From: a virus
Virus record (IMG/VR): IMGVR_UViG_3300036846_000897
Span: 1 to 46,234 of that record
Direction: 5' to 3' (one strand)
Length of the DNA: 46,234 nt
The notes under the pieces were generated by a model. It was not told where the DNA came from, did not search any database, and worked only from the letters and a program-made list of their open reading frames with translations. The position numbers and the translations under genes were made by a program. Positions 1 through 46,234 of the stretch are shown piece by piece; position 1 is the stretch's first letter, and the number at the start of each line of letters is the position of its first letter.

Positions 1-381
1 GAACAGATCGCCGCGATACTTAGGCCCGCGATTGATGAAGCTGCCGGCCTTGGCGATGGCGCCGGCGACGGTGGCGGACAGGCTCTCCTGCGTCACATAC
101 AGGCACTCGGTGCCCATCGGGTTGGGCGTCGTCTGGTAAGCGTTGAAGTGCACGCTGACGTCGAGGTCGCGGGTCTGGCTGTTGTGGAAGTTGACGATGC
201 GGTTGAGGTTTTCCGACTGATCGTCCGAGATGTCGTCGTGGAATGTCACCACGCCGACGCCGGCGGCGCCGAGAGTGTTGGCCACCGCCTCGACCACGCG
301 CCGCGCCTCGTTGACCTCATCGAGATAGCCCGACGCGCCGCGGATGTATTTGCCGTGGCCTGAGCTGATGACGATCTTCAT
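1..381 (-). CDS. N-acetylmuramoyl-L-alanine amidase domain of endolysin, 3' end cut by window
   Basis: N-terminal 127 residues of a zinc-dependent cell-wall amidase (Amidase_3 family), which cleaves the bond between MurNAc and the L-Ala of the peptide stem. The protein opens MKIVISSGHGKYIRG. Its three expected zinc ligands are visible: His9 in SGHG, Glu25 in NEARR and His78 in SVHFNAY. The start is fixed by a GAGGTG ribosome site that overlaps the stop of the tail-spike gene, 9 nt upstream. The frame is still open at base 1. The catalytic Glu segment (PAxLxE) that normally follows is absent. The matching C-terminal end of an amidase enters at the other window edge (46234, same strand), so this is the 5' part of the gene at 45024-46234. 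Role: host lysis. Confidence 0.9.
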   Translation of the reverse strand, partial: MKIVISSGHGKYIRGASGYLDEVNEARRVVEAVANTLGAAGVGVVTFHDDISDDQSENLNRIVNFHNSQTRDLDVSVHFNAYQTTPNPMGTECLYVTQESLSATVAGAIAKAGSFINRGPKYRGDLF

Positions 382-390
382 GAGCGCACC

Positions 391-2907
391 TCAATGAAAC
401 AGCGGGCCGACGATGATGTTGGTTCGATGTACCGTCGAGCTATCGAAGCTGAAGATGGTGCCGATCGACGTTCCCAAAAACTGGTTGGGCACCGTCGTGG
501 TGTCGACGTTGGCGTCGTTGACCAGCATGATCGACCCCTGCGCCGCGGTCTTGGCGAGGCACCAGGGCTGATTGGCGCCGAACATTTGCCAGCCTTGCGA
601 CGCGCCCCCGCAATAGGTCGCCTGAAAGCCCGCGGCGAACGGCACCGCATTGGCATCGACGCAGATGTTGCCGTTCACCACCACATCGGTGGCACTCGTC
701 ACCAGGATGCACAGCCCCGGCGTGTTGGAGATGAAGTTGTTCGAGACGATGTAGTTCTGGCTCGCCACGGCGGGCGGATAGAACCCATCGGCGCCGACAC
801 CGGCAAGACCACTGCCGACCGAGATCGCCGCTGAACCCCATCCGGTCTGCGGGTATCCGTTGCTCACGACCACCGGCGCCCAGATCGTCTTGAAGTCCGT
901 CGTGCCATAACCGGCGCCGATGACTTTGTTGCCGCGAAAGATGATGTTCCGTGCGCCGGGGCCATCACCAAAGTTTGTCGGCAAGCCGGGTTGCGCGAAG
1001 TTAATCCCTGCGACCAGAGGACCGAAGTAGCCGTTGCTGAGGACGTTGTTCTCGACGAGCCCATTCGAGTTGAGGAACGAGAGCCGGCCGTGGGTATCGT
1101 GCGAGCAGCTGTTTCTGACGATGAAGTTCGGCGCCGACCAGGCCGGCTGGCCGAACCACGGCAGCTGCGCCGCCGGCAGGTTTATGTAGGGGTTCAGCTC
1201 AGGGACAGCCGGAAAAGTAAAATGCCACAGCGTGCCGCTCATGCACTGCGCCGGCACCATGCAGCTCATCGACGTCCACGACGTCACCGGCATCGTGCCG
1301 ATCTGCTTGTAGGTGTACGGGTCCATGAACTTGAGAACATCGGTCGGACCAGGGGCGTGATTGATGACGAGACCGGCGTCCATGATGAACTGGTCGTTGC
1401 GGGTCAAGCGCTGCATCTGCGCCACGGCGCCGCGCATGTAATAGGTGTCGTCTTCGATCAGGCCGAACTGGCTGTTCTCGATGAGCACATTGCCCTGGCT
1501 GCCGTTGCTGTCGTTGTCGCCGAAGATCGAGACGTAGCGCGGCTGCTCGCCGGGGGCGAGAAGCGCATCGGGCTTGCGTTCGATGACGAAGTTCGACAGA
1601 CGCAAGCCCTGTGAGTGCGGCCCCTGGATGAGGCCGCCGCCACCGCCGCCGTAGATGCGGATGTTCTCGAACGATTGATTGAAGGCGTCGGTGCCCGGCA
1701 GGAAAGCTTCTCCGGTCCGCACGATCATGATCGCCGGTGTGTTGGTGGGAAACAGGACCGTGTTGAGTTCCGGGCTGATCGCATAGTAATACAGCCCATC
1801 CATCGCAAAATTGGGATTGAACGGACACACGACCGTCGGTGGAGCACATCCGCCGGCCCCGCGTCCGCCGGCCCGCAGCTCGTAGGTCCGCGTCGTGAAA
1901 TTATAGGCATCGACCACGTACACTGGAGGCGGGTTGGTCGGGTCCGGAACGTAATAGGTGCCGTTGGTGACGTTGAACAGCTGGCAGTTCGGGACGCTGA
2001 TCAGCGCCATGCACTGCGTGGGCGTCGCGGTGACGAGCGTCCCGGGGATCGCCGTTATGAAATCCCAGTCGAAGGTGATGTCGCGGGCAAGGTGCCGATC
2101 GCCGCCGGTCACGACGCCGACCACCGATCCGGCCAGCGAGGACCTCTGATTGAAAAACACATGCGTGGTGGGCTCGGCCCCGCTCGCCACCGAGGCGCCG
2201 GCTAGGATGAGATCGTTGATGGCGGGCGCGCTGACCGCGGCGCCGAAGTTGACGTTGAAGTCGAAGCCGCCGGTGCCCCAGATTGGATAAACGAGGCCCG
2301 CGCCCACCGCGCCGGTGCCGTTGTCGAGGTGGTAGTCACCGGCCGAGAGCTGGACTGTGCCGCCACCCGGCAATGCTATGAGCGCATTGTTGATGTTGTT
2401 GTAGTCGCTGCAGCCCGATGCGCCGGCGCATGGCGGCACGCTGATGATGTTCGCCCCGGCGATCGAGGCGATCGGCGCCTGGACGGTGAAAGCCACCGTG
2501 GTGCCGTCGGCCGCGGTAAAGCTCTCGGTGCGATCGACGCCGAGCTTCGAGGGATCGACCGGCACCATCGGCGGGCAATTGAACGGCTGGGTGATGTCGC
2601 TCACCACCCCGTTGAACACGTTCGACGAGGCCGCCCCCTGGCTGACGCTGTAGTAGTAGATCGTGTTCACGACCGCGGTGCTGTCGGTGTAGGTGCTCGT
2701 CGTCGAGGTGCCGATCACCGCGGGCGTCGGATTGGCGTCGGTCCACCGATTGATGTTCTTGGTGCCCGCGGGCCCCGTCCAGGCCAGCGCCAAGCCTGCC
2801 GTCGGATGCGTCGGCGTCACGGTAAGGTTGGAGAACTGCGCAAACGCAGGACCGGTGATCAAAGCAAGCAGAAGGGCGAGAAGTGCGCGCATCAGTGGAT
2901 TGTCCAT
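391..2907 (-). CDS. Putative tail spike, parallel beta-helix protein with signal-like N-terminus
   Basis: Large protein (833-838 aa) of the right-handed beta-helix type used for receptor binding or polysaccharide degradation. A GGGTVQLSAGDYHLDNG segment near residues 183-199 matches the usual start of pectate-lyase-like helices. After it come many Asn/Gly-rich rungs such as NNVLSNGYFG and NFISNTPG. The N-terminus reads like a Sec signal peptide (MRALLALLLALITGPAFAQ), odd for a virion protein. Two starts are possible: ATG at 2907, or ATG at 2892, which overlaps the stop of the upstream fibre gene as TGATG and begins exactly at the signal peptide; I favour 2892. It sits between the tail fibre and the endolysin, the usual place for adsorption proteins. 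No catalytic residues were identified. Confidence 0.75.
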   Translation of the reverse strand: MDNPLMRALLALLLALITGPAFAQFSNLTVTPTHPTAGLALAWTGPAGTKNINRWTDANPTPAVIGTSTTSTYTDSTAVVNTIYYYSVSQGAASSNVFNGVVSDITQPFNCPPMVPVDPSKLGVDRTESFTAADGTTVAFTVQAPIASIAGANIISVPPCAGASGCSDYNNINNALIALPGGGTVQLSAGDYHLDNGTGAVGAGLVYPIWGTGGFDFNVNFGAAVSAPAINDLILAGASVASGAEPTTHVFFNQRSSLAGSVVGVVTGGDRHLARDITFDWDFITAIPGTLVTATPTQCMALISVPNCQLFNVTNGTYYVPDPTNPPPVYVVDAYNFTTRTYELRAGGRGAGGCAPPTVVCPFNPNFAMDGLYYYAISPELNTVLFPTNTPAIMIVRTGEAFLPGTDAFNQSFENIRIYGGGGGGLIQGPHSQGLRLSNFVIERKPDALLAPGEQPRYVSIFGDNDSNGSQGNVLIENSQFGLIEDDTYYMRGAVAQMQRLTRNDQFIMDAGLVINHAPGPTDVLKFMDPYTYKQIGTMPVTSWTSMSCMVPAQCMSGTLWHFTFPAVPELNPYINLPAAQLPWFGQPAWSAPNFIVRNSCSHDTHGRLSFLNSNGLVENNVLSNGYFGPLVAGINFAQPGLPTNFGDGPGARNIIFRGNKVIGAGYGTTDFKTIWAPVVVSNGYPQTGWGSAAISVGSGLAGVGADGFYPPAVASQNYIVSNNFISNTPGLCILVTSATDVVVNGNICVDANAVPFAAGFQATYCGGASQGWQMFGANQPWCLAKTAAQGSIMLVNDANVDTTTVPNQFLGTSIGTIFSFDSSTVHRTNIIVGPLFH

Positions 2908-4385
2908 GCTGTGCCGCTGCAGTAGACCGGCATGTGGTTGGTGCCGCCGCCGGGCGCATAGGCGGCGTTGAAGGTGGTCGAGGGCGCGTCGGAGACGGCG
3001 GCCCAGGTGCCTTCGGCGGCAGCATTGCAGGTCGGCAGCGCCGGCCCTGACGCCTTGTAGACAGTCCCGGTCTGCAGTGTCGTGGTCGAGGCTACAGGAC
3101 CAAAGAGTGTCATTGCGGCGGGACGGGTCAGGCCCCAGTCAAGCCTGCGCACGCCGTTGCCGTCGCAAAAGGCGAGGGTGCCGCTCACCGTCGGCGTCGC
3201 CGTATAATCGCACGCTCCGATAATCGTGTTGGCGCTTCCGGTCGTCAGGCCGTTGCCCGAGCCCACCCCGATCCCGATGTTGAGGTCCCCGGTCACCAGG
3301 CGCAGCGCGGTGGCGCCGATCGCAACGTCGCCGTTCGACGAGAGCGCCGCCCCCAGCGAGCTAGGGCCGAAGGCGACGTTCTGTATTCCGGTGGTGAGAG
3401 CGGCTGCCGCATTGACGCCGAAAGCCGTGTTGTTGGTCCCGGTGGTGAGGGCAACCAGTGAGGCGTATCCAAAGCTGCTGTTGCCGCTGCCGGTCGTCAT
3501 GGCAGACAGATTGAAAGCGCCAAATCCGGAGTTCGTTCCGGTGCCCGTCGGCGACGCATTGGCCCCGGCGCCCTGGCCGACATAGGTATCGAGATTGGCC
3601 GTCGAGGCATTCAGGCCAAGGCTGTTGGTCATGGTGTTGAGAAACAGCGGCGGGAGCGGTGTGAATGGCAGGCACGCCGTGACGGGAGCCACCGCATTGG
3701 TGTTGTTGCACGGGTAGGTGTAGGCCGGCATCATGTTGATGAGGCCGCCGCCTCCACCTCCACCTCCACCGCCGCCACCGCCCACCGTGACTATAGGCAG
3801 GCCGAAGTCATCGAACCCGAGCACCATGTCGGCGCGGGCGATCGCCGGTGGCAGCGGTGCGAACACCTCGCCCGGCTGGCCGACGATCGCCCGATTGACC
3901 TTGTCCCAGACCTCGCGGTTCTGCGCGACGATGTCAGTGATCACCTGATTGAGCGAACGCGCATCGACGCCGCGGTCCTCAGGGAATTGCGACGCCCGCC
4001 GCGGCCGGCGATCGCCGACGATCGTCACCGCACCGGTCTGCGGCATGGCGAAGGTAAGCACCGCGTCGGTGATCGGGCGGGCGATGTTGCCGAGCGGACC
4101 GGTGACACTCGTCAGCGCCCAGCCGGAGACCGGGTTGGTCGAGAGGACCGCAGCGCCGTTGATGAATACCTGGAGCCAGGCATCGACATCCGTGCCGTCG
4201 CCGTAGATGGCAAAGCCCACCGAGCAGGCGCAGGTCGACGCGGTGATGTTGTAGCTGGTGAGTCGCGGCGCGTCGGGCAGCGGCGGGACGGCTGGCGGCG
4301 CCTGGGACGAAGCCAGGGCCGTGAGGCCGAACAGGAAGGCGAGGGCCATGGCGATCTTGCGCATGGCCGGGACCATGCCGGCCAT
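2892..4385 (-). CDS. T7 gp17-like tail fibre with poly-Gly hinge and adhesin-like repeats
   Basis: Tail fibre. Residues about 40-172 resemble the T7 gp17 N-terminal domain that attaches the fibre to the tail, including FPEDRGVDARSLNQVITDI and an amphipathic helix behind it. A run of 13 glycines (about 202-214) forms a hinge. Residues about 245-400 carry repeated units of the kind TGxNNTAFGxxAAAALTTG, like head repeats of trimeric autotransporter adhesins. The C-terminus is probably the receptor-binding tip. The first 27 residues look like a signal peptide (MRKIAMALAFLFGLTALASS from Met8), which conflicts with cytoplasmic tail assembly. It follows the ejection-protein genes, the same position as gene 17 in T7. 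Confident of fibre, less so of the start. Confidence 0.8.
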   Translation of the reverse strand: MAGMVPAMRKIAMALAFLFGLTALASSQAPPAVPPLPDAPRLTSYNITASTCACSVGFAIYGDGTDVDAWLQVFINGAAVLSTNPVSGWALTSVTGPLGNIARPITDAVLTFAMPQTGAVTIVGDRRPRRASQFPEDRGVDARSLNQVITDIVAQNREVWDKVNRAIVGQPGEVFAPLPPAIARADMVLGFDDFGLPIVTVGGGGGGGGGGGGGLINMMPAYTYPCNNTNAVAPVTACLPFTPLPPLFLNTMTNSLGLNASTANLDTYVGQGAGANASPTGTGTNSGFGAFNLSAMTTGSGNSSFGYASLVALTTGTNNTAFGVNAAAALTTGIQNVAFGPSSLGAALSSNGDVAIGATALRLVTGDLNIGIGVGSGNGLTTGSANTIIGACDYTATPTVSGTLAFCDGNGVRRLDWGLTRPAAMTLFGPVASTTTLQTGTVYKASGPALPTCNAAAEGTWAAVSDAPSTTFNAAYAPGGGTNHMPVYCSGTAWTIH

Positions 4386-4410
4386 CGTTTACCTCGGCAA
4401 AGCACCGAGG

Positions 4411-7400
4411 TCAGGGAGGACCGAGGTTGCGGTTGGCCTTGTCGAGCGTGCGGTGCAGCCAGTGGAGGCCCTGGGTCGAATGCAACCGGCGGCGGGCGGT
4501 GACATCGTGGCCCGTCCACGTCCCCGGCGTCGTCCCGCCGTTCCCGCCCGACATGTCGTCGAGCTTGTCCATGGTCGATGGACCGACCACCTGGTCGAAC
4601 ATGCTGCGATTGGCATCGCGCTCATGCTTGGACTTCTTGCCGTCGACAGCGCGGAACAGGCTGCCGGACTTCTCCGCCGCCTTCACCACCCGCGCCGCCC
4701 TGGTGCCCTCGGTGAGCCAGCCCAGCTCGCTGTGCTTGAGCGCCTCGCCGAGCCACTCCTTCGGGTCCTTCGAGGTCTTCTTGCCGGTCACCATGGCCTC
4801 GAGTTTGTAGGACAGCAGGCTGACCGCCGTCGGCCACATGACATGCTTGAGCAGACCCTCGGCATCGGCGCGCGGCAGGTTCGCCATCAGGGTGCGGGTG
4901 GCCGAGGCGCCGAAGAACTCCTTGAGCTGGCCGATCATGCCGAGCGCGACCGCGCCGATAAAGCCGGGCCGGTCGATGCCGGGATTGACCACGCCGAGAT
5001 TAATGTCGCGCTGGATGGCGGTCTCGAATGCGGCGCGCGCCTCCTGGCTGGTCCACTTCTCGGTGTTGGGCAGCAGCACGCTGTCGACCTTGGTGCCGCT
5101 CGCCTCGTACTCGTCGGCAATCTTCGACCACATCCCCTCGGGGATACCGGCGCGCTCCAGCGCGATGAGCTGGTTCTCGGTCGCGGTGCCCTTGGCTGCC
5201 GCCTTGGCAGCGCGATAGATGCCGGTCGACGACACCACGCCGGCCGCCGTGTGCAGCACATCGATCTGCGGCTGGATCATCTTGACCAGCGCCAGCGGGT
5301 CGGCGCCGGCTTGGAGCGTGGTCTCGGCCGTCGAGGCGGCGATATGGGGCGCCGGGTTGCGCGCGGCATCGAGCGCCAGGCCCATCACCTGGGCCTGCCG
5401 GGACGCCTCCCGGGCGAGCTTCTCGTCGGTCATCAGCGACTGTAGGAGGGGCTGCCAGGCGTCCCTGAACACCGTGTCGAGCCCCCAATTGGTGAGAGCG
5501 GCAGCAATCTCCGGGACCGATTGAAGCGCCTCCAGGCCCATCCTGGGAGCGCTGGCGAGGGCATGGGCGGCAGCCGCCAGGTCGCCGATGTTGCGCACCG
5601 GCGCCTCGGGCGTGACGGTGTGGAGGCCGCGCAGCCGGTCGCGCTGCAGGGCGAGGTCGGCGAGATCGCCCGCCTGCGCTGCCGTGGCCGCCGCCTCTTC
5701 GCCCTCGCCCACGGCGCGCACGGCGTGGTCCTGGGCAACGGCCTCGAACACCTTCGACGCTGCGGGGTCGCCGAACCGCTCGGACAGCAGCACGTCCGGC
5801 GTGAAGGTCTTGGCGTAGGCGTCCCATGCCTTCTCGACGTTGCGCTCGATCCACGGACGCGCCCAGGCATTGGAGACGTCGAGCACGCGCTCGACCGGCC
5901 GGTCATCGACACGGGGGAGGCGATCGTCGGGCATGGCGAGGATGTCGTCGGTCAGCTTGGTGGCACGCGCGCGCAGCGCCTGCAGCGAGGCGTCCGGCTT
6001 CGGCGCCAGCGGCGTCGCCGGCTCCTCCTCCTTGAGGCGGCCCTTGTAGGTGGGCTTGATGTGCGCGTTGAAGTGCTGCCCCGCCGAGGGCGCGGCGGCG
6101 AACTTGTCGAAGTCCTCCTTCGGCACCCCCTCATAGAGGTAGGTCTTGCCGGTCTTGGTGAAGGTGACCTGCAGCGTCTTGCTCCCCTCGTCGTAGGAGA
6201 AATTGGAGAACGCGCTGGACTTCGGCGGCTCCTGCTTCGGCGGCTCCTGCTTCGGCGGCTCCTGGTTGGCGGCGAGGTGGTCGGTGAGGTCCGCCTCGAA
6301 CTTCTCCCGGTCAGCCTTGATCGCGGTCTTGTTGAACTTGTGCGGGAAGAACCCCTCGCCCTCCGGCAGCTCGGCCCGCTTGAAATCAGGCACCGCCTTC
6401 TCGGCGCGGCCGGACATCTCCTCGAACATCGGCCTCGCCTGCTCGGCAGCACGGGCAACCTGCGGGATGTCGTGCTTGCCGTTCGCCATCAGCGCGTCGC
6501 CGACCAGGTCGCCGAACTGCTCGAAAGAGGTGATCGGCTCGCTGTCCGGCGGCTTCGGGTTCGCCGCGTAGTCCGTCCACTCCTTCTGCAGCGCGTCGTG
6601 CAGCCGGGCGGCGGCGACGCCCTGCTCGGTGTTCGACATCACCTCCAGCGAAGGCCCACCGCCCAGCGTCGACGGCTTGCCGTCGGTGTCGACCTTGGCG
6701 GTTGCCGCCGCCTCGACGAAGTCGTGGGTGGCGCGCCGCGCGGTGGGACTGTCGCTCTGCAGCGGCCGGCCGACGGCGTCATCGCCCAGCTTGACCTCCG
6801 GACCCGGCATCGGCCGGCCTTGGACGTTAGCGTCCCCTCTGGCGCGCTCGCCGTCCATCGTTTTGGTCAGAGCCTCGAACCGGCCGGGTGCCAGGAATGA
6901 GGCGCCGCTGCCGAGCAGAGCGCCGAGGATGGTGGCAGTGCCGACACTGGTGAGGCGCTCGCCAGCCGTGCGCTCGTCATATTGGCCGGCGAGCAGCGCC
7001 TCCGATACGCCCGCCTGAATGCCGAAGCCGGCGCCGGTCTCCAGCGCGCCCTGCACCCAGGGCTTGGTCTCCTTGAAAACCGTCATGGCAATCTTGCCGG
7101 GCAATATCCAGGTCGGATCGAGCCCGAAGTTGACGGCACCGGCGACGTAGCCCATCGCCCCGGAGCTGGCGAGCACGCGACGATCGGCGATGCCCTGGTC
7201 GATGCGCTGCCCCATCTGCTGGGTTTCTTGGGGCGAGCGCGAGCCGGCAAACTCCGGCGCATGCGCAACCCACATCGGGTTGTTCTTGATGTCGTCCCAG
7301 AACGAGTAGCCCTCGACCGGCGGGTTGGTCAGGACCTGCTGGCGGGTGAGCGCATTGACCAGCCAGTTGCCCTCGCGCAGCGCGCCGCCGATGACCTGCA

Positions 7401-7476
7401 TCGGCTCGGGCCCCGGCGGCGGCTGATAGGGCAGCGACTGCGGATGACTAAACTCGTCCTCGGGAACGGGGTCCAT
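4411..7476 (-). CDS. Large internal virion/ejection protein with embedded KTSC domain
   Basis: Protein of 1021 aa in the position of T7 gp16, the last internal virion protein before the tail fibre. Such proteins leave the capsid and form a conduit for DNA across the envelope. The N-terminus is polar; a Gly/Ala-rich hydrophobic stretch (about 105-200) could insert in membrane. Residues about 418-478 form a KTSC-type domain (start SSAFSNFSYDE, then LQVTFTKTGKTYLYEGVP). Just before it is a short tandem repeat, EPPKQEPPKQEPPK, probably a flexible linker. The rest is helical. The gene starts 2 nt after the stop of the lysozyme gene. Function is inferred from size and gene order; I see no transglycosylase motif here. 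Confidence 0.65.
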   Translation of the reverse strand: MDPVPEDEFSHPQSLPYQPPPGPEPMQVIGGALREGNWLVNALTRQQVLTNPPVEGYSFWDDIKNNPMWVAHAPEFAGSRSPQETQQMGQRIDQGIADRRVLASSGAMGYVAGAVNFGLDPTWILPGKIAMTVFKETKPWVQGALETGAGFGIQAGVSEALLAGQYDERTAGERLTSVGTATILGALLGSGASFLAPGRFEALTKTMDGERARGDANVQGRPMPGPEVKLGDDAVGRPLQSDSPTARRATHDFVEAAATAKVDTDGKPSTLGGGPSLEVMSNTEQGVAAARLHDALQKEWTDYAANPKPPDSEPITSFEQFGDLVGDALMANGKHDIPQVARAAEQARPMFEEMSGRAEKAVPDFKRAELPEGEGFFPHKFNKTAIKADREKFEADLTDHLAANQEPPKQEPPKQEPPKSSAFSNFSYDEGSKTLQVTFTKTGKTYLYEGVPKEDFDKFAAAPSAGQHFNAHIKPTYKGRLKEEEPATPLAPKPDASLQALRARATKLTDDILAMPDDRLPRVDDRPVERVLDVSNAWARPWIERNVEKAWDAYAKTFTPDVLLSERFGDPAASKVFEAVAQDHAVRAVGEGEEAAATAAQAGDLADLALQRDRLRGLHTVTPEAPVRNIGDLAAAAHALASAPRMGLEALQSVPEIAAALTNWGLDTVFRDAWQPLLQSLMTDEKLAREASRQAQVMGLALDAARNPAPHIAASTAETTLQAGADPLALVKMIQPQIDVLHTAAGVVSSTGIYRAAKAAAKGTATENQLIALERAGIPEGMWSKIADEYEASGTKVDSVLLPNTEKWTSQEARAAFETAIQRDINLGVVNPGIDRPGFIGAVALGMIGQLKEFFGASATRTLMANLPRADAEGLLKHVMWPTAVSLLSYKLEAMVTGKKTSKDPKEWLGEALKHSELGWLTEGTRAARVVKAAEKSGSLFRAVDGKKSKHERDANRSMFDQVVGPSTMDKLDDMSGGNGGTTPGTWTGHDVTARRRLHSTQGLHWLHRTLDKANRNLGPP

Positions 7477-7478
7477 GA

Positions 7479-8837
7479 CTATGCTCGATCCGCTGCCCTT
7501 GTTCGCTTTCTACTCTTCGGCAGGGCCTTGATTTCAGACACATCGGGAAGCCGGTCCGGCGGTGCGGCGCGCGGCTCGTCGCGCGATCTCCGCTCAGGCT
7601 GCCTGATTGGTTGTTTGGCGGCTTCGGTGGCGACCTCCTTGGCTCCAGGCAGAGCCACTCCACTGCCGAGCGACGGTTTCATGGCCGGCCGGCCAACCGT
7701 ACCAAGAGCGATGTTTCGCGCCGCCGCGATGCCTTCGGGGCTCGTCGGATCAAGCTCGCCAGCAAATACCTCCTCCATGGCCCTCGGACCCGCAAGCGCA
7801 CTGCTGACAGCGCCGCGCGCCATGGTTGGAATAATATGGGTGGCAACGTCAGTGGCGGCGCCCTCTCGACGGCCGCCCTCAGGGCGCACGGCGCGCCGCA
7901 TGCGGGCGGCAGCGGCAGAGGCTGCCTCATAGACGGTGCCGGCCTCGCTGACGTCCCCCGGTTCGTTCTGGCCAAACCATGCAGCTTCGCGGGCCCGGCG
8001 CGAGACGAGTCCCGGATTGACCGCGCCGCCGGCACGATTGTAGTTCAGAAACATCTCGCGGGCACCGTTGATATCCCCAGCACGGACACGCTCACCAAGG
8101 ACACCACTGGCCCAGCCACCACCGGCATTGTAGGTCAGCGAGGTGAGTGCTGCCCGGCTGCCGGCGTCGAGCTTCGGATTGACATTGTCGACGAACTGCG
8201 CCGCCTTGGTGATCTCCGTGCCGAAGCGCTCGTCGGCGGTTGCTCTGTCAATCACCTCGCCAGGATAATTGGCACGCGTCCCATACCCGCTCGAATACTG
8301 TTTATAGTCCCACCGCGCGACCGGCTCGAAACCCTCGCTCTGTTTAATGCCGGCAATAAACCTGTTGGAAAGTCCCGCCACTCCGCCCGGCGCCTGCGGG
8401 GTTGGCAGATCGACTGCATTGCCGGGCTCGACCCTGTCGAAGTAGCCCCTTAGCTCAGCCGGCTCGTGATGCTCCAGGTTGGTCGCGCCGGGCTTGAAGC
8501 TCCACGCACTCACGCCCGTCTCGCCGCCCGGCAGCTCCTCCCAGTGGCCGCCTTTGTTGCCGGCAACGCCGTGGTAGATGCTCTCGTCCGAGAACGTCGG
8601 GTGGTTTGGCTTCTTGAACGTGTCGGTGAGGTGGCCCTGGCCGAGCTGCGGGCCCTCGTCGGTGTCGCCGACGTTGGCGCGCCAGTAGCCCTGCATGTCG
8701 TAGTCCTTCAGCTCCTGGTGGACGTCGCGGCCGAGCTTGTCCGACTGCGCCTTCTCCCAGCCGTCATAACTCTGCTGCTCCGGCTCGCTGAGCGGCGTGT
8801 TGTAGTGCTCGGTGTAGTCGTCCTTACTGTCGGCCAT
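7479..8837 (-). CDS. Virion-associated lysozyme-domain protein (GH24-like)
   Basis: Protein of 452 aa with a central phage-lysozyme domain at about 155-300. The catalytic triad of T4/P21-type lysozymes is visible: Glu168 in KQSEGF, Asp177 in ARWDY and Thr187 in SGYGT. A later LTYNAGGG segment is also typical of the family. Flanking regions are low-complexity and acidic or Ala-rich. Because it lies among internal virion proteins and far from the lysis cassette, it probably opens peptidoglycan locally during DNA injection, as the gp16 transglycosylase domain does in T7. The start overlaps the upstream gene by 14 nt. The domain call is firm; the ejection role is inferred. Confidence 0.75.
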   Translation of the reverse strand: MADSKDDYTEHYNTPLSEPEQQSYDGWEKAQSDKLGRDVHQELKDYDMQGYWRANVGDTDEGPQLGQGHLTDTFKKPNHPTFSDESIYHGVAGNKGGHWEELPGGETGVSAWSFKPGATNLEHHEPAELRGYFDRVEPGNAVDLPTPQAPGGVAGLSNRFIAGIKQSEGFEPVARWDYKQYSSGYGTRANYPGEVIDRATADERFGTEITKAAQFVDNVNPKLDAGSRAALTSLTYNAGGGWASGVLGERVRAGDINGAREMFLNYNRAGGAVNPGLVSRRAREAAWFGQNEPGDVSEAGTVYEAASAAAARMRRAVRPEGGRREGAATDVATHIIPTMARGAVSSALAGPRAMEEVFAGELDPTSPEGIAAARNIALGTVGRPAMKPSLGSGVALPGAKEVATEAAKQPIRQPERRSRDEPRAAPPDRLPDVSEIKALPKSRKRTRAADRA

Positions 8838-11757
8838 CGCGATACTCCGCGTGGGCGTCGAACAGGTTCAGCAACGGATTGAAGGGGCGCATCCCTGGCA
8901 TCGAGCGGATCGACAGCAACCGCTTCGCCGTCGCATCCTTGCGCAGCCCCTCTGCCTTCTGCCGCGCCTCGAAATCGGCAAAGCCGCCGGTCGGCTCCGC
9001 GGTCGGAGTCCGTGCCGTGCCCGGATCGAAGGTGAACCGGCGCGTGTTGGTCACTGGGTCCTTGAGGGTCTGGTCGTTCCCATTCTCGTCGACATAGTGG
9101 ATGACGTAGCTCGGCTTGTCGCCGCGCGCTGCCTGCTCGCGCGTCGTCGCATCGGCCAGGATGTCCTTCACCCGCCAGTGGACGATGTAATCGGTCGGGC
9201 CGCCTTCGCCGGTAGCGCCAGGCTTGAGCGTCATCTGCGGGCCCAGTATCCGCGTCATCGTCTCGTCGCGATCCTTGACCAGCCAGTCATAAGCGCCGGG
9301 CTTGGTCGGGTCGCCCATCGGCGGATAGAACTTTCCGTACTTCTCGGGCGGGTCGCGCATCAGCATGCCGTTGCCGGCGACCGATGCGCCCCACCGATCT
9401 CGGAGCTGGGCGATTGCCGCCTCGCGCGCCTTGTTGGGCTCGGCACCAAGCTCGCGCTGCGCCTTGTAGAGTTCGGTGTAATCGGTGACCAGGGTGCCCC
9501 AGTCGCGTTCGCGCGGCAGCAGCGGTGTCCCGCCGCCGCCCTCCGGACCGATCAGCGGCTCGCGCCCGGTGTACGGGTTCCTGATGTCGAGCGCCGACTT
9601 GCCGAGGTGAAAGGCGATGTCGCTCGGTGTCAGACCGCCGAGTTCTTTGTCGACCGCCTTGTCGACACCGACCCTGCCGGCCTTCTCATGCGGGTCGTCG
9701 GCGTTCTGGAAGTCCTCGATGATCTGCTCGGGGGGCACCGCGCCGTTGCGGGACCGCCAGGCGAACAGCTTGTCCTGGACCCCCTTGCCGTAGGTCGGCT
9801 CGAACTCGTTCGGGAACTTGGTGCGCAGCTGGTCGAGCACCCCCATCACCGCCTTGAGGCGTACCGGGTCGCGGGTGTTCACCGCGGTCTTCATCGCCTC
9901 GGCGATGTCCTTCTGCTGGAACGTCGCCTTAAAATCTCCCGGCGTCGCGCCAATGCCCATCGCGCCCAATGTCTTCGCCACCTGGTCGGAGGGGCCGCTG
10001 ACGATCTGCTTGCCGAAGTCGGTGGCATTGCCGCCGGTGATCAGCGGGATGTCGCCACGCTGCGCGCCGTTCTGCTCGTAGGCCTGGCGGATCAGGTTGG
10101 CGTTGTGCCCGCGCTCGGCCCAATTGGCGGCGGCGTTGGGGTCGCCGGTGTCGAACGGGGCTGGCCGCGCATAGAGCCCCGCCGCGGCGCCTTGCCCCAT
10201 CGGGTCGGCTTCCCAGCCCTTCTGGTAGGTCCCCAGCAGCTCCAGGTATTTCTCGCCGGTCTTGCGCTCCAGCAGCGTGAGGTTCGGGTTCCCCGCCAGC
10301 TCCTGCCGCGCCCGCTCCATGGCGACATTGCCGGTGCCGATCGGCACCTTGTTCGCCCGGACCTGCGCGGCAGCGAGCGCCTGCACCTCCTTGACCAGCT
10401 CCGGCTTGCTGGCGAAGTGCGCGGTGTAGATCGCGTCTTCGAACTCCTGCTGGGAGAACTGCGCATCGGGCAGCTTGGACTTCGCCCGCAGCGCGGCCAC
10501 CTGCTGCTCGGCGCCCTTTTCCGCCTCGACCTTCTCCTTGGCGAGCGTGGTCCGATAGAGGCGCTCGGTGCCGGGGTCGGTGAAATCGAACGGCTGGTCG
10601 GTCTCCGGATTGATGCCGCGCATCAGCTTGTTGCGGGCGGTCGCCAGCTCGGGCGGCGTCATGTGGGCGAAGTGCTTGATCATGTCGATGTTGTTTTCGA
10701 GCGCACGCAGCTCGCCGAGCGCGGTCGGATCGTCGAGGCTCTGGGCCCGCTGGCGGAAGTTCTGCAGCATCTGCGGGTCGTAGTGCTCGGGGTCGGCGAT
10801 GGTGCCGTTGATCCAGCCCGTCTGCGCTGTCCGGTTGGCGCTGATCGCGTCGGCGTCCTTCACCGACAGCATGTTGATGCCATGCATCCCCTCGCTGAAG
10901 TAGTGGTTGCGCTTCTCGATCGGCATGTATTTGAGCTTGCTGCCGGGCCCGAGGAAGTCGTCGTAGAGCGCCTTCTGCGCCGCCACCTTGCCGGCGGCCT
11001 TGTCCTCGGTGGCCTGGTAGTCGCGCTGCCGCTGACCGATGATCGCCTGGGCCTGGTCGTTGTCGTAGGTCTCGTGCAGATAGCGAGCGACCACTTCCGG
11101 CGGCTGCGCCGTCCTCGGATCGGACTGGCGATCGTTGATCAGCGTCATCCGGGTCTGCTGGTTCGCTCGGTAGGCGTCGCTGTTGATGCCATCCGGACCC
11201 TGGCGCGCCAGCAACGCGCTCTGGTCATCGACGTCCTTCTGGCGGGCGTCGAAGGTCTCCTTCTTCATCGCCAGGTCGTGGCTGTCCTTCTCGACCATCG
11301 ACGAGCGCAGGTTCTGCGCGATGCTGCGGTCGAACATCATGCCGAGCCCGGTGGAGAGCGCCGGGTCGGAAATCTTGCCCATCACCGTCGTCTTGTATTC
11401 TCGCGCCGCCTTGCCGAACGCCTCCGGGTCATACGGATTGGCGAGCCGCTGCTTGAGAATACCGTTCTCGATCTGCGGCTGCATCTGCCCGGCGATGGTC
11501 AGCCGCGCCGCCCGCGCCGCATTGCCGAGCAAAGGCGGCAGGCTGTCGACCACCGGGTTGCCCTGGTCGTCGGTGCGCACCATCTTGCTGGCGGCTTGCT
11601 GGGCGAGCGGCACCGAGATGTCTTCGAGCCCCTGGCTCGCCTTGTCGGAGGCCTGCGCGATCGCTGTGTAGGGCGATTGGATATCGGCCGCCGTCAAGTT
11701 GTACTTGATCGGCTGTGTGGTCGTGTTGGGGATCGGGACGCTTGGAAGCTCGGCCAT
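8824..11757 (-). CDS. Internal virion protein, T7 gp15-like by position
   Basis: Protein of 977 aa, strongly helical, rich in Gln, Ala and Lys, with no signal peptide or transmembrane segment. Its length and its place after a short gp14-like gene and before the lysozyme gene correspond to the inner-core ejection proteins of T7-like phages. I see no enzymatic motif. The N-terminus (MAELPSVPIPNTTTQPIKYN) reads well after a 3-nt gap from the preceding stop. The last 14 nt overlap the next gene. The plus strand carries a very long open frame over this gene (8851-12351), an artefact of GC-rich codon usage. Function is inferred from order and size only. Confidence 0.6.
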   Translation of the reverse strand: MAELPSVPIPNTTTQPIKYNLTAADIQSPYTAIAQASDKASQGLEDISVPLAQQAASKMVRTDDQGNPVVDSLPPLLGNAARAARLTIAGQMQPQIENGILKQRLANPYDPEAFGKAAREYKTTVMGKISDPALSTGLGMMFDRSIAQNLRSSMVEKDSHDLAMKKETFDARQKDVDDQSALLARQGPDGINSDAYRANQQTRMTLINDRQSDPRTAQPPEVVARYLHETYDNDQAQAIIGQRQRDYQATEDKAAGKVAAQKALYDDFLGPGSKLKYMPIEKRNHYFSEGMHGINMLSVKDADAISANRTAQTGWINGTIADPEHYDPQMLQNFRQRAQSLDDPTALGELRALENNIDMIKHFAHMTPPELATARNKLMRGINPETDQPFDFTDPGTERLYRTTLAKEKVEAEKGAEQQVAALRAKSKLPDAQFSQQEFEDAIYTAHFASKPELVKEVQALAAAQVRANKVPIGTGNVAMERARQELAGNPNLTLLERKTGEKYLELLGTYQKGWEADPMGQGAAAGLYARPAPFDTGDPNAAANWAERGHNANLIRQAYEQNGAQRGDIPLITGGNATDFGKQIVSGPSDQVAKTLGAMGIGATPGDFKATFQQKDIAEAMKTAVNTRDPVRLKAVMGVLDQLRTKFPNEFEPTYGKGVQDKLFAWRSRNGAVPPEQIIEDFQNADDPHEKAGRVGVDKAVDKELGGLTPSDIAFHLGKSALDIRNPYTGREPLIGPEGGGGTPLLPRERDWGTLVTDYTELYKAQRELGAEPNKAREAAIAQLRDRWGASVAGNGMLMRDPPEKYGKFYPPMGDPTKPGAYDWLVKDRDETMTRILGPQMTLKPGATGEGGPTDYIVHWRVKDILADATTREQAARGDKPSYVIHYVDENGNDQTLKDPVTNTRRFTFDPGTARTPTAEPTGGFADFEARQKAEGLRKDATAKRLLSIRSMPGMRPFNPLLNLFDAHAEYRDGRQ

Positions 11758-11760
11758 GGG

Positions 11761-12273
11761 TTATCCTGGTACGGGCGACATCGCCTTGGCGAGCGCACTG
11801 GCGATGTCGGAGCCGGCGGAGACATAGCCGCCGAGCAGCGCATACTTGGCGGTGCTCTGCAGGTAGGCGGCGTCGCTCTCGTCCTGGCGCGCCTGCTGCT
11901 GGATGTTATCGACGTCGATCGTCTTCTTGGTGAGCCCGAGGTCCTCCTGGCTGTCGCGATAGGCCGCCGCCATCGGCGAGGTCGGGTCGCCATGGGCGGC
12001 GGCACGATGAGCATCGATGTTGCCGAGCGTCTGGGTGAGCTGCTCGCTCTCCGAGGCGCCGGTCTGCGCCGCCGACACCCGCGCCCGCTGCGCCGCCTCC
12101 AGCAGCGTGGTGGCGCGGTAGCGCGCACCGGCCGCCTTGCCCTGGGCGCTGGTGATGTCGCCGTAGACTTTGAACCCGGTACCCGCGAGCGATGCGACCG
12201 AGGCTCCCGCGCCACTGCCGCCACTGCCGCCACTGCCGCTACTGCTGCCGCTGTCGCCCATGATGTCCCTCAC
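11761..12273 (-). CDS. Small internal virion protein, T7 gp14-like
   Basis: Protein of about 170 aa with a Gly/Ser N-terminus (SSSGSGGSGGSGAG), an Ala-rich helical centre (RYRATTLLEAAQRARVSAA) and a hydrophobic Gly/Ala segment near the C-terminus (YALLGGYVSAGSDIASALAKA). T7 gp14 is of similar size, sits at the same place directly after tail tubular protein B, and forms the outer-membrane part of the ejection channel. Start: a GTG at 12273 overlaps the upstream stop as GTGA; an ATG at 12261 with GAGG 6 nt upstream is equally plausible. Sequence similarity to gp14 cannot be shown from one sequence. Confidence 0.55.
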   Translation of the reverse strand: MRDIMGDSGSSSGSGGSGGSGAGASVASLAGTGFKVYGDITSAQGKAAGARYRATTLLEAAQRARVSAAQTGASESEQLTQTLGNIDAHRAAAHGDPTSPMAAAYRDSQEDLGLTKKTIDVDNIQQQARQDESDAAYLQSTAKYALLGGYVSAGSDIASALAKAMSPVPG

Positions 12274-14537
12274 ACCGTCACTTCGGCGCCGATCTCGAGC
12301 AGCGTGAACGGCCCGACGGTATCCTTGACGATCGCGACGCGCGGATCGTAGCTCCTGCCGCGGGGTCGCCAGAACTCGGCGCCCTCGCGCAGCGGCGCCG
12401 ACTGGGTGGCGTCATCGGCCAGCATGTAGGTCGGGATGCGCCGCGAGCCGACCACTGTTCCGAGTGGCGGCGAGGTCGGCAACACCGGCCCCGAGAACAG
12501 GCGCTGAAACACGAAGCCCGTCGAGTTGATGAAGTAGGCCGACAGCCTCGACACCCGCCGCCTGATCATGCGCTGGCGCACGTCCTGGCCGGGCCCCGGC
12601 GCCGGAATGAACGGCTCGATGGTCGAGGTCCAGGCCTGGCCGGCGACGAGCCGCGGCGATGCCAAGTTCTCGCCGCCGATGAATTGCGGGATGATGAAGC
12701 CGTTGGCGTCGGTCTGATAGATGCCCATCTGGCGCAGGCCGATGTCGAGCAGCGATACCGGCTGACCAGGCGCCCACCACAGCGGGCCCTTTCCGGTCGG
12801 CGGCGTCAGCGAAGCCGGCAGCGCATTGACGTTGAGGCTCGCGTCCATGAAGCGGATCGGGTCGAGCAGCTCGGCCATCGGGCCCGTCGCGCCTGGATAG
12901 TTCGTGGTGAACCAGACGTTGGCGAGGCGCGCCGCGACCCAGGAGACGCTGCCGGCGCCGATCCATTTGACGAAACCAGGCGCCGACCTGAGCTGGCCAT
13001 TCTCAATGTCGAAATAGCCGACCGCCAGCGAGCCATCGCCATTGAGCACGTAGATGTAGCGCTCCGAAAACAGCGGGTTGTCGCCGTCGGGGCAGGCGAT
13101 GGCGACCGGCGCGATCAGCAGCAAGCGATGCAGCTCGGACAGGTCGCGCGCCTCGTAAGGCCGGTTATAGGCGCCGGTCGCCGCGATCGCCCGCACCTGG
13201 TTGGCGGCGGCGTTGATGTAGAGAATGCTGCCGCGCGAGAACCGCGGCTGTACCTGCGCCGCGCCCTCGTCGATGCGATTGAAAACCACCGCGCCGGTCG
13301 CCGACAGCGGGTTCTGCACGTTGATCGGCACCCAGTAGGTGGCGTTGTCGCCGAACACGAACTCGTCGCTCTCGGCACCGGCGAGCACGAAGTAGACCTG
13401 GGTCTTACCAGGCACCAGCTCGAAGATGGCATTGTCCGGGGCGAGGCCGAGCGTCGGGATATAGAGATCGAACGGCGAGCCGATCGCCGACCAGATGACA
13501 CCGGACGGCACCCGCGGGATGTTGCACAGCCCGAGGCGCTGCTGATCGGAGAAGCACGATGCCGGCCAACCCTGAAAGGCGTTGATCACCTCCTGGTCCC
13601 ACAGGGTCACTGCCTGGGATGCCGTTGGCGTCACCGCCGTCGCCGTGCCGAGACCGCCACCAGGAGACACCAGTTCGTCGGCGGCGTCGATCAGTGGGTA
13701 AACGCCGTTGAGCAGCTGGGCGGTGAAGTTGGCCGCGCCGCCGAATGAGACGATCTGCATCTTGCTGCTGCTGACCGAGCCGATCACCACGTCACCGACC
13801 GTCGCGATCGTTCGGATGTCCTGAGCGCTGTTGGTGTTGACCTGGATACCGGCGAACAGCGTTTCCTCGACGGTGCCGCTGCCATGCTGGGCGTCGGTGA
13901 CGCTGGTGATCAGAATTTGCCGGCCGATGTAGCGGATGTAGGTGCCGACCATTCCGGGATCGAGGACATCGGCCGAGAACGTCAGGCTGATGCCGACGCC
14001 GCCGGCACCGCTGCCCGGTATGCCCGGCAGCAGCGTGATGTCATGCGGCGCGATGCGATAGAACGGCGCCCGCTTCTGGCTGCCGAGGACCAGCACATTG
14101 TAGGGCGCGATCGCGAACGTCGCGGTGTTGACCGTCCAGGTGATCACCCGCGGCTGCATGCCGGGGAAGGTGATGAACATCTGCGACTGCACGATGCACC
14201 AGACGATCTGGCTGACGTTCGCCGCGGTCCACGGCAGGCCGGTGGCGGTGAACACCACGGTGCCGTTCATCTGGCGCAGCTGCAGCTGGCCGGGGGCAAA
14301 GCACAGCACGAACGGAAAGCCGGGCCCCATCAGGATTTCTTCGGTCCGCGGGCCGTCGAGGAATTGCGCCGAGCGGCCGAACCGGTTGCCGAGGCCCTTG
14401 GTGTTGAGCTGGCGAAAGTTGACCGCCTGGCGAACCCCGCTCTTATAGAACGGGTGGTCCTCGTTGCGCTTGATGGTCGGATCGACCTGGCCCGCGGAGA
14501 AGTCGCGCTGCGCGGTGACGAGCTTGGCTGCTGGCAT
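12270..14537 (-). CDS. Tail tubular protein B (T7 gp12-like)
   Basis: Protein of 755 aa that would form the tail nozzle below the gp11-like ring. The N-terminus has features I associate with this family: an early FSAGQVDPTIKRNEDHPFYKSG-type segment (residues 13-34) describing the ordered start, then GLGNRFGRSAQFLDG, followed by beta-rich repeats. Internal landmarks include FSDQQRLGLCNIPRVPSGV and LSELHRLLL. The gene starts 3 nt after the stop of the tail tubular A gene and overlaps the next start by 4 nt, as expected of a co-translated tail module. Size and neighbours agree with gp12 (about 790 aa in T7). Confidence 0.8.
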   Translation of the reverse strand: MPAAKLVTAQRDFSAGQVDPTIKRNEDHPFYKSGVRQAVNFRQLNTKGLGNRFGRSAQFLDGPRTEEILMGPGFPFVLCFAPGQLQLRQMNGTVVFTATGLPWTAANVSQIVWCIVQSQMFITFPGMQPRVITWTVNTATFAIAPYNVLVLGSQKRAPFYRIAPHDITLLPGIPGSGAGGVGISLTFSADVLDPGMVGTYIRYIGRQILITSVTDAQHGSGTVEETLFAGIQVNTNSAQDIRTIATVGDVVIGSVSSSKMQIVSFGGAANFTAQLLNGVYPLIDAADELVSPGGGLGTATAVTPTASQAVTLWDQEVINAFQGWPASCFSDQQRLGLCNIPRVPSGVIWSAIGSPFDLYIPTLGLAPDNAIFELVPGKTQVYFVLAGAESDEFVFGDNATYWVPINVQNPLSATGAVVFNRIDEGAAQVQPRFSRGSILYINAAANQVRAIAATGAYNRPYEARDLSELHRLLLIAPVAIACPDGDNPLFSERYIYVLNGDGSLAVGYFDIENGQLRSAPGFVKWIGAGSVSWVAARLANVWFTTNYPGATGPMAELLDPIRFMDASLNVNALPASLTPPTGKGPLWWAPGQPVSLLDIGLRQMGIYQTDANGFIIPQFIGGENLASPRLVAGQAWTSTIEPFIPAPGPGQDVRQRMIRRRVSRLSAYFINSTGFVFQRLFSGPVLPTSPPLGTVVGSRRIPTYMLADDATQSAPLREGAEFWRPRGRSYDPRVAIVKDTVGPFTLLEIGAEVTV

Positions 14538-14540
14538 CGA

Positions 14541-15248
14541 TCACCCCGGAACGCCAGTGCCGCTCCACCCGGCGCCGGGAGGCGCCAGCCCAGGCCGGCG
14601 AATGCGGCGCGCCGCCTGCATGCGAGAGTTATAGAGCGCCCGCTTCGGCCCCTGCTGGTCGTGGCGAATGCGCGCCTCCGCCAGGGTGCGGTTGGCCATC
14701 TGCATCATCTTGAACGCCGCGTCGGCGTCCTCCTGCAGGCCCTGATAGACGCCGCCGGCAATGACGTATTCGGTGAGCGCCTTGACGAAGGTGGCCGTCG
14801 CGAATTGCGGATCGCTGGCAGTCGAGGAGACATAGGCCGCCGTCACCACCGCCGGCACCTGGGGCGGGATCGGCGCCGGCGGGCCACCCTGCGCGTTGCA
14901 ACACAGCTGCATGCGCGAACCCGACGATGGCGGCCCCATCATCAGAAGCCAGGGCGCCGGGCGATCCTCTATGCGGATGTAGATCAGGTGGACGAGATCG
15001 GCCGGCAGATTGAAGGCGGTATCCCACTGGTCGTCGGCCGGCGCGTTGGGCGCCGGCTGCAGCACCACCATGGTGCGCGCCCACGACCACGGATGCTGCT
15101 CGATCATGTAGGGGAGGTGATCTTCGTAGGCTGCCGAGCAGGCAGCCCATTCCTCGGAGCCGTCGTCGGCTACCGCAACCGGATTGTTGCTGGTGCGGTC
15201 CAGCGCCCGGTTGACGATCCCGAGCTTATCGAGCGGCCATTCGAACAT
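14541..15248 (-). CDS. Tail tubular protein A (T7 gp11-like)
   Basis: Protein of 235 aa forming the adaptor ring between portal and tail nozzle. Typical features are an N-terminal helix (DKLGIVNRALDRTSNN), the HPWSWARTM segment, the FNLPADLVHLIYI segment near residue 80 and a C-terminal helical stretch (MMQMANRTLAEARIRHDQQG). Length is close to T7 gp11 (196 aa) and other gp11-like proteins. It lies directly upstream of the gp12-like gene. A 45-nt gap separates it from the Gly-rich gene and contains the hairpin at 15272-15292. Confidence 0.8.
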   Translation of the reverse strand: MFEWPLDKLGIVNRALDRTSNNPVAVADDGSEEWAACSAAYEDHLPYMIEQHPWSWARTMVVLQPAPNAPADDQWDTAFNLPADLVHLIYIRIEDRPAPWLLMMGPPSSGSRMQLCCNAQGGPPAPIPPQVPAVVTAAYVSSTASDPQFATATFVKALTEYVIAGGVYQGLQEDADAAFKMMQMANRTLAEARIRHDQQGPKRALYNSRMQAARRIRRPGLAPPGAGWSGTGVPG

Positions 15249-15271
15249 TCCCAGCGTATGCGCTCGCGCGC

Positions 15272-15292
15272 AAAAGCCGGCAAAGCACCGGC
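15272..15292 (-). terminator. Possible Rho-independent terminator after the Gly-rich gene
   Basis: On the minus strand the sequence GCCGGTGCTTTGCCGGC forms a 5-bp GC stem (plus one T-G pair) with a GCTTT loop and is followed by TTTT. It begins 1 nt after the stop of the Gly-rich gene. The stem is short, so it may only lower expression of the genes beyond. The same loop sequence recurs elsewhere (see findings). Confidence 0.45.
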
Positions 15293-15293
15293 C

Positions 15294-16511
15294 TCAGAAG
15301 TATTCGACAATCACCACCCGGCCATCGCCACCGGCGCCGCCATTGCCCGCCGTACCGCCGTTCTGCACGCAGCCACCACCGCCACCACCGCCGCCGGCGA
15401 GGCCGCCGGACCCACCATTGCCGGCCGCGGTGAGGTCGGATGCACCGCCGCCGCCGCCAGCACCAGCAGAACCTAATGGCGCTGCCGCCACGTTGCCCCC
15501 GGCGCCATTGCCGCCATTCTTTGCTCCGCCCGCGACGCCGAGGGCGCCCCCGGGGACCGCTCCGCCGGTGCCGGTACCCGCGGGTCCGAACGCGACGCCG
15601 CCGTTTGCCGTGGTGTTGGTGGCCGAAATGCCACCGCCGGCCGCGCCCCCGCCGGCGCCCCAGATGATCCCGCGACCACTCGCGCCGGCACCGCCCGCCG
15701 CCGGGCTGCCGGCACCGCCGCTGCCGATGTCGGGGAATAAAATCTGAATGGCGTTGACGCCGGTGCCGCCGGCATTACCGGCAAAGCCGTTGGCCAGTCC
15801 GCCGGTGATGCCGGTGCTCGACGAGCCCGCCGCAATATACGAGCCACCACCGCCGCCGCCCGAGGTATTGGCCAACTGGCCGCCCCCGGCACCTCCGCCG
15901 CCGAACGAGATGTAGAGCCCGCTGCCGCCGAACGTGGTGTTGCCGCCCGCGCCGCCATTGCCGCCCGCGGTCGCGGCGGTTGTCGCCCCCGCGCCGGGCG
16001 TCCCGCCGGCCCCGGTGGTGACGGCCAGCGGATAGGTGAACTGCGAGACCGCAAAGCGCACGAGGGTACGAGTGACGCCACCACCGCCGCCGCCACCGCT
16101 GCAGGCCGCGGCAGCAGCCTGTTGCGCACCGCCGCCACCACCACCGCCGCCGCCGAACAGGTAGACGTCGAGCATGTTGGCGCCGGTGGTCGGCGTGTAT
16201 TGCGTGGTGCCGCCGCCGGCCAGGGCGATCGTGACGACGTTGGTCGCCTGGGTAAGGCCGCCAACGGTGCCGGAGGGAACGAAGCCCTGGGGCCCGAAAA
16301 AGCTGGCATCAGCCGGCGCCATGTTGGCGCAGCCGCGCGGGTCGAGCACGTAGCTGTTGCCGGTCACCGGGTTGGTGACCTGACGGCCCGCCCTGACGTC
16401 ACTTAACGGCGAGCATACCCTGACCGTCGCCTGGGCGAGCGCGTCCTGGCCGGAGGCGAAAAAGAATGCCGCCACGAGCAGGGCGGCAAGTTCAGGGAGG
16501 AAACGTTTCAT
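15294..16511 (-). CDS. Glycine-rich putative adhesin with signal peptide
   Basis: Protein of 405 aa. Residues 1-27 look like a signal peptide (MKRFLPELAALLVAAFFFAS then ALAQ). Residues 43-83 are a copy of the motif repeated three times in the neighbouring protein (QVTNPVTGNSYVLD to QGFVPSGTV). From about residue 115 the chain is extremely Gly-rich, with runs of 6-9 glycines, and it ends GGDGRVVIVEYF. That ending and composition fit phage glycine-rich adhesins or fibre tips, which fold as glycine sandwiches. AGAGGAC lies upstream of ATG. It sits between capsid-associated genes and the tail tubular genes. Exact role unknown; a surface adhesin is the best guess. Confidence 0.6.
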   Translation of the reverse strand: MKRFLPELAALLVAAFFFASGQDALAQATVRVCSPLSDVRAGRQVTNPVTGNSYVLDPRGCANMAPADASFFGPQGFVPSGTVGGLTQATNVVTIALAGGGTTQYTPTTGANMLDVYLFGGGGGGGGGAQQAAAAACSGGGGGGGVTRTLVRFAVSQFTYPLAVTTGAGGTPGAGATTAATAGGNGGAGGNTTFGGSGLYISFGGGGAGGGQLANTSGGGGGGSYIAAGSSSTGITGGLANGFAGNAGGTGVNAIQILFPDIGSGGAGSPAAGGAGASGRGIIWGAGGGAAGGGISATNTTANGGVAFGPAGTGTGGAVPGGALGVAGGAKNGGNGAGGNVAAAPLGSAGAGGGGGASDLTAAGNGGSGGLAGGGGGGGGCVQNGGTAGNGGAGGDGRVVIVEYF

Positions 16512-16522
16512 GTGAAGTCCTC

Positions 16523-17080
16523 TTAGGACGTCTTTCTCTTCGCTTGCGTTTGCGGCTCCTTGTCGGCCTCGAGGAGGGTGCCGGCGAGGACTGGCGAGAA
16601 GCCCTGGCTTGTAAGCCAGCCCACATCGGCGGCCTGAGCGACAACAAAGCCGCGGCCATTGACGACGTAGGAATTGCCGGTGGCTGGATTGGTGATGGGG
16701 CCCGGAAGGGCCTGGCTCGGCCCCGGCGGCTCGGCCAGGACAGTACCGGCCGGGACCTTGGTGTAGCCCTGATTGAGAAACCAGGGCAGGTCAGCGGCGA
16801 CGATGGCGGTGATGGTGAAGCCGGCGCTGTTGAAGATGTAGCTGTTGCCGGTGTTGGGGTTGGTGACCTGACGGGCCATCCCGCGATCAACATCGAACGG
16901 CATATAGAGCGCCCCAGTCGGTGCCGCCACAAAACCCTGGCTCAGGAACCACAGGGTATCGACATCGGCCGAGACGACCACGCCCTCACCGTTGAGGGTA
17001 TAGACGTTGCCGCTCGGCGGGGTGACGGCGCGGGCAAGGCCCGAGGCCGGCTGTAGCGGCGCATAGACAGTCGTGGGCAC
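16523..17080 (-). CDS. Protein of three tandem TNPxTGNSY repeats
   Basis: Protein of 185 aa made almost wholly of three units of 41-44 residues, at about 17-57, 70-113 and 128-168. Each has the pattern R/P-x-x-TNPxTGNSYxxN-x-xG, a spacer with Asp, then W(F/L)-L-x-QGF-x-x-x-P-x-GTL. A fourth copy is at the N-terminus of the Gly-rich protein encoded 11 nt downstream. The Asn/Gly/Tyr-rich beta character suggests a small adhesive or decoration fold, but I do not recognise the family. The start is GTG, chosen because AGGAGGT lies 6 nt upstream. The C-terminus is basic (TQAKRKTS). Function unknown. Confidence 0.7.
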   Translation of the reverse strand: MPTTVYAPLQPASGLARAVTPPSGNVYTLNGEGVVVSADVDTLWFLSQGFVAAPTGALYMPFDVDRGMARQVTNPNTGNSYIFNSAGFTITAIVAADLPWFLNQGYTKVPAGTVLAEPPGPSQALPGPITNPATGNSYVVNGRGFVVAQAADVGWLTSQGFSPVLAGTLLEADKEPQTQAKRKTS

Positions 17081-17143
17081 GTCGACCTCCTAAAAAATTG
17101 CCGCGACAACGCCGCCGCGGCTTAGTCCAGGGAGGAAACCCCA

Positions 17144-17159
17144 CATTTCACGTGAAACG
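17144..17159. other. parS-like palindrome
   Basis: The 16-mer CATTTCACGTGAAACG contains the perfect palindrome TTTCACGTGAAA and matches 13 of 16 positions of the bacterial parS consensus TGTTTCACGTGAAACA bound by ParB. It lies in the 129-bp gap between the 145-aa and 185-aa genes. Alternative: an RNA hairpin in the late transcript, since CCACGTTT and AAATGTGG can pair around a CACGTG loop. The rest of the gap holds only the strong ribosome site of the downstream gene. Confidence 0.4.
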
Positions 17160-17209
17160 TGGCCAGCAAGACTTCACCGCGACGAACCCACGGCGTAGGC
17201 CGCGACGCT

Positions 17210-17647
17210 TCATGCGTCGACCTTGCCCTTGCCCATGTGCGGATCGCGCTCCTTGATCTTCGCCGTCTCCTCGGCGCGCTTGGCCGCGACCATCTCGGCC
17301 TCGATATGCGCCCGGCCCGGCTTCATGCCCGGCGGCAGCTCCTTGGCCCAGCGCTCCGACTGGACCTCGATCCGGTGATTTCCTTCGTGCGGCCAGCACT
17401 CATCCTTGATCGGGCCGGCGACATTGAGACGGTGGTCATCGAACTCGCGCTTGTCCTTGGCGTAGCGCGCGAGGTCGCGCTTGTAGTCGGTGAGCGCGTC
17501 CTCGTAGTTCTGCATCGCCACGGCATCGTCGGCGCCGCGCCCGGTCTTCTTCGGCTCGATCGGTGCCTCGGGGGCGATCGGTCGCACCGGGCCGAGGTCC
17601 CAGATTTCGACCATGCCATTCGGCTTGATGTCGTGCTCGGTGTACAT
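17210..17647 (-). CDS. Hypothetical phage structural-module protein
   Basis: Protein of 145 aa, highly charged and helical, rich in Lys, Glu and Asp, with no signal peptide or transmembrane segment. Pro-rich near the start (RPIAPEAPIEPKK), then a long helix (YEDALTDYKRDLARYAKDKR), then a C-terminal charged stretch (MVAAKRAEETAKIKERDPH). The start overlaps the stop of the cement-like gene. Its place after the capsid genes suggests a head-completion or assembly role, but I do not recognise it. Confidence 0.65.
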   Translation of the reverse strand: MYTEHDIKPNGMVEIWDLGPVRPIAPEAPIEPKKTGRGADDAVAMQNYEDALTDYKRDLARYAKDKREFDDHRLNVAGPIKDECWPHEGNHRIEVQSERWAKELPPGMKPGRAHIEAEMVAAKRAEETAKIKERDPHMGKGKVDA

Positions 17648-18123
17648 CAGGTCCTCGGAAGCGTGCAGATAAAGGCCCTGAAGGTCGTCGAGCCGGCGCC
17701 GCCGAGGACGACGTAGAGCCCGACATACTGGTAGAGAACGCCCAGCTGGTTGGTGGTGAAGAAAATCTCGATCGAGCCCGGGGCGGCAGGACTGGTTCCG
17801 CCACCCGGGATCGGCAGCGAGGCGCCGGCGCCGACATCGGCAGCGCCGAGCACGGCGTTGCCGGTGGCCAGGGCGGGATCATTGGAGCCGACCACCTTGA
17901 ACCCGTAGCTGAAGCCGGCGCCGGTGTTGAGTGCGCTGATGTCGACCAGCATCACGCCGTCGAAGCGCGACTGCTGCTTCGGGTTGGTGCCCTGGTTGCC
18001 GCCGAGGTCGACGACGCCGGTGGCACCACCGGCCTGGGCAAAGCCCGACGCGGCGAGCGGCGCTGCGCCATCGCCAACCTGCAGGTTGATGTCGCGATGA
18101 TAAGTGCGGTCTTGTAGAGCCAT
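17647..18123 (-). CDS. Putative capsid decoration/cement protein
   Basis: Protein of 158 aa directly after the major capsid gene, Gly/Ala-rich and beta-like, with segments such as VVDLGGNQGTNPKQQSRFDG, FSYGFKVVGSNDP and LYVVLGGAGSTTFRAF. Position and composition are those of capsid-cementing proteins in temperate podoviruses such as Bordetella BPP-1 (Bbp16-like). GGAGA lies 8 nt upstream of the ATG. The cement role is inference from context; no diagnostic motif is seen. Confidence 0.6.
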   Translation of the reverse strand: MALQDRTYHRDINLQVGDGAAPLAASGFAQAGGATGVVDLGGNQGTNPKQQSRFDGVMLVDISALNTGAGFSYGFKVVGSNDPALATGNAVLGAADVGAGASLPIPGGGTSPAAPGSIEIFFTTNQLGVLYQYVGLYVVLGGAGSTTFRAFICTLPRT

Positions 18124-18152
18124 TGTCGTTGTCTCCGTTCAGGCCGCGGCGC

Positions 18153-19112
18153 TCACGCCACGATCGGCGCGTTGGTCCAGCTGTCGAGCCGGGCCATGCA
18201 GTACTTGTGTTCGTCGACCATGCCGACGTCCCAATTGATGTGGGTGCGGAAGGTCTTGCCGTCCTGCAGCAGCCCGATGTCGTGGACTTCGAGCGGGCGC
18301 AGCTGCAGCCCGCGCAGGCGGCCCTCGCCGAACGACACGACGTAGAGCGACGCCGTGACCGCAGCGCCACCACCCGATGCGACCTCGTTGAAGTCGAGCA
18401 TGTAGGGGTGATCGTCCTTCGGGTAGCCCCAGCAGAACGGCAGCCCGGCGTAGCTCGCCTTGAGGCCGCCGACGCCCTTGGCGCCCGAAATGTCGAACTC
18501 CTGCATCACGAAGCCCGACAGCGACTGGGTGCGCGCCAATTGGATCCAAAGCGGGCGCGACAGGTACGGCGCGATGATGTGGGTCGGCTTGTTGACGAGG
18601 TTGATGGTCTGGTCGAGGTTCGACAGCGACAGCGCGGCGCCACCCGAGGTCGCGGTGTTGTGGATGGTGCGCGAATACTTGGTGGCACGAACCCGCATGC
18701 CGTTGAACACCCGCGGGTTGATCGACTGATCGCCCGAGATCACGGTGGTCGCCCACAGCTGACCGAACGACGTCATCCCCATCTGCTGCTCGAAGGTGCG
18801 CCGCTCCGGCCCGTGGCGGTCGATGATGGCGCGATCGACATCGATGTCGTGGTCGATGATGGCGGTCGACTCCTGGAGCGGCGTGATGAAGTTGTGCCCG
18901 GACGACGAGGCCTCGTTGATGGCGCGAAATGCCGGCGTCATCAGCACCGCCTGGCGATAGAACTGAAACACCGAGCCCTTGAGGCCCTCGAACGGCATCG
19001 CATCGAACACGTCGGTCGATGCCGCGAACATCTCGATTGGCGGACGCCGGACATCGGTGTTGTCGAGCGACTTGGCATATTCCGCCACGGTGATCAGGTT
19101 GGAGACGGGCAT
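18153..19112 (-). CDS. Major capsid protein
   Basis: Protein of 319 aa, the expected length for an HK97-fold capsid subunit, directly downstream of the scaffold gene. Features include a helical N-terminal arm (MPVSNLITVAEYAKSLDN), an E-loop-like Gly/Ser region (NEASSSGHNFITPLQE), a long beta/alpha core, and IIAPYLSRPLWIQL. GGAGT lies 8 nt upstream of ATG. The scaffold-capsid-cement order fits podovirus heads. The family call rests on size, order and composition. Confidence 0.8.
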   Translation of the reverse strand: MPVSNLITVAEYAKSLDNTDVRRPPIEMFAASTDVFDAMPFEGLKGSVFQFYRQAVLMTPAFRAINEASSSGHNFITPLQESTAIIDHDIDVDRAIIDRHGPERRTFEQQMGMTSFGQLWATTVISGDQSINPRVFNGMRVRATKYSRTIHNTATSGGAALSLSNLDQTINLVNKPTHIIAPYLSRPLWIQLARTQSLSGFVMQEFDISGAKGVGGLKASYAGLPFCWGYPKDDHPYMLDFNEVASGGGAAVTASLYVVSFGEGRLRGLQLRPLEVHDIGLLQDGKTFRTHINWDVGMVDEHKYCMARLDSWTNAPIVA

Positions 19113-19131
19113 CGGTCTTTACTCCTTCAGA

Positions 19132-19965
19132 TCATCCGCGGCCGTTGGCGAACCGCGACTGGTCGAATTGGCGGGCGTATTGTTCTTTCTCGCCGAAGGT
19201 CAGCTTGGCGTAGTCGGCATCGCTCAGCCGCTGCGGCTCACGCCCATGCGTGGCGTCACGACCGCCGGAGGGGTTGCCGCCGACGCCCTGGCTGACGAAG
19301 GCGCGGATCAGTTTCTCGAAGCCCTCGACCTGCTTCGCGGTGTAGAGCGACGAGCGCAGCGCCTTCGCCAGGTCGCCGCCGACCTGCGCCTCGAGCCAGG
19401 TGCCGATGGCATCGACGCGGGTCGGCGCATTGACGCCGAGCTTGGCGATCTCCGCCGCTTGCGCGGTGGCGTAGGCCTGGTTCTCGCTGATCCGCGAGGC
19501 GGCATACATCCCGAGCAGCCTGCCGAAGCCCTCCTGCGAAATGCCGTTCTCGTGCGCGTACTGGCGCGCCTCGGTGATCAGGCCCTGGTCGGTGGTGTCC
19601 CAGGTCCACTCGACGCCGACCGGGAGCTGGTAGCCGTCGTTGAACTTCAGCTCGTACTTGTCGGCGGCGGGGACGCTCGCCTTGCGGCTCGTCTCGGCGG
19701 CGACATCCGCCGCTAGGCGGTTCAGCTCGGCGGTGTTGAGGGCGCCCTTGGTGGCATCCCAGAAGCGCTCCGGAACGTCGCCAGGCCGCGCATTAGGCTG
19801 CGCTGTCGCCGGGGCCGGGGTGGCCGTCGAGGCCGGGCTGGCCGGTGACGGGGTCGAGGCCGGCGGCGAGGCGGGCGCGGCGACGACTGATGTAGCTGTC
19901 GGCGCGCTGCTCAGCGGCGGCGCGGTGCTCGAAGTAGACGGCACGCTCGTTGCGGGCTCTGGCAT
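19132..19965 (-). CDS. Capsid scaffolding protein
   Basis: Protein of 277 aa with a Pro/Ala/Ser/Thr-rich disordered N-terminus (about 1-60), then VPERFWDATKGALNTAEL, a signature I associate with T7-like and temperate podovirus scaffolds, then helical, acidic and Gln-rich sequence to a basic C-terminus. It would guide procapsid assembly and then leave. It lies between portal and capsid. Its first 173 nt overlap the 3' part of the upstream 125-aa gene in another frame. GAGG is only 3 nt from the ATG, so a later start cannot be excluded. Confidence 0.75.
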   Translation of the reverse strand: MPEPATSVPSTSSTAPPLSSAPTATSVVAAPASPPASTPSPASPASTATPAPATAQPNARPGDVPERFWDATKGALNTAELNRLAADVAAETSRKASVPAADKYELKFNDGYQLPVGVEWTWDTTDQGLITEARQYAHENGISQEGFGRLLGMYAASRISENQAYATAQAAEIAKLGVNAPTRVDAIGTWLEAQVGGDLAKALRSSLYTAKQVEGFEKLIRAFVSQGVGGNPSGGRDATHGREPQRLSDADYAKLTFGEKEQYARQFDQSRFANGRG

Positions 19966-20170
19966 AGTCCTCGGTGACCCCTGCGCTCAGGCAGCGCATC
20001 AATTCGGTCGCGAGAATGCGAGCGCCCTGATCGCGTTGCAAAGCACCGGGTTCGAGAGAATTGGCCAATTCGAGCAGCCGCCACTGCAGCCAGACGTACA
20101 AAATGTCGCCGTCGGGCGTCAGGCCGATGCGGCTGAGCGCGTCGCGCATGTCCTTGTCGTTGATGATCAC
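19793..20170 (-). CDS. Small hypothetical protein between portal and scaffold
   Basis: Protein of 125 aa starting at a GTG that overlaps the portal stop codon as GTGA, which suggests translational coupling. The sequence begins MIINDKDMRDALSRIGLTP. It contains an amphipathic WLQWRLLELANSL helix and a highly charged C-terminal half (EDYARARNERAVYFEHRAAA) ending in a Gly/Pro tail. The same frame is open far upstream through the portal gene, but that part is a shadow. The last 173 nt are shared with the scaffold gene. No family recognised; probably a head-assembly factor. Confidence 0.6.
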   Translation of the reverse strand: MIINDKDMRDALSRIGLTPDGDILYVWLQWRLLELANSLEPGALQRDQGARILATELMRCLSAGVTEDYARARNERAVYFEHRAAAEQRADSYISRRRARLAAGLDPVTGQPGLDGHPGPGDSAA

Positions 20171-21789
20171 GGTAGGTTCGCTCCGCCGGCTTGCGTAGGC
20201 GGCGCCGCACCCGGCACCTGGCCGCCGAGCAGCTGGGTGATGCCCTGGAGCGCCGCCTGGACGTGCTCGGGCGGCCGCAACACCAGCAGCTTCACCCGCA
20301 TCTTGGCGATGATGTTCTTGATGCTCTCGCCGCCGTCGATGTTCATCTTGAACTCTTCGGGGAACGCCTGGCCGCAAATCTGGATGCACTGCTGCATCGT
20401 CGCGATTTCTTGCTGCTCGGCGGCACGCTGGGCCGGGTTCATCGGCATGGTCGAGATCAGGCCGCCGTTCTTGGACTGCAGGCGCTTGACCACGCCGGCG
20501 CCCTCCATGAGGTATTTGAAGCGGGTGAAGTAGGCGGCAGGGCCCTCGCGCCAGAACGCCATGCCGGGGGTGCCGATGCGGCGCTGGGCGCGTGCCATCT
20601 GGTCGAGCCACTGGCCGAGCGTCGGGGGCGTGTCGCCGGACTGCTCGGGGAAGTCGATATAGAACAGCCGCCGCATGCGGTGCTCCATGTCTTCGAGCTG
20701 GTAGATCGCCGGCTCCATGTTGATCGGCGGATAGATCGGCTTCACCGCGCCCTCGGTGCCGGGGCGGATCGGATAGGCGTAGCCGTCTTCGAGGCCCTGC
20801 TCGACGTGAGTGAAGCTGTCGGACGGGTAGGTGATCGGCGGGTTGATGTTGCGGCCGATGCCTTCGATCTTGCGGGCGACCAGCTCGTCGGCCTGGCGCA
20901 GGTCGGGCAGCGTCTTGAACATCGGCCCGAGGCCCATCGGCCAGTCGCTCGACGGGTCGAACCTGGTGATGATCAGCGGGCAACTGCCCTCGCCGCGGAT
21001 TTTGACGTCGTGGATGAGCTTGTTCTGCACCAGCACGATGTGCTGCCACACCTCGTCGCCGCGGTCCTTCCAGTCGCGCCAGAACCCCCACACCAGGCCG
21101 ACGCGCTCGTTGGGCTTGCCCCCCTCGATGGCGCGCTTCTGCTCGGCGGGGACCTTCGCCCACACCTCCTCGCCGAGCAGGCCCTCGACGTGGTGCTTGT
21201 AGGGCCAGCGCACGGCGAAGCGGTCGTCGATCTCGCCATAGGGGCCGAGGTTGATCTCCAGCTCGCGGATCGGCAGCGACAGGCAGTTGATCGCGGCGCC
21301 CTGCACGTCGATCCACATCCCGGTCAGCCCGCAGGCAAGGTCGGGGTTATAGGACTTCGGCAGCTCGGCGTAGAAGTTCGACGCCTTGACCGCCTCGAAG
21401 ATCATCAGGTCATCGCCGCGCACCTGGTCAGAAACCTGGTCCCAGACGTCCTGCGGAACGAACATCCCTTTGCCACGCTCGCACCACGGCTGCGCCTCTG
21501 GCATGAAGGTGTTGACGATCTCGGTGACGAACTCGCCGCACAGGTCGAAGCCGAGCGAGGTGTTGAGTTCGGGGTAGTCCATCCAGCGAATGGTGCCGGG
21601 CGCCGTCATCGACGAAATCTGCCGCTGCCGGTGTGGCGCCGTCATGAAATACATCTCGCGCAGGTCAAGCTCGAAATAGGACTTCCAGGTCCGCGCCGCG
21701 GCGAGCCGCGACAGCGACATCTCTTCGAGCGGGTTGTCCCGCGGCACGATCGGAGACTGGTTGAGCGGCGGACTGAACGGCGCGTTCAT
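20167..21789 (-). CDS. Portal protein (T7 gp8-like head-to-tail connector)
   Basis: Protein of 540 aa, the usual size for T7-type connectors. Segments such as LSRLAAARTWKSYFELDLRE at the N-terminus, CGEFVTEIVNTFMPEAQPW, PYGEIDDRFAVRWPY and the C-terminal helical ARAQRRIGTPGMAFWREGP region agree with the head-tail connector family. It forms the dodecameric ring through which DNA is packaged and which anchors the tail. The start is set by GAGAGGA upstream of ATG, directly after the recurrent hairpin element (21799-21826). Confidence 0.88.
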   Translation of the reverse strand: MNAPFSPPLNQSPIVPRDNPLEEMSLSRLAAARTWKSYFELDLREMYFMTAPHRQRQISSMTAPGTIRWMDYPELNTSLGFDLCGEFVTEIVNTFMPEAQPWCERGKGMFVPQDVWDQVSDQVRGDDLMIFEAVKASNFYAELPKSYNPDLACGLTGMWIDVQGAAINCLSLPIRELEINLGPYGEIDDRFAVRWPYKHHVEGLLGEEVWAKVPAEQKRAIEGGKPNERVGLVWGFWRDWKDRGDEVWQHIVLVQNKLIHDVKIRGEGSCPLIITRFDPSSDWPMGLGPMFKTLPDLRQADELVARKIEGIGRNINPPITYPSDSFTHVEQGLEDGYAYPIRPGTEGAVKPIYPPINMEPAIYQLEDMEHRMRRLFYIDFPEQSGDTPPTLGQWLDQMARAQRRIGTPGMAFWREGPAAYFTRFKYLMEGAGVVKRLQSKNGGLISTMPMNPAQRAAEQQEIATMQQCIQICGQAFPEEFKMNIDGGESIKNIIAKMRVKLLVLRPPEHVQAALQGITQLLGGQVPGAAPPTQAGGANLP

Positions 21790-21798
21790 CTCATCCTC

Positions 21799-21826
21799 TC
21801 CGCTCTGGCATCCGCCAACCGCTCAT
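21799..21826 (-). repeat. Recurrent hairpin element, copy A (before portal)
   Basis: On the minus strand: ATGAGCGG, then TTGGC-GGAT-GCCAG, then AGCGGA. A 4-bp hairpin (TGGC/GCCA, loop GGAT) sits between two GAGCGG direct repeats, just upstream of the portal ribosome site. Four further copies are at 23213, 24741, 26276 and 26465. Confidence 0.7.
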
Positions 21827-21831
21827 GGCCG

Positions 21832-22506
21832 TCACTCCGGGTTGAACTTGTCGTAGAGGCGAAGCCTGGAGAGATCGCCGAAGTAGTTCTCGGGGTCGGG
21901 GTGCTTTTCGTTGGAATAGGTGGGCGGTGGCGGCAGCGGGCCGCGGCTCTTCAAAAACTTGGCCGCCTGGCCCTTGGCCGACGCCGCCTGCAGGTCGGCG
22001 AGATATTTGTCGGTGTCCTCGTGGTACTTGGACGAGGCGTCCATCCAGGCATTAAAGCGGCCGTAATAGGCGTCGCTGTCGGTCTTGTACTGGGTGTGCG
22101 CCTGCGCGTAGGCGTCCTCGACCTGGGCGTGGCGCTCGCGGATGACGCCAACCCGGTCGCGAATGTCCTGCGCGGTGCCGAGGCGCTCGTCGGGGTTTTT
22201 GACGTCGAGAAACCTGTTCGGCGGACGAGGGTCGTAGCCGAGCAGCGCCCTGGTCGCCATGTGGACGTCGCTCATGTCGTCCTTGAACCGCTGCAACATG
22301 CCCGGCTGGCGGCGATCCTCGACATTCTCAGAAGGCGGCAGGTTCGAAGTGTCCGATGGCACACTCATAAAGCCGGGGGTTCCGGGCGGCAGCTCGGCGA
22401 GCGCCTGGCGGCTGATCGGCTGGTCGGGCGGCGGCAGTGCGCCCTGTTGCCCCAAGGCGCGGCGGGGGCCCTCGCGCAGCATGAAGGCTTCGCTGTCGTC
22501 GGCCAT
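21832..22506 (-). CDS. Hypothetical helical protein upstream of portal
   Basis: Protein of 224 aa, soluble and charged. The N-terminal third is Pro-rich (GALPPPDQPISRQALAEL). Residues about 110-185 form a long coiled-coil-like region (RVGVIRERHAQVEDAYAQAH, then YYGRFNAWMDASSKYHEDTD). The end is acidic. The start overlaps the upstream stop as TGATG. It may be a head or assembly protein, but I do not recognise it. Confidence 0.65.
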   Translation of the reverse strand: MADDSEAFMLREGPRRALGQQGALPPPDQPISRQALAELPPGTPGFMSVPSDTSNLPPSENVEDRRQPGMLQRFKDDMSDVHMATRALLGYDPRPPNRFLDVKNPDERLGTAQDIRDRVGVIRERHAQVEDAYAQAHTQYKTDSDAYYGRFNAWMDASSKYHEDTDKYLADLQAASAKGQAAKFLKSRGPLPPPPTYSNEKHPDPENYFGDLSRLRLYDKFNPE

Positions 22507-22730
22507 CAGCGGGCTCCGGCAGCCTGGAACATGCCGGAGAAGGTCGGCAGGCCGCGCACCCCGGCGGTGCCGCCACCGAGCGCCATGCGCATGCCGTAGC
22601 GCGCCATCAGGCTCGCGGTGTCGCCGGCGGCCTCCTGCTGCATCGCCGTCTGCTGCTGCCGCTCCGCCGTCCCCATCAACAGGTCGTTGTTGGGATCAGG
22701 CTGCGGCACCGGGGTCTTGGGCGCACCCAT
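22506..22730 (-). CDS. Small hypothetical protein
   Basis: Protein of 74 aa: a Pro/Asp-rich start (MGAPKTPVPQPDPNNDLLMG), a Gln-rich helix (TAERQQQTAMQQEAAGDTA) and a Gly/Ala-rich C-terminus. Its 3' end overlaps the next gene as TGATG and its 5' end overlaps the upstream gene by 35 nt. Typical of small genes between terminase and portal; no family recognised. Confidence 0.55.
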   Translation of the reverse strand: MGAPKTPVPQPDPNNDLLMGTAERQQQTAMQQEAAGDTASLMARYGMRMALGGGTAGVRGLPTFSGMFQAAGAR

Positions 22731-23202
22731 TTACGCCCCCGGGTCGTTGATCGAGACTGTGAACAGGGCCATGGCGCGCGTCTCCCACGGGATAAGCTCC
22801 GTGGGCGAGACATTGCCGGTACAGCGCATCGGGCCGCAAAGCACCGGGTAGGCCGAGCAGGTGGGCGACCGCGGTGGTGCAGATCAGGGGGCGAAAGCAA
22901 CCAAATCCGAATTTCTGCCCAAAAGCGCAACCGGCATCGATCGCCAGGACGTCGGCGTCGGCCGCCCATTCGGCCATCAGCACCTGGGCGCCCTTGCCGC
23001 GGGCAACCTGGATCGAGGTGCCGCGCAGCTGGACGTCGTAGAACACGAAGGCGTCGAGGTCGTAGATGTAGCCGAGCGCGCGGACGTGCTTGTAGTGGCC
23101 GCAGGCGATCAGGTTCGACCACCACGACGCCGCCACCCGGTCGAACGCGATCAGCCACCGCGTCGGGGCGCTGATCAGGTCACGGGCGAGCGGGCGGCCC
23201 AT
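22696..23202 (-). CDS. Hypothetical protein with conserved Cys segment (papain-like fold possible)
   Basis: Protein of 168 aa next to the large terminase. Its C-terminal half (LICTTAVAHLLGL then LRPDALYRQCLAHG) resembles a family I recall beside podophage terminases, with one conserved Cys followed by a helix ending LLGI/LLGL and a TPxQLY-like segment. That pattern suggests a papain-like or NlpC-like fold, unproven here. I start at the ATG at 23202 because the recurrent hairpin element (copy C) lies just upstream, as at the portal and terminase genes. A GTG at 23244 overlapping the terminase stop is the alternative and would add 14 residues. Confidence 0.6.
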   Translation of the reverse strand: MGRPLARDLISAPTRWLIAFDRVAASWWSNLIACGHYKHVRALGYIYDLDAFVFYDVQLRGTSIQVARGKGAQVLMAEWAADADVLAIDAGCAFGQKFGFGCFRPLICTTAVAHLLGLPGALRPDALYRQCLAHGAYPVGDARHGPVHSLDQRPGGVNGCAQDPGAAA

Positions 23203-23212
23203 ATACGTTTTT

Positions 23213-23240
23213 TCCGCTCTGGCGTGCGCCAACCGCTCAC
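23213..23240 (-). repeat. Recurrent hairpin element, copy C
   Basis: Minus strand: GTGAGCGG, TTGGC-GCAC-GCCAG, AGCGGA. The stem is conserved while the loop (GCAC) differs from other copies. It lies between the terminase stop and the start chosen for the 168-aa gene. Confidence 0.65.
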
Positions 23241-24730
23241 GCACTGATCCTTCGCATCGAGCGCCGCGCGTAGACCTTCATCGGCTTCATCGCGTTGACG
23301 TCGCCGGAGCCCGCCATGCGGTTACCCTCGCCCAGCGCGATGCAGCCATACTGCAGGCAGTCGCACAGGTTCGAATACTTGTCCTTCTTGGGGCGCAGCT
23401 CGCCGTCCTCCTCCTTGACCAGGTGGTAGCGGCCGGCCATACCGATGATGAGAGTGCGGCACAGCGGCGAGATCACCAGGCGGTTGATGCCGGAGGGGTT
23501 GTCGTTGAGCGCATAGGCCACCGCCTCAAGGCGCAGGTCGATGTTGTTGTACTTCACCGGCGCCGGGATGACGTGCATGCCGTGCCCCTCGAACACCTCG
23601 TAGGCCGACTGCTCGGTCGCCTGGCCGCGCTGCTTGCCGGCCGGGTCGCCAGTGCAGCGGAACGCCAGTCCCGGATAGTTTTGAGCCAAAAACCGTTTTA
23701 CCTTCGGCGCAAAGATCGTCGCCCCCTCGTTGAAGCCGAGCATCTCGTACTGCACGTTGATGCGTCCGTTGATCTCCTGGGCGAACAGCGCCGCCGGAAA
23801 CACCCGCCCGAAGTCGAGCCACACCAGGACATCGTGGCCGGGGATCGGCCGCAGCGGCTCGGCGGCGACATGGAAGTCGCGGCGGAACATCGGCCACACC
23901 GGCGAGCCTTCGACGACCAGGGCGACGACATTGCGCAGGCGGCTGTCGATCCACGCCTTCGACTTCGACTTGAGCGCCTGGGGATAGTAGCCGGTGCGCA
24001 GGTTTTCGAGGTTCTCGGCGTCGGGGTTGATCTTGTAGCCGGAGAGAACGCCGCGGGCGTCGCGCTCCTCGATCACCGCCGGCGGCTGCATGAAGAACTG
24101 CCATTCGCCCGGCCACTCGTATTCGAGGCGCTCGTCGTCGGTGAGGTCGGGCGGCATCGGCACCTGGCCGGTCATGATGGCGAGCCAGTGGTCCTCGTCG
24201 GGGGCGTTGGTGTCGGCGATCATGCCGTGCCACGCCGAGCCGCCATGGGCGGGGCCGGGATAGCGCAGGCGGCCCGAGGCCTCGTCGACCAGCGTCTTGG
24301 GGATGAACGACAGCTCGTTCCAGGCGATGCCGGTGAATTCGAAGCTGCGCAGCTTGTTGTAGTCGTCGGGCTTGTCGAGGGCGAGGAAGATCACCTCGGC
24401 ATCGACGTCGCCGAACCGCAGATGGTGCGAGGGCGGCGGCGCCCAGTTGATGCGGCCGTAAATTTCCTCCGGCACCAGGGTTGGCTCCAGCCAGGTCTTG
24501 ATCGTGGTGTTGCGCAGCTCGGGATAGGTGTTGCGCACGACGCCCCAGCGCGAGCGCCGCGTGCCGGTGAGCTTGGAGACGTTCTGCGTCTGGACGTGGC
24601 GCATGATGCGCGCCAGCATCGCCTGGGTCTTACCCGAGCCCAGCGGGCCCTGGATGATGTCGAAAAACCCGTTGGAGAGGCAGAACTCGGCAACCCTGGT
24701 GCCGCCGCGCAGAGTAAATTGTCCGCTCAT
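23237..24730 (-). CDS. Terminase large subunit
   Basis: Protein of 497 aa that powers DNA packaging and cuts concatemers. Walker A is GPLGSGKT (28-35). A Walker B-like segment is FTGIAWNEL (about 132-140) with the catalytic Glu139. The nuclease half begins around VLVWLDFGR, with Asp306 a likely metal ligand, and ends with the NLCDCLQYGCIAL segment (about 460-472), where a further acidic ligand is usual. The order terminase, small genes, portal is standard. The start ATG lies 10 nt after copy B of the recurrent hairpin; its ribosome site is weak (AAAAGAA). Confidence 0.9.
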   Translation of the reverse strand: MSGQFTLRGGTRVAEFCLSNGFFDIIQGPLGSGKTQAMLARIMRHVQTQNVSKLTGTRRSRWGVVRNTYPELRNTTIKTWLEPTLVPEEIYGRINWAPPPSHHLRFGDVDAEVIFLALDKPDDYNKLRSFEFTGIAWNELSFIPKTLVDEASGRLRYPGPAHGGSAWHGMIADTNAPDEDHWLAIMTGQVPMPPDLTDDERLEYEWPGEWQFFMQPPAVIEERDARGVLSGYKINPDAENLENLRTGYYPQALKSKSKAWIDSRLRNVVALVVEGSPVWPMFRRDFHVAAEPLRPIPGHDVLVWLDFGRVFPAALFAQEINGRINVQYEMLGFNEGATIFAPKVKRFLAQNYPGLAFRCTGDPAGKQRGQATEQSAYEVFEGHGMHVIPAPVKYNNIDLRLEAVAYALNDNPSGINRLVISPLCRTLIIGMAGRYHLVKEEDGELRPKKDKYSNLCDCLQYGCIALGEGNRMAGSGDVNAMKPMKVYARRSMRRISA

Positions 24731-24740
24731 GGTTCTTTTC

Positions 24741-24765
24741 GCTCTGGCTCCGCCAACCGCTCATC
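24741..24765 (-). repeat. Recurrent hairpin element, copy B (before terminase)
   Basis: Minus strand: ATGAGCGG, TTGGC-GGA-GCCAG, AGCG. The loop has lost one base relative to copy A but the stem is intact. It lies in the 35-bp gap between the 80-aa gene and the terminase start. Confidence 0.65.
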
Positions 24766-25008
24766 TTAGTCCTCGGTGCGGCCGGCGGTGACAAAGTCGT
24801 GCATCGCGAACGCCAGTGCGCCGGCCATGGCGAGCCTGTTCTTGTGGCCGCTCGCCCGCGTCATGAAGGCACCGTCGGAAGCACGGACGATCACCGCCAC
24901 GTAGCTTTCGATCTCACCGTCCTTGGCGCGCCGCAGCAGGTCCTCCAGGCCCTCGATGACCTCCCGAGGGTCCTCATTGTGCTTGAGGTCGACGACCTTG
25001 AGGGTCAC
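24766..25008 (-). CDS. Small conserved phage protein
   Basis: Protein of 80 aa. The N-terminal half is charged ([20 protein letters not shown]) and the middle is a beta-like stretch ([19 protein letters not shown]). The C-terminal helix is Ala-rich ([18 protein letters not shown]). The GTG start overlaps the stop of the Lys-rich small gene as GTGA, indicating translational coupling. I have the impression of similar proteins near phage terminases but know no function. Confidence 0.65.
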
Positions 25009-25151
25009 CGGCTTCGCTTCTTCTTGGCCTTCGACTTACCCGCCGTCGACAGCGCTGCCGCCACCGCCTGCTTCTGCGGGTGGCCCGCCGCCACCATCTC
25101 CTTGATGTTCGACGACACGGTCTTCTTCGATGATCCCTTCTTCAATGGCAT
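25005..25151 (-). CDS. Lys-rich 48-aa protein, DUF6496-like
   Basis: Short gene. The protein begins [20 protein letters not shown], continues [20 protein letters not shown] and ends in a basic tail. The K-K-G-S-S-K-x-T-V-S-x-N-I pattern followed by a PQKQAVAxAL segment is what I recall of a widespread small phage family (DUF6496-like). A GGGAGA ribosome site lies 6 nt before the ATG, and the stop overlaps the next start as GTGA. Nucleic-acid binding is plausible from the charge but unproven. Confidence 0.75.
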
Positions 25152-25226
25152 GGTGTTCTCCCGATATTGCCCCGCAAATTCGTCACCGCGTGGGCGTGGT
25201 GCCCTGAACGCATTCCTAAAACTGCC

Positions 25227-25475
25227 CTACAGCCACGTCTCGACGACATTTGGGTGATCGTTGTCGTAGCGCGGCAGGCAGGCGCTGGCGTTGGGATCGA
25301 CGAGGTAGATCATGTAGCGCGCCTCGGTGAGTGTCTTGCCCCAGATCACGCTGTCGCCCGTCACCGGGCCCTGCCCGGTGATCTCGAATTTGCGCGCCAC
25401 GAACCACTCCGGGTAGTCGGACGGGCGATCGTAGATCGTCCACATGATGAGGATCGTGTCGGGGCCTGCCATCAT
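25227..25475 (-). CDS. Small conserved phage protein
   Basis: Protein of 82 aa with aromatic and polar residues (IMWTIYDRPSDYPEWFVARK, then GDSVIWGKTLTEARYM). It contains a PNASACLPRYDNDHPNVVETWL-type end (last 22 residues). Compact, soluble, no Cys pair or transmembrane segment. The ATG overlaps the upstream stop as ATGA. I recall similar proteins in rhizobial phages without known function. Confidence 0.7.
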   Translation of the reverse strand: MMAGPDTILIMWTIYDRPSDYPEWFVARKFEITGQGPVTGDSVIWGKTLTEARYMIYLVDPNASACLPRYDNDHPNVVETWL

Positions 25476-25732
25476 GCCCTCTCCCGGTGATCGAGGCGGT
25501 ACTGCAGCCGCTGGATGATCGCGATCTGCGAGCGGATGGTCGCCGCCTGCTCGCTGTTGATGCGCGCCTGCTCGGCCAGCCTACGCTCAAGCAGGGCCAC
25601 CGGGCCAGCGCGCAGGTGGCGCAATTCCCGCCACATATCGATGACCAGGTCCTTGAGGTCGCGCATCTGGCAGCCGCGGTGGCAATGCTCGGCGTGGCGG
25701 AAGAACGATACCCGGTCCTCGATCGACGACAT
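25472..25732 (-). CDS. Small coiled-coil hypothetical protein
   Basis: Protein of 86 aa. The first third holds a His/Cys cluster (RHAEHCHRGCQMRDLKD) that could bind metal. The remainder is a strong coiled coil (LLERRLAEQARINSEQAATI, then IAIIQRLQYRLDHR). It overlaps the downstream start as ATGA. No family recognised. Confidence 0.6.
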   Translation of the reverse strand: MSSIEDRVSFFRHAEHCHRGCQMRDLKDLVIDMWRELRHLRAGPVALLERRLAEQARINSEQAATIRSQIAIIQRLQYRLDHRERA

Positions 25733-25755
25733 GGCCGGTTACCCTCAAGATACCC

Positions 25756-26058
25756 TCAAGACAACATAACCCGCTTCAGGTTCCAGCAGTGCATCTCGAT
25801 CAGGTTCTTGTCCCAGTCCGAGGCCGGCCGGATCACCATCACCTGCTGGCCGCGGAACGGCTCGACGTCGGCGGTGAGCCAGGCGCCCGACCAGGCGAGC
25901 CGCTCCTCGACGTCCATCGCCGGCACCTGGCCGGGCAACACGTCGAACACGATGGCGACCTTGCGTCCGCGGGTTCTGAACTCCTGCGCCCACTGGCAGA
26001 ACTGGGCGTCGTAGCGCTCGACAAAAATGTCAGGGATGCCGTCGAAGATCGTGATCAT
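25756..26058 (-). CDS. Small hypothetical protein
   Basis: Protein of 100 aa of alpha/beta character (MITIFDGIPDIFVERYDAQF, then RKVAIVFDVLPGQVPAMDVE and VMVIRPASDWDKN). The start lies within the last codons of the preceding 53-aa gene (29-nt overlap). No metal-binding pattern or transmembrane segment. I do not recognise it. Confidence 0.65.
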   Translation of the reverse strand: MITIFDGIPDIFVERYDAQFCQWAQEFRTRGRKVAIVFDVLPGQVPAMDVEERLAWSGAWLTADVEPFRGQQVMVIRPASDWDKNLIEMHCWNLKRVMLS

Positions 26059-26191
26059 TGACTTCGATCCAATGCGGCCAGTCCTCGCCGCGGCAGCCGC
26101 CAGGCGCCAGCCGCCACGGACACTTCTCGCAACGGCAGCCGTCGCGGTATTCCCAGCGGTAGCCCGGGCGCGTCACCTGCGGTCTCTTCAA
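26030..26191 (-). CDS. 53-aa Cys-rich zinc-finger-like protein
   Basis: Short gene. A TTG start overlaps the upstream stop (AGTTGA) and has GGAG 5 nt before it. The protein carries CRCEKCPWRLAPGGC, a compact Cys cluster likely to bind zinc, followed by RGEDWPHWIEVNDHDLRR. A later GTG (six codons in) is an alternative start. The tight spacing with both neighbours and the Cys pattern support a real gene. Function unknown. Confidence 0.5.
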   Translation of the reverse strand: MKRPQVTRPGYRWEYRDGCRCEKCPWRLAPGGCRGEDWPHWIEVNDHDLRRHP

Positions 26192-26460
26192 CTCAGCTCC
26201 TGGAAATAATCACATAGGTCGCGCGGCGCGATCGGGCTCGCCACCACGGTGCACGAGGGCGGCGGTTCGTTTCTTTCCGCTCCGGCATCCGCCGACCGCT
26301 CATCATATTCATCGCGGCCCTGAGACTTCTGCGGCAGCGCCGCAGCGCTCTGCCCGCCCACGTGAACCGCCATGTCCAGGTCGCGGAACATCGCGCAGTT
26401 GCCGCAGCGTCGCCCGAGCAGGCCGCCGCGATAGCGCGCTTCCTCATGGGTGACTTTCAT
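26188..26460 (-). CDS. Cys-motif protein (CxxCxMF family) with an inserted repeat copy
   Basis: Protein of 90 aa starting at MKVTHEEARYRGGLLGRRCG. It has CGNCAMF early and PPPSCTVV then APRDLCDYF at the end. Together these resemble a small phage/rhizobial metal-binding family, CxxCxMF-xxPxxCxxV-xxxIxPxxxCxxF, in which the two halves are normally adjacent. Here about 39 residues separate them, and that insert is partly encoded by copy D of the recurrent hairpin element (26276-26303). The start at 26460 is preferred because copy E lies directly upstream (GAGCGGAAAAC then ATG). The longer frame to 26493 only reads through that element. Confidence 0.65.
   Translation of the reverse strand: MKVTHEEARYRGGLLGRRCGNCAMFRDLDMAVHVGGQSAAALPQKSQGRDEYDERSADAGAERNEPPPSCTVVASPIAPRDLCDYFQELS
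26276..26303 (-). repeat. Recurrent hairpin element, copy D (inside a gene)
   Basis: Minus strand: ATGAGCGG, TCGGC-GGAT-GCCGG, AGCGGA. Compared with copy A the outer stem pair has changed from T-A to C-G on both sides, so pairing is kept. It lies within the coding sequence of the CxxCxMF protein. Confidence 0.65.
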
Positions 26461-26464
26461 GTTT

Positions 26465-26493
26465 TCCGCTCCGTCCTGCGGCCGACCGCTCAT
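26465..26493 (-). repeat. Recurrent hairpin element, copy E (degenerate)
   Basis: Minus strand: ATGAGCGGTCGG, then CCGCAGGACGGAGCGGA. The flanking GAGCGG repeats are kept but the central hairpin is lost. It lies just upstream of the ATG at 26460. Confidence 0.55.
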
Positions 26494-26699
26494 GGCTCGC
26501 CATCGGCGGCCTCCTTGTCGCCCACCCCGGGCATACCAAGCTTAAAAATGTCGTTGATTTCCAGCAGGAACCCGAAACAAGCGCCCTCGACCTTCCTGGC
26601 CTGCTCGCCCTCGGTCGCATCGGCCGCCCTCCCGAGCGCGGTCACCGCGAGCAGCGTCTCCATCGCCTGCCACTCCAGCGGACCGCGCTTGCGCATCAT
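26490..26699 (-). CDS. Small hypothetical protein
   Basis: Protein of 69 aa, helical (MMRKRGPLEWQAMETLLAVT, then EGEQARKVEGACFGFLLEIN). The start overlaps the upstream stop as ATGA, and the stop overlaps the beginning of copy E. One Cys, no transmembrane segment. No family recognised. Confidence 0.6.
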   Translation of the reverse strand: MMRKRGPLEWQAMETLLAVTALGRAADATEGEQARKVEGACFGFLLEINDIFKLGMPGVGDKEAADGEP

Positions 26700-26881
26700 T
26701 CCTCCTCCTCACCCTTGAGCTGCTCGGGCGCGAAGATGTGCAGCGCGCCGGTGACCTCGCGCACGGTGCACTCGACCACCACGCGGGTCTTGCCGCCCTT
26801 GGTGGTGAACACGGCGCGCACCTCGCCCGGCCACTTGTAGCCGTCACGCTTGGTGACCTGATCGCCGACCTTAAACGTCAC
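26696..26881 (-). CDS. Small beta-barrel-like phage protein
   Basis: Protein of 61 aa starting MTFKVGDQVTKRDGYKWPGE and containing VVVECTVREVTGALHIFAP. This looks like a small SH3-like family in which FKVGDxVxKxxGYKWPGxVxAVF is the core. The GTG at 26881 overlaps the upstream stop as GTGA and places the conserved core at the N-terminus, so I prefer it to the ATG at 26938. The C-terminus is acidic. Role unknown. Confidence 0.7.
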   Translation of the reverse strand: MTFKVGDQVTKRDGYKWPGEVRAVFTTKGGKTRVVVECTVREVTGALHIFAPEQLKGEEEE

Positions 26882-27075
26882 TTTGACTTCGCCTTCTCCG
26901 GCGGCGGCTCCACGGGCGGGTTCTGGAACTCGCCGCACCAGTCCTCATGGGTCGTCACCACCCAGGCCGGGTGGCCCGCCGCACTCATCGCCGTCGGCGG
27001 AAATCGCCGGCACGTCCCGACCGGCTCCAGCCTCACATGCCAGAACCTGCAGTCGCCGCAATGATCAACAGCCAT
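26878..27075 (-). CDS. Small Cys-rich protein, probable zinc binder
   Basis: Protein of 65 aa: MAVDHCGDCRFWHVRLEPVG, then TCRRFPP and THEDWCGEFQNPP. The CxxCxFW...CxxxP...W/DWCGEF pattern is common in small phage and plasmid zinc-binding proteins. GGAGGT lies 4 nt before the ATG at 27075. A GTG two codons upstream lies inside that ribosome site and is not likely. First gene after the repeat-rich gap. Confidence 0.7.
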   Translation of the reverse strand: MAVDHCGDCRFWHVRLEPVGTCRRFPPTAMSAAGHPAWVVTTHEDWCGEFQNPPVEPPPEKAKSK

Positions 27076-27081
27076 CGTCAC

Positions 27082-27558
27082 CTCCCGTCCATGGCACAGC
27101 TCTCAGCAAAAGCCGGCGGCGGACGCTTACAGTCGCCCCGACAGCTTGAAGCACGTCAGTTCGTGCTGCCGCCTGGCCCCAATGTATTGGCCCCAGGTGT
27201 TTTCCGGGGCAACATTTCGGGGGAATAATTTCAGGGAACTCGTGCGTGTCGGGATGTTTCCGGGCCGGAACATTTCAGAGCGCCTCGTGCGTGTCGGGTA
27301 GGGCCGCCCCGGTTTTTGTTCCGGTTTTCCCCCCGGGGGCCTTCATGGCTCAACCGGTGCGGGTCCTCTCTGCTGACCCGTGGTCCTACAACCGTCTGCT
27401 CGGTTCCGCGCTGCCGACCACTGGGCCGATGTTGCCGGCTATGCTCGGTTCGCCACCGATGAGCACTCGTCAGTGGTGCAGCCGGCCTAATCCACTGATA
27501 CTCCTCGGCTTTCCGCTCACACTTGCCAACCAGTAAGCGCGTGGACAGCATGTGGAGA
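27082..27558. repeat. Repeat-rich gap beside small terminase (possible packaging or control site)
   Basis: About 480 bp without a convincing gene. It holds a 15-bp direct repeat CTCGTGCGTGTCGGG at 27239-27253 and 27284-27298, each preceded by a related ATTTCAG stretch. AACATTTC occurs at 27211-27218 and 27269-27276. The imperfect palindrome ATGTTTCCGGGCCGGAACAT is at 27254-27273, and a GGCCCC...GGGGC hairpin lies at about 27190-27210. A C-rich/G-rich block (CCCCCCGGGGG) lies at about 27330. A minus-strand frame crosses here (27231-27665) but has no credible protein character. Confidence 0.5.
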
Positions 27559-28023
27559 TCAGCGAACGCGCTGTGGCACAGGCTCAGTTGGCTCGATGGC
27601 CAGCGGTTCACTCCTTTGGGACACCGCTGGGCCCTGAGTGATGACGATCTGCAGGCCAGGGGCACGATGCAGCGCTCCGGTTGCAGAAACCTCTTCTATC
27701 TGTTCCAGCACCTTGATGGCCTGCACGGCGGGCTGGTTGTTAGCTGCGTCACGAATGGCACACAACCTGTGGATGTTCTTCGCGCGTTCGGATGTACGGA
27801 GGGCCTCCAGTAACCTCGCGTAGAACGCCTTCACACGGGGCATCGCAAACGCGTTGTACAGCGTTTTCTCGTTCAGCCCGACGGCGTTAGCCGCCTCGCG
27901 TCTCGTCATGCCGTGCCACACCATCAGCTCGATCGCCTGGCCGGTGCGGCCTCGCACCTGGGGTCCGGCGTTTTCAGGCTGCTCGATGGGCTCTGCGCTA
28001 TGCGCTGCTGCCGGGACGTTCAC
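27559..28023 (-). CDS. Probable terminase small subunit (HTH protein)
   Basis: Protein of 154 aa with a helix-turn-helix at about 39-58 (MTRREAANAVGLNEKTLYNA), followed by a helical domain (RTSERAKNIHRLCAIRDAAN, then AVQAIKVLEQI) and a Pro/Gln-rich tail. HTH plus helical oligomerisation is the usual architecture of small terminases, which bind the packaging site and load the large subunit. It is the first gene of the leftward late operon and lies beside a repeat-rich gap. The start is GTG with AGAGG 7 nt upstream. A phage transcription factor is the alternative. Confidence 0.6.
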   Translation of the reverse strand: MNVPAAAHSAEPIEQPENAGPQVRGRTGQAIELMVWHGMTRREAANAVGLNEKTLYNAFAMPRVKAFYARLLEALRTSERAKNIHRLCAIRDAANNQPAVQAIKVLEQIEEVSATGALHRAPGLQIVITQGPAVSQRSEPLAIEPTEPVPQRVR

Positions 28024-28216
28024 GGGCTGCCTCTGGTTCGTCTGTGTCTGCGCGCGAGGGGGGTCGCGATGGTCGTTTCAGTTTTTGTTTCACCTTGCAA
28101 GGCACCGGGTCCAAATTGCTGCGGCACAGCCACTTCCGCAAACCACCCTGGGGCTTGACAGGTTTCTGAACAACGCCGGTTTCGCACGCCCTGCAGCCCA
28201 ATGACTTCCACCCCAC
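27998..28216 (-). CDS. Possible small Cys-containing protein upstream of small terminase
   Basis: Open frame of about 72 aa starting at GTG 28216 (MGWKSLGCRACETGVVQKPV), then RKWLCRSNLDPVPCK and a basic Pro/Arg-rich tail. The Cys pattern C-x2-C...C...C suggests a small zinc-binding protein, and it overlaps the small terminase start by 26 nt like other genes here. There is no clear ribosome site and the start is uncertain; ATGs further upstream would run into the divergent promoter region. A 7-bp inverted repeat (TGTATGC at 28217, GCATACA at 28246) lies just upstream. Confidence 0.4.
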   Translation of the reverse strand: MGWKSLGCRACETGVVQKPVKPQGGLRKWLCRSNLDPVPCKVKQKLKRPSRPPSRADTDEPEAARERPGSSA

Positions 28217-28270
28217 TGTATGCCATTGGCAAGCAGGCGCCGGCAGCATACATTGGTGGTCGGTCACACC

Positions 28271-28468
28271 ATGGAGAGCCCCTTGCAACCCGATCCCAAA
28301 CTCGAGCCCGTCCGCAACTACGACATGATCATCATCTTCGCAGTGCCCGTCGCAGTCGCGATATTCCTGCTGCTGACCTTGCTATTCGGCCTCGGCGCGG
28401 CCCTCAACCTCGCCACCATCAGTGCCGTCATCGCCACCCTCTATGCCTTTGTGAGGTGGATCGGATGA
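28271..28468 (+). CDS. Small membrane protein
   Basis: Protein of 65 aa: a polar N-terminus (MESPLQPDPKLEPVRNYD), then a long hydrophobic stretch (IIIFAVPVAVAIFLLLTLLF) and a second hydrophobic part (ATISAVIATLYAFVRW). One long or two short transmembrane helices. It opens the plus-strand island and overlaps the next start as ATGA. TTGACA at 28155 could be a -35 element, but I find no good -10. Holin-like size, but far from the lysis genes; role unknown. Confidence 0.6.
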   Translation: MESPLQPDPKLEPVRNYDMIIIFAVPVAVAIFLLLTLLFGLGAALNLATISAVIATLYAFVRWIG

Positions 28469-28647
28469 CCCCTAAGCAGTACCGCGTCGCCTGCGAGCGC
28501 CTCGCTATCTCGATCCGCAGGAGCGCCAAGGTGCTCGGCATCTCGAAGGACAGCGCCCAGCGCTACGCCAACGGCAAGCGTCCCATCCCGGAGCCGGTCG
28601 CCATTGCGCTGCGCGCCATGGTCCGGCTGGAGACGATCGATGTCTAG
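28465..28647 (+). CDS. Small HTH DNA-binding protein
   Basis: Protein of 60 aa starting at the ATG that overlaps the upstream stop (ATGA). It is nearly all helix-turn-helix: MTPKQYRVACERLAISIRRS, then AKVLGISKDSAQRYANGKRP, then a helix rich in Arg and Leu. This matches the small phage regulators with the pattern MTPxxYRxALxxLGLS...A..LGV...RRWxxGxxPIP. A regulator of the accessory island or of host genes is likely. A longer upstream frame is not coding. Confidence 0.7.
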   Translation: MTPKQYRVACERLAISIRRSAKVLGISKDSAQRYANGKRPIPEPVAIALRAMVRLETIDV

Positions 28648-28810
28648 CGCCGGCTTCAACGACATCGTGCGGCGGCTCTCGGTGGAGCGCCAACTCCAGA
28701 TCACCGCATACCTGCTGCTGCTGGTCATGGAGCAACCGGACGAGATATTGCCGCCTCCGCCACCGCCTAAGCCGTGGCGCGCGCCGCCGCGCAGAAAGAA
28801 GAAGGACTGA
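28640..28810 (+). CDS. Small hypothetical protein with Pro-rich basic tail
   Basis: Protein of 56 aa: MSSAGFNDIVRRLSVERQLQ, then ITAYLLLLVMEQPDEILPPP and a PPPPKPWRAPPRRKKKD end. The ATG overlaps the stop of the HTH gene. The Leu-rich middle is too short and charged to be a sure membrane helix. No family recognised. Confidence 0.55.
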   Translation: MSSAGFNDIVRRLSVERQLQITAYLLLLVMEQPDEILPPPPPPKPWRAPPRRKKKD

Positions 28811-29017
28811 ATGGCCACCGCAATGATGAAACTCTACACCGCGCTGCGCGCCGCCAACGTGCCCGAGGACAAAGCCGCCGCTGCGGCGGAGGAGGCGGCA
28901 AGCTTCGACACGGCGCTCGCCGGCCTCAAGTCCGGGCAACGCCTGCACGGCTGGATACTGACCTTCAACACCGGAATGCTGGTCGCAATTATGGCCAAGT
29001 TGTTCCTCGGACATTAG
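28811..29017 (+). CDS. Small membrane-anchored coiled-coil protein
   Basis: Protein of 68 aa: an Ala-rich helix (MKLYTALRAANVPEDKAAAA), then SFDTALAGLKSGQRLHGWIL and a C-terminal hydrophobic stretch (TGMLVAIMAKLFLG). It resembles short versions of DUF1640-type proteins, which have a coiled coil followed by one membrane helix. It follows directly on the stop of the previous gene. Confidence 0.6.
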   Translation: MATAMMKLYTALRAANVPEDKAAAAAEEAASFDTALAGLKSGQRLHGWILTFNTGMLVAIMAKLFLGH

Positions 29018-29019
29018 CC

Positions 29020-29184
29020 GTGAGCGCGATCACGCGGCGGCTACGCGAGGAGAACGAAGCGCTGCGCAAGCGCGTCGCCGAACTCGAAGACGTTATCGGC
29101 CAGATTAGGAAGATGATAACGGTGGAGGGGATGATCGCGATGATCACGAAGGCTGCCGCGGTGGAGGACGACAAGGGCGCGTGA
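29020..29184 (+). CDS. 54-aa leucine-zipper-like protein
   Basis: Short gene with a GTG start at 29020, 2 nt after the previous stop. The protein, SAITRRLREENEALRKRVAE then LEDVIGQIRKMI, is a heptad coiled coil with a basic start. It may pair with another small protein of the island. The frame is open further upstream, but that part overlaps two convincing genes. Confidence 0.5.
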   Translation: MSAITRRLREENEALRKRVAELEDVIGQIRKMITVEGMIAMITKAAAVEDDKGA

Positions 29185-29207
29185 CGCTCGAACATGGAGA
29201 GGCTGTG

Positions 29208-29873
29208 ATGGTGACGATACCCGACCGCATCGCCCATCTGCCGCGCTGGCGCATCATGGGCGAGGACTATCCGGTGCCGTATTTTGTGAGCTGGTTCGGT
29301 GAGGACGGCAAGCTTTCCAGTGGCAACACCGGCAGGCCGGACTTTCGTGTCATGAACATGGCCAAGTGGGAACGCTGCTGGAAATCCGGGCGGTGCTGGG
29401 TGTGCGGCGAGCCGCTCGGCAAATACAAGGCCTATGTGATCGGCCCGATGTGCGCGGTCACCCGCACCACCAGCGAGCCCGGCTCGCACCACGAGTGCGC
29501 CGTCTACAGCGCCCAGACCTGCCCGTTTCTGGCGAACCCGAGGATGAAGCGCGGCTCGGGTGTCAAAGACCTGCCCGAGGGTACCCAAAAGGGTGTCGGG
29601 TTCTTCATCGAGCGCAATCCCGGTGTCGCCTGCGTGTGGGTGACCAGGTCGGCCAAGTCGTTCAAGGCCCCCAATGGCACCCTGATCACGCTCGGCGATC
29701 CCGAACGGGTCGAATGGTTCGCCTACGGGCGCGCCGCGACCAAGGAGGAGGTCGTGGGCTCGCTCGCCACCGGGTTTCCGGCGCTCGCCGCGGTGGCCGA
29801 TCGGGAAGGCGATGGCGCTCCCGAGGAACTGCGGGCGCGCCTCAATGCGACGATGCAGCTGCTGCCGGTATAG
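29208..29873 (+). CDS. Conserved phage protein with Cys pair
   Basis: Protein of 221 aa. It has PDRIAHLPRWRIMGEDYPVP and WFGEDGKLSSGNTGRPDFR early and CWVCGEPLGKYKAYVIGPMC in the middle, with a CxxC that likely binds metal, then HHECAVYSAQTCPFLANPRM with more Cys/His. The second half is beta-rich (GVACVWVTRSAKSFKAPNG). This looks like a widespread phage/rhizobial family of unknown function. I start at ATG 29208 because GGAGAGG lies 5 nt upstream; a GTG at 29181 is the alternative. Confidence 0.7.
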   Translation: MVTIPDRIAHLPRWRIMGEDYPVPYFVSWFGEDGKLSSGNTGRPDFRVMNMAKWERCWKSGRCWVCGEPLGKYKAYVIGPMCAVTRTTSEPGSHHECAVYSAQTCPFLANPRMKRGSGVKDLPEGTQKGVGFFIERNPGVACVWVTRSAKSFKAPNGTLITLGDPERVEWFAYGRAATKEEVVGSLATGFPALAAVADREGDGAPEELRARLNATMQLLPV

Positions 29874-29886
29874 GAGCGGAAATGCC

Positions 29887-30168
29887 ATGAAGCGCAAGAA
29901 ACCTGAAATGCTCGGCGATGCGCCGATCGGGGACGAGTACATCGAGATGATGAACGTGATCGCGCAGGCGCTCGATGGCATGTTCAACGGCAACGCTAGG
30001 GGCGACGATCGTAAGACCGGCTTCGTGCTGATGGTGTTTCCGTTCGCCGACCAGAGCGGGCGCTGCAACTACATTTCCAACGGCGCCGGTCGCCGCGACA
30101 TCGTGGTGTTGATGAAGGAAATGATCGCGCGCTTCGAAGGTCAGCCGGAGATCAAGGGTCACGCCTGA
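29887..30168 (+). CDS. Conserved phage protein
   Basis: Protein of 93 aa: MKRKKPEMLGDAPIGDEYIE, then MNVIAQALDGMFNG and a characteristic GFVLMVFPFADQSGRCNYIS followed by RRDIVVLMKEMIARFEGQP. The end pattern (NYISNGxxRxDIVxxMKExxARFEGQ) is a conserved small phage family of unknown function. GGAG lies 11 nt upstream of the ATG. Last gene of the plus-strand island; it converges with the next gene over 17 nt. Confidence 0.7.
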   Translation: MKRKKPEMLGDAPIGDEYIEMMNVIAQALDGMFNGNARGDDRKTGFVLMVFPFADQSGRCNYISNGAGRRDIVVLMKEMIARFEGQPEIKGHA

Positions 30169-30799
30169 GGATCAATGCTCGGACCTCCATCTGCTTCTTG
30201 TGTCGCCATCGGGCACGGGCAGCGGCGAGGGAAAAGGCGCGGCGTGCGTCAGGGGTCATTTTTGCCATCCTGGCAACACCACCCCGTCGACCATACTCCC
30301 CGGCAACCGCCGGTAACATCCTCTGTAAAGTCATTTTTCCGACCGGTGCCAGCCGCCTGGCATGGGCTCTCTTGGCATCCCGCTGACCCCAGTCTGGCGC
30401 CATCTCGGCGGCCGCGTCGGGGTCGATGACGAATACGCCCTTGATGCCGAACGCCCGGCTGATCTCCAGCACCGCTTCGACGGTGAGACACCTGTCGCCC
30501 AGTTCGGCGAGCGCGACCAGCCGCTCGCCGGCTGCTGGGTTGATGACGAATACGCCCTTGATGCCGAGCACGCGGTTGATGCGCTGCAGGCTCTCGATGG
30601 TGAGGCGCTTGACGCGGAGGTCGGCGAGATACTTGGCGGTGCCGCCTTCGCCAAGCCCGGTCAGCTCGTCGATGTTGCGATAGCTGAGCCCGACGGTGGC
30701 GGCACGTTCACGTAGCTGCTCGATCAGCGCATCGTAGTCGGTGAACTCGCCGATCACGTCGACGATGCGCTTGCCGTCGAGATCGTGCCATGTCGTCAT
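30152..30799 (-). CDS. HTH-family protein with internal tandem duplication
   Basis: Protein of 215 aa from ATG 30799, which overlaps the upstream stop as ATGA. The N-terminal part (DALIEQLRERAATVGLSYRN then LTGLGEGGTAKYLADLRV) resembles a rhizobial phage DNA-binding family whose C-terminal strand normally ends in a single GxxLVVIED-like segment. Here that segment is present twice, 39 residues apart: LTIESLQRINRVLGIKGVFV and LTVEAVLEISRAFGIKGVFV. The C-terminal part (GGVARMAKMTPDARRAFSLA then AARARW) is a separate helical motif seen in many small DNA-associated proteins. Probable regulator. Confidence 0.65.
   Translation of the reverse strand: MTTWHDLDGKRIVDVIGEFTDYDALIEQLRERAATVGLSYRNIDELTGLGEGGTAKYLADLRVKRLTIESLQRINRVLGIKGVFVINPAAGERLVALAELGDRCLTVEAVLEISRAFGIKGVFVIDPDAAAEMAPDWGQRDAKRAHARRLAPVGKMTLQRMLPAVAGEYGRRGGVARMAKMTPDARRAFSLAAARARWRHKKQMEVRALILRRDP
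30425..30567. repeat. 117-bp tandem duplication anchors inside an HTH-family gene
   Basis: The 26-bp sequence beginning GATGACGAATACGCCC is identical at 30425-30450 and 30542-30567, giving a 117-bp (39-codon) period. It encodes GIKGVFVI in both copies. Confidence 0.8.
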
Positions 30800-30984
30800 C
30801 GGTCGGGTTTCTCGTCGAAGCGGGCCAACGCCTCGCACAGCGCAACGATGTATGGCGGTCCGTGGTCGAAGATGTGCTCCGGGTAATACTCTTCGAGCAG
30901 CACGCGGCCAATATGGACGATCGCCTTCCAGGCCTCGTCGCGGGCCAGCAAGGCGATCAGCTCCAGTCTCGCTTCAGGGCTCAT
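30796..30984 (-). CDS. Small hypothetical protein
   Basis: Protein of 62 aa, helical: MSPEARLELIALLARDEAWK then AIVHIGRVLLEEYYPEHIFD. The ATG at 30984 has GGAGGGG just upstream; an ATG four codons earlier lies within that ribosome site. The stop overlaps the next start (ATGA). No family recognised. Confidence 0.6.
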   Translation of the reverse strand: MSPEARLELIALLARDEAWKAIVHIGRVLLEEYYPEHIFDHGPPYIVALCEALARFDEKPDR

Positions 30985-31047
30985 GTGCCCCTCCATACCA
31001 CCTCAGAAGGCCTTGTACTCTCCGGTACGTGGCCGCCGGTGCGTTGT

Positions 31048-31320
31048 TCAGGCATCGCCGCCACCTTGCTGGCTGTCGGGGTGCCCGGGCGCATCCTGGG
31101 CCTCCGTAGGCGCGTCCTCCAGTTCCATTTGGAGCGCCTCAGTCAGAGCCGGCGACAGCAGCAGCTCGTGCACCCACACCGGCGTCAGCTTGAGCCGGCG
31201 ATACTCGGCGAGGATGGTCGCCTCGGAGGTGAGTTTGCGGACGCGATCTTTGTCGGTGTAGGCGGTGAAGGCCGCGTTCTTGGCGTTGCGGGGTTTCTTG
31301 GTGGTTTTGGTTTTGGTCAT
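31048..31320 (-). CDS. Small basic hypothetical protein
   Basis: Protein of 90 aa: a Lys/Thr-rich start (MTKTKTTKKPRNAKNAAFTA), a central helical region (YTDKDRVRKLTSEATILAEY then LLLSPALTEALQMELEDA) and an acidic/Gln-rich tail. The ATG overlaps the upstream stop as ATGA, so it is in the replication operon. No recognised domain. Confidence 0.6.
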   Translation of the reverse strand: MTKTKTTKKPRNAKNAAFTAYTDKDRVRKLTSEATILAEYRRLKLTPVWVHELLLSPALTEALQMELEDAPTEAQDAPGHPDSQQGGGDA

Positions 31321-31838
31321 TTCCGTCTCCTGTGCGCCGGATCATTTACGAGGGCCACGAGTTCCGGCGACGCCGTGAGCCCTTTGCTTGCTTCATCGCT
31401 GGCCGCTTGCGGCGGCGCGGTATGCTCTGACTCAGTCCCAAAGGAAGGCTTAGCAAATGTGGTTGTAGTTGCTTGCCGTTTGCTTCGTTTTGGAACCCGC
31501 TCGGAACCGAGCCTCGTCAGGCCCGACTTGAGGCCTCCTCTGTGACCGGCAAGTGCCCGTTTGGCCGATATTATTCGCTGCTTCTTAAGTTCGTGGTCGA
31601 TCCGCTTGTGATGCCAGCCGTCGTAGAAAAACGAAGCAAGTGCTTCACGAGTTTTGGTCCATTTTTCATCGTCACTCCGAGCAATTGCTTGGAGCCGTTC
31701 GTCGTCGCTGGGGAGGCCGCCATGGGCCCAGTAATGGACGATCAGCAGCACGTACGAGCCGACCTCGGCGTCGCTCAAATGCAGGGTGTCGGCGGTGAAG
31801 TCGCCGGGATAGAACGGCATCCACGGGCGACTGCTCAC
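31317..31838 (-). CDS. DUF1376 (YdaU)-type replication-associated protein
   Basis: Protein of 173 aa. The N-terminus (RPWMPFYPGDFTADTLHLSD then GSYVLLIVHYWAHGGLPSDD) is the DUF1376 signature: a winged-helix-like domain found in phage replication regions, often beside helicases or DnaC-like loaders. The C-terminal half is basic and Ser/Thr-rich (RGGLKSGLTRLGSERVPKRS), probably disordered and DNA-binding. The start is GTG. It likely serves as an initiator or accessory factor together with the nearby SF2 helicase. Confidence 0.8.
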   Translation of the reverse strand: MSSRPWMPFYPGDFTADTLHLSDAEVGSYVLLIVHYWAHGGLPSDDERLQAIARSDDEKWTKTREALASFFYDGWHHKRIDHELKKQRIISAKRALAGHRGGLKSGLTRLGSERVPKRSKRQATTTTFAKPSFGTESEHTAPPQAASDEASKGLTASPELVALVNDPAHRRRK

Positions 31839-31843
31839 TGGCC

Positions 31844-32167
31844 TCAGTCGCCATAGGCGAAGCGATCGAGCACGTCGGCCAATTCACCCTTGGCGATCGA
31901 CGAGGCGTCGAGCGACTTGTTGGCCTCGCCGCGCCCGAGCTTGTCCTTGGCGGCGAATATCTCGCGCACCACCTCGTGCATCTGGCGGTGGGTGAGCCGC
32001 TTGATCAAGGCCTTGATGAGGTCGAGCGGGTCCGTGCTTGGCGCCGGCTGCGACGACACCAGCTGGCGCTCCAGTGCTTCGAGCACCGGCCGCTCGTGCT
32101 TCGGCGCATAGGCGCTGACTGGCCGCTCCGGGGTGAGATCGCGCGGCATCGGGATGTCACTGGCCAT
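31844..32167 (-). CDS. Hypothetical protein of replication operon
   Basis: Protein of 107 aa: a Pro-rich polar N-terminus and a helical C-terminal half (DLIKALIKRLTHRQMHEVVR then ELADVLDRFAYGD). AGGAGG lies 6 nt upstream of the ATG, one of the best ribosome sites in the window. Context points to replication or recombination. No family recognised. Confidence 0.65.
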   Translation of the reverse strand: MASDIPMPRDLTPERPVSAYAPKHERPVLEALERQLVSSQPAPSTDPLDLIKALIKRLTHRQMHEVVREIFAAKDKLGRGEANKSLDASSIAKGELADVLDRFAYGD

Positions 32168-32185
32168 GGGTTTCCTCCTGTGGGT

Positions 32186-32845
32186 TCACAGTTCATGTCC
32201 GCAATGGGGGCAGCGGCGACGCTTTCGGAATCCAGCCTTGATGGCGGCAGCGTTGGCGCTGATCTCGCCGGCACGAACCTGGGCGGCGAGGTCGATGAAG
32301 CCGTCACGATCGAGACGGGCGAGGGTGCGCTCTATTGAGCCGTCACCTTTCAAGCGCGTATTGCGCACTTGATTTTTTATTACTGTATCCTGAGATTGAG
32401 CCGTGGAAGCCAAAGAGCGTTGTGCTTCTAAGGCGGTAGGTACCTGGCGCTCGCAATCGAGACTGGAAACTTCCAGCTTGACATTCGCCTTTGGTCTTCC
32501 CGCACCTTTTCGAGCGCCGCCGTGCTGTGCATACCTCTTCGCCGTCTCCAACGGCAGCGGGTGTGCCGGCGGATTGAGCCGCAGCCAGTCGACCGCGAGC
32601 CTGATCTCCTCGGGCTCCAGCTCGTAGCCGTTGCGCACCATCTCGTCGGCGCTGGCGAAGCCAAGCTCGGCGTACATGAGCTTGGCGTCGTCGACGAACT
32701 GGACGAGACAGCTGCAGTCGTGCGTCAGGTTCACCGCGAGAAAATATTTGCGCAGGTTCATCAGGCTGCGCCACTTCTCTCGCGGTACGCTGCGCAGGAA
32801 GTCGGTCGCTTCAATTTGACCGGAATCTACAGAGACAGAAGCCAT
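32186..32845 (-). CDS. Putative DNA-binding protein with GARKGAGRP motif
   Basis: Protein of 219 aa. A central HGGARKGAGRPKANVKLE segment is an AT-hook-like basic patch found in plasmid and phage replication proteins. The segment TLARLDRDGFIDLAAQVRAG then EISANAAAIKAGFRKR is a helical motif I have seen in phage and mobile-element proteins. It ends with CPHCGHEL, half of a zinc ribbon. The start overlaps the helicase stop by 19 nt. Likely a DNA-binding partner of the helicase; function not established. Confidence 0.6.
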   Translation of the reverse strand: MASVSVDSGQIEATDFLRSVPREKWRSLMNLRKYFLAVNLTHDCSCLVQFVDDAKLMYAELGFASADEMVRNGYELEPEEIRLAVDWLRLNPPAHPLPLETAKRYAQHGGARKGAGRPKANVKLEVSSLDCERQVPTALEAQRSLASTAQSQDTVIKNQVRNTRLKGDGSIERTLARLDRDGFIDLAAQVRAGEISANAAAIKAGFRKRRRCPHCGHEL

Positions 32846-34647
32846 GACGGCAGGCTCCCGCGTTCACGGATGTCACGATCGAGGGCGACACACCATCCAT
32901 AATGGCGCGTCAGAACCTCGATATCGTTTTCGATCGCACCGCAGACCTGTTTTTTCCGAGTGTTGATTGCCTTTTTGATTTCACCGCGCAGCTTTACCTG
33001 ATCGTCGACATTCCGCCCGGCGCGCTTGAGCATGATCAGCACCGCGCCAGTGAGACCGGACACAATCCCGGAGACCTTGTCGCGCCACTGCTCGTGCACA
33101 GCCCGCTCGTCATGCTCGGCCGCCTCCTTCTTTCGCATCGTGCGATAGAGTTCGATGATCGCCGACCAGTCTGGGTGCGACGGGTCTCGGCTCATGCCGG
33201 CAAAGTCGACATACGACGGGTTTGTCTGCTCGACGACCTCGGCCATCAATCTCACTCCGTCGCTGCCGCTGTCGATTTCCAGCAGCTCAACATTAAAAAT
33301 ACTGATGTCCGGGTTTTGTGGCGGAGGTGGTGGCAGATCAGCAGGGTTATCCGGCGTGGTTTCCTCCTTTTGCGGAGGCTCCATATCCATCGCATCCATG
33401 ATGGCGCTGCCAAGATACTCTTTGGAGGCAAACTCGGAGGACGAGTCAAAACTAATATTGCATTCGACACCGGGGATGTATCGAGCGCCGCGACCTATGA
33501 TCTGCAGGATTTTGTTGCAGATCGAAGCATTGCATAAGAGCACAATCTCGCTCACGAGGATGGCATCGAGCCCCTCACCGGCCATTCCGACGTGCACCAA
33601 AACATCCAGTTCTGGGTGCCGTATTCCGTTCTCGTCCTTCTGTGGACAGAACGCCCGCAGCGCCCGCTCATTCTCTTCTGGTGTGCGCCCGTTTTCTCCA
33701 GTCCCCACCCAATCAACCCGCAGCTCGGGGTACATCGACCGAACCTGTTCACAAACGAGCGCGGCGTGTGAGACGCACATCGCACTGATCAGCGCCTGCA
33801 ACTTGTATTTTGTGTCCAGCCGGGATCGCAGCATTCGATCGATCGGGATCGACACGAGCGGGGACACGTACTTCGGAGACCAGCGCATCTTTCGCTCAAT
33901 GCGGAGCTTCTCTATCGCTTCGGGCTCAGCGCTGCCGGCCGCCTCGATCAGCTCGTCAGTCGTAAAGCTCAGCGTTCCCTGGTCTTCAGTAATGGCCTCG
34001 ACACGATAGCTGTACGCGTGAGCCTTCAGCGGCTTGACGGCCCCCTCGCTCACCGCCTGCCGATACGAAACGCTGACATGAGGAAGCCCAAACGCTCCAT
34101 CCCTTGCGCTCCTGGTGGGTGTTGCGCTGAGCACCATCAAGAATGCACGATTGAGGCCCAGCACGGCACGGCCCCAAGTCTTGTCGGTTCCATAGTGGTG
34201 ATATTCGTCAACCACGATCATCCACTGGCCAAGACCAAGGAGGTCGTTCACGAGCCGGCCACCGCGGTCCTGAACCAACGACTGGATTGTGATGGCAAAA
34301 ATCTGCCGGGTGTTTTTTTGGTGATGTTTGTAGGCGGTTGTACCGGCGTGGCGGATGTCGATAATTTTCAGCGGACCACCGACGCCGGCATCGCGCAAGT
34401 CCCTCTCGCCATCGAGGATAAACTGATCGAGCTGCGCGTCGGTGGGAAAAATCGCGAGAAGCCTGTTGCATAGACCAGCCGCCCGCTTGAGCGAATACAC
34501 AAAACAGAATGCAAGTGTTTTGCCATACCCAGTTGGTAGCTTGACGTTCAGAAGTAATCGCTGGGTGCACTCGTCGATTACGAGTCGCTGTCCTTTGCGT
34601 GGGTCTTTTCTAAATGGCATCCCGGATGCATCGGTTGCATGTTCCAT
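32827..34647 (-). CDS. SF2 DEAD/DEAH-box helicase
   Basis: Protein of 606 aa with a complete superfamily 2 motor. Motif I is LPTGYGKT (37-44), motif II VVDEYHHYG (DEYH at 147-150), motif III LSAT (173-176), and motif VI QIIGRGAR (382-389). A Pro-rich linker (about 430-447) leads to a helical, charged C-terminal domain. ATP-driven unwinding or remodelling of DNA during phage replication is likely; a defence or anti-defence helicase is a less likely alternative. The start overlaps the HNH gene by 70 nt; the in-frame ATG at 34620 (Met10) would shorten this to 43 nt. Confidence 0.85.
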   Translation of the reverse strand: MEHATDASGMPFRKDPRKGQRLVIDECTQRLLLNVKLPTGYGKTLAFCFVYSLKRAAGLCNRLLAIFPTDAQLDQFILDGERDLRDAGVGGPLKIIDIRHAGTTAYKHHQKNTRQIFAITIQSLVQDRGGRLVNDLLGLGQWMIVVDEYHHYGTDKTWGRAVLGLNRAFLMVLSATPTRSARDGAFGLPHVSVSYRQAVSEGAVKPLKAHAYSYRVEAITEDQGTLSFTTDELIEAAGSAEPEAIEKLRIERKMRWSPKYVSPLVSIPIDRMLRSRLDTKYKLQALISAMCVSHAALVCEQVRSMYPELRVDWVGTGENGRTPEENERALRAFCPQKDENGIRHPELDVLVHVGMAGEGLDAILVSEIVLLCNASICNKILQIIGRGARYIPGVECNISFDSSSEFASKEYLGSAIMDAMDMEPPQKEETTPDNPADLPPPPPQNPDISIFNVELLEIDSGSDGVRLMAEVVEQTNPSYVDFAGMSRDPSHPDWSAIIELYRTMRKKEAAEHDERAVHEQWRDKVSGIVSGLTGAVLIMLKRAGRNVDDQVKLRGEIKKAINTRKKQVCGAIENDIEVLTRHYGWCVALDRDIRERGSLPSWLLSL

Positions 34648-34790
34648 ATTGTGGTTTCTCCTCCCTGAGAAAACGGAACCATGTGATCGATCTCAAAGCT
34701 CTCGTCGAGTTCTTCGCCGCAGATAGCGCATCGCCCGTCAAACAGGCTGAAGAGCAATTCACGCTCGCGTTTGTTGGCCAGCCTCCTCAT
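34578..34790 (-). CDS. HNH endonuclease
   Basis: Protein of 70 aa: MRRLANKRERELLFSLFDGR, then CAICGEELDESFEIDHMVPF, SQGGETTIWNMQPMHPGCH. This is a minimal HNH_5-type nuclease with a CxxC...CH zinc site, the DHMVPFSQGG core, the central Asn and the final His. Start chosen at ATG 34790, which overlaps the GcrA stop as ATGA; longer frames are shadows. It may act as a replication or recombination nuclease or a homing enzyme. Confidence 0.8.
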   Translation of the reverse strand: MRRLANKRERELLFSLFDGRCAICGEELDESFEIDHMVPFSQGGETTIWNMQPMHPGCHLEKTHAKDSDS

Positions 34791-35230
34791 GACGCTCCGC
34801 GCGCATTGAGCCACGCATGATGTGGGCAGTACGACGAGCCCTCGACCGCCATGCCGCCGCAGTAGAGCTTCGCCCGGATGTCGCGCTCGTCGTTGCGCCA
34901 CATCGGCCAGTGGCAAGCGTCCTCGGTCAGCTCGGTGATCAGGCAGGGCGCGCTGTGCAGCTCGGGCTGACCGTGCTTGGCGTGGCTGGGTTCGCGAAAC
35001 CTCACGCGTGGCCGCGGCACCCATGGGTGCGATGGCTTGGGCTGGGCAGGCTTACGCTTGCGCTTCGGCGGCGGCCGTTCCGGCACTGTGCAGTGCAGGC
35101 CGAGGCGCGTCAGCTTGCCGATGACACTGTTGCGGGTGGTGCCGAGCCAGTCGGCGATGACGCGCGCGGTGCATCCCTCGGCACACATGCGCCGCAGGTC
35201 GCCAATTTCCTTTTCGTTCCAGTCATGCAT
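34787..35230 (-). CDS. gcrA: GcrA-like cell-cycle regulator
   Basis: Protein of 147 aa resembling alphaproteobacterial GcrA, which binds RNA polymerase sigma-70 holoenzyme and activates promoters with methylated GANTC sites. The N-terminal HTH (DWNEKEIGDLRRMCAEGCTA then IADWLGTTRNSVIGKLTRLG) is typical: W near the start, Asn35-Ser36-Val37-Ile38-Gly39-Lys40. A basic Pro-rich linker follows, then the C-terminal CHWPM...YCGGMAVEGSSYCPHHAW domain with Cys/His residues. Start at ATG 35230, which overlaps the upstream stop by 8 nt. In a phage it could redirect host transcription or time replication to the cell cycle. Confidence 0.85.
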   Translation of the reverse strand: MHDWNEKEIGDLRRMCAEGCTARVIADWLGTTRNSVIGKLTRLGLHCTVPERPPPKRKRKPAQPKPSHPWVPRPRVRFREPSHAKHGQPELHSAPCLITELTEDACHWPMWRNDERDIRAKLYCGGMAVEGSSYCPHHAWLNARGAS

Positions 35231-35471
35231 GACCGTGCCGGGTCGAGGGTTGGTCGGCGGGCCGCTCCATGCCCGGCCACAGGCTGGGGGATGCGGTGAG
35301 CCCGCGCTCGGCAAGCGCCTTGGTGATCAGCAGGTAGGTCCAGGACGGGAAGTAGCCTTTGCTTAGCCAATTGAAGGCGCGGCTGTACTTGGCGCCGGTG
35401 AGGGCGGCGACTTTGGGCGTGCCGCCGAGGGCGGCGATGACGGTGCGTGCCGTGCGCAGGTTCTTGGTCAT
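35223..35471 (-). CDS. Cro-like HTH protein, first gene of the left early operon
   Basis: Protein of 82 aa with a helix-turn-helix at about 13-45 (VIAALGGTPKVAALTGAKYS then RAFNWLSKGYFPSWTYLLI), like Cro/YdaS-type regulators. It is the first gene transcribed leftward and faces the CI-like repressor across a 113-bp control region. There is no ribosome site: the ATG sits exactly where transcription from the promoter at 35478-35506 should begin, so the mRNA is probably leaderless. Likely role: the lytic-side repressor competing with the CI-like protein for shared operators. Confidence 0.75.
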   Translation of the reverse strand: MTKNLRTARTVIAALGGTPKVAALTGAKYSRAFNWLSKGYFPSWTYLLITKALAERGLTASPSLWPGMERPADQPSTRHGHA

Positions 35472-35477
35472 TGGCCA

Positions 35478-35506
35478 GCTATAGCCAACTCAGTTGTAGT
35501 GTGCAA
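35478..35506 (-). promoter_or_regulatory. Left early promoter with operator in spacer
   Basis: Minus strand: -35 TTGCAC (35501-35506), a 17-bp spacer, -10 TATAGC (35478-35483). The spacer contains the palindrome CAACTGAGTTG (35486-35496). The first transcribed base predicted (7 nt after the -10) is the A of the Cro-like ATG. Confidence 0.65.
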
Positions 35507-35527
35507 GGCCGGAAAGTTTCGCTCGCA

Positions 35528-35543
35528 TCAAATTAAATTGGAT
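35528..35543. promoter_or_regulatory. Operator-like site upstream of repressor gene
   Basis: TCAAATTAAATTGGAT matches the operator of the right promoter (TCCAATTGAGTTGGAT, 36543-36558) at 13 of 16 positions. Lying between the two divergent genes, it may mediate autoregulation of the repressor. I find no good promoter for the repressor itself. A GAGTC (GANTC) methylation site is at 35554. Confidence 0.45.
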
Positions 35544-35584
35544 GTTAAGGTGCGAGTCCCGATGGAACCGGGAAGGAACCTTGA

Positions 35585-35920
35585 ATGAAGCTGTACTCGA
35601 GCGGCGACGAAGCCGTCGAGCCCGACATGGGCGAGCGTGTGCGGGCGATCAGACAGTCCACCGGCATGAATGCCGCCCAGTTTCAACGCTGGCTCAACGC
35701 CAAGGGCATCGCCGTCAACTACTCGACCTGGATGAACTACGAGAAGGGCTACGCGATGTACTGGCGCACCGCGCGCCAGCTGTGCGAGCTGTTCCCGGTG
35801 ATTTCGATGGACTACATCTACCGCAACACCAAACACTCGATGATCCTGACGAAACAGCTGCAGGCCATCGCTAAGGCGCATCCAGACGCCGCAGCTCCAC
35901 GTCAACCTGAGCCGGCGTGA
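35585..35920 (+). CDS. CI-like phage repressor (XRE-family HTH)
   Basis: Protein of 111 aa with an XRE helix-turn-helix: GERVRAIRQSTGMNAAQFQR, WLNAKGIAVNYSTWMNYEKG, then RQLCELFPVISMDYIYR. It lacks a C-terminal LexA/S24 peptidase domain, so induction must differ from lambda CI. Its position opposite the Cro-like gene and between the two operator-bearing promoters marks it as the lysogeny repressor. AAGGA lies 7 nt upstream of the ATG. The 3' end overlaps the convergent membrane-protein gene by 50 nt. Confidence 0.75.
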   Translation: MKLYSSGDEAVEPDMGERVRAIRQSTGMNAAQFQRWLNAKGIAVNYSTWMNYEKGYAMYWRTARQLCELFPVISMDYIYRNTKHSMILTKQLQAIAKAHPDAAAPRQPEPA

Positions 35921-36377
35921 GTTCGTAGCGCGTCGCCACCCGCATGTGGTGGCCCTTTATCCGCTCGAAGGTGACGAGCCACGTGCTGCCGTTAGCGCCG
36001 TCCACGACACGTTCGATAAAATGCGGAGGATCGCGCTGCATGTAGCGACGCTCCGCGGCGTTGCCGCCGTCGCGGTGGAACAGCCAGTGATGTGCCGGCT
36101 CCGGCACCGGCAGCAGGTAGGCCGCGAGCAACAGGCCACAGAACACGAAGCCCACGGTCGCCATCTGCCACCGCGTGACGATCAGCGGCGAGCGAATGCG
36201 CTCGATGTCATCCGTCTCCGGAAACGTCTGGTTGCCCCAGTCTGACATGCGGCGATGCTTCTTCATCCACCGCACATGGCCGTCGTCGCCGACAATGATG
36301 CCCAGCTCGCCCTTTTTGACCGTGCCGTGCGGCGCGTAGTCGATGTTTCGCTTTGCGCGCACAAAACCGCAATGCAT
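35871..36377 (-). CDS. Single-pass membrane protein in the immunity region
   Basis: Protein of 168 aa. The N-terminal part is cytoplasmic-looking (GTVKKGELGIIVGDDGHVRW then MKKHRRMSDWGNQ), followed by one membrane helix at about 69-90 (TVGFVFCGLLLAAYLLPV) and a C-terminal soluble domain. GGAG lies 6 nt before the ATG at 36377; the frame extends further upstream but without coding character. Its location inside the immunity region, convergent with the repressor, is typical of genes expressed in lysogens, such as superinfection exclusion proteins. That role is inference. Confidence 0.6.
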   Translation of the reverse strand: MHCGFVRAKRNIDYAPHGTVKKGELGIIVGDDGHVRWMKKHRRMSDWGNQTFPETDDIERIRSPLIVTRWQMATVGFVFCGLLLAAYLLPVPEPAHHWLFHRDGGNAAERRYMQRDPPHFIERVVDGANGSTWLVTFERIKGHHMRVATRYELTPAQVDVELRRLDAP

Positions 36378-36469
36378 GGGGCGCTCCTGAGACAGGCTAC
36401 AGCAGTACGACTGCTCCATATAATTTCGATGACGGTGCGATGATCCCACCGAAGGGCGGATGTGTCCAG

Positions 36470-36481
36470 CAACTCGATTGG
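36470..36481. promoter_or_regulatory. Operator-like half-palindrome
   Basis: On the minus strand CCAATCGAGTTG differs by one base from the right operator core CCAATTGAGTTG. It lies about 100 bp upstream of the membrane-protein start and 60 bp from the right promoter. A possible weaker relative (minus strand CCATCAAATTATTTTGC) is at 36500-36516. The surrounding 36378-36534 holds nothing else recognisable. Confidence 0.4.
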
Positions 36482-36534
36482 GCAATTTCGCCGTCAGTTG
36501 CAAAATAATTTGATGGCCCGGCGACGGCTGCCGT

Positions 36535-36563
36535 TTGACCTTTCCAATTGAGTTGGATAAGAC
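36535..36563 (+). promoter_or_regulatory. Right early promoter with operator in spacer
   Basis: -35 TTGACC (36535-36540), a 17-bp spacer, -10 TAAGAC (36558-36563). The spacer contains TCCAATTGAGTTGGA (36543-36557), and the operator core sits at the same offset as in the left promoter (CAATTGAGTTG versus CAACTGAGTTG). The expected +1 is 36570, the first base of the leader structure. Confidence 0.65.
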
Positions 36564-36569
36564 GACAGA

Positions 36570-36653
36570 GCCGCCGGCCCGGTGCCCCCTCGGGGCTCCC
36601 TGTGTTCGCACGGAGGTTCCAGCCGGGCCGGCGGCACCCGAGGAGGCGCCCCG
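36570..36653 (+). ncRNA. Structured 5' leader (three-way junction) of the right early transcript
   Basis: A perfect 13-bp stem pairs 36570-36582 (GCCGCCGGCCCGG) with 36623-36635. Inside are a GCCCC-CTC-GGGGC hairpin (36584-36596) and a hairpin with the UUCG tetraloop (GTG-TTCG-CAC, 36602-36611). After the stem come 5 nt, then AGGAGG (36641-36646) and the ATG at 36654. CCCCCTCGG (36585-36593) can also pair 8 of 9 bases with CCGAGGAGG (36638-36646), which would hide the ribosome site. Confidence 0.55.
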
Positions 36654-36920
36654 ATGAAATCGAAGCCCAAGAATTTTGCCGCAAAAAAGAAGCCGGCCCC
36701 GGCACACAAGTCGCCGAAGCTCGCCGCCGCGCCGAAAGACACGCCGGTCCGCAAGATCGTGCAGATCGCACTGGGCGGCGCTGAACATTGGCTGTTGTGC
36801 GATGACGGCACCGCCTGGTTCGGCTCGCCGGGCCACTGGAGCCAGGCCGACACCACAAACGTCACCAATCCGCCGCCGCCGCCCGCGCCAGCATCCGAGC
36901 CGGCGAATGCTCACAGCTGA
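36654..36920 (+). CDS. Small hypothetical protein, first gene of the right early operon
   Basis: Protein of 88 aa: a Lys/Pro/Ala-rich basic N-terminus (MKSKPKNFAAKKKPAPAHKS), then a compact beta-like segment (RKIVQIALGGAEHWLLCDDG, TAWFGSPGHW) and a Pro-rich tail. The strong AGGAGG site and the structured leader suggest controlled, high expression soon after derepression. Unknown family; DNA binding or host takeover is possible. Confidence 0.65.
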   Translation: MKSKPKNFAAKKKPAPAHKSPKLAAAPKDTPVRKIVQIALGGAEHWLLCDDGTAWFGSPGHWSQADTTNVTNPPPPPAPASEPANAHS

Positions 36921-37704
36921 GCAGCTCAAGGCCCGCGCCGGCAAGCTGACCGGCAGCCGCATCGCTTGCCTGATGAAGGGCGATCCCGTCGCCATCGACC
37001 GGCTGTACCGGGAGATGATCGGCGAGGCCGAGGAGGAGGATCTGCGCCACGTCTGGCCGGTGCGCCTCGGCGAGGCGACCGAGCAGCTCAACCTCGACTG
37101 GTTCGAGCAGAAGAACCAGATGCCGGTGACCAGCCGCGGCCGGGTGGTGGTGCACCCGAGGATCAACTGGGCGGCCTGCACGCTCGACGGCTGGTGTGCC
37201 GATCTGAGCTGTCCGATTGAGTGCAAGCACGTCGGTGGCCGCGAGCCGCTGGAGGTGGTGATCGATCGCTACCAGCCGCAGTGCCAATGGCAGATGGAGA
37301 TCACCGGCGCCAACCAATGCGCGCTGTCGGTGATCATGGGCGCCAACGAACCGATCGTCGAATACATCGACCGTGACGATGCCTACATCGCCGAGATGAT
37401 CCGGCGCGGCAGGATGTTCATGGACTGCGTCGCGCGGCGGGTGTCGCCGGTGGCGCTGCCGGCGGCGCCGTCGCCAATCGACGCCAGCAAGGTAATTGAT
37501 CTCAGCACAAACAACACGTGGGTGAGCTTCGCAACTGAGTGGATCGCGACCAAGACCACCGCCGAAAAGTGCAAGGAAGCGGAGAAGGTCCTGAAGTCGA
37601 TCATGCCACCCGATGCCAAGAAAGCATTTGGCGCCGGTGTCAGAATTACCCGTGATCGGGCTGGGAGACTTTCGTTGCGGGAGGACACCAATGAACCTGC
37701 TTGA
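36907..37704 (+). CDS. YqaJ/lambda-exonuclease-like recombination nuclease
   Basis: Protein of 265 aa. The N-terminal RAGKLTGSRIACLMKGD is the usual opening of YqaJ-like exonucleases. Active-site residues visible are Glu near RLGEATEQLN (about 56-59), Asp94 in CTLDGW and Glu105-Cys-Lys107 in PIECKH, matching the PD-(D/E)xK fold. It would resect double-stranded ends 5' to 3' to load the annealase encoded downstream. Start at ATG 36907, overlapping the previous gene by 14 nt; a longer upstream frame is a shadow. Confidence 0.85.
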   Translation: MLTAEQLKARAGKLTGSRIACLMKGDPVAIDRLYREMIGEAEEEDLRHVWPVRLGEATEQLNLDWFEQKNQMPVTSRGRVVVHPRINWAACTLDGWCADLSCPIECKHVGGREPLEVVIDRYQPQCQWQMEITGANQCALSVIMGANEPIVEYIDRDDAYIAEMIRRGRMFMDCVARRVSPVALPAAPSPIDASKVIDLSTNNTWVSFATEWIATKTTAEKCKEAEKVLKSIMPPDAKKAFGAGVRITRDRAGRLSLREDTNEPA

Positions 37705-38158
37705 AAATCTTTGTTACGACCGCCTCACGGGGATATTCACCTGGTCTCGGACAGGCCGGGGTCGACGCGCAAGAGCAGGCAACGCATCTCCAAAGGGTTA
37801 CCGCTCCATCAGGATCGGAGGTGCTCTGTACTACGAGCATCGGCTTGCGTGGCTTGCGGTGTATGGCGTGCTGCCATCCAAAGAGATCGATCACATTAAC
37901 GGCGACCCAGGCGACAATCGAATAGCCAATCTTAGATTGGCGACGCGCCGCGAAAACATGGCAAACGCCAGACGCCACAAGAACAATCGTTCGGGGCTGA
38001 AAGGCGCCTATTACAATATACACCGAGGAAAATGGTACTCGTCTATTCGGGGCCAATTTCTTGGATACGTTGCCACAAAGCAAGAAGCGCATGCCGCCTA
38101 CTGTGACGCCGCCAGAGAGCGCTTCGGTGAGTTTTTTAATCCAGGGTCTGCACAATGA
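37691..38158 (+). CDS. HNH homing endonuclease with AP2-like domain
   Basis: Protein of 155 aa. The core HNH_3 motif is YYEHRLAWLAVYGVLPSKEI, DHINGDPGDNRIANLRLATR and NMANARRHKNN. The C-terminus (SGLKGAYYNIHRGKWYSSIR then EAHAAYCDAARERFGEF) is an AP2-like DNA-binding element. These are typical free-standing homing endonucleases inserted into phage operons. The local base composition is lower in GC than its neighbours, which fits recent arrival. It overlaps the ends of both neighbours. Confidence 0.85.
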   Translation: MNLLENLCYDRLTGIFTWSRTGRGRRARAGNASPKGYRSIRIGGALYYEHRLAWLAVYGVLPSKEIDHINGDPGDNRIANLRLATRRENMANARRHKNNRSGLKGAYYNIHRGKWYSSIRGQFLGYVATKQEAHAAYCDAARERFGEFFNPGSAQ

Positions 38159-38364
38159 TCCGCATCAACGCAGTGCCTGTGCTCGGCCGAGACCTCCGGC
38201 CCGGCGATCTGTTCTCGACGGCCGGGCCCGAATACTGGGACGGCTTCCCAACGTTTCCGTCGATCGGCGAGCGCGTCTACATCCGCACCGCCTCGCCGGC
38301 AGACGAGGCGCCCGACGCCGACGAGGAAGTCTACCGCATCGAAATCACGGAGGCTGCACAATGA
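38155..38364 (+). CDS. Small hypothetical protein
   Basis: Protein of 69 aa: MIRINAVPVLGRDLRPGDLF, STAGPEYWDGFPTFPSIGER, VYIRTASP, then an acidic end. Compact beta-rich protein with an SH3-like look (RPGDLF...ERVYIR). ATGA overlap with the HNH gene and TGATG/ATGA spacing with the next. Unknown function. Confidence 0.6.
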   Translation: MIRINAVPVLGRDLRPGDLFSTAGPEYWDGFPTFPSIGERVYIRTASPADEAPDADEEVYRIEITEAAQ

Positions 38365-38600
38365 TCCCCGAATGTTTCATTGCGGCATGGTGCGTGACGA
38401 TCTATGCGACCGCGCTCGACGCCGGCAGTCGTCACCCGTTCACGGAGCAATATCTGTTCGACGATGAGATCGCCTGCCAGATGTTCAAGGGCATCTACGG
38501 GGCTGACATCGGCAAGGTGCTCACCGGCAAAGGACTGCCGCAGTACCACCGCAACATGATCGTCGAGATGGTGACCTGCAGCCACCCTGGGAGGATTTGA
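38361..38600 (+). CDS. Small hypothetical protein
   Basis: Protein of 79 aa starting at ATG 38361: MIPECFIAAWCVTIYATALD, then FDDEIACQMFKGIYGADIGK and NMIVEMVTCSHPGR. The N-terminus is hydrophobic with two Cys and might be a membrane anchor; the rest is soluble. It overlaps the annealase gene (TGATG). No family recognised. Confidence 0.55.
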   Translation: MIPECFIAAWCVTIYATALDAGSRHPFTEQYLFDDEIACQMFKGIYGADIGKVLTGKGLPQYHRNMIVEMVTCSHPGRI

Positions 38601-39412
38601 TGACCGTCCCCACCCGCGCCGCCAGCGGCAACGTCATCGAGGACGTGATCACGCGTGGCGATCTCGCCAAGCTCAATCCCGAGGAGCGCACGCGGTATTA
38701 CGTGCAGCTGTGCCAGTCGCTCGGGCTCAACCCGCACACCCAGCCGTTCGCCTACATCACGCTGCAGGGCAAACTGTCGCTCTACGCCAAGCGCGACGCC
38801 GCCGATCAGCTGCGCAAAATTCATGGCATCTCGATCAGCATCATCAGCCAAGAGGTGCGCGACGATCTGCTGACGATCCACGTCAAGGCAATCGATCGCG
38901 ATGGCCGCAGCGACGAGGACCTCGGCGTCGTGCCGTTCTCGGCGGCGCTCAAGGGCGAGGTGCGTTCCAACGCAGTGATGAAGGCGATCACCAAGGCCAA
39001 GCGCCGGGTGACGTTGTCGATCAGCGGACTTGGCTTCCTCGACGAGAGCGAAGTCGACAGCGTGCCGGGCGCCCGTCGCCCGCCACCGCCGGCGCCCAAC
39101 GTGATGGAGCCGCCGCACGATCCCGAGACCGGAGAGATCATCGAGCAAGGTTCGCCGCCGACCCAAGTACCAACCTCGACACCGGCGGCGACGACCGCCT
39201 CGTCCGAAACCGAGAGCTACTCAACGACGGACGAGGCGGTCCCTGAGCACGAACTCACCCTCGACGAGGAGGCACGCCTGGCGGCGAGCCACGGCCGCGC
39301 AGCGTTCGAGGTGCTGTGGAAGCGGCTCAATTACGAGGAGCGCAGGTCGCTAAACCCGCTCATGGATGAGCTGGGCCGGTTAACGAGGGAGGCAGACAAC
39401 ACAAAACAATGA
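38600..39412 (+). CDS. Putative single-strand annealing protein (recombinase)
   Basis: Protein of 270 aa. The first 160 residues contain LNPEERTRYYVQLCQSLGLN, HTQPFAYITLQGKLSLYAK, RDAADQLRKIHG and KAITKAKRRVTLSISGLGFL. I recognise this as a phage recombination family in the annealase (RecT-like) class, though not classical RecT. The C-terminal 110 residues are Pro/Thr/Ser-rich and acidic. It follows the exonuclease, as exo/beta pairs do. GGGAGG precedes the ATG, which overlaps the upstream stop as TGATG. Function as annealase is inference from family and context. Confidence 0.65.
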   Translation: MTVPTRAASGNVIEDVITRGDLAKLNPEERTRYYVQLCQSLGLNPHTQPFAYITLQGKLSLYAKRDAADQLRKIHGISISIISQEVRDDLLTIHVKAIDRDGRSDEDLGVVPFSAALKGEVRSNAVMKAITKAKRRVTLSISGLGFLDESEVDSVPGARRPPPPAPNVMEPPHDPETGEIIEQGSPPTQVPTSTPAATTASSETESYSTTDEAVPEHELTLDEEARLAASHGRAAFEVLWKRLNYEERRSLNPLMDELGRLTREADNTKQ

Positions 39413-39487
39413 GGCATGGCATGGCATGACGAGGCTTGGCGGGGCACGGTCTGCCACGGCCGGGCGAAACGCGGTGAGGCCGGCATA
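39412..39487 (+). repeat. GGCNN pentad array 1
   Basis: Starting at the stop codon of the annealase gene the plus strand reads GAGGCATGGCATGGCATG..., a run of about 14 five-base units of the form GGCNN with some decay. It ends at GGCAT followed by the AT-rich ATTAACAAA (TTAACAAA at 39489-39496). The gap to the next gene contains only its ribosome site (GGGAG). Confidence 0.7.
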
Positions 39488-39512
39488 ATTAACAAACCAG
39501 GGAGTAACTGCT

Positions 39513-40385
39513 ATGGCAAAGAAGGCACTAAGGGGCAAAGTCGAGCGCATCGAAGTCAATGAGATACATGCGAGCCGGGTCCATTTCCATCTGTTGGGAA
39601 CGAGCCCGCTCATCTGCAACCGCTTCCAGCAGAAGGCCTGGCAAGAGTTGTTGTTGCCGAGCCTGAGCCGGAACCAGGCTGCGCTCGAACAATCGCTCAA
39701 GCACGATCCGTTCGCCGAGTTTCGTGGGTCAGTTTACAAGAACCGCGATCCTAAGACGAAGGCGCTGGTGCACATGCCGAACGGCGCCTTTCACAAGGCG
39801 ATCTGTCATGCCGCGCTCGACATACCCGGCGCAAAGAAAGCGCAGATCGAGCGCCTCACTAAGGTGGTCGATGTCAACATCGACTTGTTCGGCATTCCGA
39901 GCATCTTCTGCGCAATGGTGCGCAACAGCGATATCTCCCGGACACCCGATGTCCGCACACGCGCCATTTTCCAGGAGTGGGCGGTGGGGGTTACGGTGCA
40001 GTACATCACCGCCATCATCACCGAGCGCTCGGTGGTGAACCTCGCCGGCGCTTCCGGCAAGATCATCGGCGTCGGCGATTGGCGCTCGCAGAAGGGCGGC
40101 AACTTCGGCGCCTACGATGTCGTCGGTGCCGACAACGCGGACTGGAACCGGATCGTAAAGACGCAGGGCCGCGTCGCCCAGCAGAAGGCGTTCGCCACGC
40201 CGATCTTCTACGACGAGGAAACCGAGGAACTGCTGGTTTGGTTCGAACAGGAAATCCAGCGTCGCGAGGCGATGGGTAAGACCGAGGCCGGCCGTAAGCG
40301 CAACGGCAGCAAGCCGCCGAAGGGCGTCACGATCCACCGCACGCGCGGCAAGCCCGGCGATGAAGATTATCTCGGAGCACAATGA
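39513..40385 (+). CDS. Conserved phage protein of unknown function
   Basis: Protein of 290 aa. Segments SRVHFHLLGTSPLICNRFQQ, RNSDISRTPDVRTRAIFQEW and KIIGVGDWRSQKGGNFGAYD belong to a widespread phage family with no established role. The Gly-rich GVGDWRSQKGGNFG loop after a ferredoxin-like alternation recalls RAMP/Cas7-type folds, but this is only a visual likeness. It lies between the two GGCNN arrays together with the next gene, and next to the recombination genes. The start is ATG 39513 with GGGAG upstream. Confidence 0.75.
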   Translation: MAKKALRGKVERIEVNEIHASRVHFHLLGTSPLICNRFQQKAWQELLLPSLSRNQAALEQSLKHDPFAEFRGSVYKNRDPKTKALVHMPNGAFHKAICHAALDIPGAKKAQIERLTKVVDVNIDLFGIPSIFCAMVRNSDISRTPDVRTRAIFQEWAVGVTVQYITAIITERSVVNLAGASGKIIGVGDWRSQKGGNFGAYDVVGADNADWNRIVKTQGRVAQQKAFATPIFYDEETEELLVWFEQEIQRREAMGKTEAGRKRNGSKPPKGVTIHRTRGKPGDEDYLGAQ

Positions 40386-40882
40386 TGACGTCACACCGTG
40401 AAGACCAGATCAAGGCAATCCTCGAAGACATTCGAGCGGAGAACGGCGGCCGGCTGACACGCCAGGCCGTCCTCGCCTACGCGAGCGCCAACAAGAAGAG
40501 CGTGCTCGGCAAGATGTTCGATTGGAACAAGGAAAGAGCCGCGACTGCACATTGGCTCGACCGCGCCCAGGAGATCATCTCGCGATACGTCACGGTCATC
40601 GTCGTCGACGAGACCATGAAAATTAGGGTGCCGTATTATGTCAGCGATCCGACGGCGAAGTCGAACGAGGGTGGCTATGTCGCGACGATGGGCCGACATA
40701 GCCGCGGCGATGCCACCGTGATCGTCACCAACGAACTCGACCGCATCGTCAGCGCGATCGAGCGCGCGCGTGGCATTGCACATGCGCTTGACCAGCAGCA
40801 CCGCGGCCTGTCGGCAAGGCTGCAGGGGATGCTGGAGGAGGCGGTAACGCTGAAAGACTGGCTCGGGGGCATAGCGGCGTAG
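40382..40882 (+). CDS. Conserved phage protein, partner of the 290-aa gene
   Basis: Protein of 166 aa: EDQIKAILEDIRAENGGRLT then VLAYASANKKSVLGKMFDWN and ATAHWLDRAQEIISRY. A beta strand pair follows (VTVIVVDETMKIRVPYYVSD) with a C-terminal helical end. The SVLGKMFDWN...AxxxxLxxAxxIISRY pattern is conserved in phage proteins from recombination/replication regions. It overlaps the upstream gene as ATGA and is followed immediately by pentad array 2. Confidence 0.7.
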   Translation: MMTSHREDQIKAILEDIRAENGGRLTRQAVLAYASANKKSVLGKMFDWNKERAATAHWLDRAQEIISRYVTVIVVDETMKIRVPYYVSDPTAKSNEGGYVATMGRHSRGDATVIVTNELDRIVSAIERARGIAHALDQQHRGLSARLQGMLEEAVTLKDWLGGIAA

Positions 40883-41350
40883 GCGAGGCAGGCATGGCTG
40901 GGCGAGGCGCGGCGAGGCACTGCGAGGCGTGGCCGGGCCGGGCGAGGCAGGCGGGGCATGGCACGGCGCGGCATGGCACGGCGGGAATTGGCGGGGCAAG
41001 GCCCGGCGGGACCTGGCAGGCCTGGATGGCAAGGCCAGCTACGACGGGGCCAGGCGAGGCGAGGCAGGCCCGGATTGACTGAGCATGGCCCGTCCCGGCG
41101 GGGCTGGATCGGGCAAGGCAGGCACGGGCTGGCCCGGCGCGGCTTGGTTTGGCGGGGCGTGGCGAGGCAGGCACGGCGGGGCAAGGCAAGGCGAGGCATG
41201 GCCGGGCGGAGCGCGGCTAGGCGGGGCCGGCAACTCTCGGCAAGACTGGTCCTGACGAGGCGTGGCGAAGCAGGCAAGGCATGGCCTGATGCGGCTGGGC
41301 AAGACGCAGCACGGCACGGCGGGGCTTGGCGCGGCGGGGCAGGCAGGCAA
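40883..41350 (+). repeat. GGCNN pentad array 2 (about 470 bp)
   Basis: From the stop of the 166-aa gene the plus strand is built of five-base units GGCNN in which GGC is kept and NN varies, for example GGCAT GGCAC GGCGC GGCAT. Some units are shortened to GGCA and others have single substitutions. The strand is strongly G-rich over C. It ends at GGCAAATC before TTAACAAAGTGTTAA (41354-41368). Open frames here on both strands are by-products of the repeat. No gene is seen up to 41390. Confidence 0.85.
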
Positions 41351-41389
41351 ATCTTAACAAAGTGTTAATAATTATTTGGATATGCTAAA

Positions 41390-41821
41390 ATGGCATCGCG
41401 GGAACTTCCCTTGTATTGCACCGAAGAGCAGATCGCCGAGTTCGTCCTGGGCCCCGGCCGCCTGCGCGACTGGAAGGATCGCGTCAGGATGTTGGAGCGC
41501 GTTGGCCTGCCGCAGTCTGATCCGGTGATGGGTGGCCGCTACCGGCCGGCTGTCGAGCGGTTCTTTCAGCGGCGCAACGGCCTCACCACAGAAGCGGCCC
41601 CGCGGGTGAAGCCTGATCAACCGGAAAAATGGAAAACCGAATGTCCAGAGTCACCGACCTCCACCGCGACCTCGCCCCCGGCGATGCCCCCGGACTCGAA
41701 TGGAAGTCCCGAGCCAGCGGCAAGCGTGTCCCATATTGGATTGCACCGCGCGCAGCGAAAGCCAAAGGCTTCACCCCAAAAACCATCCAGCTCGACCCCG
41801 ACGCCACCCCGGTCGAGCTAG
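41390..41821 (+). CDS. Putative excisionase-like winged-helix protein
   Basis: Protein of 143 aa; only the first 70 or so residues look folded: PLYCTEEQIAEFVLGPGRLR, WKDRVRMLERVGLPQSDPVM, GGRYRPAVERFFQRRNGL. That pattern is what I recall for small proteins just upstream of rhizobial prophage integrases and could act as excisionase. The rest is Pro/Ser/Thr-rich and overlaps the integrase gene by 193 nt in another frame. TTAACA-AAG-TGTTAA (41354-41368) lies upstream and may be a regulator site. Confidence 0.65.
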   Translation: MASRELPLYCTEEQIAEFVLGPGRLRDWKDRVRMLERVGLPQSDPVMGGRYRPAVERFFQRRNGLTTEAAPRVKPDQPEKWKTECPESPTSTATSPPAMPPDSNGSPEPAASVSHIGLHRAQRKPKASPQKPSSSTPTPPRSS

Positions 41822-42957
41822 CCGCGGCCTGCCGGGTATGGCAGGCGCAGGCCCTGGAGTTCATCACTCACGGGCCACAGGACGATCGAGGCGCATTCGA
41901 CGGCACCCTGCGCTGGCTCATCAACACCTACCAGACCGATCGCATCAGCCCCTACAACACGAACTGCAAGTGGAACACCCAGCAGGTGCAGACCACCTAC
42001 CTGCGCGTCCTCTCCCAGCAGATCGGCATGCGTCAGATCGCCGACGTCACCGGCGCCGACATACGGGATTGGTACGACCACTTCCGTGAGCCCAAACAGC
42101 CGGGCGGGCGCGAGCGCATCGGCTACTCCAACCAGCTGATGTCGACGCTGCGCGCCGTGCTTCGCTTCGGCATCATCGCCGAGCCGCGGGCGCGCGAGGA
42201 GTGCGTCCGGCTTGCTGGCAAGGAGCAGGGCATCCTGTCGTTCATGCGGTTCGAGATCGGCGAGGCACGCACCACCGAGGTGACCGCCGACATGGTCGAC
42301 GCCTTCCGCGCCGAAGCTCACTCCCAGGGTTATCCGTCGATCGCGCTAGCGACTGCGATCCAGTTCGAGACGGCGCTGCGGCAGGCCGACGTCATCGGCC
42401 AGTGGGAGCCGCTCAAGAAGGGCGAGGTCAACGAGCACCAGACCGCCCTGGTCCGGCACTATCACCGCTGGACGACCGGCCTGCTGTGGGGCGAGCACGT
42501 CAGCGCCGACCTCGTGATGATCAAGCCGACCTCGAAGTCAGGGCGCACGAAGAAGGCGGTGTCGGACTGGACGCTGTGTCCGATGATCATGGAGGAACTC
42601 GAGCATGTCCCGCCCGAGCAGCGCATCGGGCCGGTCGTCGTCCACTCCGGGCCGCACTTCGTCACCGGCCCGTGGCGCCGGTTGGCGTTCTGGCGACAGT
42701 GGAAAAAGATTGCCGCCGAGTGCGAGAAGACCGACCCGCGATGGAAGGGCGTCCAGAGCATGGACATGCGGTCGGGTGCGATCACCGAGGCGACCGAGGG
42801 TGTCGACGCCGACGGCATCGAGTTTGCCAACGTGCAGAAGGTGCTCGGCACCCATGCGGCGCGGCAGATGACGCAGCGTTACGCCCGCGGCACGCTCGAC
42901 AAGGCGCGGGCCATCCAGGCGCGTCGGGTTGCAACTCGGAAGAGGCCCCAATCATGA
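41629..42957 (+). CDS. int: Tyrosine-family site-specific integrase
   Basis: Protein of 442 aa (438 if started at ATG 41641, MSRVTDLHRD, which I favour). The N-terminal part has the SGKRVPYWIAPRAAKAKGF segment of rhizobial integrases; a core-binding region follows. Catalytic residues seen are Arg251 (TALRQAD), Arg381 (SMDMRSGAITEAT), His409 (LGTHAARQM) and nucleophile Tyr418 (TQRYAR). The first His of the HxxR box is replaced by Met378, as I recall for some relatives in Rhizobiales. It would integrate the phage at attP, most likely the site at 43392-43544. Confidence 0.88.
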   Translation: MENRMSRVTDLHRDLAPGDAPGLEWKSRASGKRVPYWIAPRAAKAKGFTPKTIQLDPDATPVELAAACRVWQAQALEFITHGPQDDRGAFDGTLRWLINTYQTDRISPYNTNCKWNTQQVQTTYLRVLSQQIGMRQIADVTGADIRDWYDHFREPKQPGGRERIGYSNQLMSTLRAVLRFGIIAEPRAREECVRLAGKEQGILSFMRFEIGEARTTEVTADMVDAFRAEAHSQGYPSIALATAIQFETALRQADVIGQWEPLKKGEVNEHQTALVRHYHRWTTGLLWGEHVSADLVMIKPTSKSGRTKKAVSDWTLCPMIMEELEHVPPEQRIGPVVVHSGPHFVTGPWRRLAFWRQWKKIAAECEKTDPRWKGVQSMDMRSGAITEATEGVDADGIEFANVQKVLGTHAARQMTQRYARGTLDKARAIQARRVATRKRPQS

Positions 42958-43397
42958 CTGAGATAATGAGCGCCTTCGAGATCGGCTATCTTGTTCTTCG
43001 CGGCAAGCGCCAGGACGATGACGAGCGCGACTGGTTCTATCACTGCGAGGTGGTCAATCATCCGTTCGTGATAGTCCACTCCGAAGGCAGAACCTGCAGC
43101 TGCGTCACGCTGGACTTGATCGGGCAGGACTACAGACTGCATCCAATTGCAGCCTTCCAAATTCGCGATCTGCTGTTGGAACATCGCGCAAAGACAGTTC
43201 TGCTGGGCTGCTGGCCCACAGGCAACGATCCGGCTGTGCTGGTGAGCGGCATGGTTTCGAAAGCTCAGGCTGAGCCGATTGCCCGGCGCATGGTCCAGCT
43301 CGCGTCAAACCCAAAATTTCAGGTGAAGTGGGATGACGCGATGATGAAGATGATGGTTGCAATTCGAAAGAACACAACAGGTACCCCAAAAACGTAG
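42954..43397 (+). CDS. Hypothetical protein between integrase and attP
   Basis: Protein of 147 aa beginning MTEIMSAFEIGYLVLRGKRQ, soluble, with a Cys pair (GRTCSCVTLD) and a mixed alpha/beta sequence, ending KWDDAMMKMMVAIRKNTTG. The ATG overlaps the integrase stop as ATGA, so it is co-expressed. Its stop codon lies in the first palindrome of the attP region. No family recognised. Confidence 0.6.
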   Translation: MTEIMSAFEIGYLVLRGKRQDDDERDWFYHCEVVNHPFVIVHSEGRTCSCVTLDLIGQDYRLHPIAAFQIRDLLLEHRAKTVLLGCWPTGNDPAVLVSGMVSKAQAEPIARRMVQLASNPKFQVKWDDAMMKMMVAIRKNTTGTPKT

Positions 43398-43544
43398 GAG
43401 TCCTACGTGCGTCCTACGCGTCCTACGGGCCCATTGAAATCATTAGAGAAATTGGCCAGAAATTATCCGTTCCACCAACCTTAAGCAACTGATTTCATTG
43501 GCACCCGTAGGACGGCGTTTTCGGTGCGTTCACGGAGCGTAGGA
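43392..43544. other. Probable attP region with six heptamer sites
   Basis: Six copies of TCCTACG or its complement CGTAGGA: three direct (43401, 43412, 43421) and three inverted (43393, 43506, 43538). The first two form the 17-bp palindrome ACGTAGGAGTCCTACGT. Two related inverted arms flank a roughly 47-bp centre: 43419-43442 (starts CGTCCTACGGG, ends TTGAAATCA) and 43490-43514. This is the layout of integrase arm sites around a core, 430-590 bp after int. The core presumably lies in 43443-43489. The remaining 43545-43678 shows nothing recognisable. Confidence 0.55.
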
Positions 43545-43678
43545 TGGGACGGAAGGGTTAAAGTTTCCCTTCTGTTCCAACAAATTTGGATGACGGAATT
43601 ACCAGCGGGGCATAGGCTTGGGCCATGCAAGACAGCTCACCATCATCCCGGCGAAGGCCGGCGAAGGAGCCTGGAAAT

Positions 43679-43915
43679 ATGACTGAGCGACACGCATGGT
43701 TACGCAAGGCGCTGATTGATCGCGGCTTCACTGCGGCCGACTTGGCGCGCGCCTGGGGCTGGGATGACGCGGTGACCCATCGCTACATCAAGATCGGCAC
43801 GCCCAAGATCACGGTCTATCGCCTCAACAAGCTTTCCGATCTCCTCGACATGCCGGAGACCGAGTTGCTGGCACGCCTGAGCGAACGGCCACTCCCCGCC
43901 ATGGACACGTCGTGA
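43679..43915 (+). CDS. Small HTH DNA-binding protein
   Basis: Protein of 78 aa with an XRE-like helix-turn-helix: MTERHAWLRKALIDRGFTAA, DLARAWGWDDAVTHRYIKIG, then LNKLSDLLDMPETELLARLS. Started at ATG 43679 with GGAG upstream; the longer frame adds 18 unlikely residues. It resembles repressors of modest size and may regulate excision or the downstream genes. Stop overlaps the next start. Confidence 0.65.
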   Translation: MTERHAWLRKALIDRGFTAADLARAWGWDDAVTHRYIKIGTPKITVYRLNKLSDLLDMPETELLARLSERPLPAMDTS

Positions 43916-44118
43916 TGCCCGTCGGTCCCGGCAAGTACGACGACCTCGCCACCCTCGTCCGCGAGACCACCAACGCTCAGGCGGTCGTGCTGATCATCGT
44001 CGAGGGCGATAGGGGCAGCGGCTTCTCCGTGCAGGCCCTGCCACCCTTTGTCGATGGCGGCACCCTGGTAAAGCTGTTGCGCGACATGGCCGACCAGATC
44101 GAGGAGGTGTCGCCGTGA
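43912..44118 (+). CDS. Conserved small phage protein
   Basis: Protein of 68 aa: MPVGPGKYDDLATLVRETTN, AQAVVLIIVEGDRGSGFSVQ, then VKLLRDMADQIEE. This is a family I recall as common in rhizobial phages (GPGKYDDL...V.E.T.A...VLIV..G..GSGFS.Q) with unknown function. A GTG at 43912 or ATG at 43915 begins it; both overlap the previous stop. Confidence 0.7.
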   Translation: MMPVGPGKYDDLATLVRETTNAQAVVLIIVEGDRGSGFSVQALPPFVDGGTLVKLLRDMADQIEEVSP

Positions 44119-44435
44119 CCGACCTCGGCCTCTACATCCTCGACGGCAAGACGCCGAAGCCGGTGAGCGACTTCCACGTGTGGGGGCGCTGGATGGCGAA
44201 GACCGACCGCCACGTCGCGCAGACCACGCTCACCAACGGCTCCTGGGTGAGCACGGTGTTCCTCGGCATGGAGCACGTCCATGGCCTATTCGAGACGATG
44301 ATCTTCGGCGGCGAGCACGACCAGTATCAGGCGCGCTGCTGGACCTGGGACGAGGCCGAGCTGATGCACGCCGAGGCGGTGCAGGTCGCTTACTCCGGGC
44401 GTGATCTCAAGAAGCTGTTTGCACAGGTGTTGTGA
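44115..44435 (+). CDS. Conserved phage protein
   Basis: Protein of 106 aa: MTDLGLYILDGKTPKPVSDF, WMAKTDRHVAQTTL and GLFETMIFGGEHDQYQARCW, TWDEAELMHAEAVQ. I recall the ETMIFGGxHD...R..TWxEAxxxHxxAV pattern from many rhizobial phages, without a known role. GTG start overlapping the upstream stop (GTGA). Probably an operon with the 68-aa gene. Confidence 0.7.
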   Translation: MTDLGLYILDGKTPKPVSDFHVWGRWMAKTDRHVAQTTLTNGSWVSTVFLGMEHVHGLFETMIFGGEHDQYQARCWTWDEAELMHAEAVQVAYSGRDLKKLFAQVL

Positions 44436-44605
44436 TGAATTGGCTTTTCACCCGGCCCTGGTATGTGCGCGCATTTATCGGCACGATCCTCGGCGGCATC
44501 TTTTTCATCGGCATCGGTGAAACCGGCCGGGCGTTATTGGGCAAGGACAGTCTGTGGGACTATCTAGCGCCACATCGGGACGTGAACCCCGGCGAGGGCG
44601 AGTAG
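44435..44605 (+). CDS. 56-aa membrane protein
   Basis: Protein of 56 aa starting at the ATG that overlaps the upstream stop (TGATG). MNWLFTRPWYVRAFIGTILG then GIFFIGIGETGRALLGKDSL: one membrane helix at about 13-28 and a short polar tail. It converges with the holin-like gene and overlaps its 3' end by 42 nt. No ribosome site is apparent, consistent with translational coupling. Unknown function. Confidence 0.5.
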   Translation: MNWLFTRPWYVRAFIGTILGGIFFIGIGETGRALLGKDSLWDYLAPHRDVNPGEGE

Positions 44606-44776
44606 CTGGATGATCACGTAGATCACGATCACCGCCAGCAGGATCGCGAGTAGCACCCGCACGATGGTGGCGAACGGCTCGCCCATCGGGACGAGAGGCA
44701 GCAATTGCTGGATGCCCCACCACACCACACCGAGCAGGACGAGCAGCAGGATGAGGCCGATCACTGCGCCGATCAT
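44564..44776 (-). CDS. Holin-like two-helix membrane protein
   Basis: Protein of 70 aa with two membrane helices (MIGAVIGLILLLVLLGVVWW and IVRVLLAILLAVIVIYVIIQ) joined by a short turn (LLPLVPMGEPF). Small size, two helices and position beside the endolysin gene suggest a class II holin. GGAG lies 7 nt before the ATG at 44776; the frame extends nine codons further upstream without a ribosome site. Last gene of the late lysis module. Confidence 0.65.
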   Translation of the reverse strand: MIGAVIGLILLLVLLGVVWWGIQQLLPLVPMGEPFATIVRVLLAILLAVIVIYVIIQLLALAGVHVPMWR

Positions 44777-45027
44777 GGTGGCTTCTCCTTCGTGTCCGGG
44801 CAACCGATGGCGCGCTGCTGCAGCAGCGCGTGGATGGCGTTTGAATTGTCCAGTATCTGCGTCACCAGCTGGTTGCGACTGACCGCAGCGCTTTGCAGCG
44901 CGTAGTAGATGAAGAACAGCAAGGCCATGTTGGCAACGATGAGCGCCAGCACTGCGGGCTGGGTTTTCATGACCTCGAAGAAACTTCGCGCGGTCTGGCC
45001 GATCTCTTCGCTGGGTCCAGGGGTCAT
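44773..45027 (-). CDS. Single-pass membrane protein of the lysis cassette
   Basis: Protein of 84 aa: TPGPSEEIGQTARSFFEVMK, then one membrane helix (AVLALIVANMALLFFIYYAL) and a C-terminal polar part ending QQRAIGCPDTKEKPP. It overlaps the endolysin stop as ATGA and the holin-like start by 4 nt. The topology (short N-tail, one helix, exposed C-terminus) could suit a holin, holin inhibitor or inner spanin. No lipobox is seen here or in an overlapping frame, so a spanin pair is not supported. Confidence 0.6.
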   Translation of the reverse strand: MTPGPSEEIGQTARSFFEVMKTQPAVLALIVANMALLFFIYYALQSAAVSRNQLVTQILDNSNAIHALLQQRAIGCPDTKEKPP

Positions 45028-46234
45028 CGCCGCGCCACCCTCTGCTTCTTCTTTGCCGGCACCCGCACGTGCTTGGCCACCTTGGTGCCGTCGTCCTCCA
45101 GGTAGGCCTGCACCTGCTTGAACATCCGATCGGCGTCGGACTTCAGCTCGACCTCCTTGCGGATTATCGGGCCGTAGTGGTTGCACAGGTTGCGCAGCGT
45201 CAGGCCATGGCTCTCGACCGCGAACGCCGGGCACTCCTTGCACAGCTGCTGGAAGTCGTAGCCCTTGCCGCTGCCGTAGCAGCTCCACTCGCTCGACGAG
45301 CACGACACCCCGTCGTCGAACTGGCTGAGGTAGCAGCTGGGCTTGTTTGCCGACTGCGAATACTCCGCCATCAGGTTCGAGAACTCAGGGTCGCTGGCGC
45401 TGTGCGCGTTGTAGCTGGTCTGAAACAGCCCGGCCTCGGCGGTGTCGCTCGATGTGTTGGTGGCACTCTGGTCGCGGCCCTCGCAATGCCGGCCGCTGCT
45501 CTCGCGCATGCCTGAGCCAAGCATCAGCGCATAGAGATGGCGCAGCGTGTCGATGCCGTCGTTCTCGTTCGACATGCGCATGTTGTCGAACTCGGAGCGG
45601 TAGACGTTGAGCGCGTCCTTGTCGCTGTTCATCCGCGCCGAGGCCATCACCAGCACCGCAGGGTGGCCGGTCTTGAGCTTCTTCACCGACTGAGCGAAGG
45701 CGCAGGCCATGCCCTGCATGTAGCCGACCGGCGCGATGCCGCGATCGTCCCACGAATAGTTCGAGATCACGCTCTCGTTGGCGATGTGGCAGATGTCTTC
45801 GATCTCCGCCTCGGTGAGGGCGTGGGGTGGCGGCGGCAGCGGCTCCTTGTGCGCGTACAGCGCGGTCCAGGTCTGCTCGCCGGCGATGCCGTCATAGTCG
45901 AGGCCGCGCGTGGCCTGATAGTCCATCACCGCCTCCTCGGTGAGGCCGCCGAAGTCGCCGTCGGTGGTGAGGTTCGGAGAGGGCCGCAGTTCCCAGTTCA
46001 GCATGGTCTGCAGGTCCTCCACGTGCCAACCCTCGTCGCCCATGCCAAGCACCGGGCGCGACGAGAGCGGAGTGTCGTAGGGGTTCTCGGGACGCGATGG
46101 CGGCTGCTCACCGGGTGGCTCGACCGGTGGCGTGTCGCCGATGTCCTGGCCGGTGATCGCCTCGGCGATGGCGTGGCAGATCGCGTCGTAGTGCGCGCCA
46201 TAGAGGTTGGCGTCGGCCTTGCTGTCGACAAAGC
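45024..46234 (-). CDS. Endolysin C-terminal part: amidase tail, PG-binding and lysozyme-like domains (5' end cut by window)
   Basis: The frame is open from base 46232 with no start needed: it begins FVDSKADANLYGAHYDAICH, the usual C-terminal end of an Amidase_3 domain. A Pro-rich linker follows, then a PG_binding_1 domain (GMGDEGWHVEDLQTMLN to DYQATRGLDYDGIAGEQTW). A final domain of about 230 residues contains SGMRESSGRHCEGRD and DTAEAGLFQTSYNAHS, like lysozyme or transglycosylase active sites with Glu in RESSG. A GTG at 46052 would leave only the last two domains and is not favoured. With the 5' part at 1-381 the whole protein is about 545 aa. Confidence 0.85.
   Translation of the reverse strand, partial: FVDSKADANLYGAHYDAICHAIAEAITGQDIGDTPPVEPPGEQPPSRPENPYDTPLSSRPVLGMGDEGWHVEDLQTMLNWELRPSPNLTTDGDFGGLTEEAVMDYQATRGLDYDGIAGEQTWTALYAHKEPLPPPPHALTEAEIEDICHIANESVISNYSWDDRGIAPVGYMQGMACAFAQSVKKLKTGHPAVLVMASARMNSDKDALNVYRSEFDNMRMSNENDGIDTLRHLYALMLGSGMRESSGRHCEGRDQSATNTSSDTAEAGLFQTSYNAHSASDPEFSNLMAEYSQSANKPSCYLSQFDDGVSCSSSEWSCYGSGKGYDFQQLCKECPAFAVESHGLTLRNLCNHYGPIIRKEVELKSDADRMFKQVQAYLEDDGTKVAKHVRVPAKKKQRVARR

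What the first reader, a model, noticed from the sequence alone, without database searches (positions are those of the whole stretch)
39412..41368. Period-5 GGCNN arrays bracket a two-gene module
Seen directly: two tracts, 39412-39487 and 40883-41350, are built from five-base units in which GGC is kept and the other two bases vary almost freely. Both begin exactly at a stop codon, both end just before the same octamer TTAACAAA (39489 and 41354), and both lie on the same strand, flanking the 290-aa and 166-aa conserved phage genes beside an exonuclease/annealase pair. A simple microsatellite would keep all five bases, and a coding repeat would have a multiple of three. Keeping GGC every five bases while NN drifts suggests selection on spacing, for example a protein that contacts DNA or RNA every half turn, a G-rich R-loop used to start replication, or a recombination substrate for the neighbouring annealase. 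I know of no described system of this form.
Basis: partly seen in the sequence, partly recalled or inferred. Interest (0 to 1): 0.85.

Follow-up and report, generated by a model that had tools for sequence, protein, structure and literature searches.

The report
Phage VIPR guide-RNA arrays
The strange five-letter repeats are arrays of guide RNAs for VIPR, a recently described CRISPR-related system that phages use to switch off rival phages; this phage carries about nine guides, and one of them reads out as a perfect match to a DNA-annealing gene of other phages.

Summary
Both tracts are co-oriented GGCNN arrays (large tract: lag-5 autocorrelation z=10.4; GGC positions 0.4-0.8 bits of entropy, NN positions 1.9-2.0). 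They are best explained as vrRNA guide arrays of a VIPR system (preprint PMC13142463, 2026). The 290-aa gene is a Vipr: its family profile matches the solved SUSP1 Vipr (PDB 36pp, E=5.7e-43) and its AlphaFold model (pLDDT 88) matches Cas7/Csm3 RAMPs. Of 120 viral contigs picked only by the DNA pattern (GGCNN)6GGC, 83 encode a homologue, 81 on the array's strand. The 166-aa gene is a conserved accessory protein unrelated to SUSP1 vap1. The large array divides into eight tail-less guides of about 8-13 units, separated by 4-nt units (mostly GGCA) that shift the register; this punctuation co-occurs with the 166-aa family (Fisher p=5e-7). Read with the published 1-nt-skip rule, guide B6 matches 22 of 22 bases in Sak4-like annealase genes of five viral contigs, with the skipped base at the codon wobble position. 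Four other guides searched gave only chance-level hits. This is a new member of a known kind with an unusual array architecture. Expression, processing and targeting here are inferred, not shown.

The parts
38600..39412 (+).
39413..39482 (+). Array A: upstream vrRNA guide, 13-14 units, NN = AT AT AT GA TT GG AC CT AC CG GA GC GA (several scaffold units mutated)
39489..39496 (+). TTAACAAA, shared 3' end of array A (possible tail, or start of the next gene's control region)
39513..40385 (+). vipr: 290-aa RAMP protein (phrog_4652)
40382..40882 (+). candidate vap (VIPR accessory protein), 166 aa; family found in 42 held loci, in all but one beside a vipr gene
40883..41353 (+). Array B: about eight concatenated guides separated by 4-nt register-shifting units
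40891..40945 (+). guide B1, 11 units; followed by junction GGCA 40946-40949
40950..41014 (+). guide B2, 13 units; followed by junction GGCA 41015-41018
41019..41062 (+). guide B3, about 9 units with an internal 4-nt unit (GGAT); followed by junction GGCA 41063-41066
41067..41116 (+). guide B4, 10 units (half of the GGC scaffolds mutated); followed by junction GGCA 41117-41120
41121..41165 (+). guide B5, 9 units; followed by junction GGCA 41166-41169
41170..41224 (+). guide B6, 11 units, NN = AC GG AA AA GA AT CG GG GC TA GG; decodes to a perfect 22/22 match in Sak4-like annealase genes; followed by junction GGCC 41225-41228
41229..41268 (+). guide B7, 8 units (degenerate); followed by junction AGCA 41269-41272
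41273..41337 (+). guide B8, 13 units; followed by GGCA GGCA 41338-41345
41354..41361 (+). TTAACAAA, shared 3' end of array B; begins a short inverted repeat TTAAC-AAAGT-GTTAA

Best explanation
The module is a phage-borne VIPR system. The 290-aa protein is a Vipr, a RAMP related to Cas7. The GGCNN tracts are transcribed as vrRNAs in which each five-base unit is bound by a Vipr subunit through GGC and each NN is exposed for pairing. A Vipr filament over 8-13 units reads a DNA target as N1N2xN3N4x..., skipping one base per unit, and represses the bound gene of a competing phage. The large array stores about eight guides head to tail; a 4-nt unit (normally GGCA) shifts the register by one base and marks where one guide ends and the next begins. 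The 166-aa gene is the accessory protein of this array type. Shown here: homology, fold similarity, array statistics, the array-gene association, the punctuation, and one perfect decoded target. Taken from the preprint: vrRNA binding by Vipr, the skip rule and repression. Inferred: expression in this phage, use of the junctions as guide boundaries, and the role of the 166-aa protein.
For: Vipr identity: family profile hits PDB 36pp 'SUSP1 Vipr protein' at E=5.7e-43; the 5-member profile also hits it (1.2e-4), as does P0001 alone (0.011). The model (pLDDT 88.4) matches Csm3/Cas7 RAMPs with Foldseek probability 1.00. The G-loop segment IIGVGDWR...FG aligns with LCGVGDWR...FG of SUSP1. Association: 83 of 120 contigs chosen only by the pattern encode a homologue, 81 on the same strand, median distance 53 bp. 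Conversely, 12 of 13 other loci surveyed have a co-oriented GGY array by a fixed threshold and none has one on the other strand; the exception, L133, shows a short GGY tract by eye. Layout as in SUSP1: one guide upstream, several downstream. Guide B6: the middle 8 units were searched; the three units not used in the search (AC, TA, GG) also match 6/6 in five contigs, in one gene family, in the wobble frame. In those loci other skip lengths give at most 16/22. The target is a Sak4-like ssDNA annealing protein (phrog_124, E=6e-36), which the window's phage lacks. No self-targets.
Against: Only one of five guides searched found a convincing target; hits of A, B1, B2 and B8 extend at chance level. 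By my estimate the B6 match has a chance probability of about 1e-3 to 1e-2 after counting gene families and guides; the B6 pattern was not found in 399 Pseudomonadota genomes. The eight segments have no tail between them, unlike the SUSP1-type vrRNA, and the 3' end folds no better than shuffles (z=-0.23). Several units are mutated, so some guides may be dead. No RNA data exist for this phage.
Confidence: 0.95

Rival explanations
1. A decaying pentanucleotide minisatellite produced by replication slippage, with no function.
For: Several units are mutated, and short perfect runs (GGCAT x3) exist in array A.
Against: GGC stays near-fixed while NN is close to maximum entropy. The same arrays recur beside the same protein family in dozens of unrelated contigs. 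One segment decodes to a perfect target.
Confidence: 0.02
2. A G-rich R-loop or G-quadruplex element (GGN3GGN3GG) used to start replication or transcription.
For: Strong G over C skew on the transcribed strand; GG every five bases fits two-layer quadruplex spacing (inference from sequence).
Against: A quadruplex needs only GG, yet the third base is kept as C/T; arrays track the Vipr gene; the 4-nt GGCA punctuation is unexplained by this reading.
Confidence: 0.02
3. A recombination or annealing substrate for the neighbouring annealase/exonuclease.
For: In the window the arrays lie near a RecE-like exonuclease.
Against: The constant partner across phages and plasmids is the 290-aa family, not recombinases: in Gordonia phage Ecliptus the array and its vipr sit between tail genes, and in Rhodoplanes plasmid 1 among virion genes.
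Confidence: 0.01
4. A VIPR system whose arrays are now mostly relics: Vipr still functions, but only a few guides (such as B6) are live. (A sub-case of the best explanation, not exclusive with it.)
For: Guides A, B3, B4 and B7 have several mutated GGC units, and four of five searched guides have no convincing target.
Against: B1, B2, B5 and B6 are nearly intact; the rivals of an uncultured phage are poorly sampled, so missing targets say little.
Confidence: 0.3

Closest known systems
VIPR of Escherichia phage SUSP1 (preprint PMC13142463; PDB 36pp; NC_028808)
   Same: Homologous Vipr with the same G-loop segment; one upstream guide and several downstream; GGY/NN five-base units; co-directional two-gene module.
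   Different: The window's guides are joined directly by 4-nt GGCA units instead of each carrying its own leader and tail; scaffold is GGC rather than mostly GGT; Vipr is longer (290 against 195 aa); the accessory gene is not detectably homologous to SUSP1 vap1.
VIPR types with 'staggered arrays with overlapping vrRNAs' mentioned in PMC13142463 (fig. S18)
   Same: May be the same array type as here: dense continuous arrays without spacers.
Class 1 CRISPR-Cas (Csm3/Cas7 backbone)
   Same: RAMP fold of the effector subunit; by analogy, an RNA read by an oligomer of RAMPs.
   Different: No repeats with unique spacers, no cas operon, no adaptation genes; five-base repeat with two guide bases per unit.

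Membership tests
VIPR | Vipr protein: RAMP homologue, relative of Cas5/6/7 | tested here: met
   SUSP1 Vipr hit E=5.7e-43 with family profile; Csm3-type folds as top PDB matches.
VIPR | RAMP G-loop | tested here: met
   AGxxxGxGDxRPxxxGxxGRF in the 74-member alignment; aligned with SUSP1.
VIPR | RAMP thumb domain | not tested
   No residue-level structure comparison was made.
VIPR | vrRNA of 9-16 tandem GGY/NN units, GGY constant and NN hypervariable | tested here: met
   Segments of about 8-13 units; entropies 0.4-0.8 against 1.9-2.0 bits.
VIPR | Minimal locus: vipr plus vap, flanked by noncoding arrays on the same strand | tested here: met
   Window layout; 81 of 83 loci same strand; 166-aa family in 42 held loci.
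VIPR | Invariable structured 3' tail after each guide (described for type II) | tested here: not met
   The eight guides of array B are joined by 4-nt units without tails; only the array ends share TTAACAAA. Other VIPR types have other array forms, so this excludes a SUSP1-like type II array only.
VIPR | NN read with a 1-nt skip; targets in competing mobile elements, skip at wobble position | tested here: inconclusive
   Met fully for guide B6 (22/22, Sak4-like gene, wobble frame); guides A, B1, B2, B8 gave chance-level hits.
VIPR | vrRNA is expressed and bound by Vipr; target repression | not testable with these tools
   Needs RNA and reporter experiments.
CRISPR-Cas | Arrays of identical repeats and unique spacers with cas genes | tested here: not met
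   No such repeats; no cas genes found among the ORFs scanned.
Simple microsatellite | All positions of the unit conserved or equally decayed | tested here: not met
   Unit entropies.

The most novel reading that the evidence does not exclude
A distinct VIPR type in which many tail-less guides are stored head to tail in one array and separated only by a 4-nt GGCA unit. The one-base register shift ends one Vipr filament and starts the next, and the associated 166-aa accessory family helps to read or process this punctuation.
Probability: 0.35. Interest if true: 0.65.

Novelty: new member of a known kind. Interest (0 to 1): 0.55.

Why it matters
VIPR is a very recent class of RNA-guided DNA recognition proposed to predate CRISPR. 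This locus was found blind from DNA letters alone, which supports the published code independently, and it names a plausible rival gene (Sak4-like annealase). It also points to a compact multi-guide array format with register-shift punctuation that may show how guides are delimited without tails.

Tried and rejected
Local search of all decoded guides (546 tracts; 154 junction-bounded guides) against all held loci with skips 0-3: no excess over shuffled units. Decoded patterns of guides A, B1, B2 and B8 in viral contigs: hits extend at chance level. Full B6 pattern with up to 1 mismatch in 399 Pseudomonadota genomes: none. First AlphaFold job with 5 sequences was useless (pLDDT 41); the 74-sequence alignment fixed it. 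The search for related loci for the 166-aa protein found nothing, although a profile then found it in 42 held loci. Only one relative in the genome-contig scan. Rfam: no match. Terminator scan: none; promoter scan: two minus-strand matches only. Pfam, NCBIfam and PADLOC do not name the 290-aa or 166-aa proteins. No fold was obtained for the 166-aa family; the PDB profile search gave nothing. The host was not identified.

Full report
What is there. Two tracts on the + strand, 39413-39488 and 40883-41353, are made of five-base GGCNN units. Autocorrelation at lag 5 is 0.552 against 0.338 in dinucleotide shuffles for the large tract (z=10.4), with peaks at 10, 15 and 20; there are 47 five-base GGC spacings against 3.7 expected. 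Unit entropies are 0.43, 0.83 and 0.46 bits for G, G and C, and 1.90 and 1.99 bits for the two N. There are no comparable arrays elsewhere in the window or on the other strand.

A described system has this form. A literature search led to preprint PMC13142463, which reports VIPR: a phage RAMP protein (Vipr), an accessory protein (Vap), and vrRNAs of 9-16 GGY/NN units flanking the genes. The NN dinucleotides read double-stranded DNA with one skipped base per unit, usually at codon wobble positions, and the complex represses genes of competing elements.

The 290-aa protein is a Vipr. A profile started from it and four relatives grew to 98 homologues within the held loci. A profile of 74 of them hits the solved SUSP1 Vipr protein (PDB 36pp) at E=5.7e-43; the five-member profile gives 1.2e-4 and the single sequence 0.011. 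The AlphaFold model with 74 sequences has pLDDT 88.4, and its best PDB matches are Csm3/Cas7 RAMPs with Foldseek probability 1.00. The G-loop segment GVGDWR...FG is shared with SUSP1.

The arrays and the protein go together. 120 viral contigs were picked only because they contain (GGCNN)6GGC. 83 of them encode a homologue, 81 on the same strand as the array, at a median distance of 53 bp and never beyond 1.2 kb. In the other direction, 13 loci found through protein or array similarity were surveyed: 12 have a GGY array on the coding strand by a fixed threshold and none on the other strand; the exception, L133, shows a short GGY tract by eye. These include Gordonia phages Pipp and Ecliptus, M. 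abscessus prophage prophiBWHA-1, Sulfitobacter, Paracoccus and Rhodoplanes plasmids, and cluster F (Cheoctovirus) mycobacteriophages Donkeykong and Saal.

The large array is punctuated. The five-base register breaks repeatedly by minus one base. In the window the breaks delimit eight segments of about 11, 13, 9, 10, 9, 11, 8 and 13 units, separated by GGCA, or GGCC and AGCA once each (sequence; segmentation is mine). Over all Vipr loci, 263 of 330 four-nt units are GGCA, and intervals between them are mostly whole units plus the four-nt unit, commonly 8-13 units. Around 198 junctions in 44 loci, NN positions carry about 0.01-0.04 bits away from the junction and up to 0.28 bits next to it. Arrays with at least two GGCA junctions have the 166-aa family in 23 of 26 loci, against 9 of 37 without (Fisher p=5e-7, not corrected for relatedness). 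SUSP1 lacks this: its guides carry separate leaders and tails, and its vap1 is not detectably homologous to the 166-aa protein. The preprint mentions 'staggered arrays with overlapping vrRNAs' in a supplement that could not be read, so I cannot say whether this architecture is already described.

A target. Decoding guide B6 (41170-41224) gives AC GG AA AA GA AT CG GG GC TA GG. The middle eight units with a 1-nt skip were searched in the viral contigs: 12 hits. Eight of them are one gene family, most reading SER(T/S)GKKDIRGAYGLH, with the skipped base at the wobble position. The three units not used in the search match 6/6 in five contigs and 5/6 in the other three. The skip positions vary among the five perfect sites at nine of eleven units. 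The match spans exactly the junction-bounded segment. The gene is a Sak4-like ssDNA annealing protein (phrog_124), absent from the window. Five of the eight family hits come from metagenome 3300047160, which also holds the closest Vipr relative found, L131. Counting about six independent gene families among the B1 and B6 hits and 4^-6 per family, chance is about 1e-3, and perhaps 1e-2 allowing for base composition (my estimate). The four other guides searched (A, B1, B2, B8) gave chance-level extensions and serve as controls. No guide matches the phage itself.

Mechanism. Most likely, Vipr subunits coat 8-13 units of vrRNA, one per unit, and the exposed NN pairs find DNA of competing phages; B6 would silence a Sak4-type annealase, an early recombination gene of rivals. 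Homology, architecture and one decoded match are shown here; RNA binding, the skip rule and repression come from the preprint; expression and guide boundaries in this phage are inferred.

Novelty. The kind of system is known since April 2026. This is a new, uncultured member with a punctuated, tail-less multi-guide array and an accessory family different from SUSP1 vap1.

Noticed in passing
L008 (NC_051648.1), L009 (NC_028751.1), L010 (NC_023580.1), about 5000-6450 of each locus: Cluster F (Cheoctovirus) mycobacteriophages carry a VIPR module: a GGCNN array ending in a GNRA-loop hairpin, a Vipr homologue (e.g. Donkeykong gp49, Saal gp51) and the 166-aa-type accessory gene, all annotated hypothetical.
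   Followed up: partly
L136 (Gordonia phage Pipp), L137 (Ecliptus), L141 (prophiBWHA-1), L138-L140 (Sulfitobacter, Paracoccus, Rhodoplanes plasmids): Unannotated VIPR loci; in Sulfitobacter the punctuation seems to be GGCGGTC(A/G)A instead of GGCA.
   Followed up: partly
phages collection, hits H65-H79: 129 phage records hold a relative of the SUSP1 Vipr segment, mostly Escherichia, Salmonella and Shigella phages, annotated hypothetical.
   Followed up: no
window 38600-39412: 270-aa ORF in the position of an annealase but without any Pfam, PHROGs or NCBIfam match; possibly an undescribed annealase family.
   Followed up: no
window 41629-42957: 442-aa ORF with an integrase-like C-terminus (QRYARG) but no Pfam or PHROGs match; the phage may be temperate.
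   Followed up: no
37 of the 120 loci (e.g. L021, L039, L046, L070): GGCNN arrays without a Vipr homologue in the held stretch: contig edges, simple microsatellites (L029, L102), or perhaps other VIPR types.
   Followed up: no
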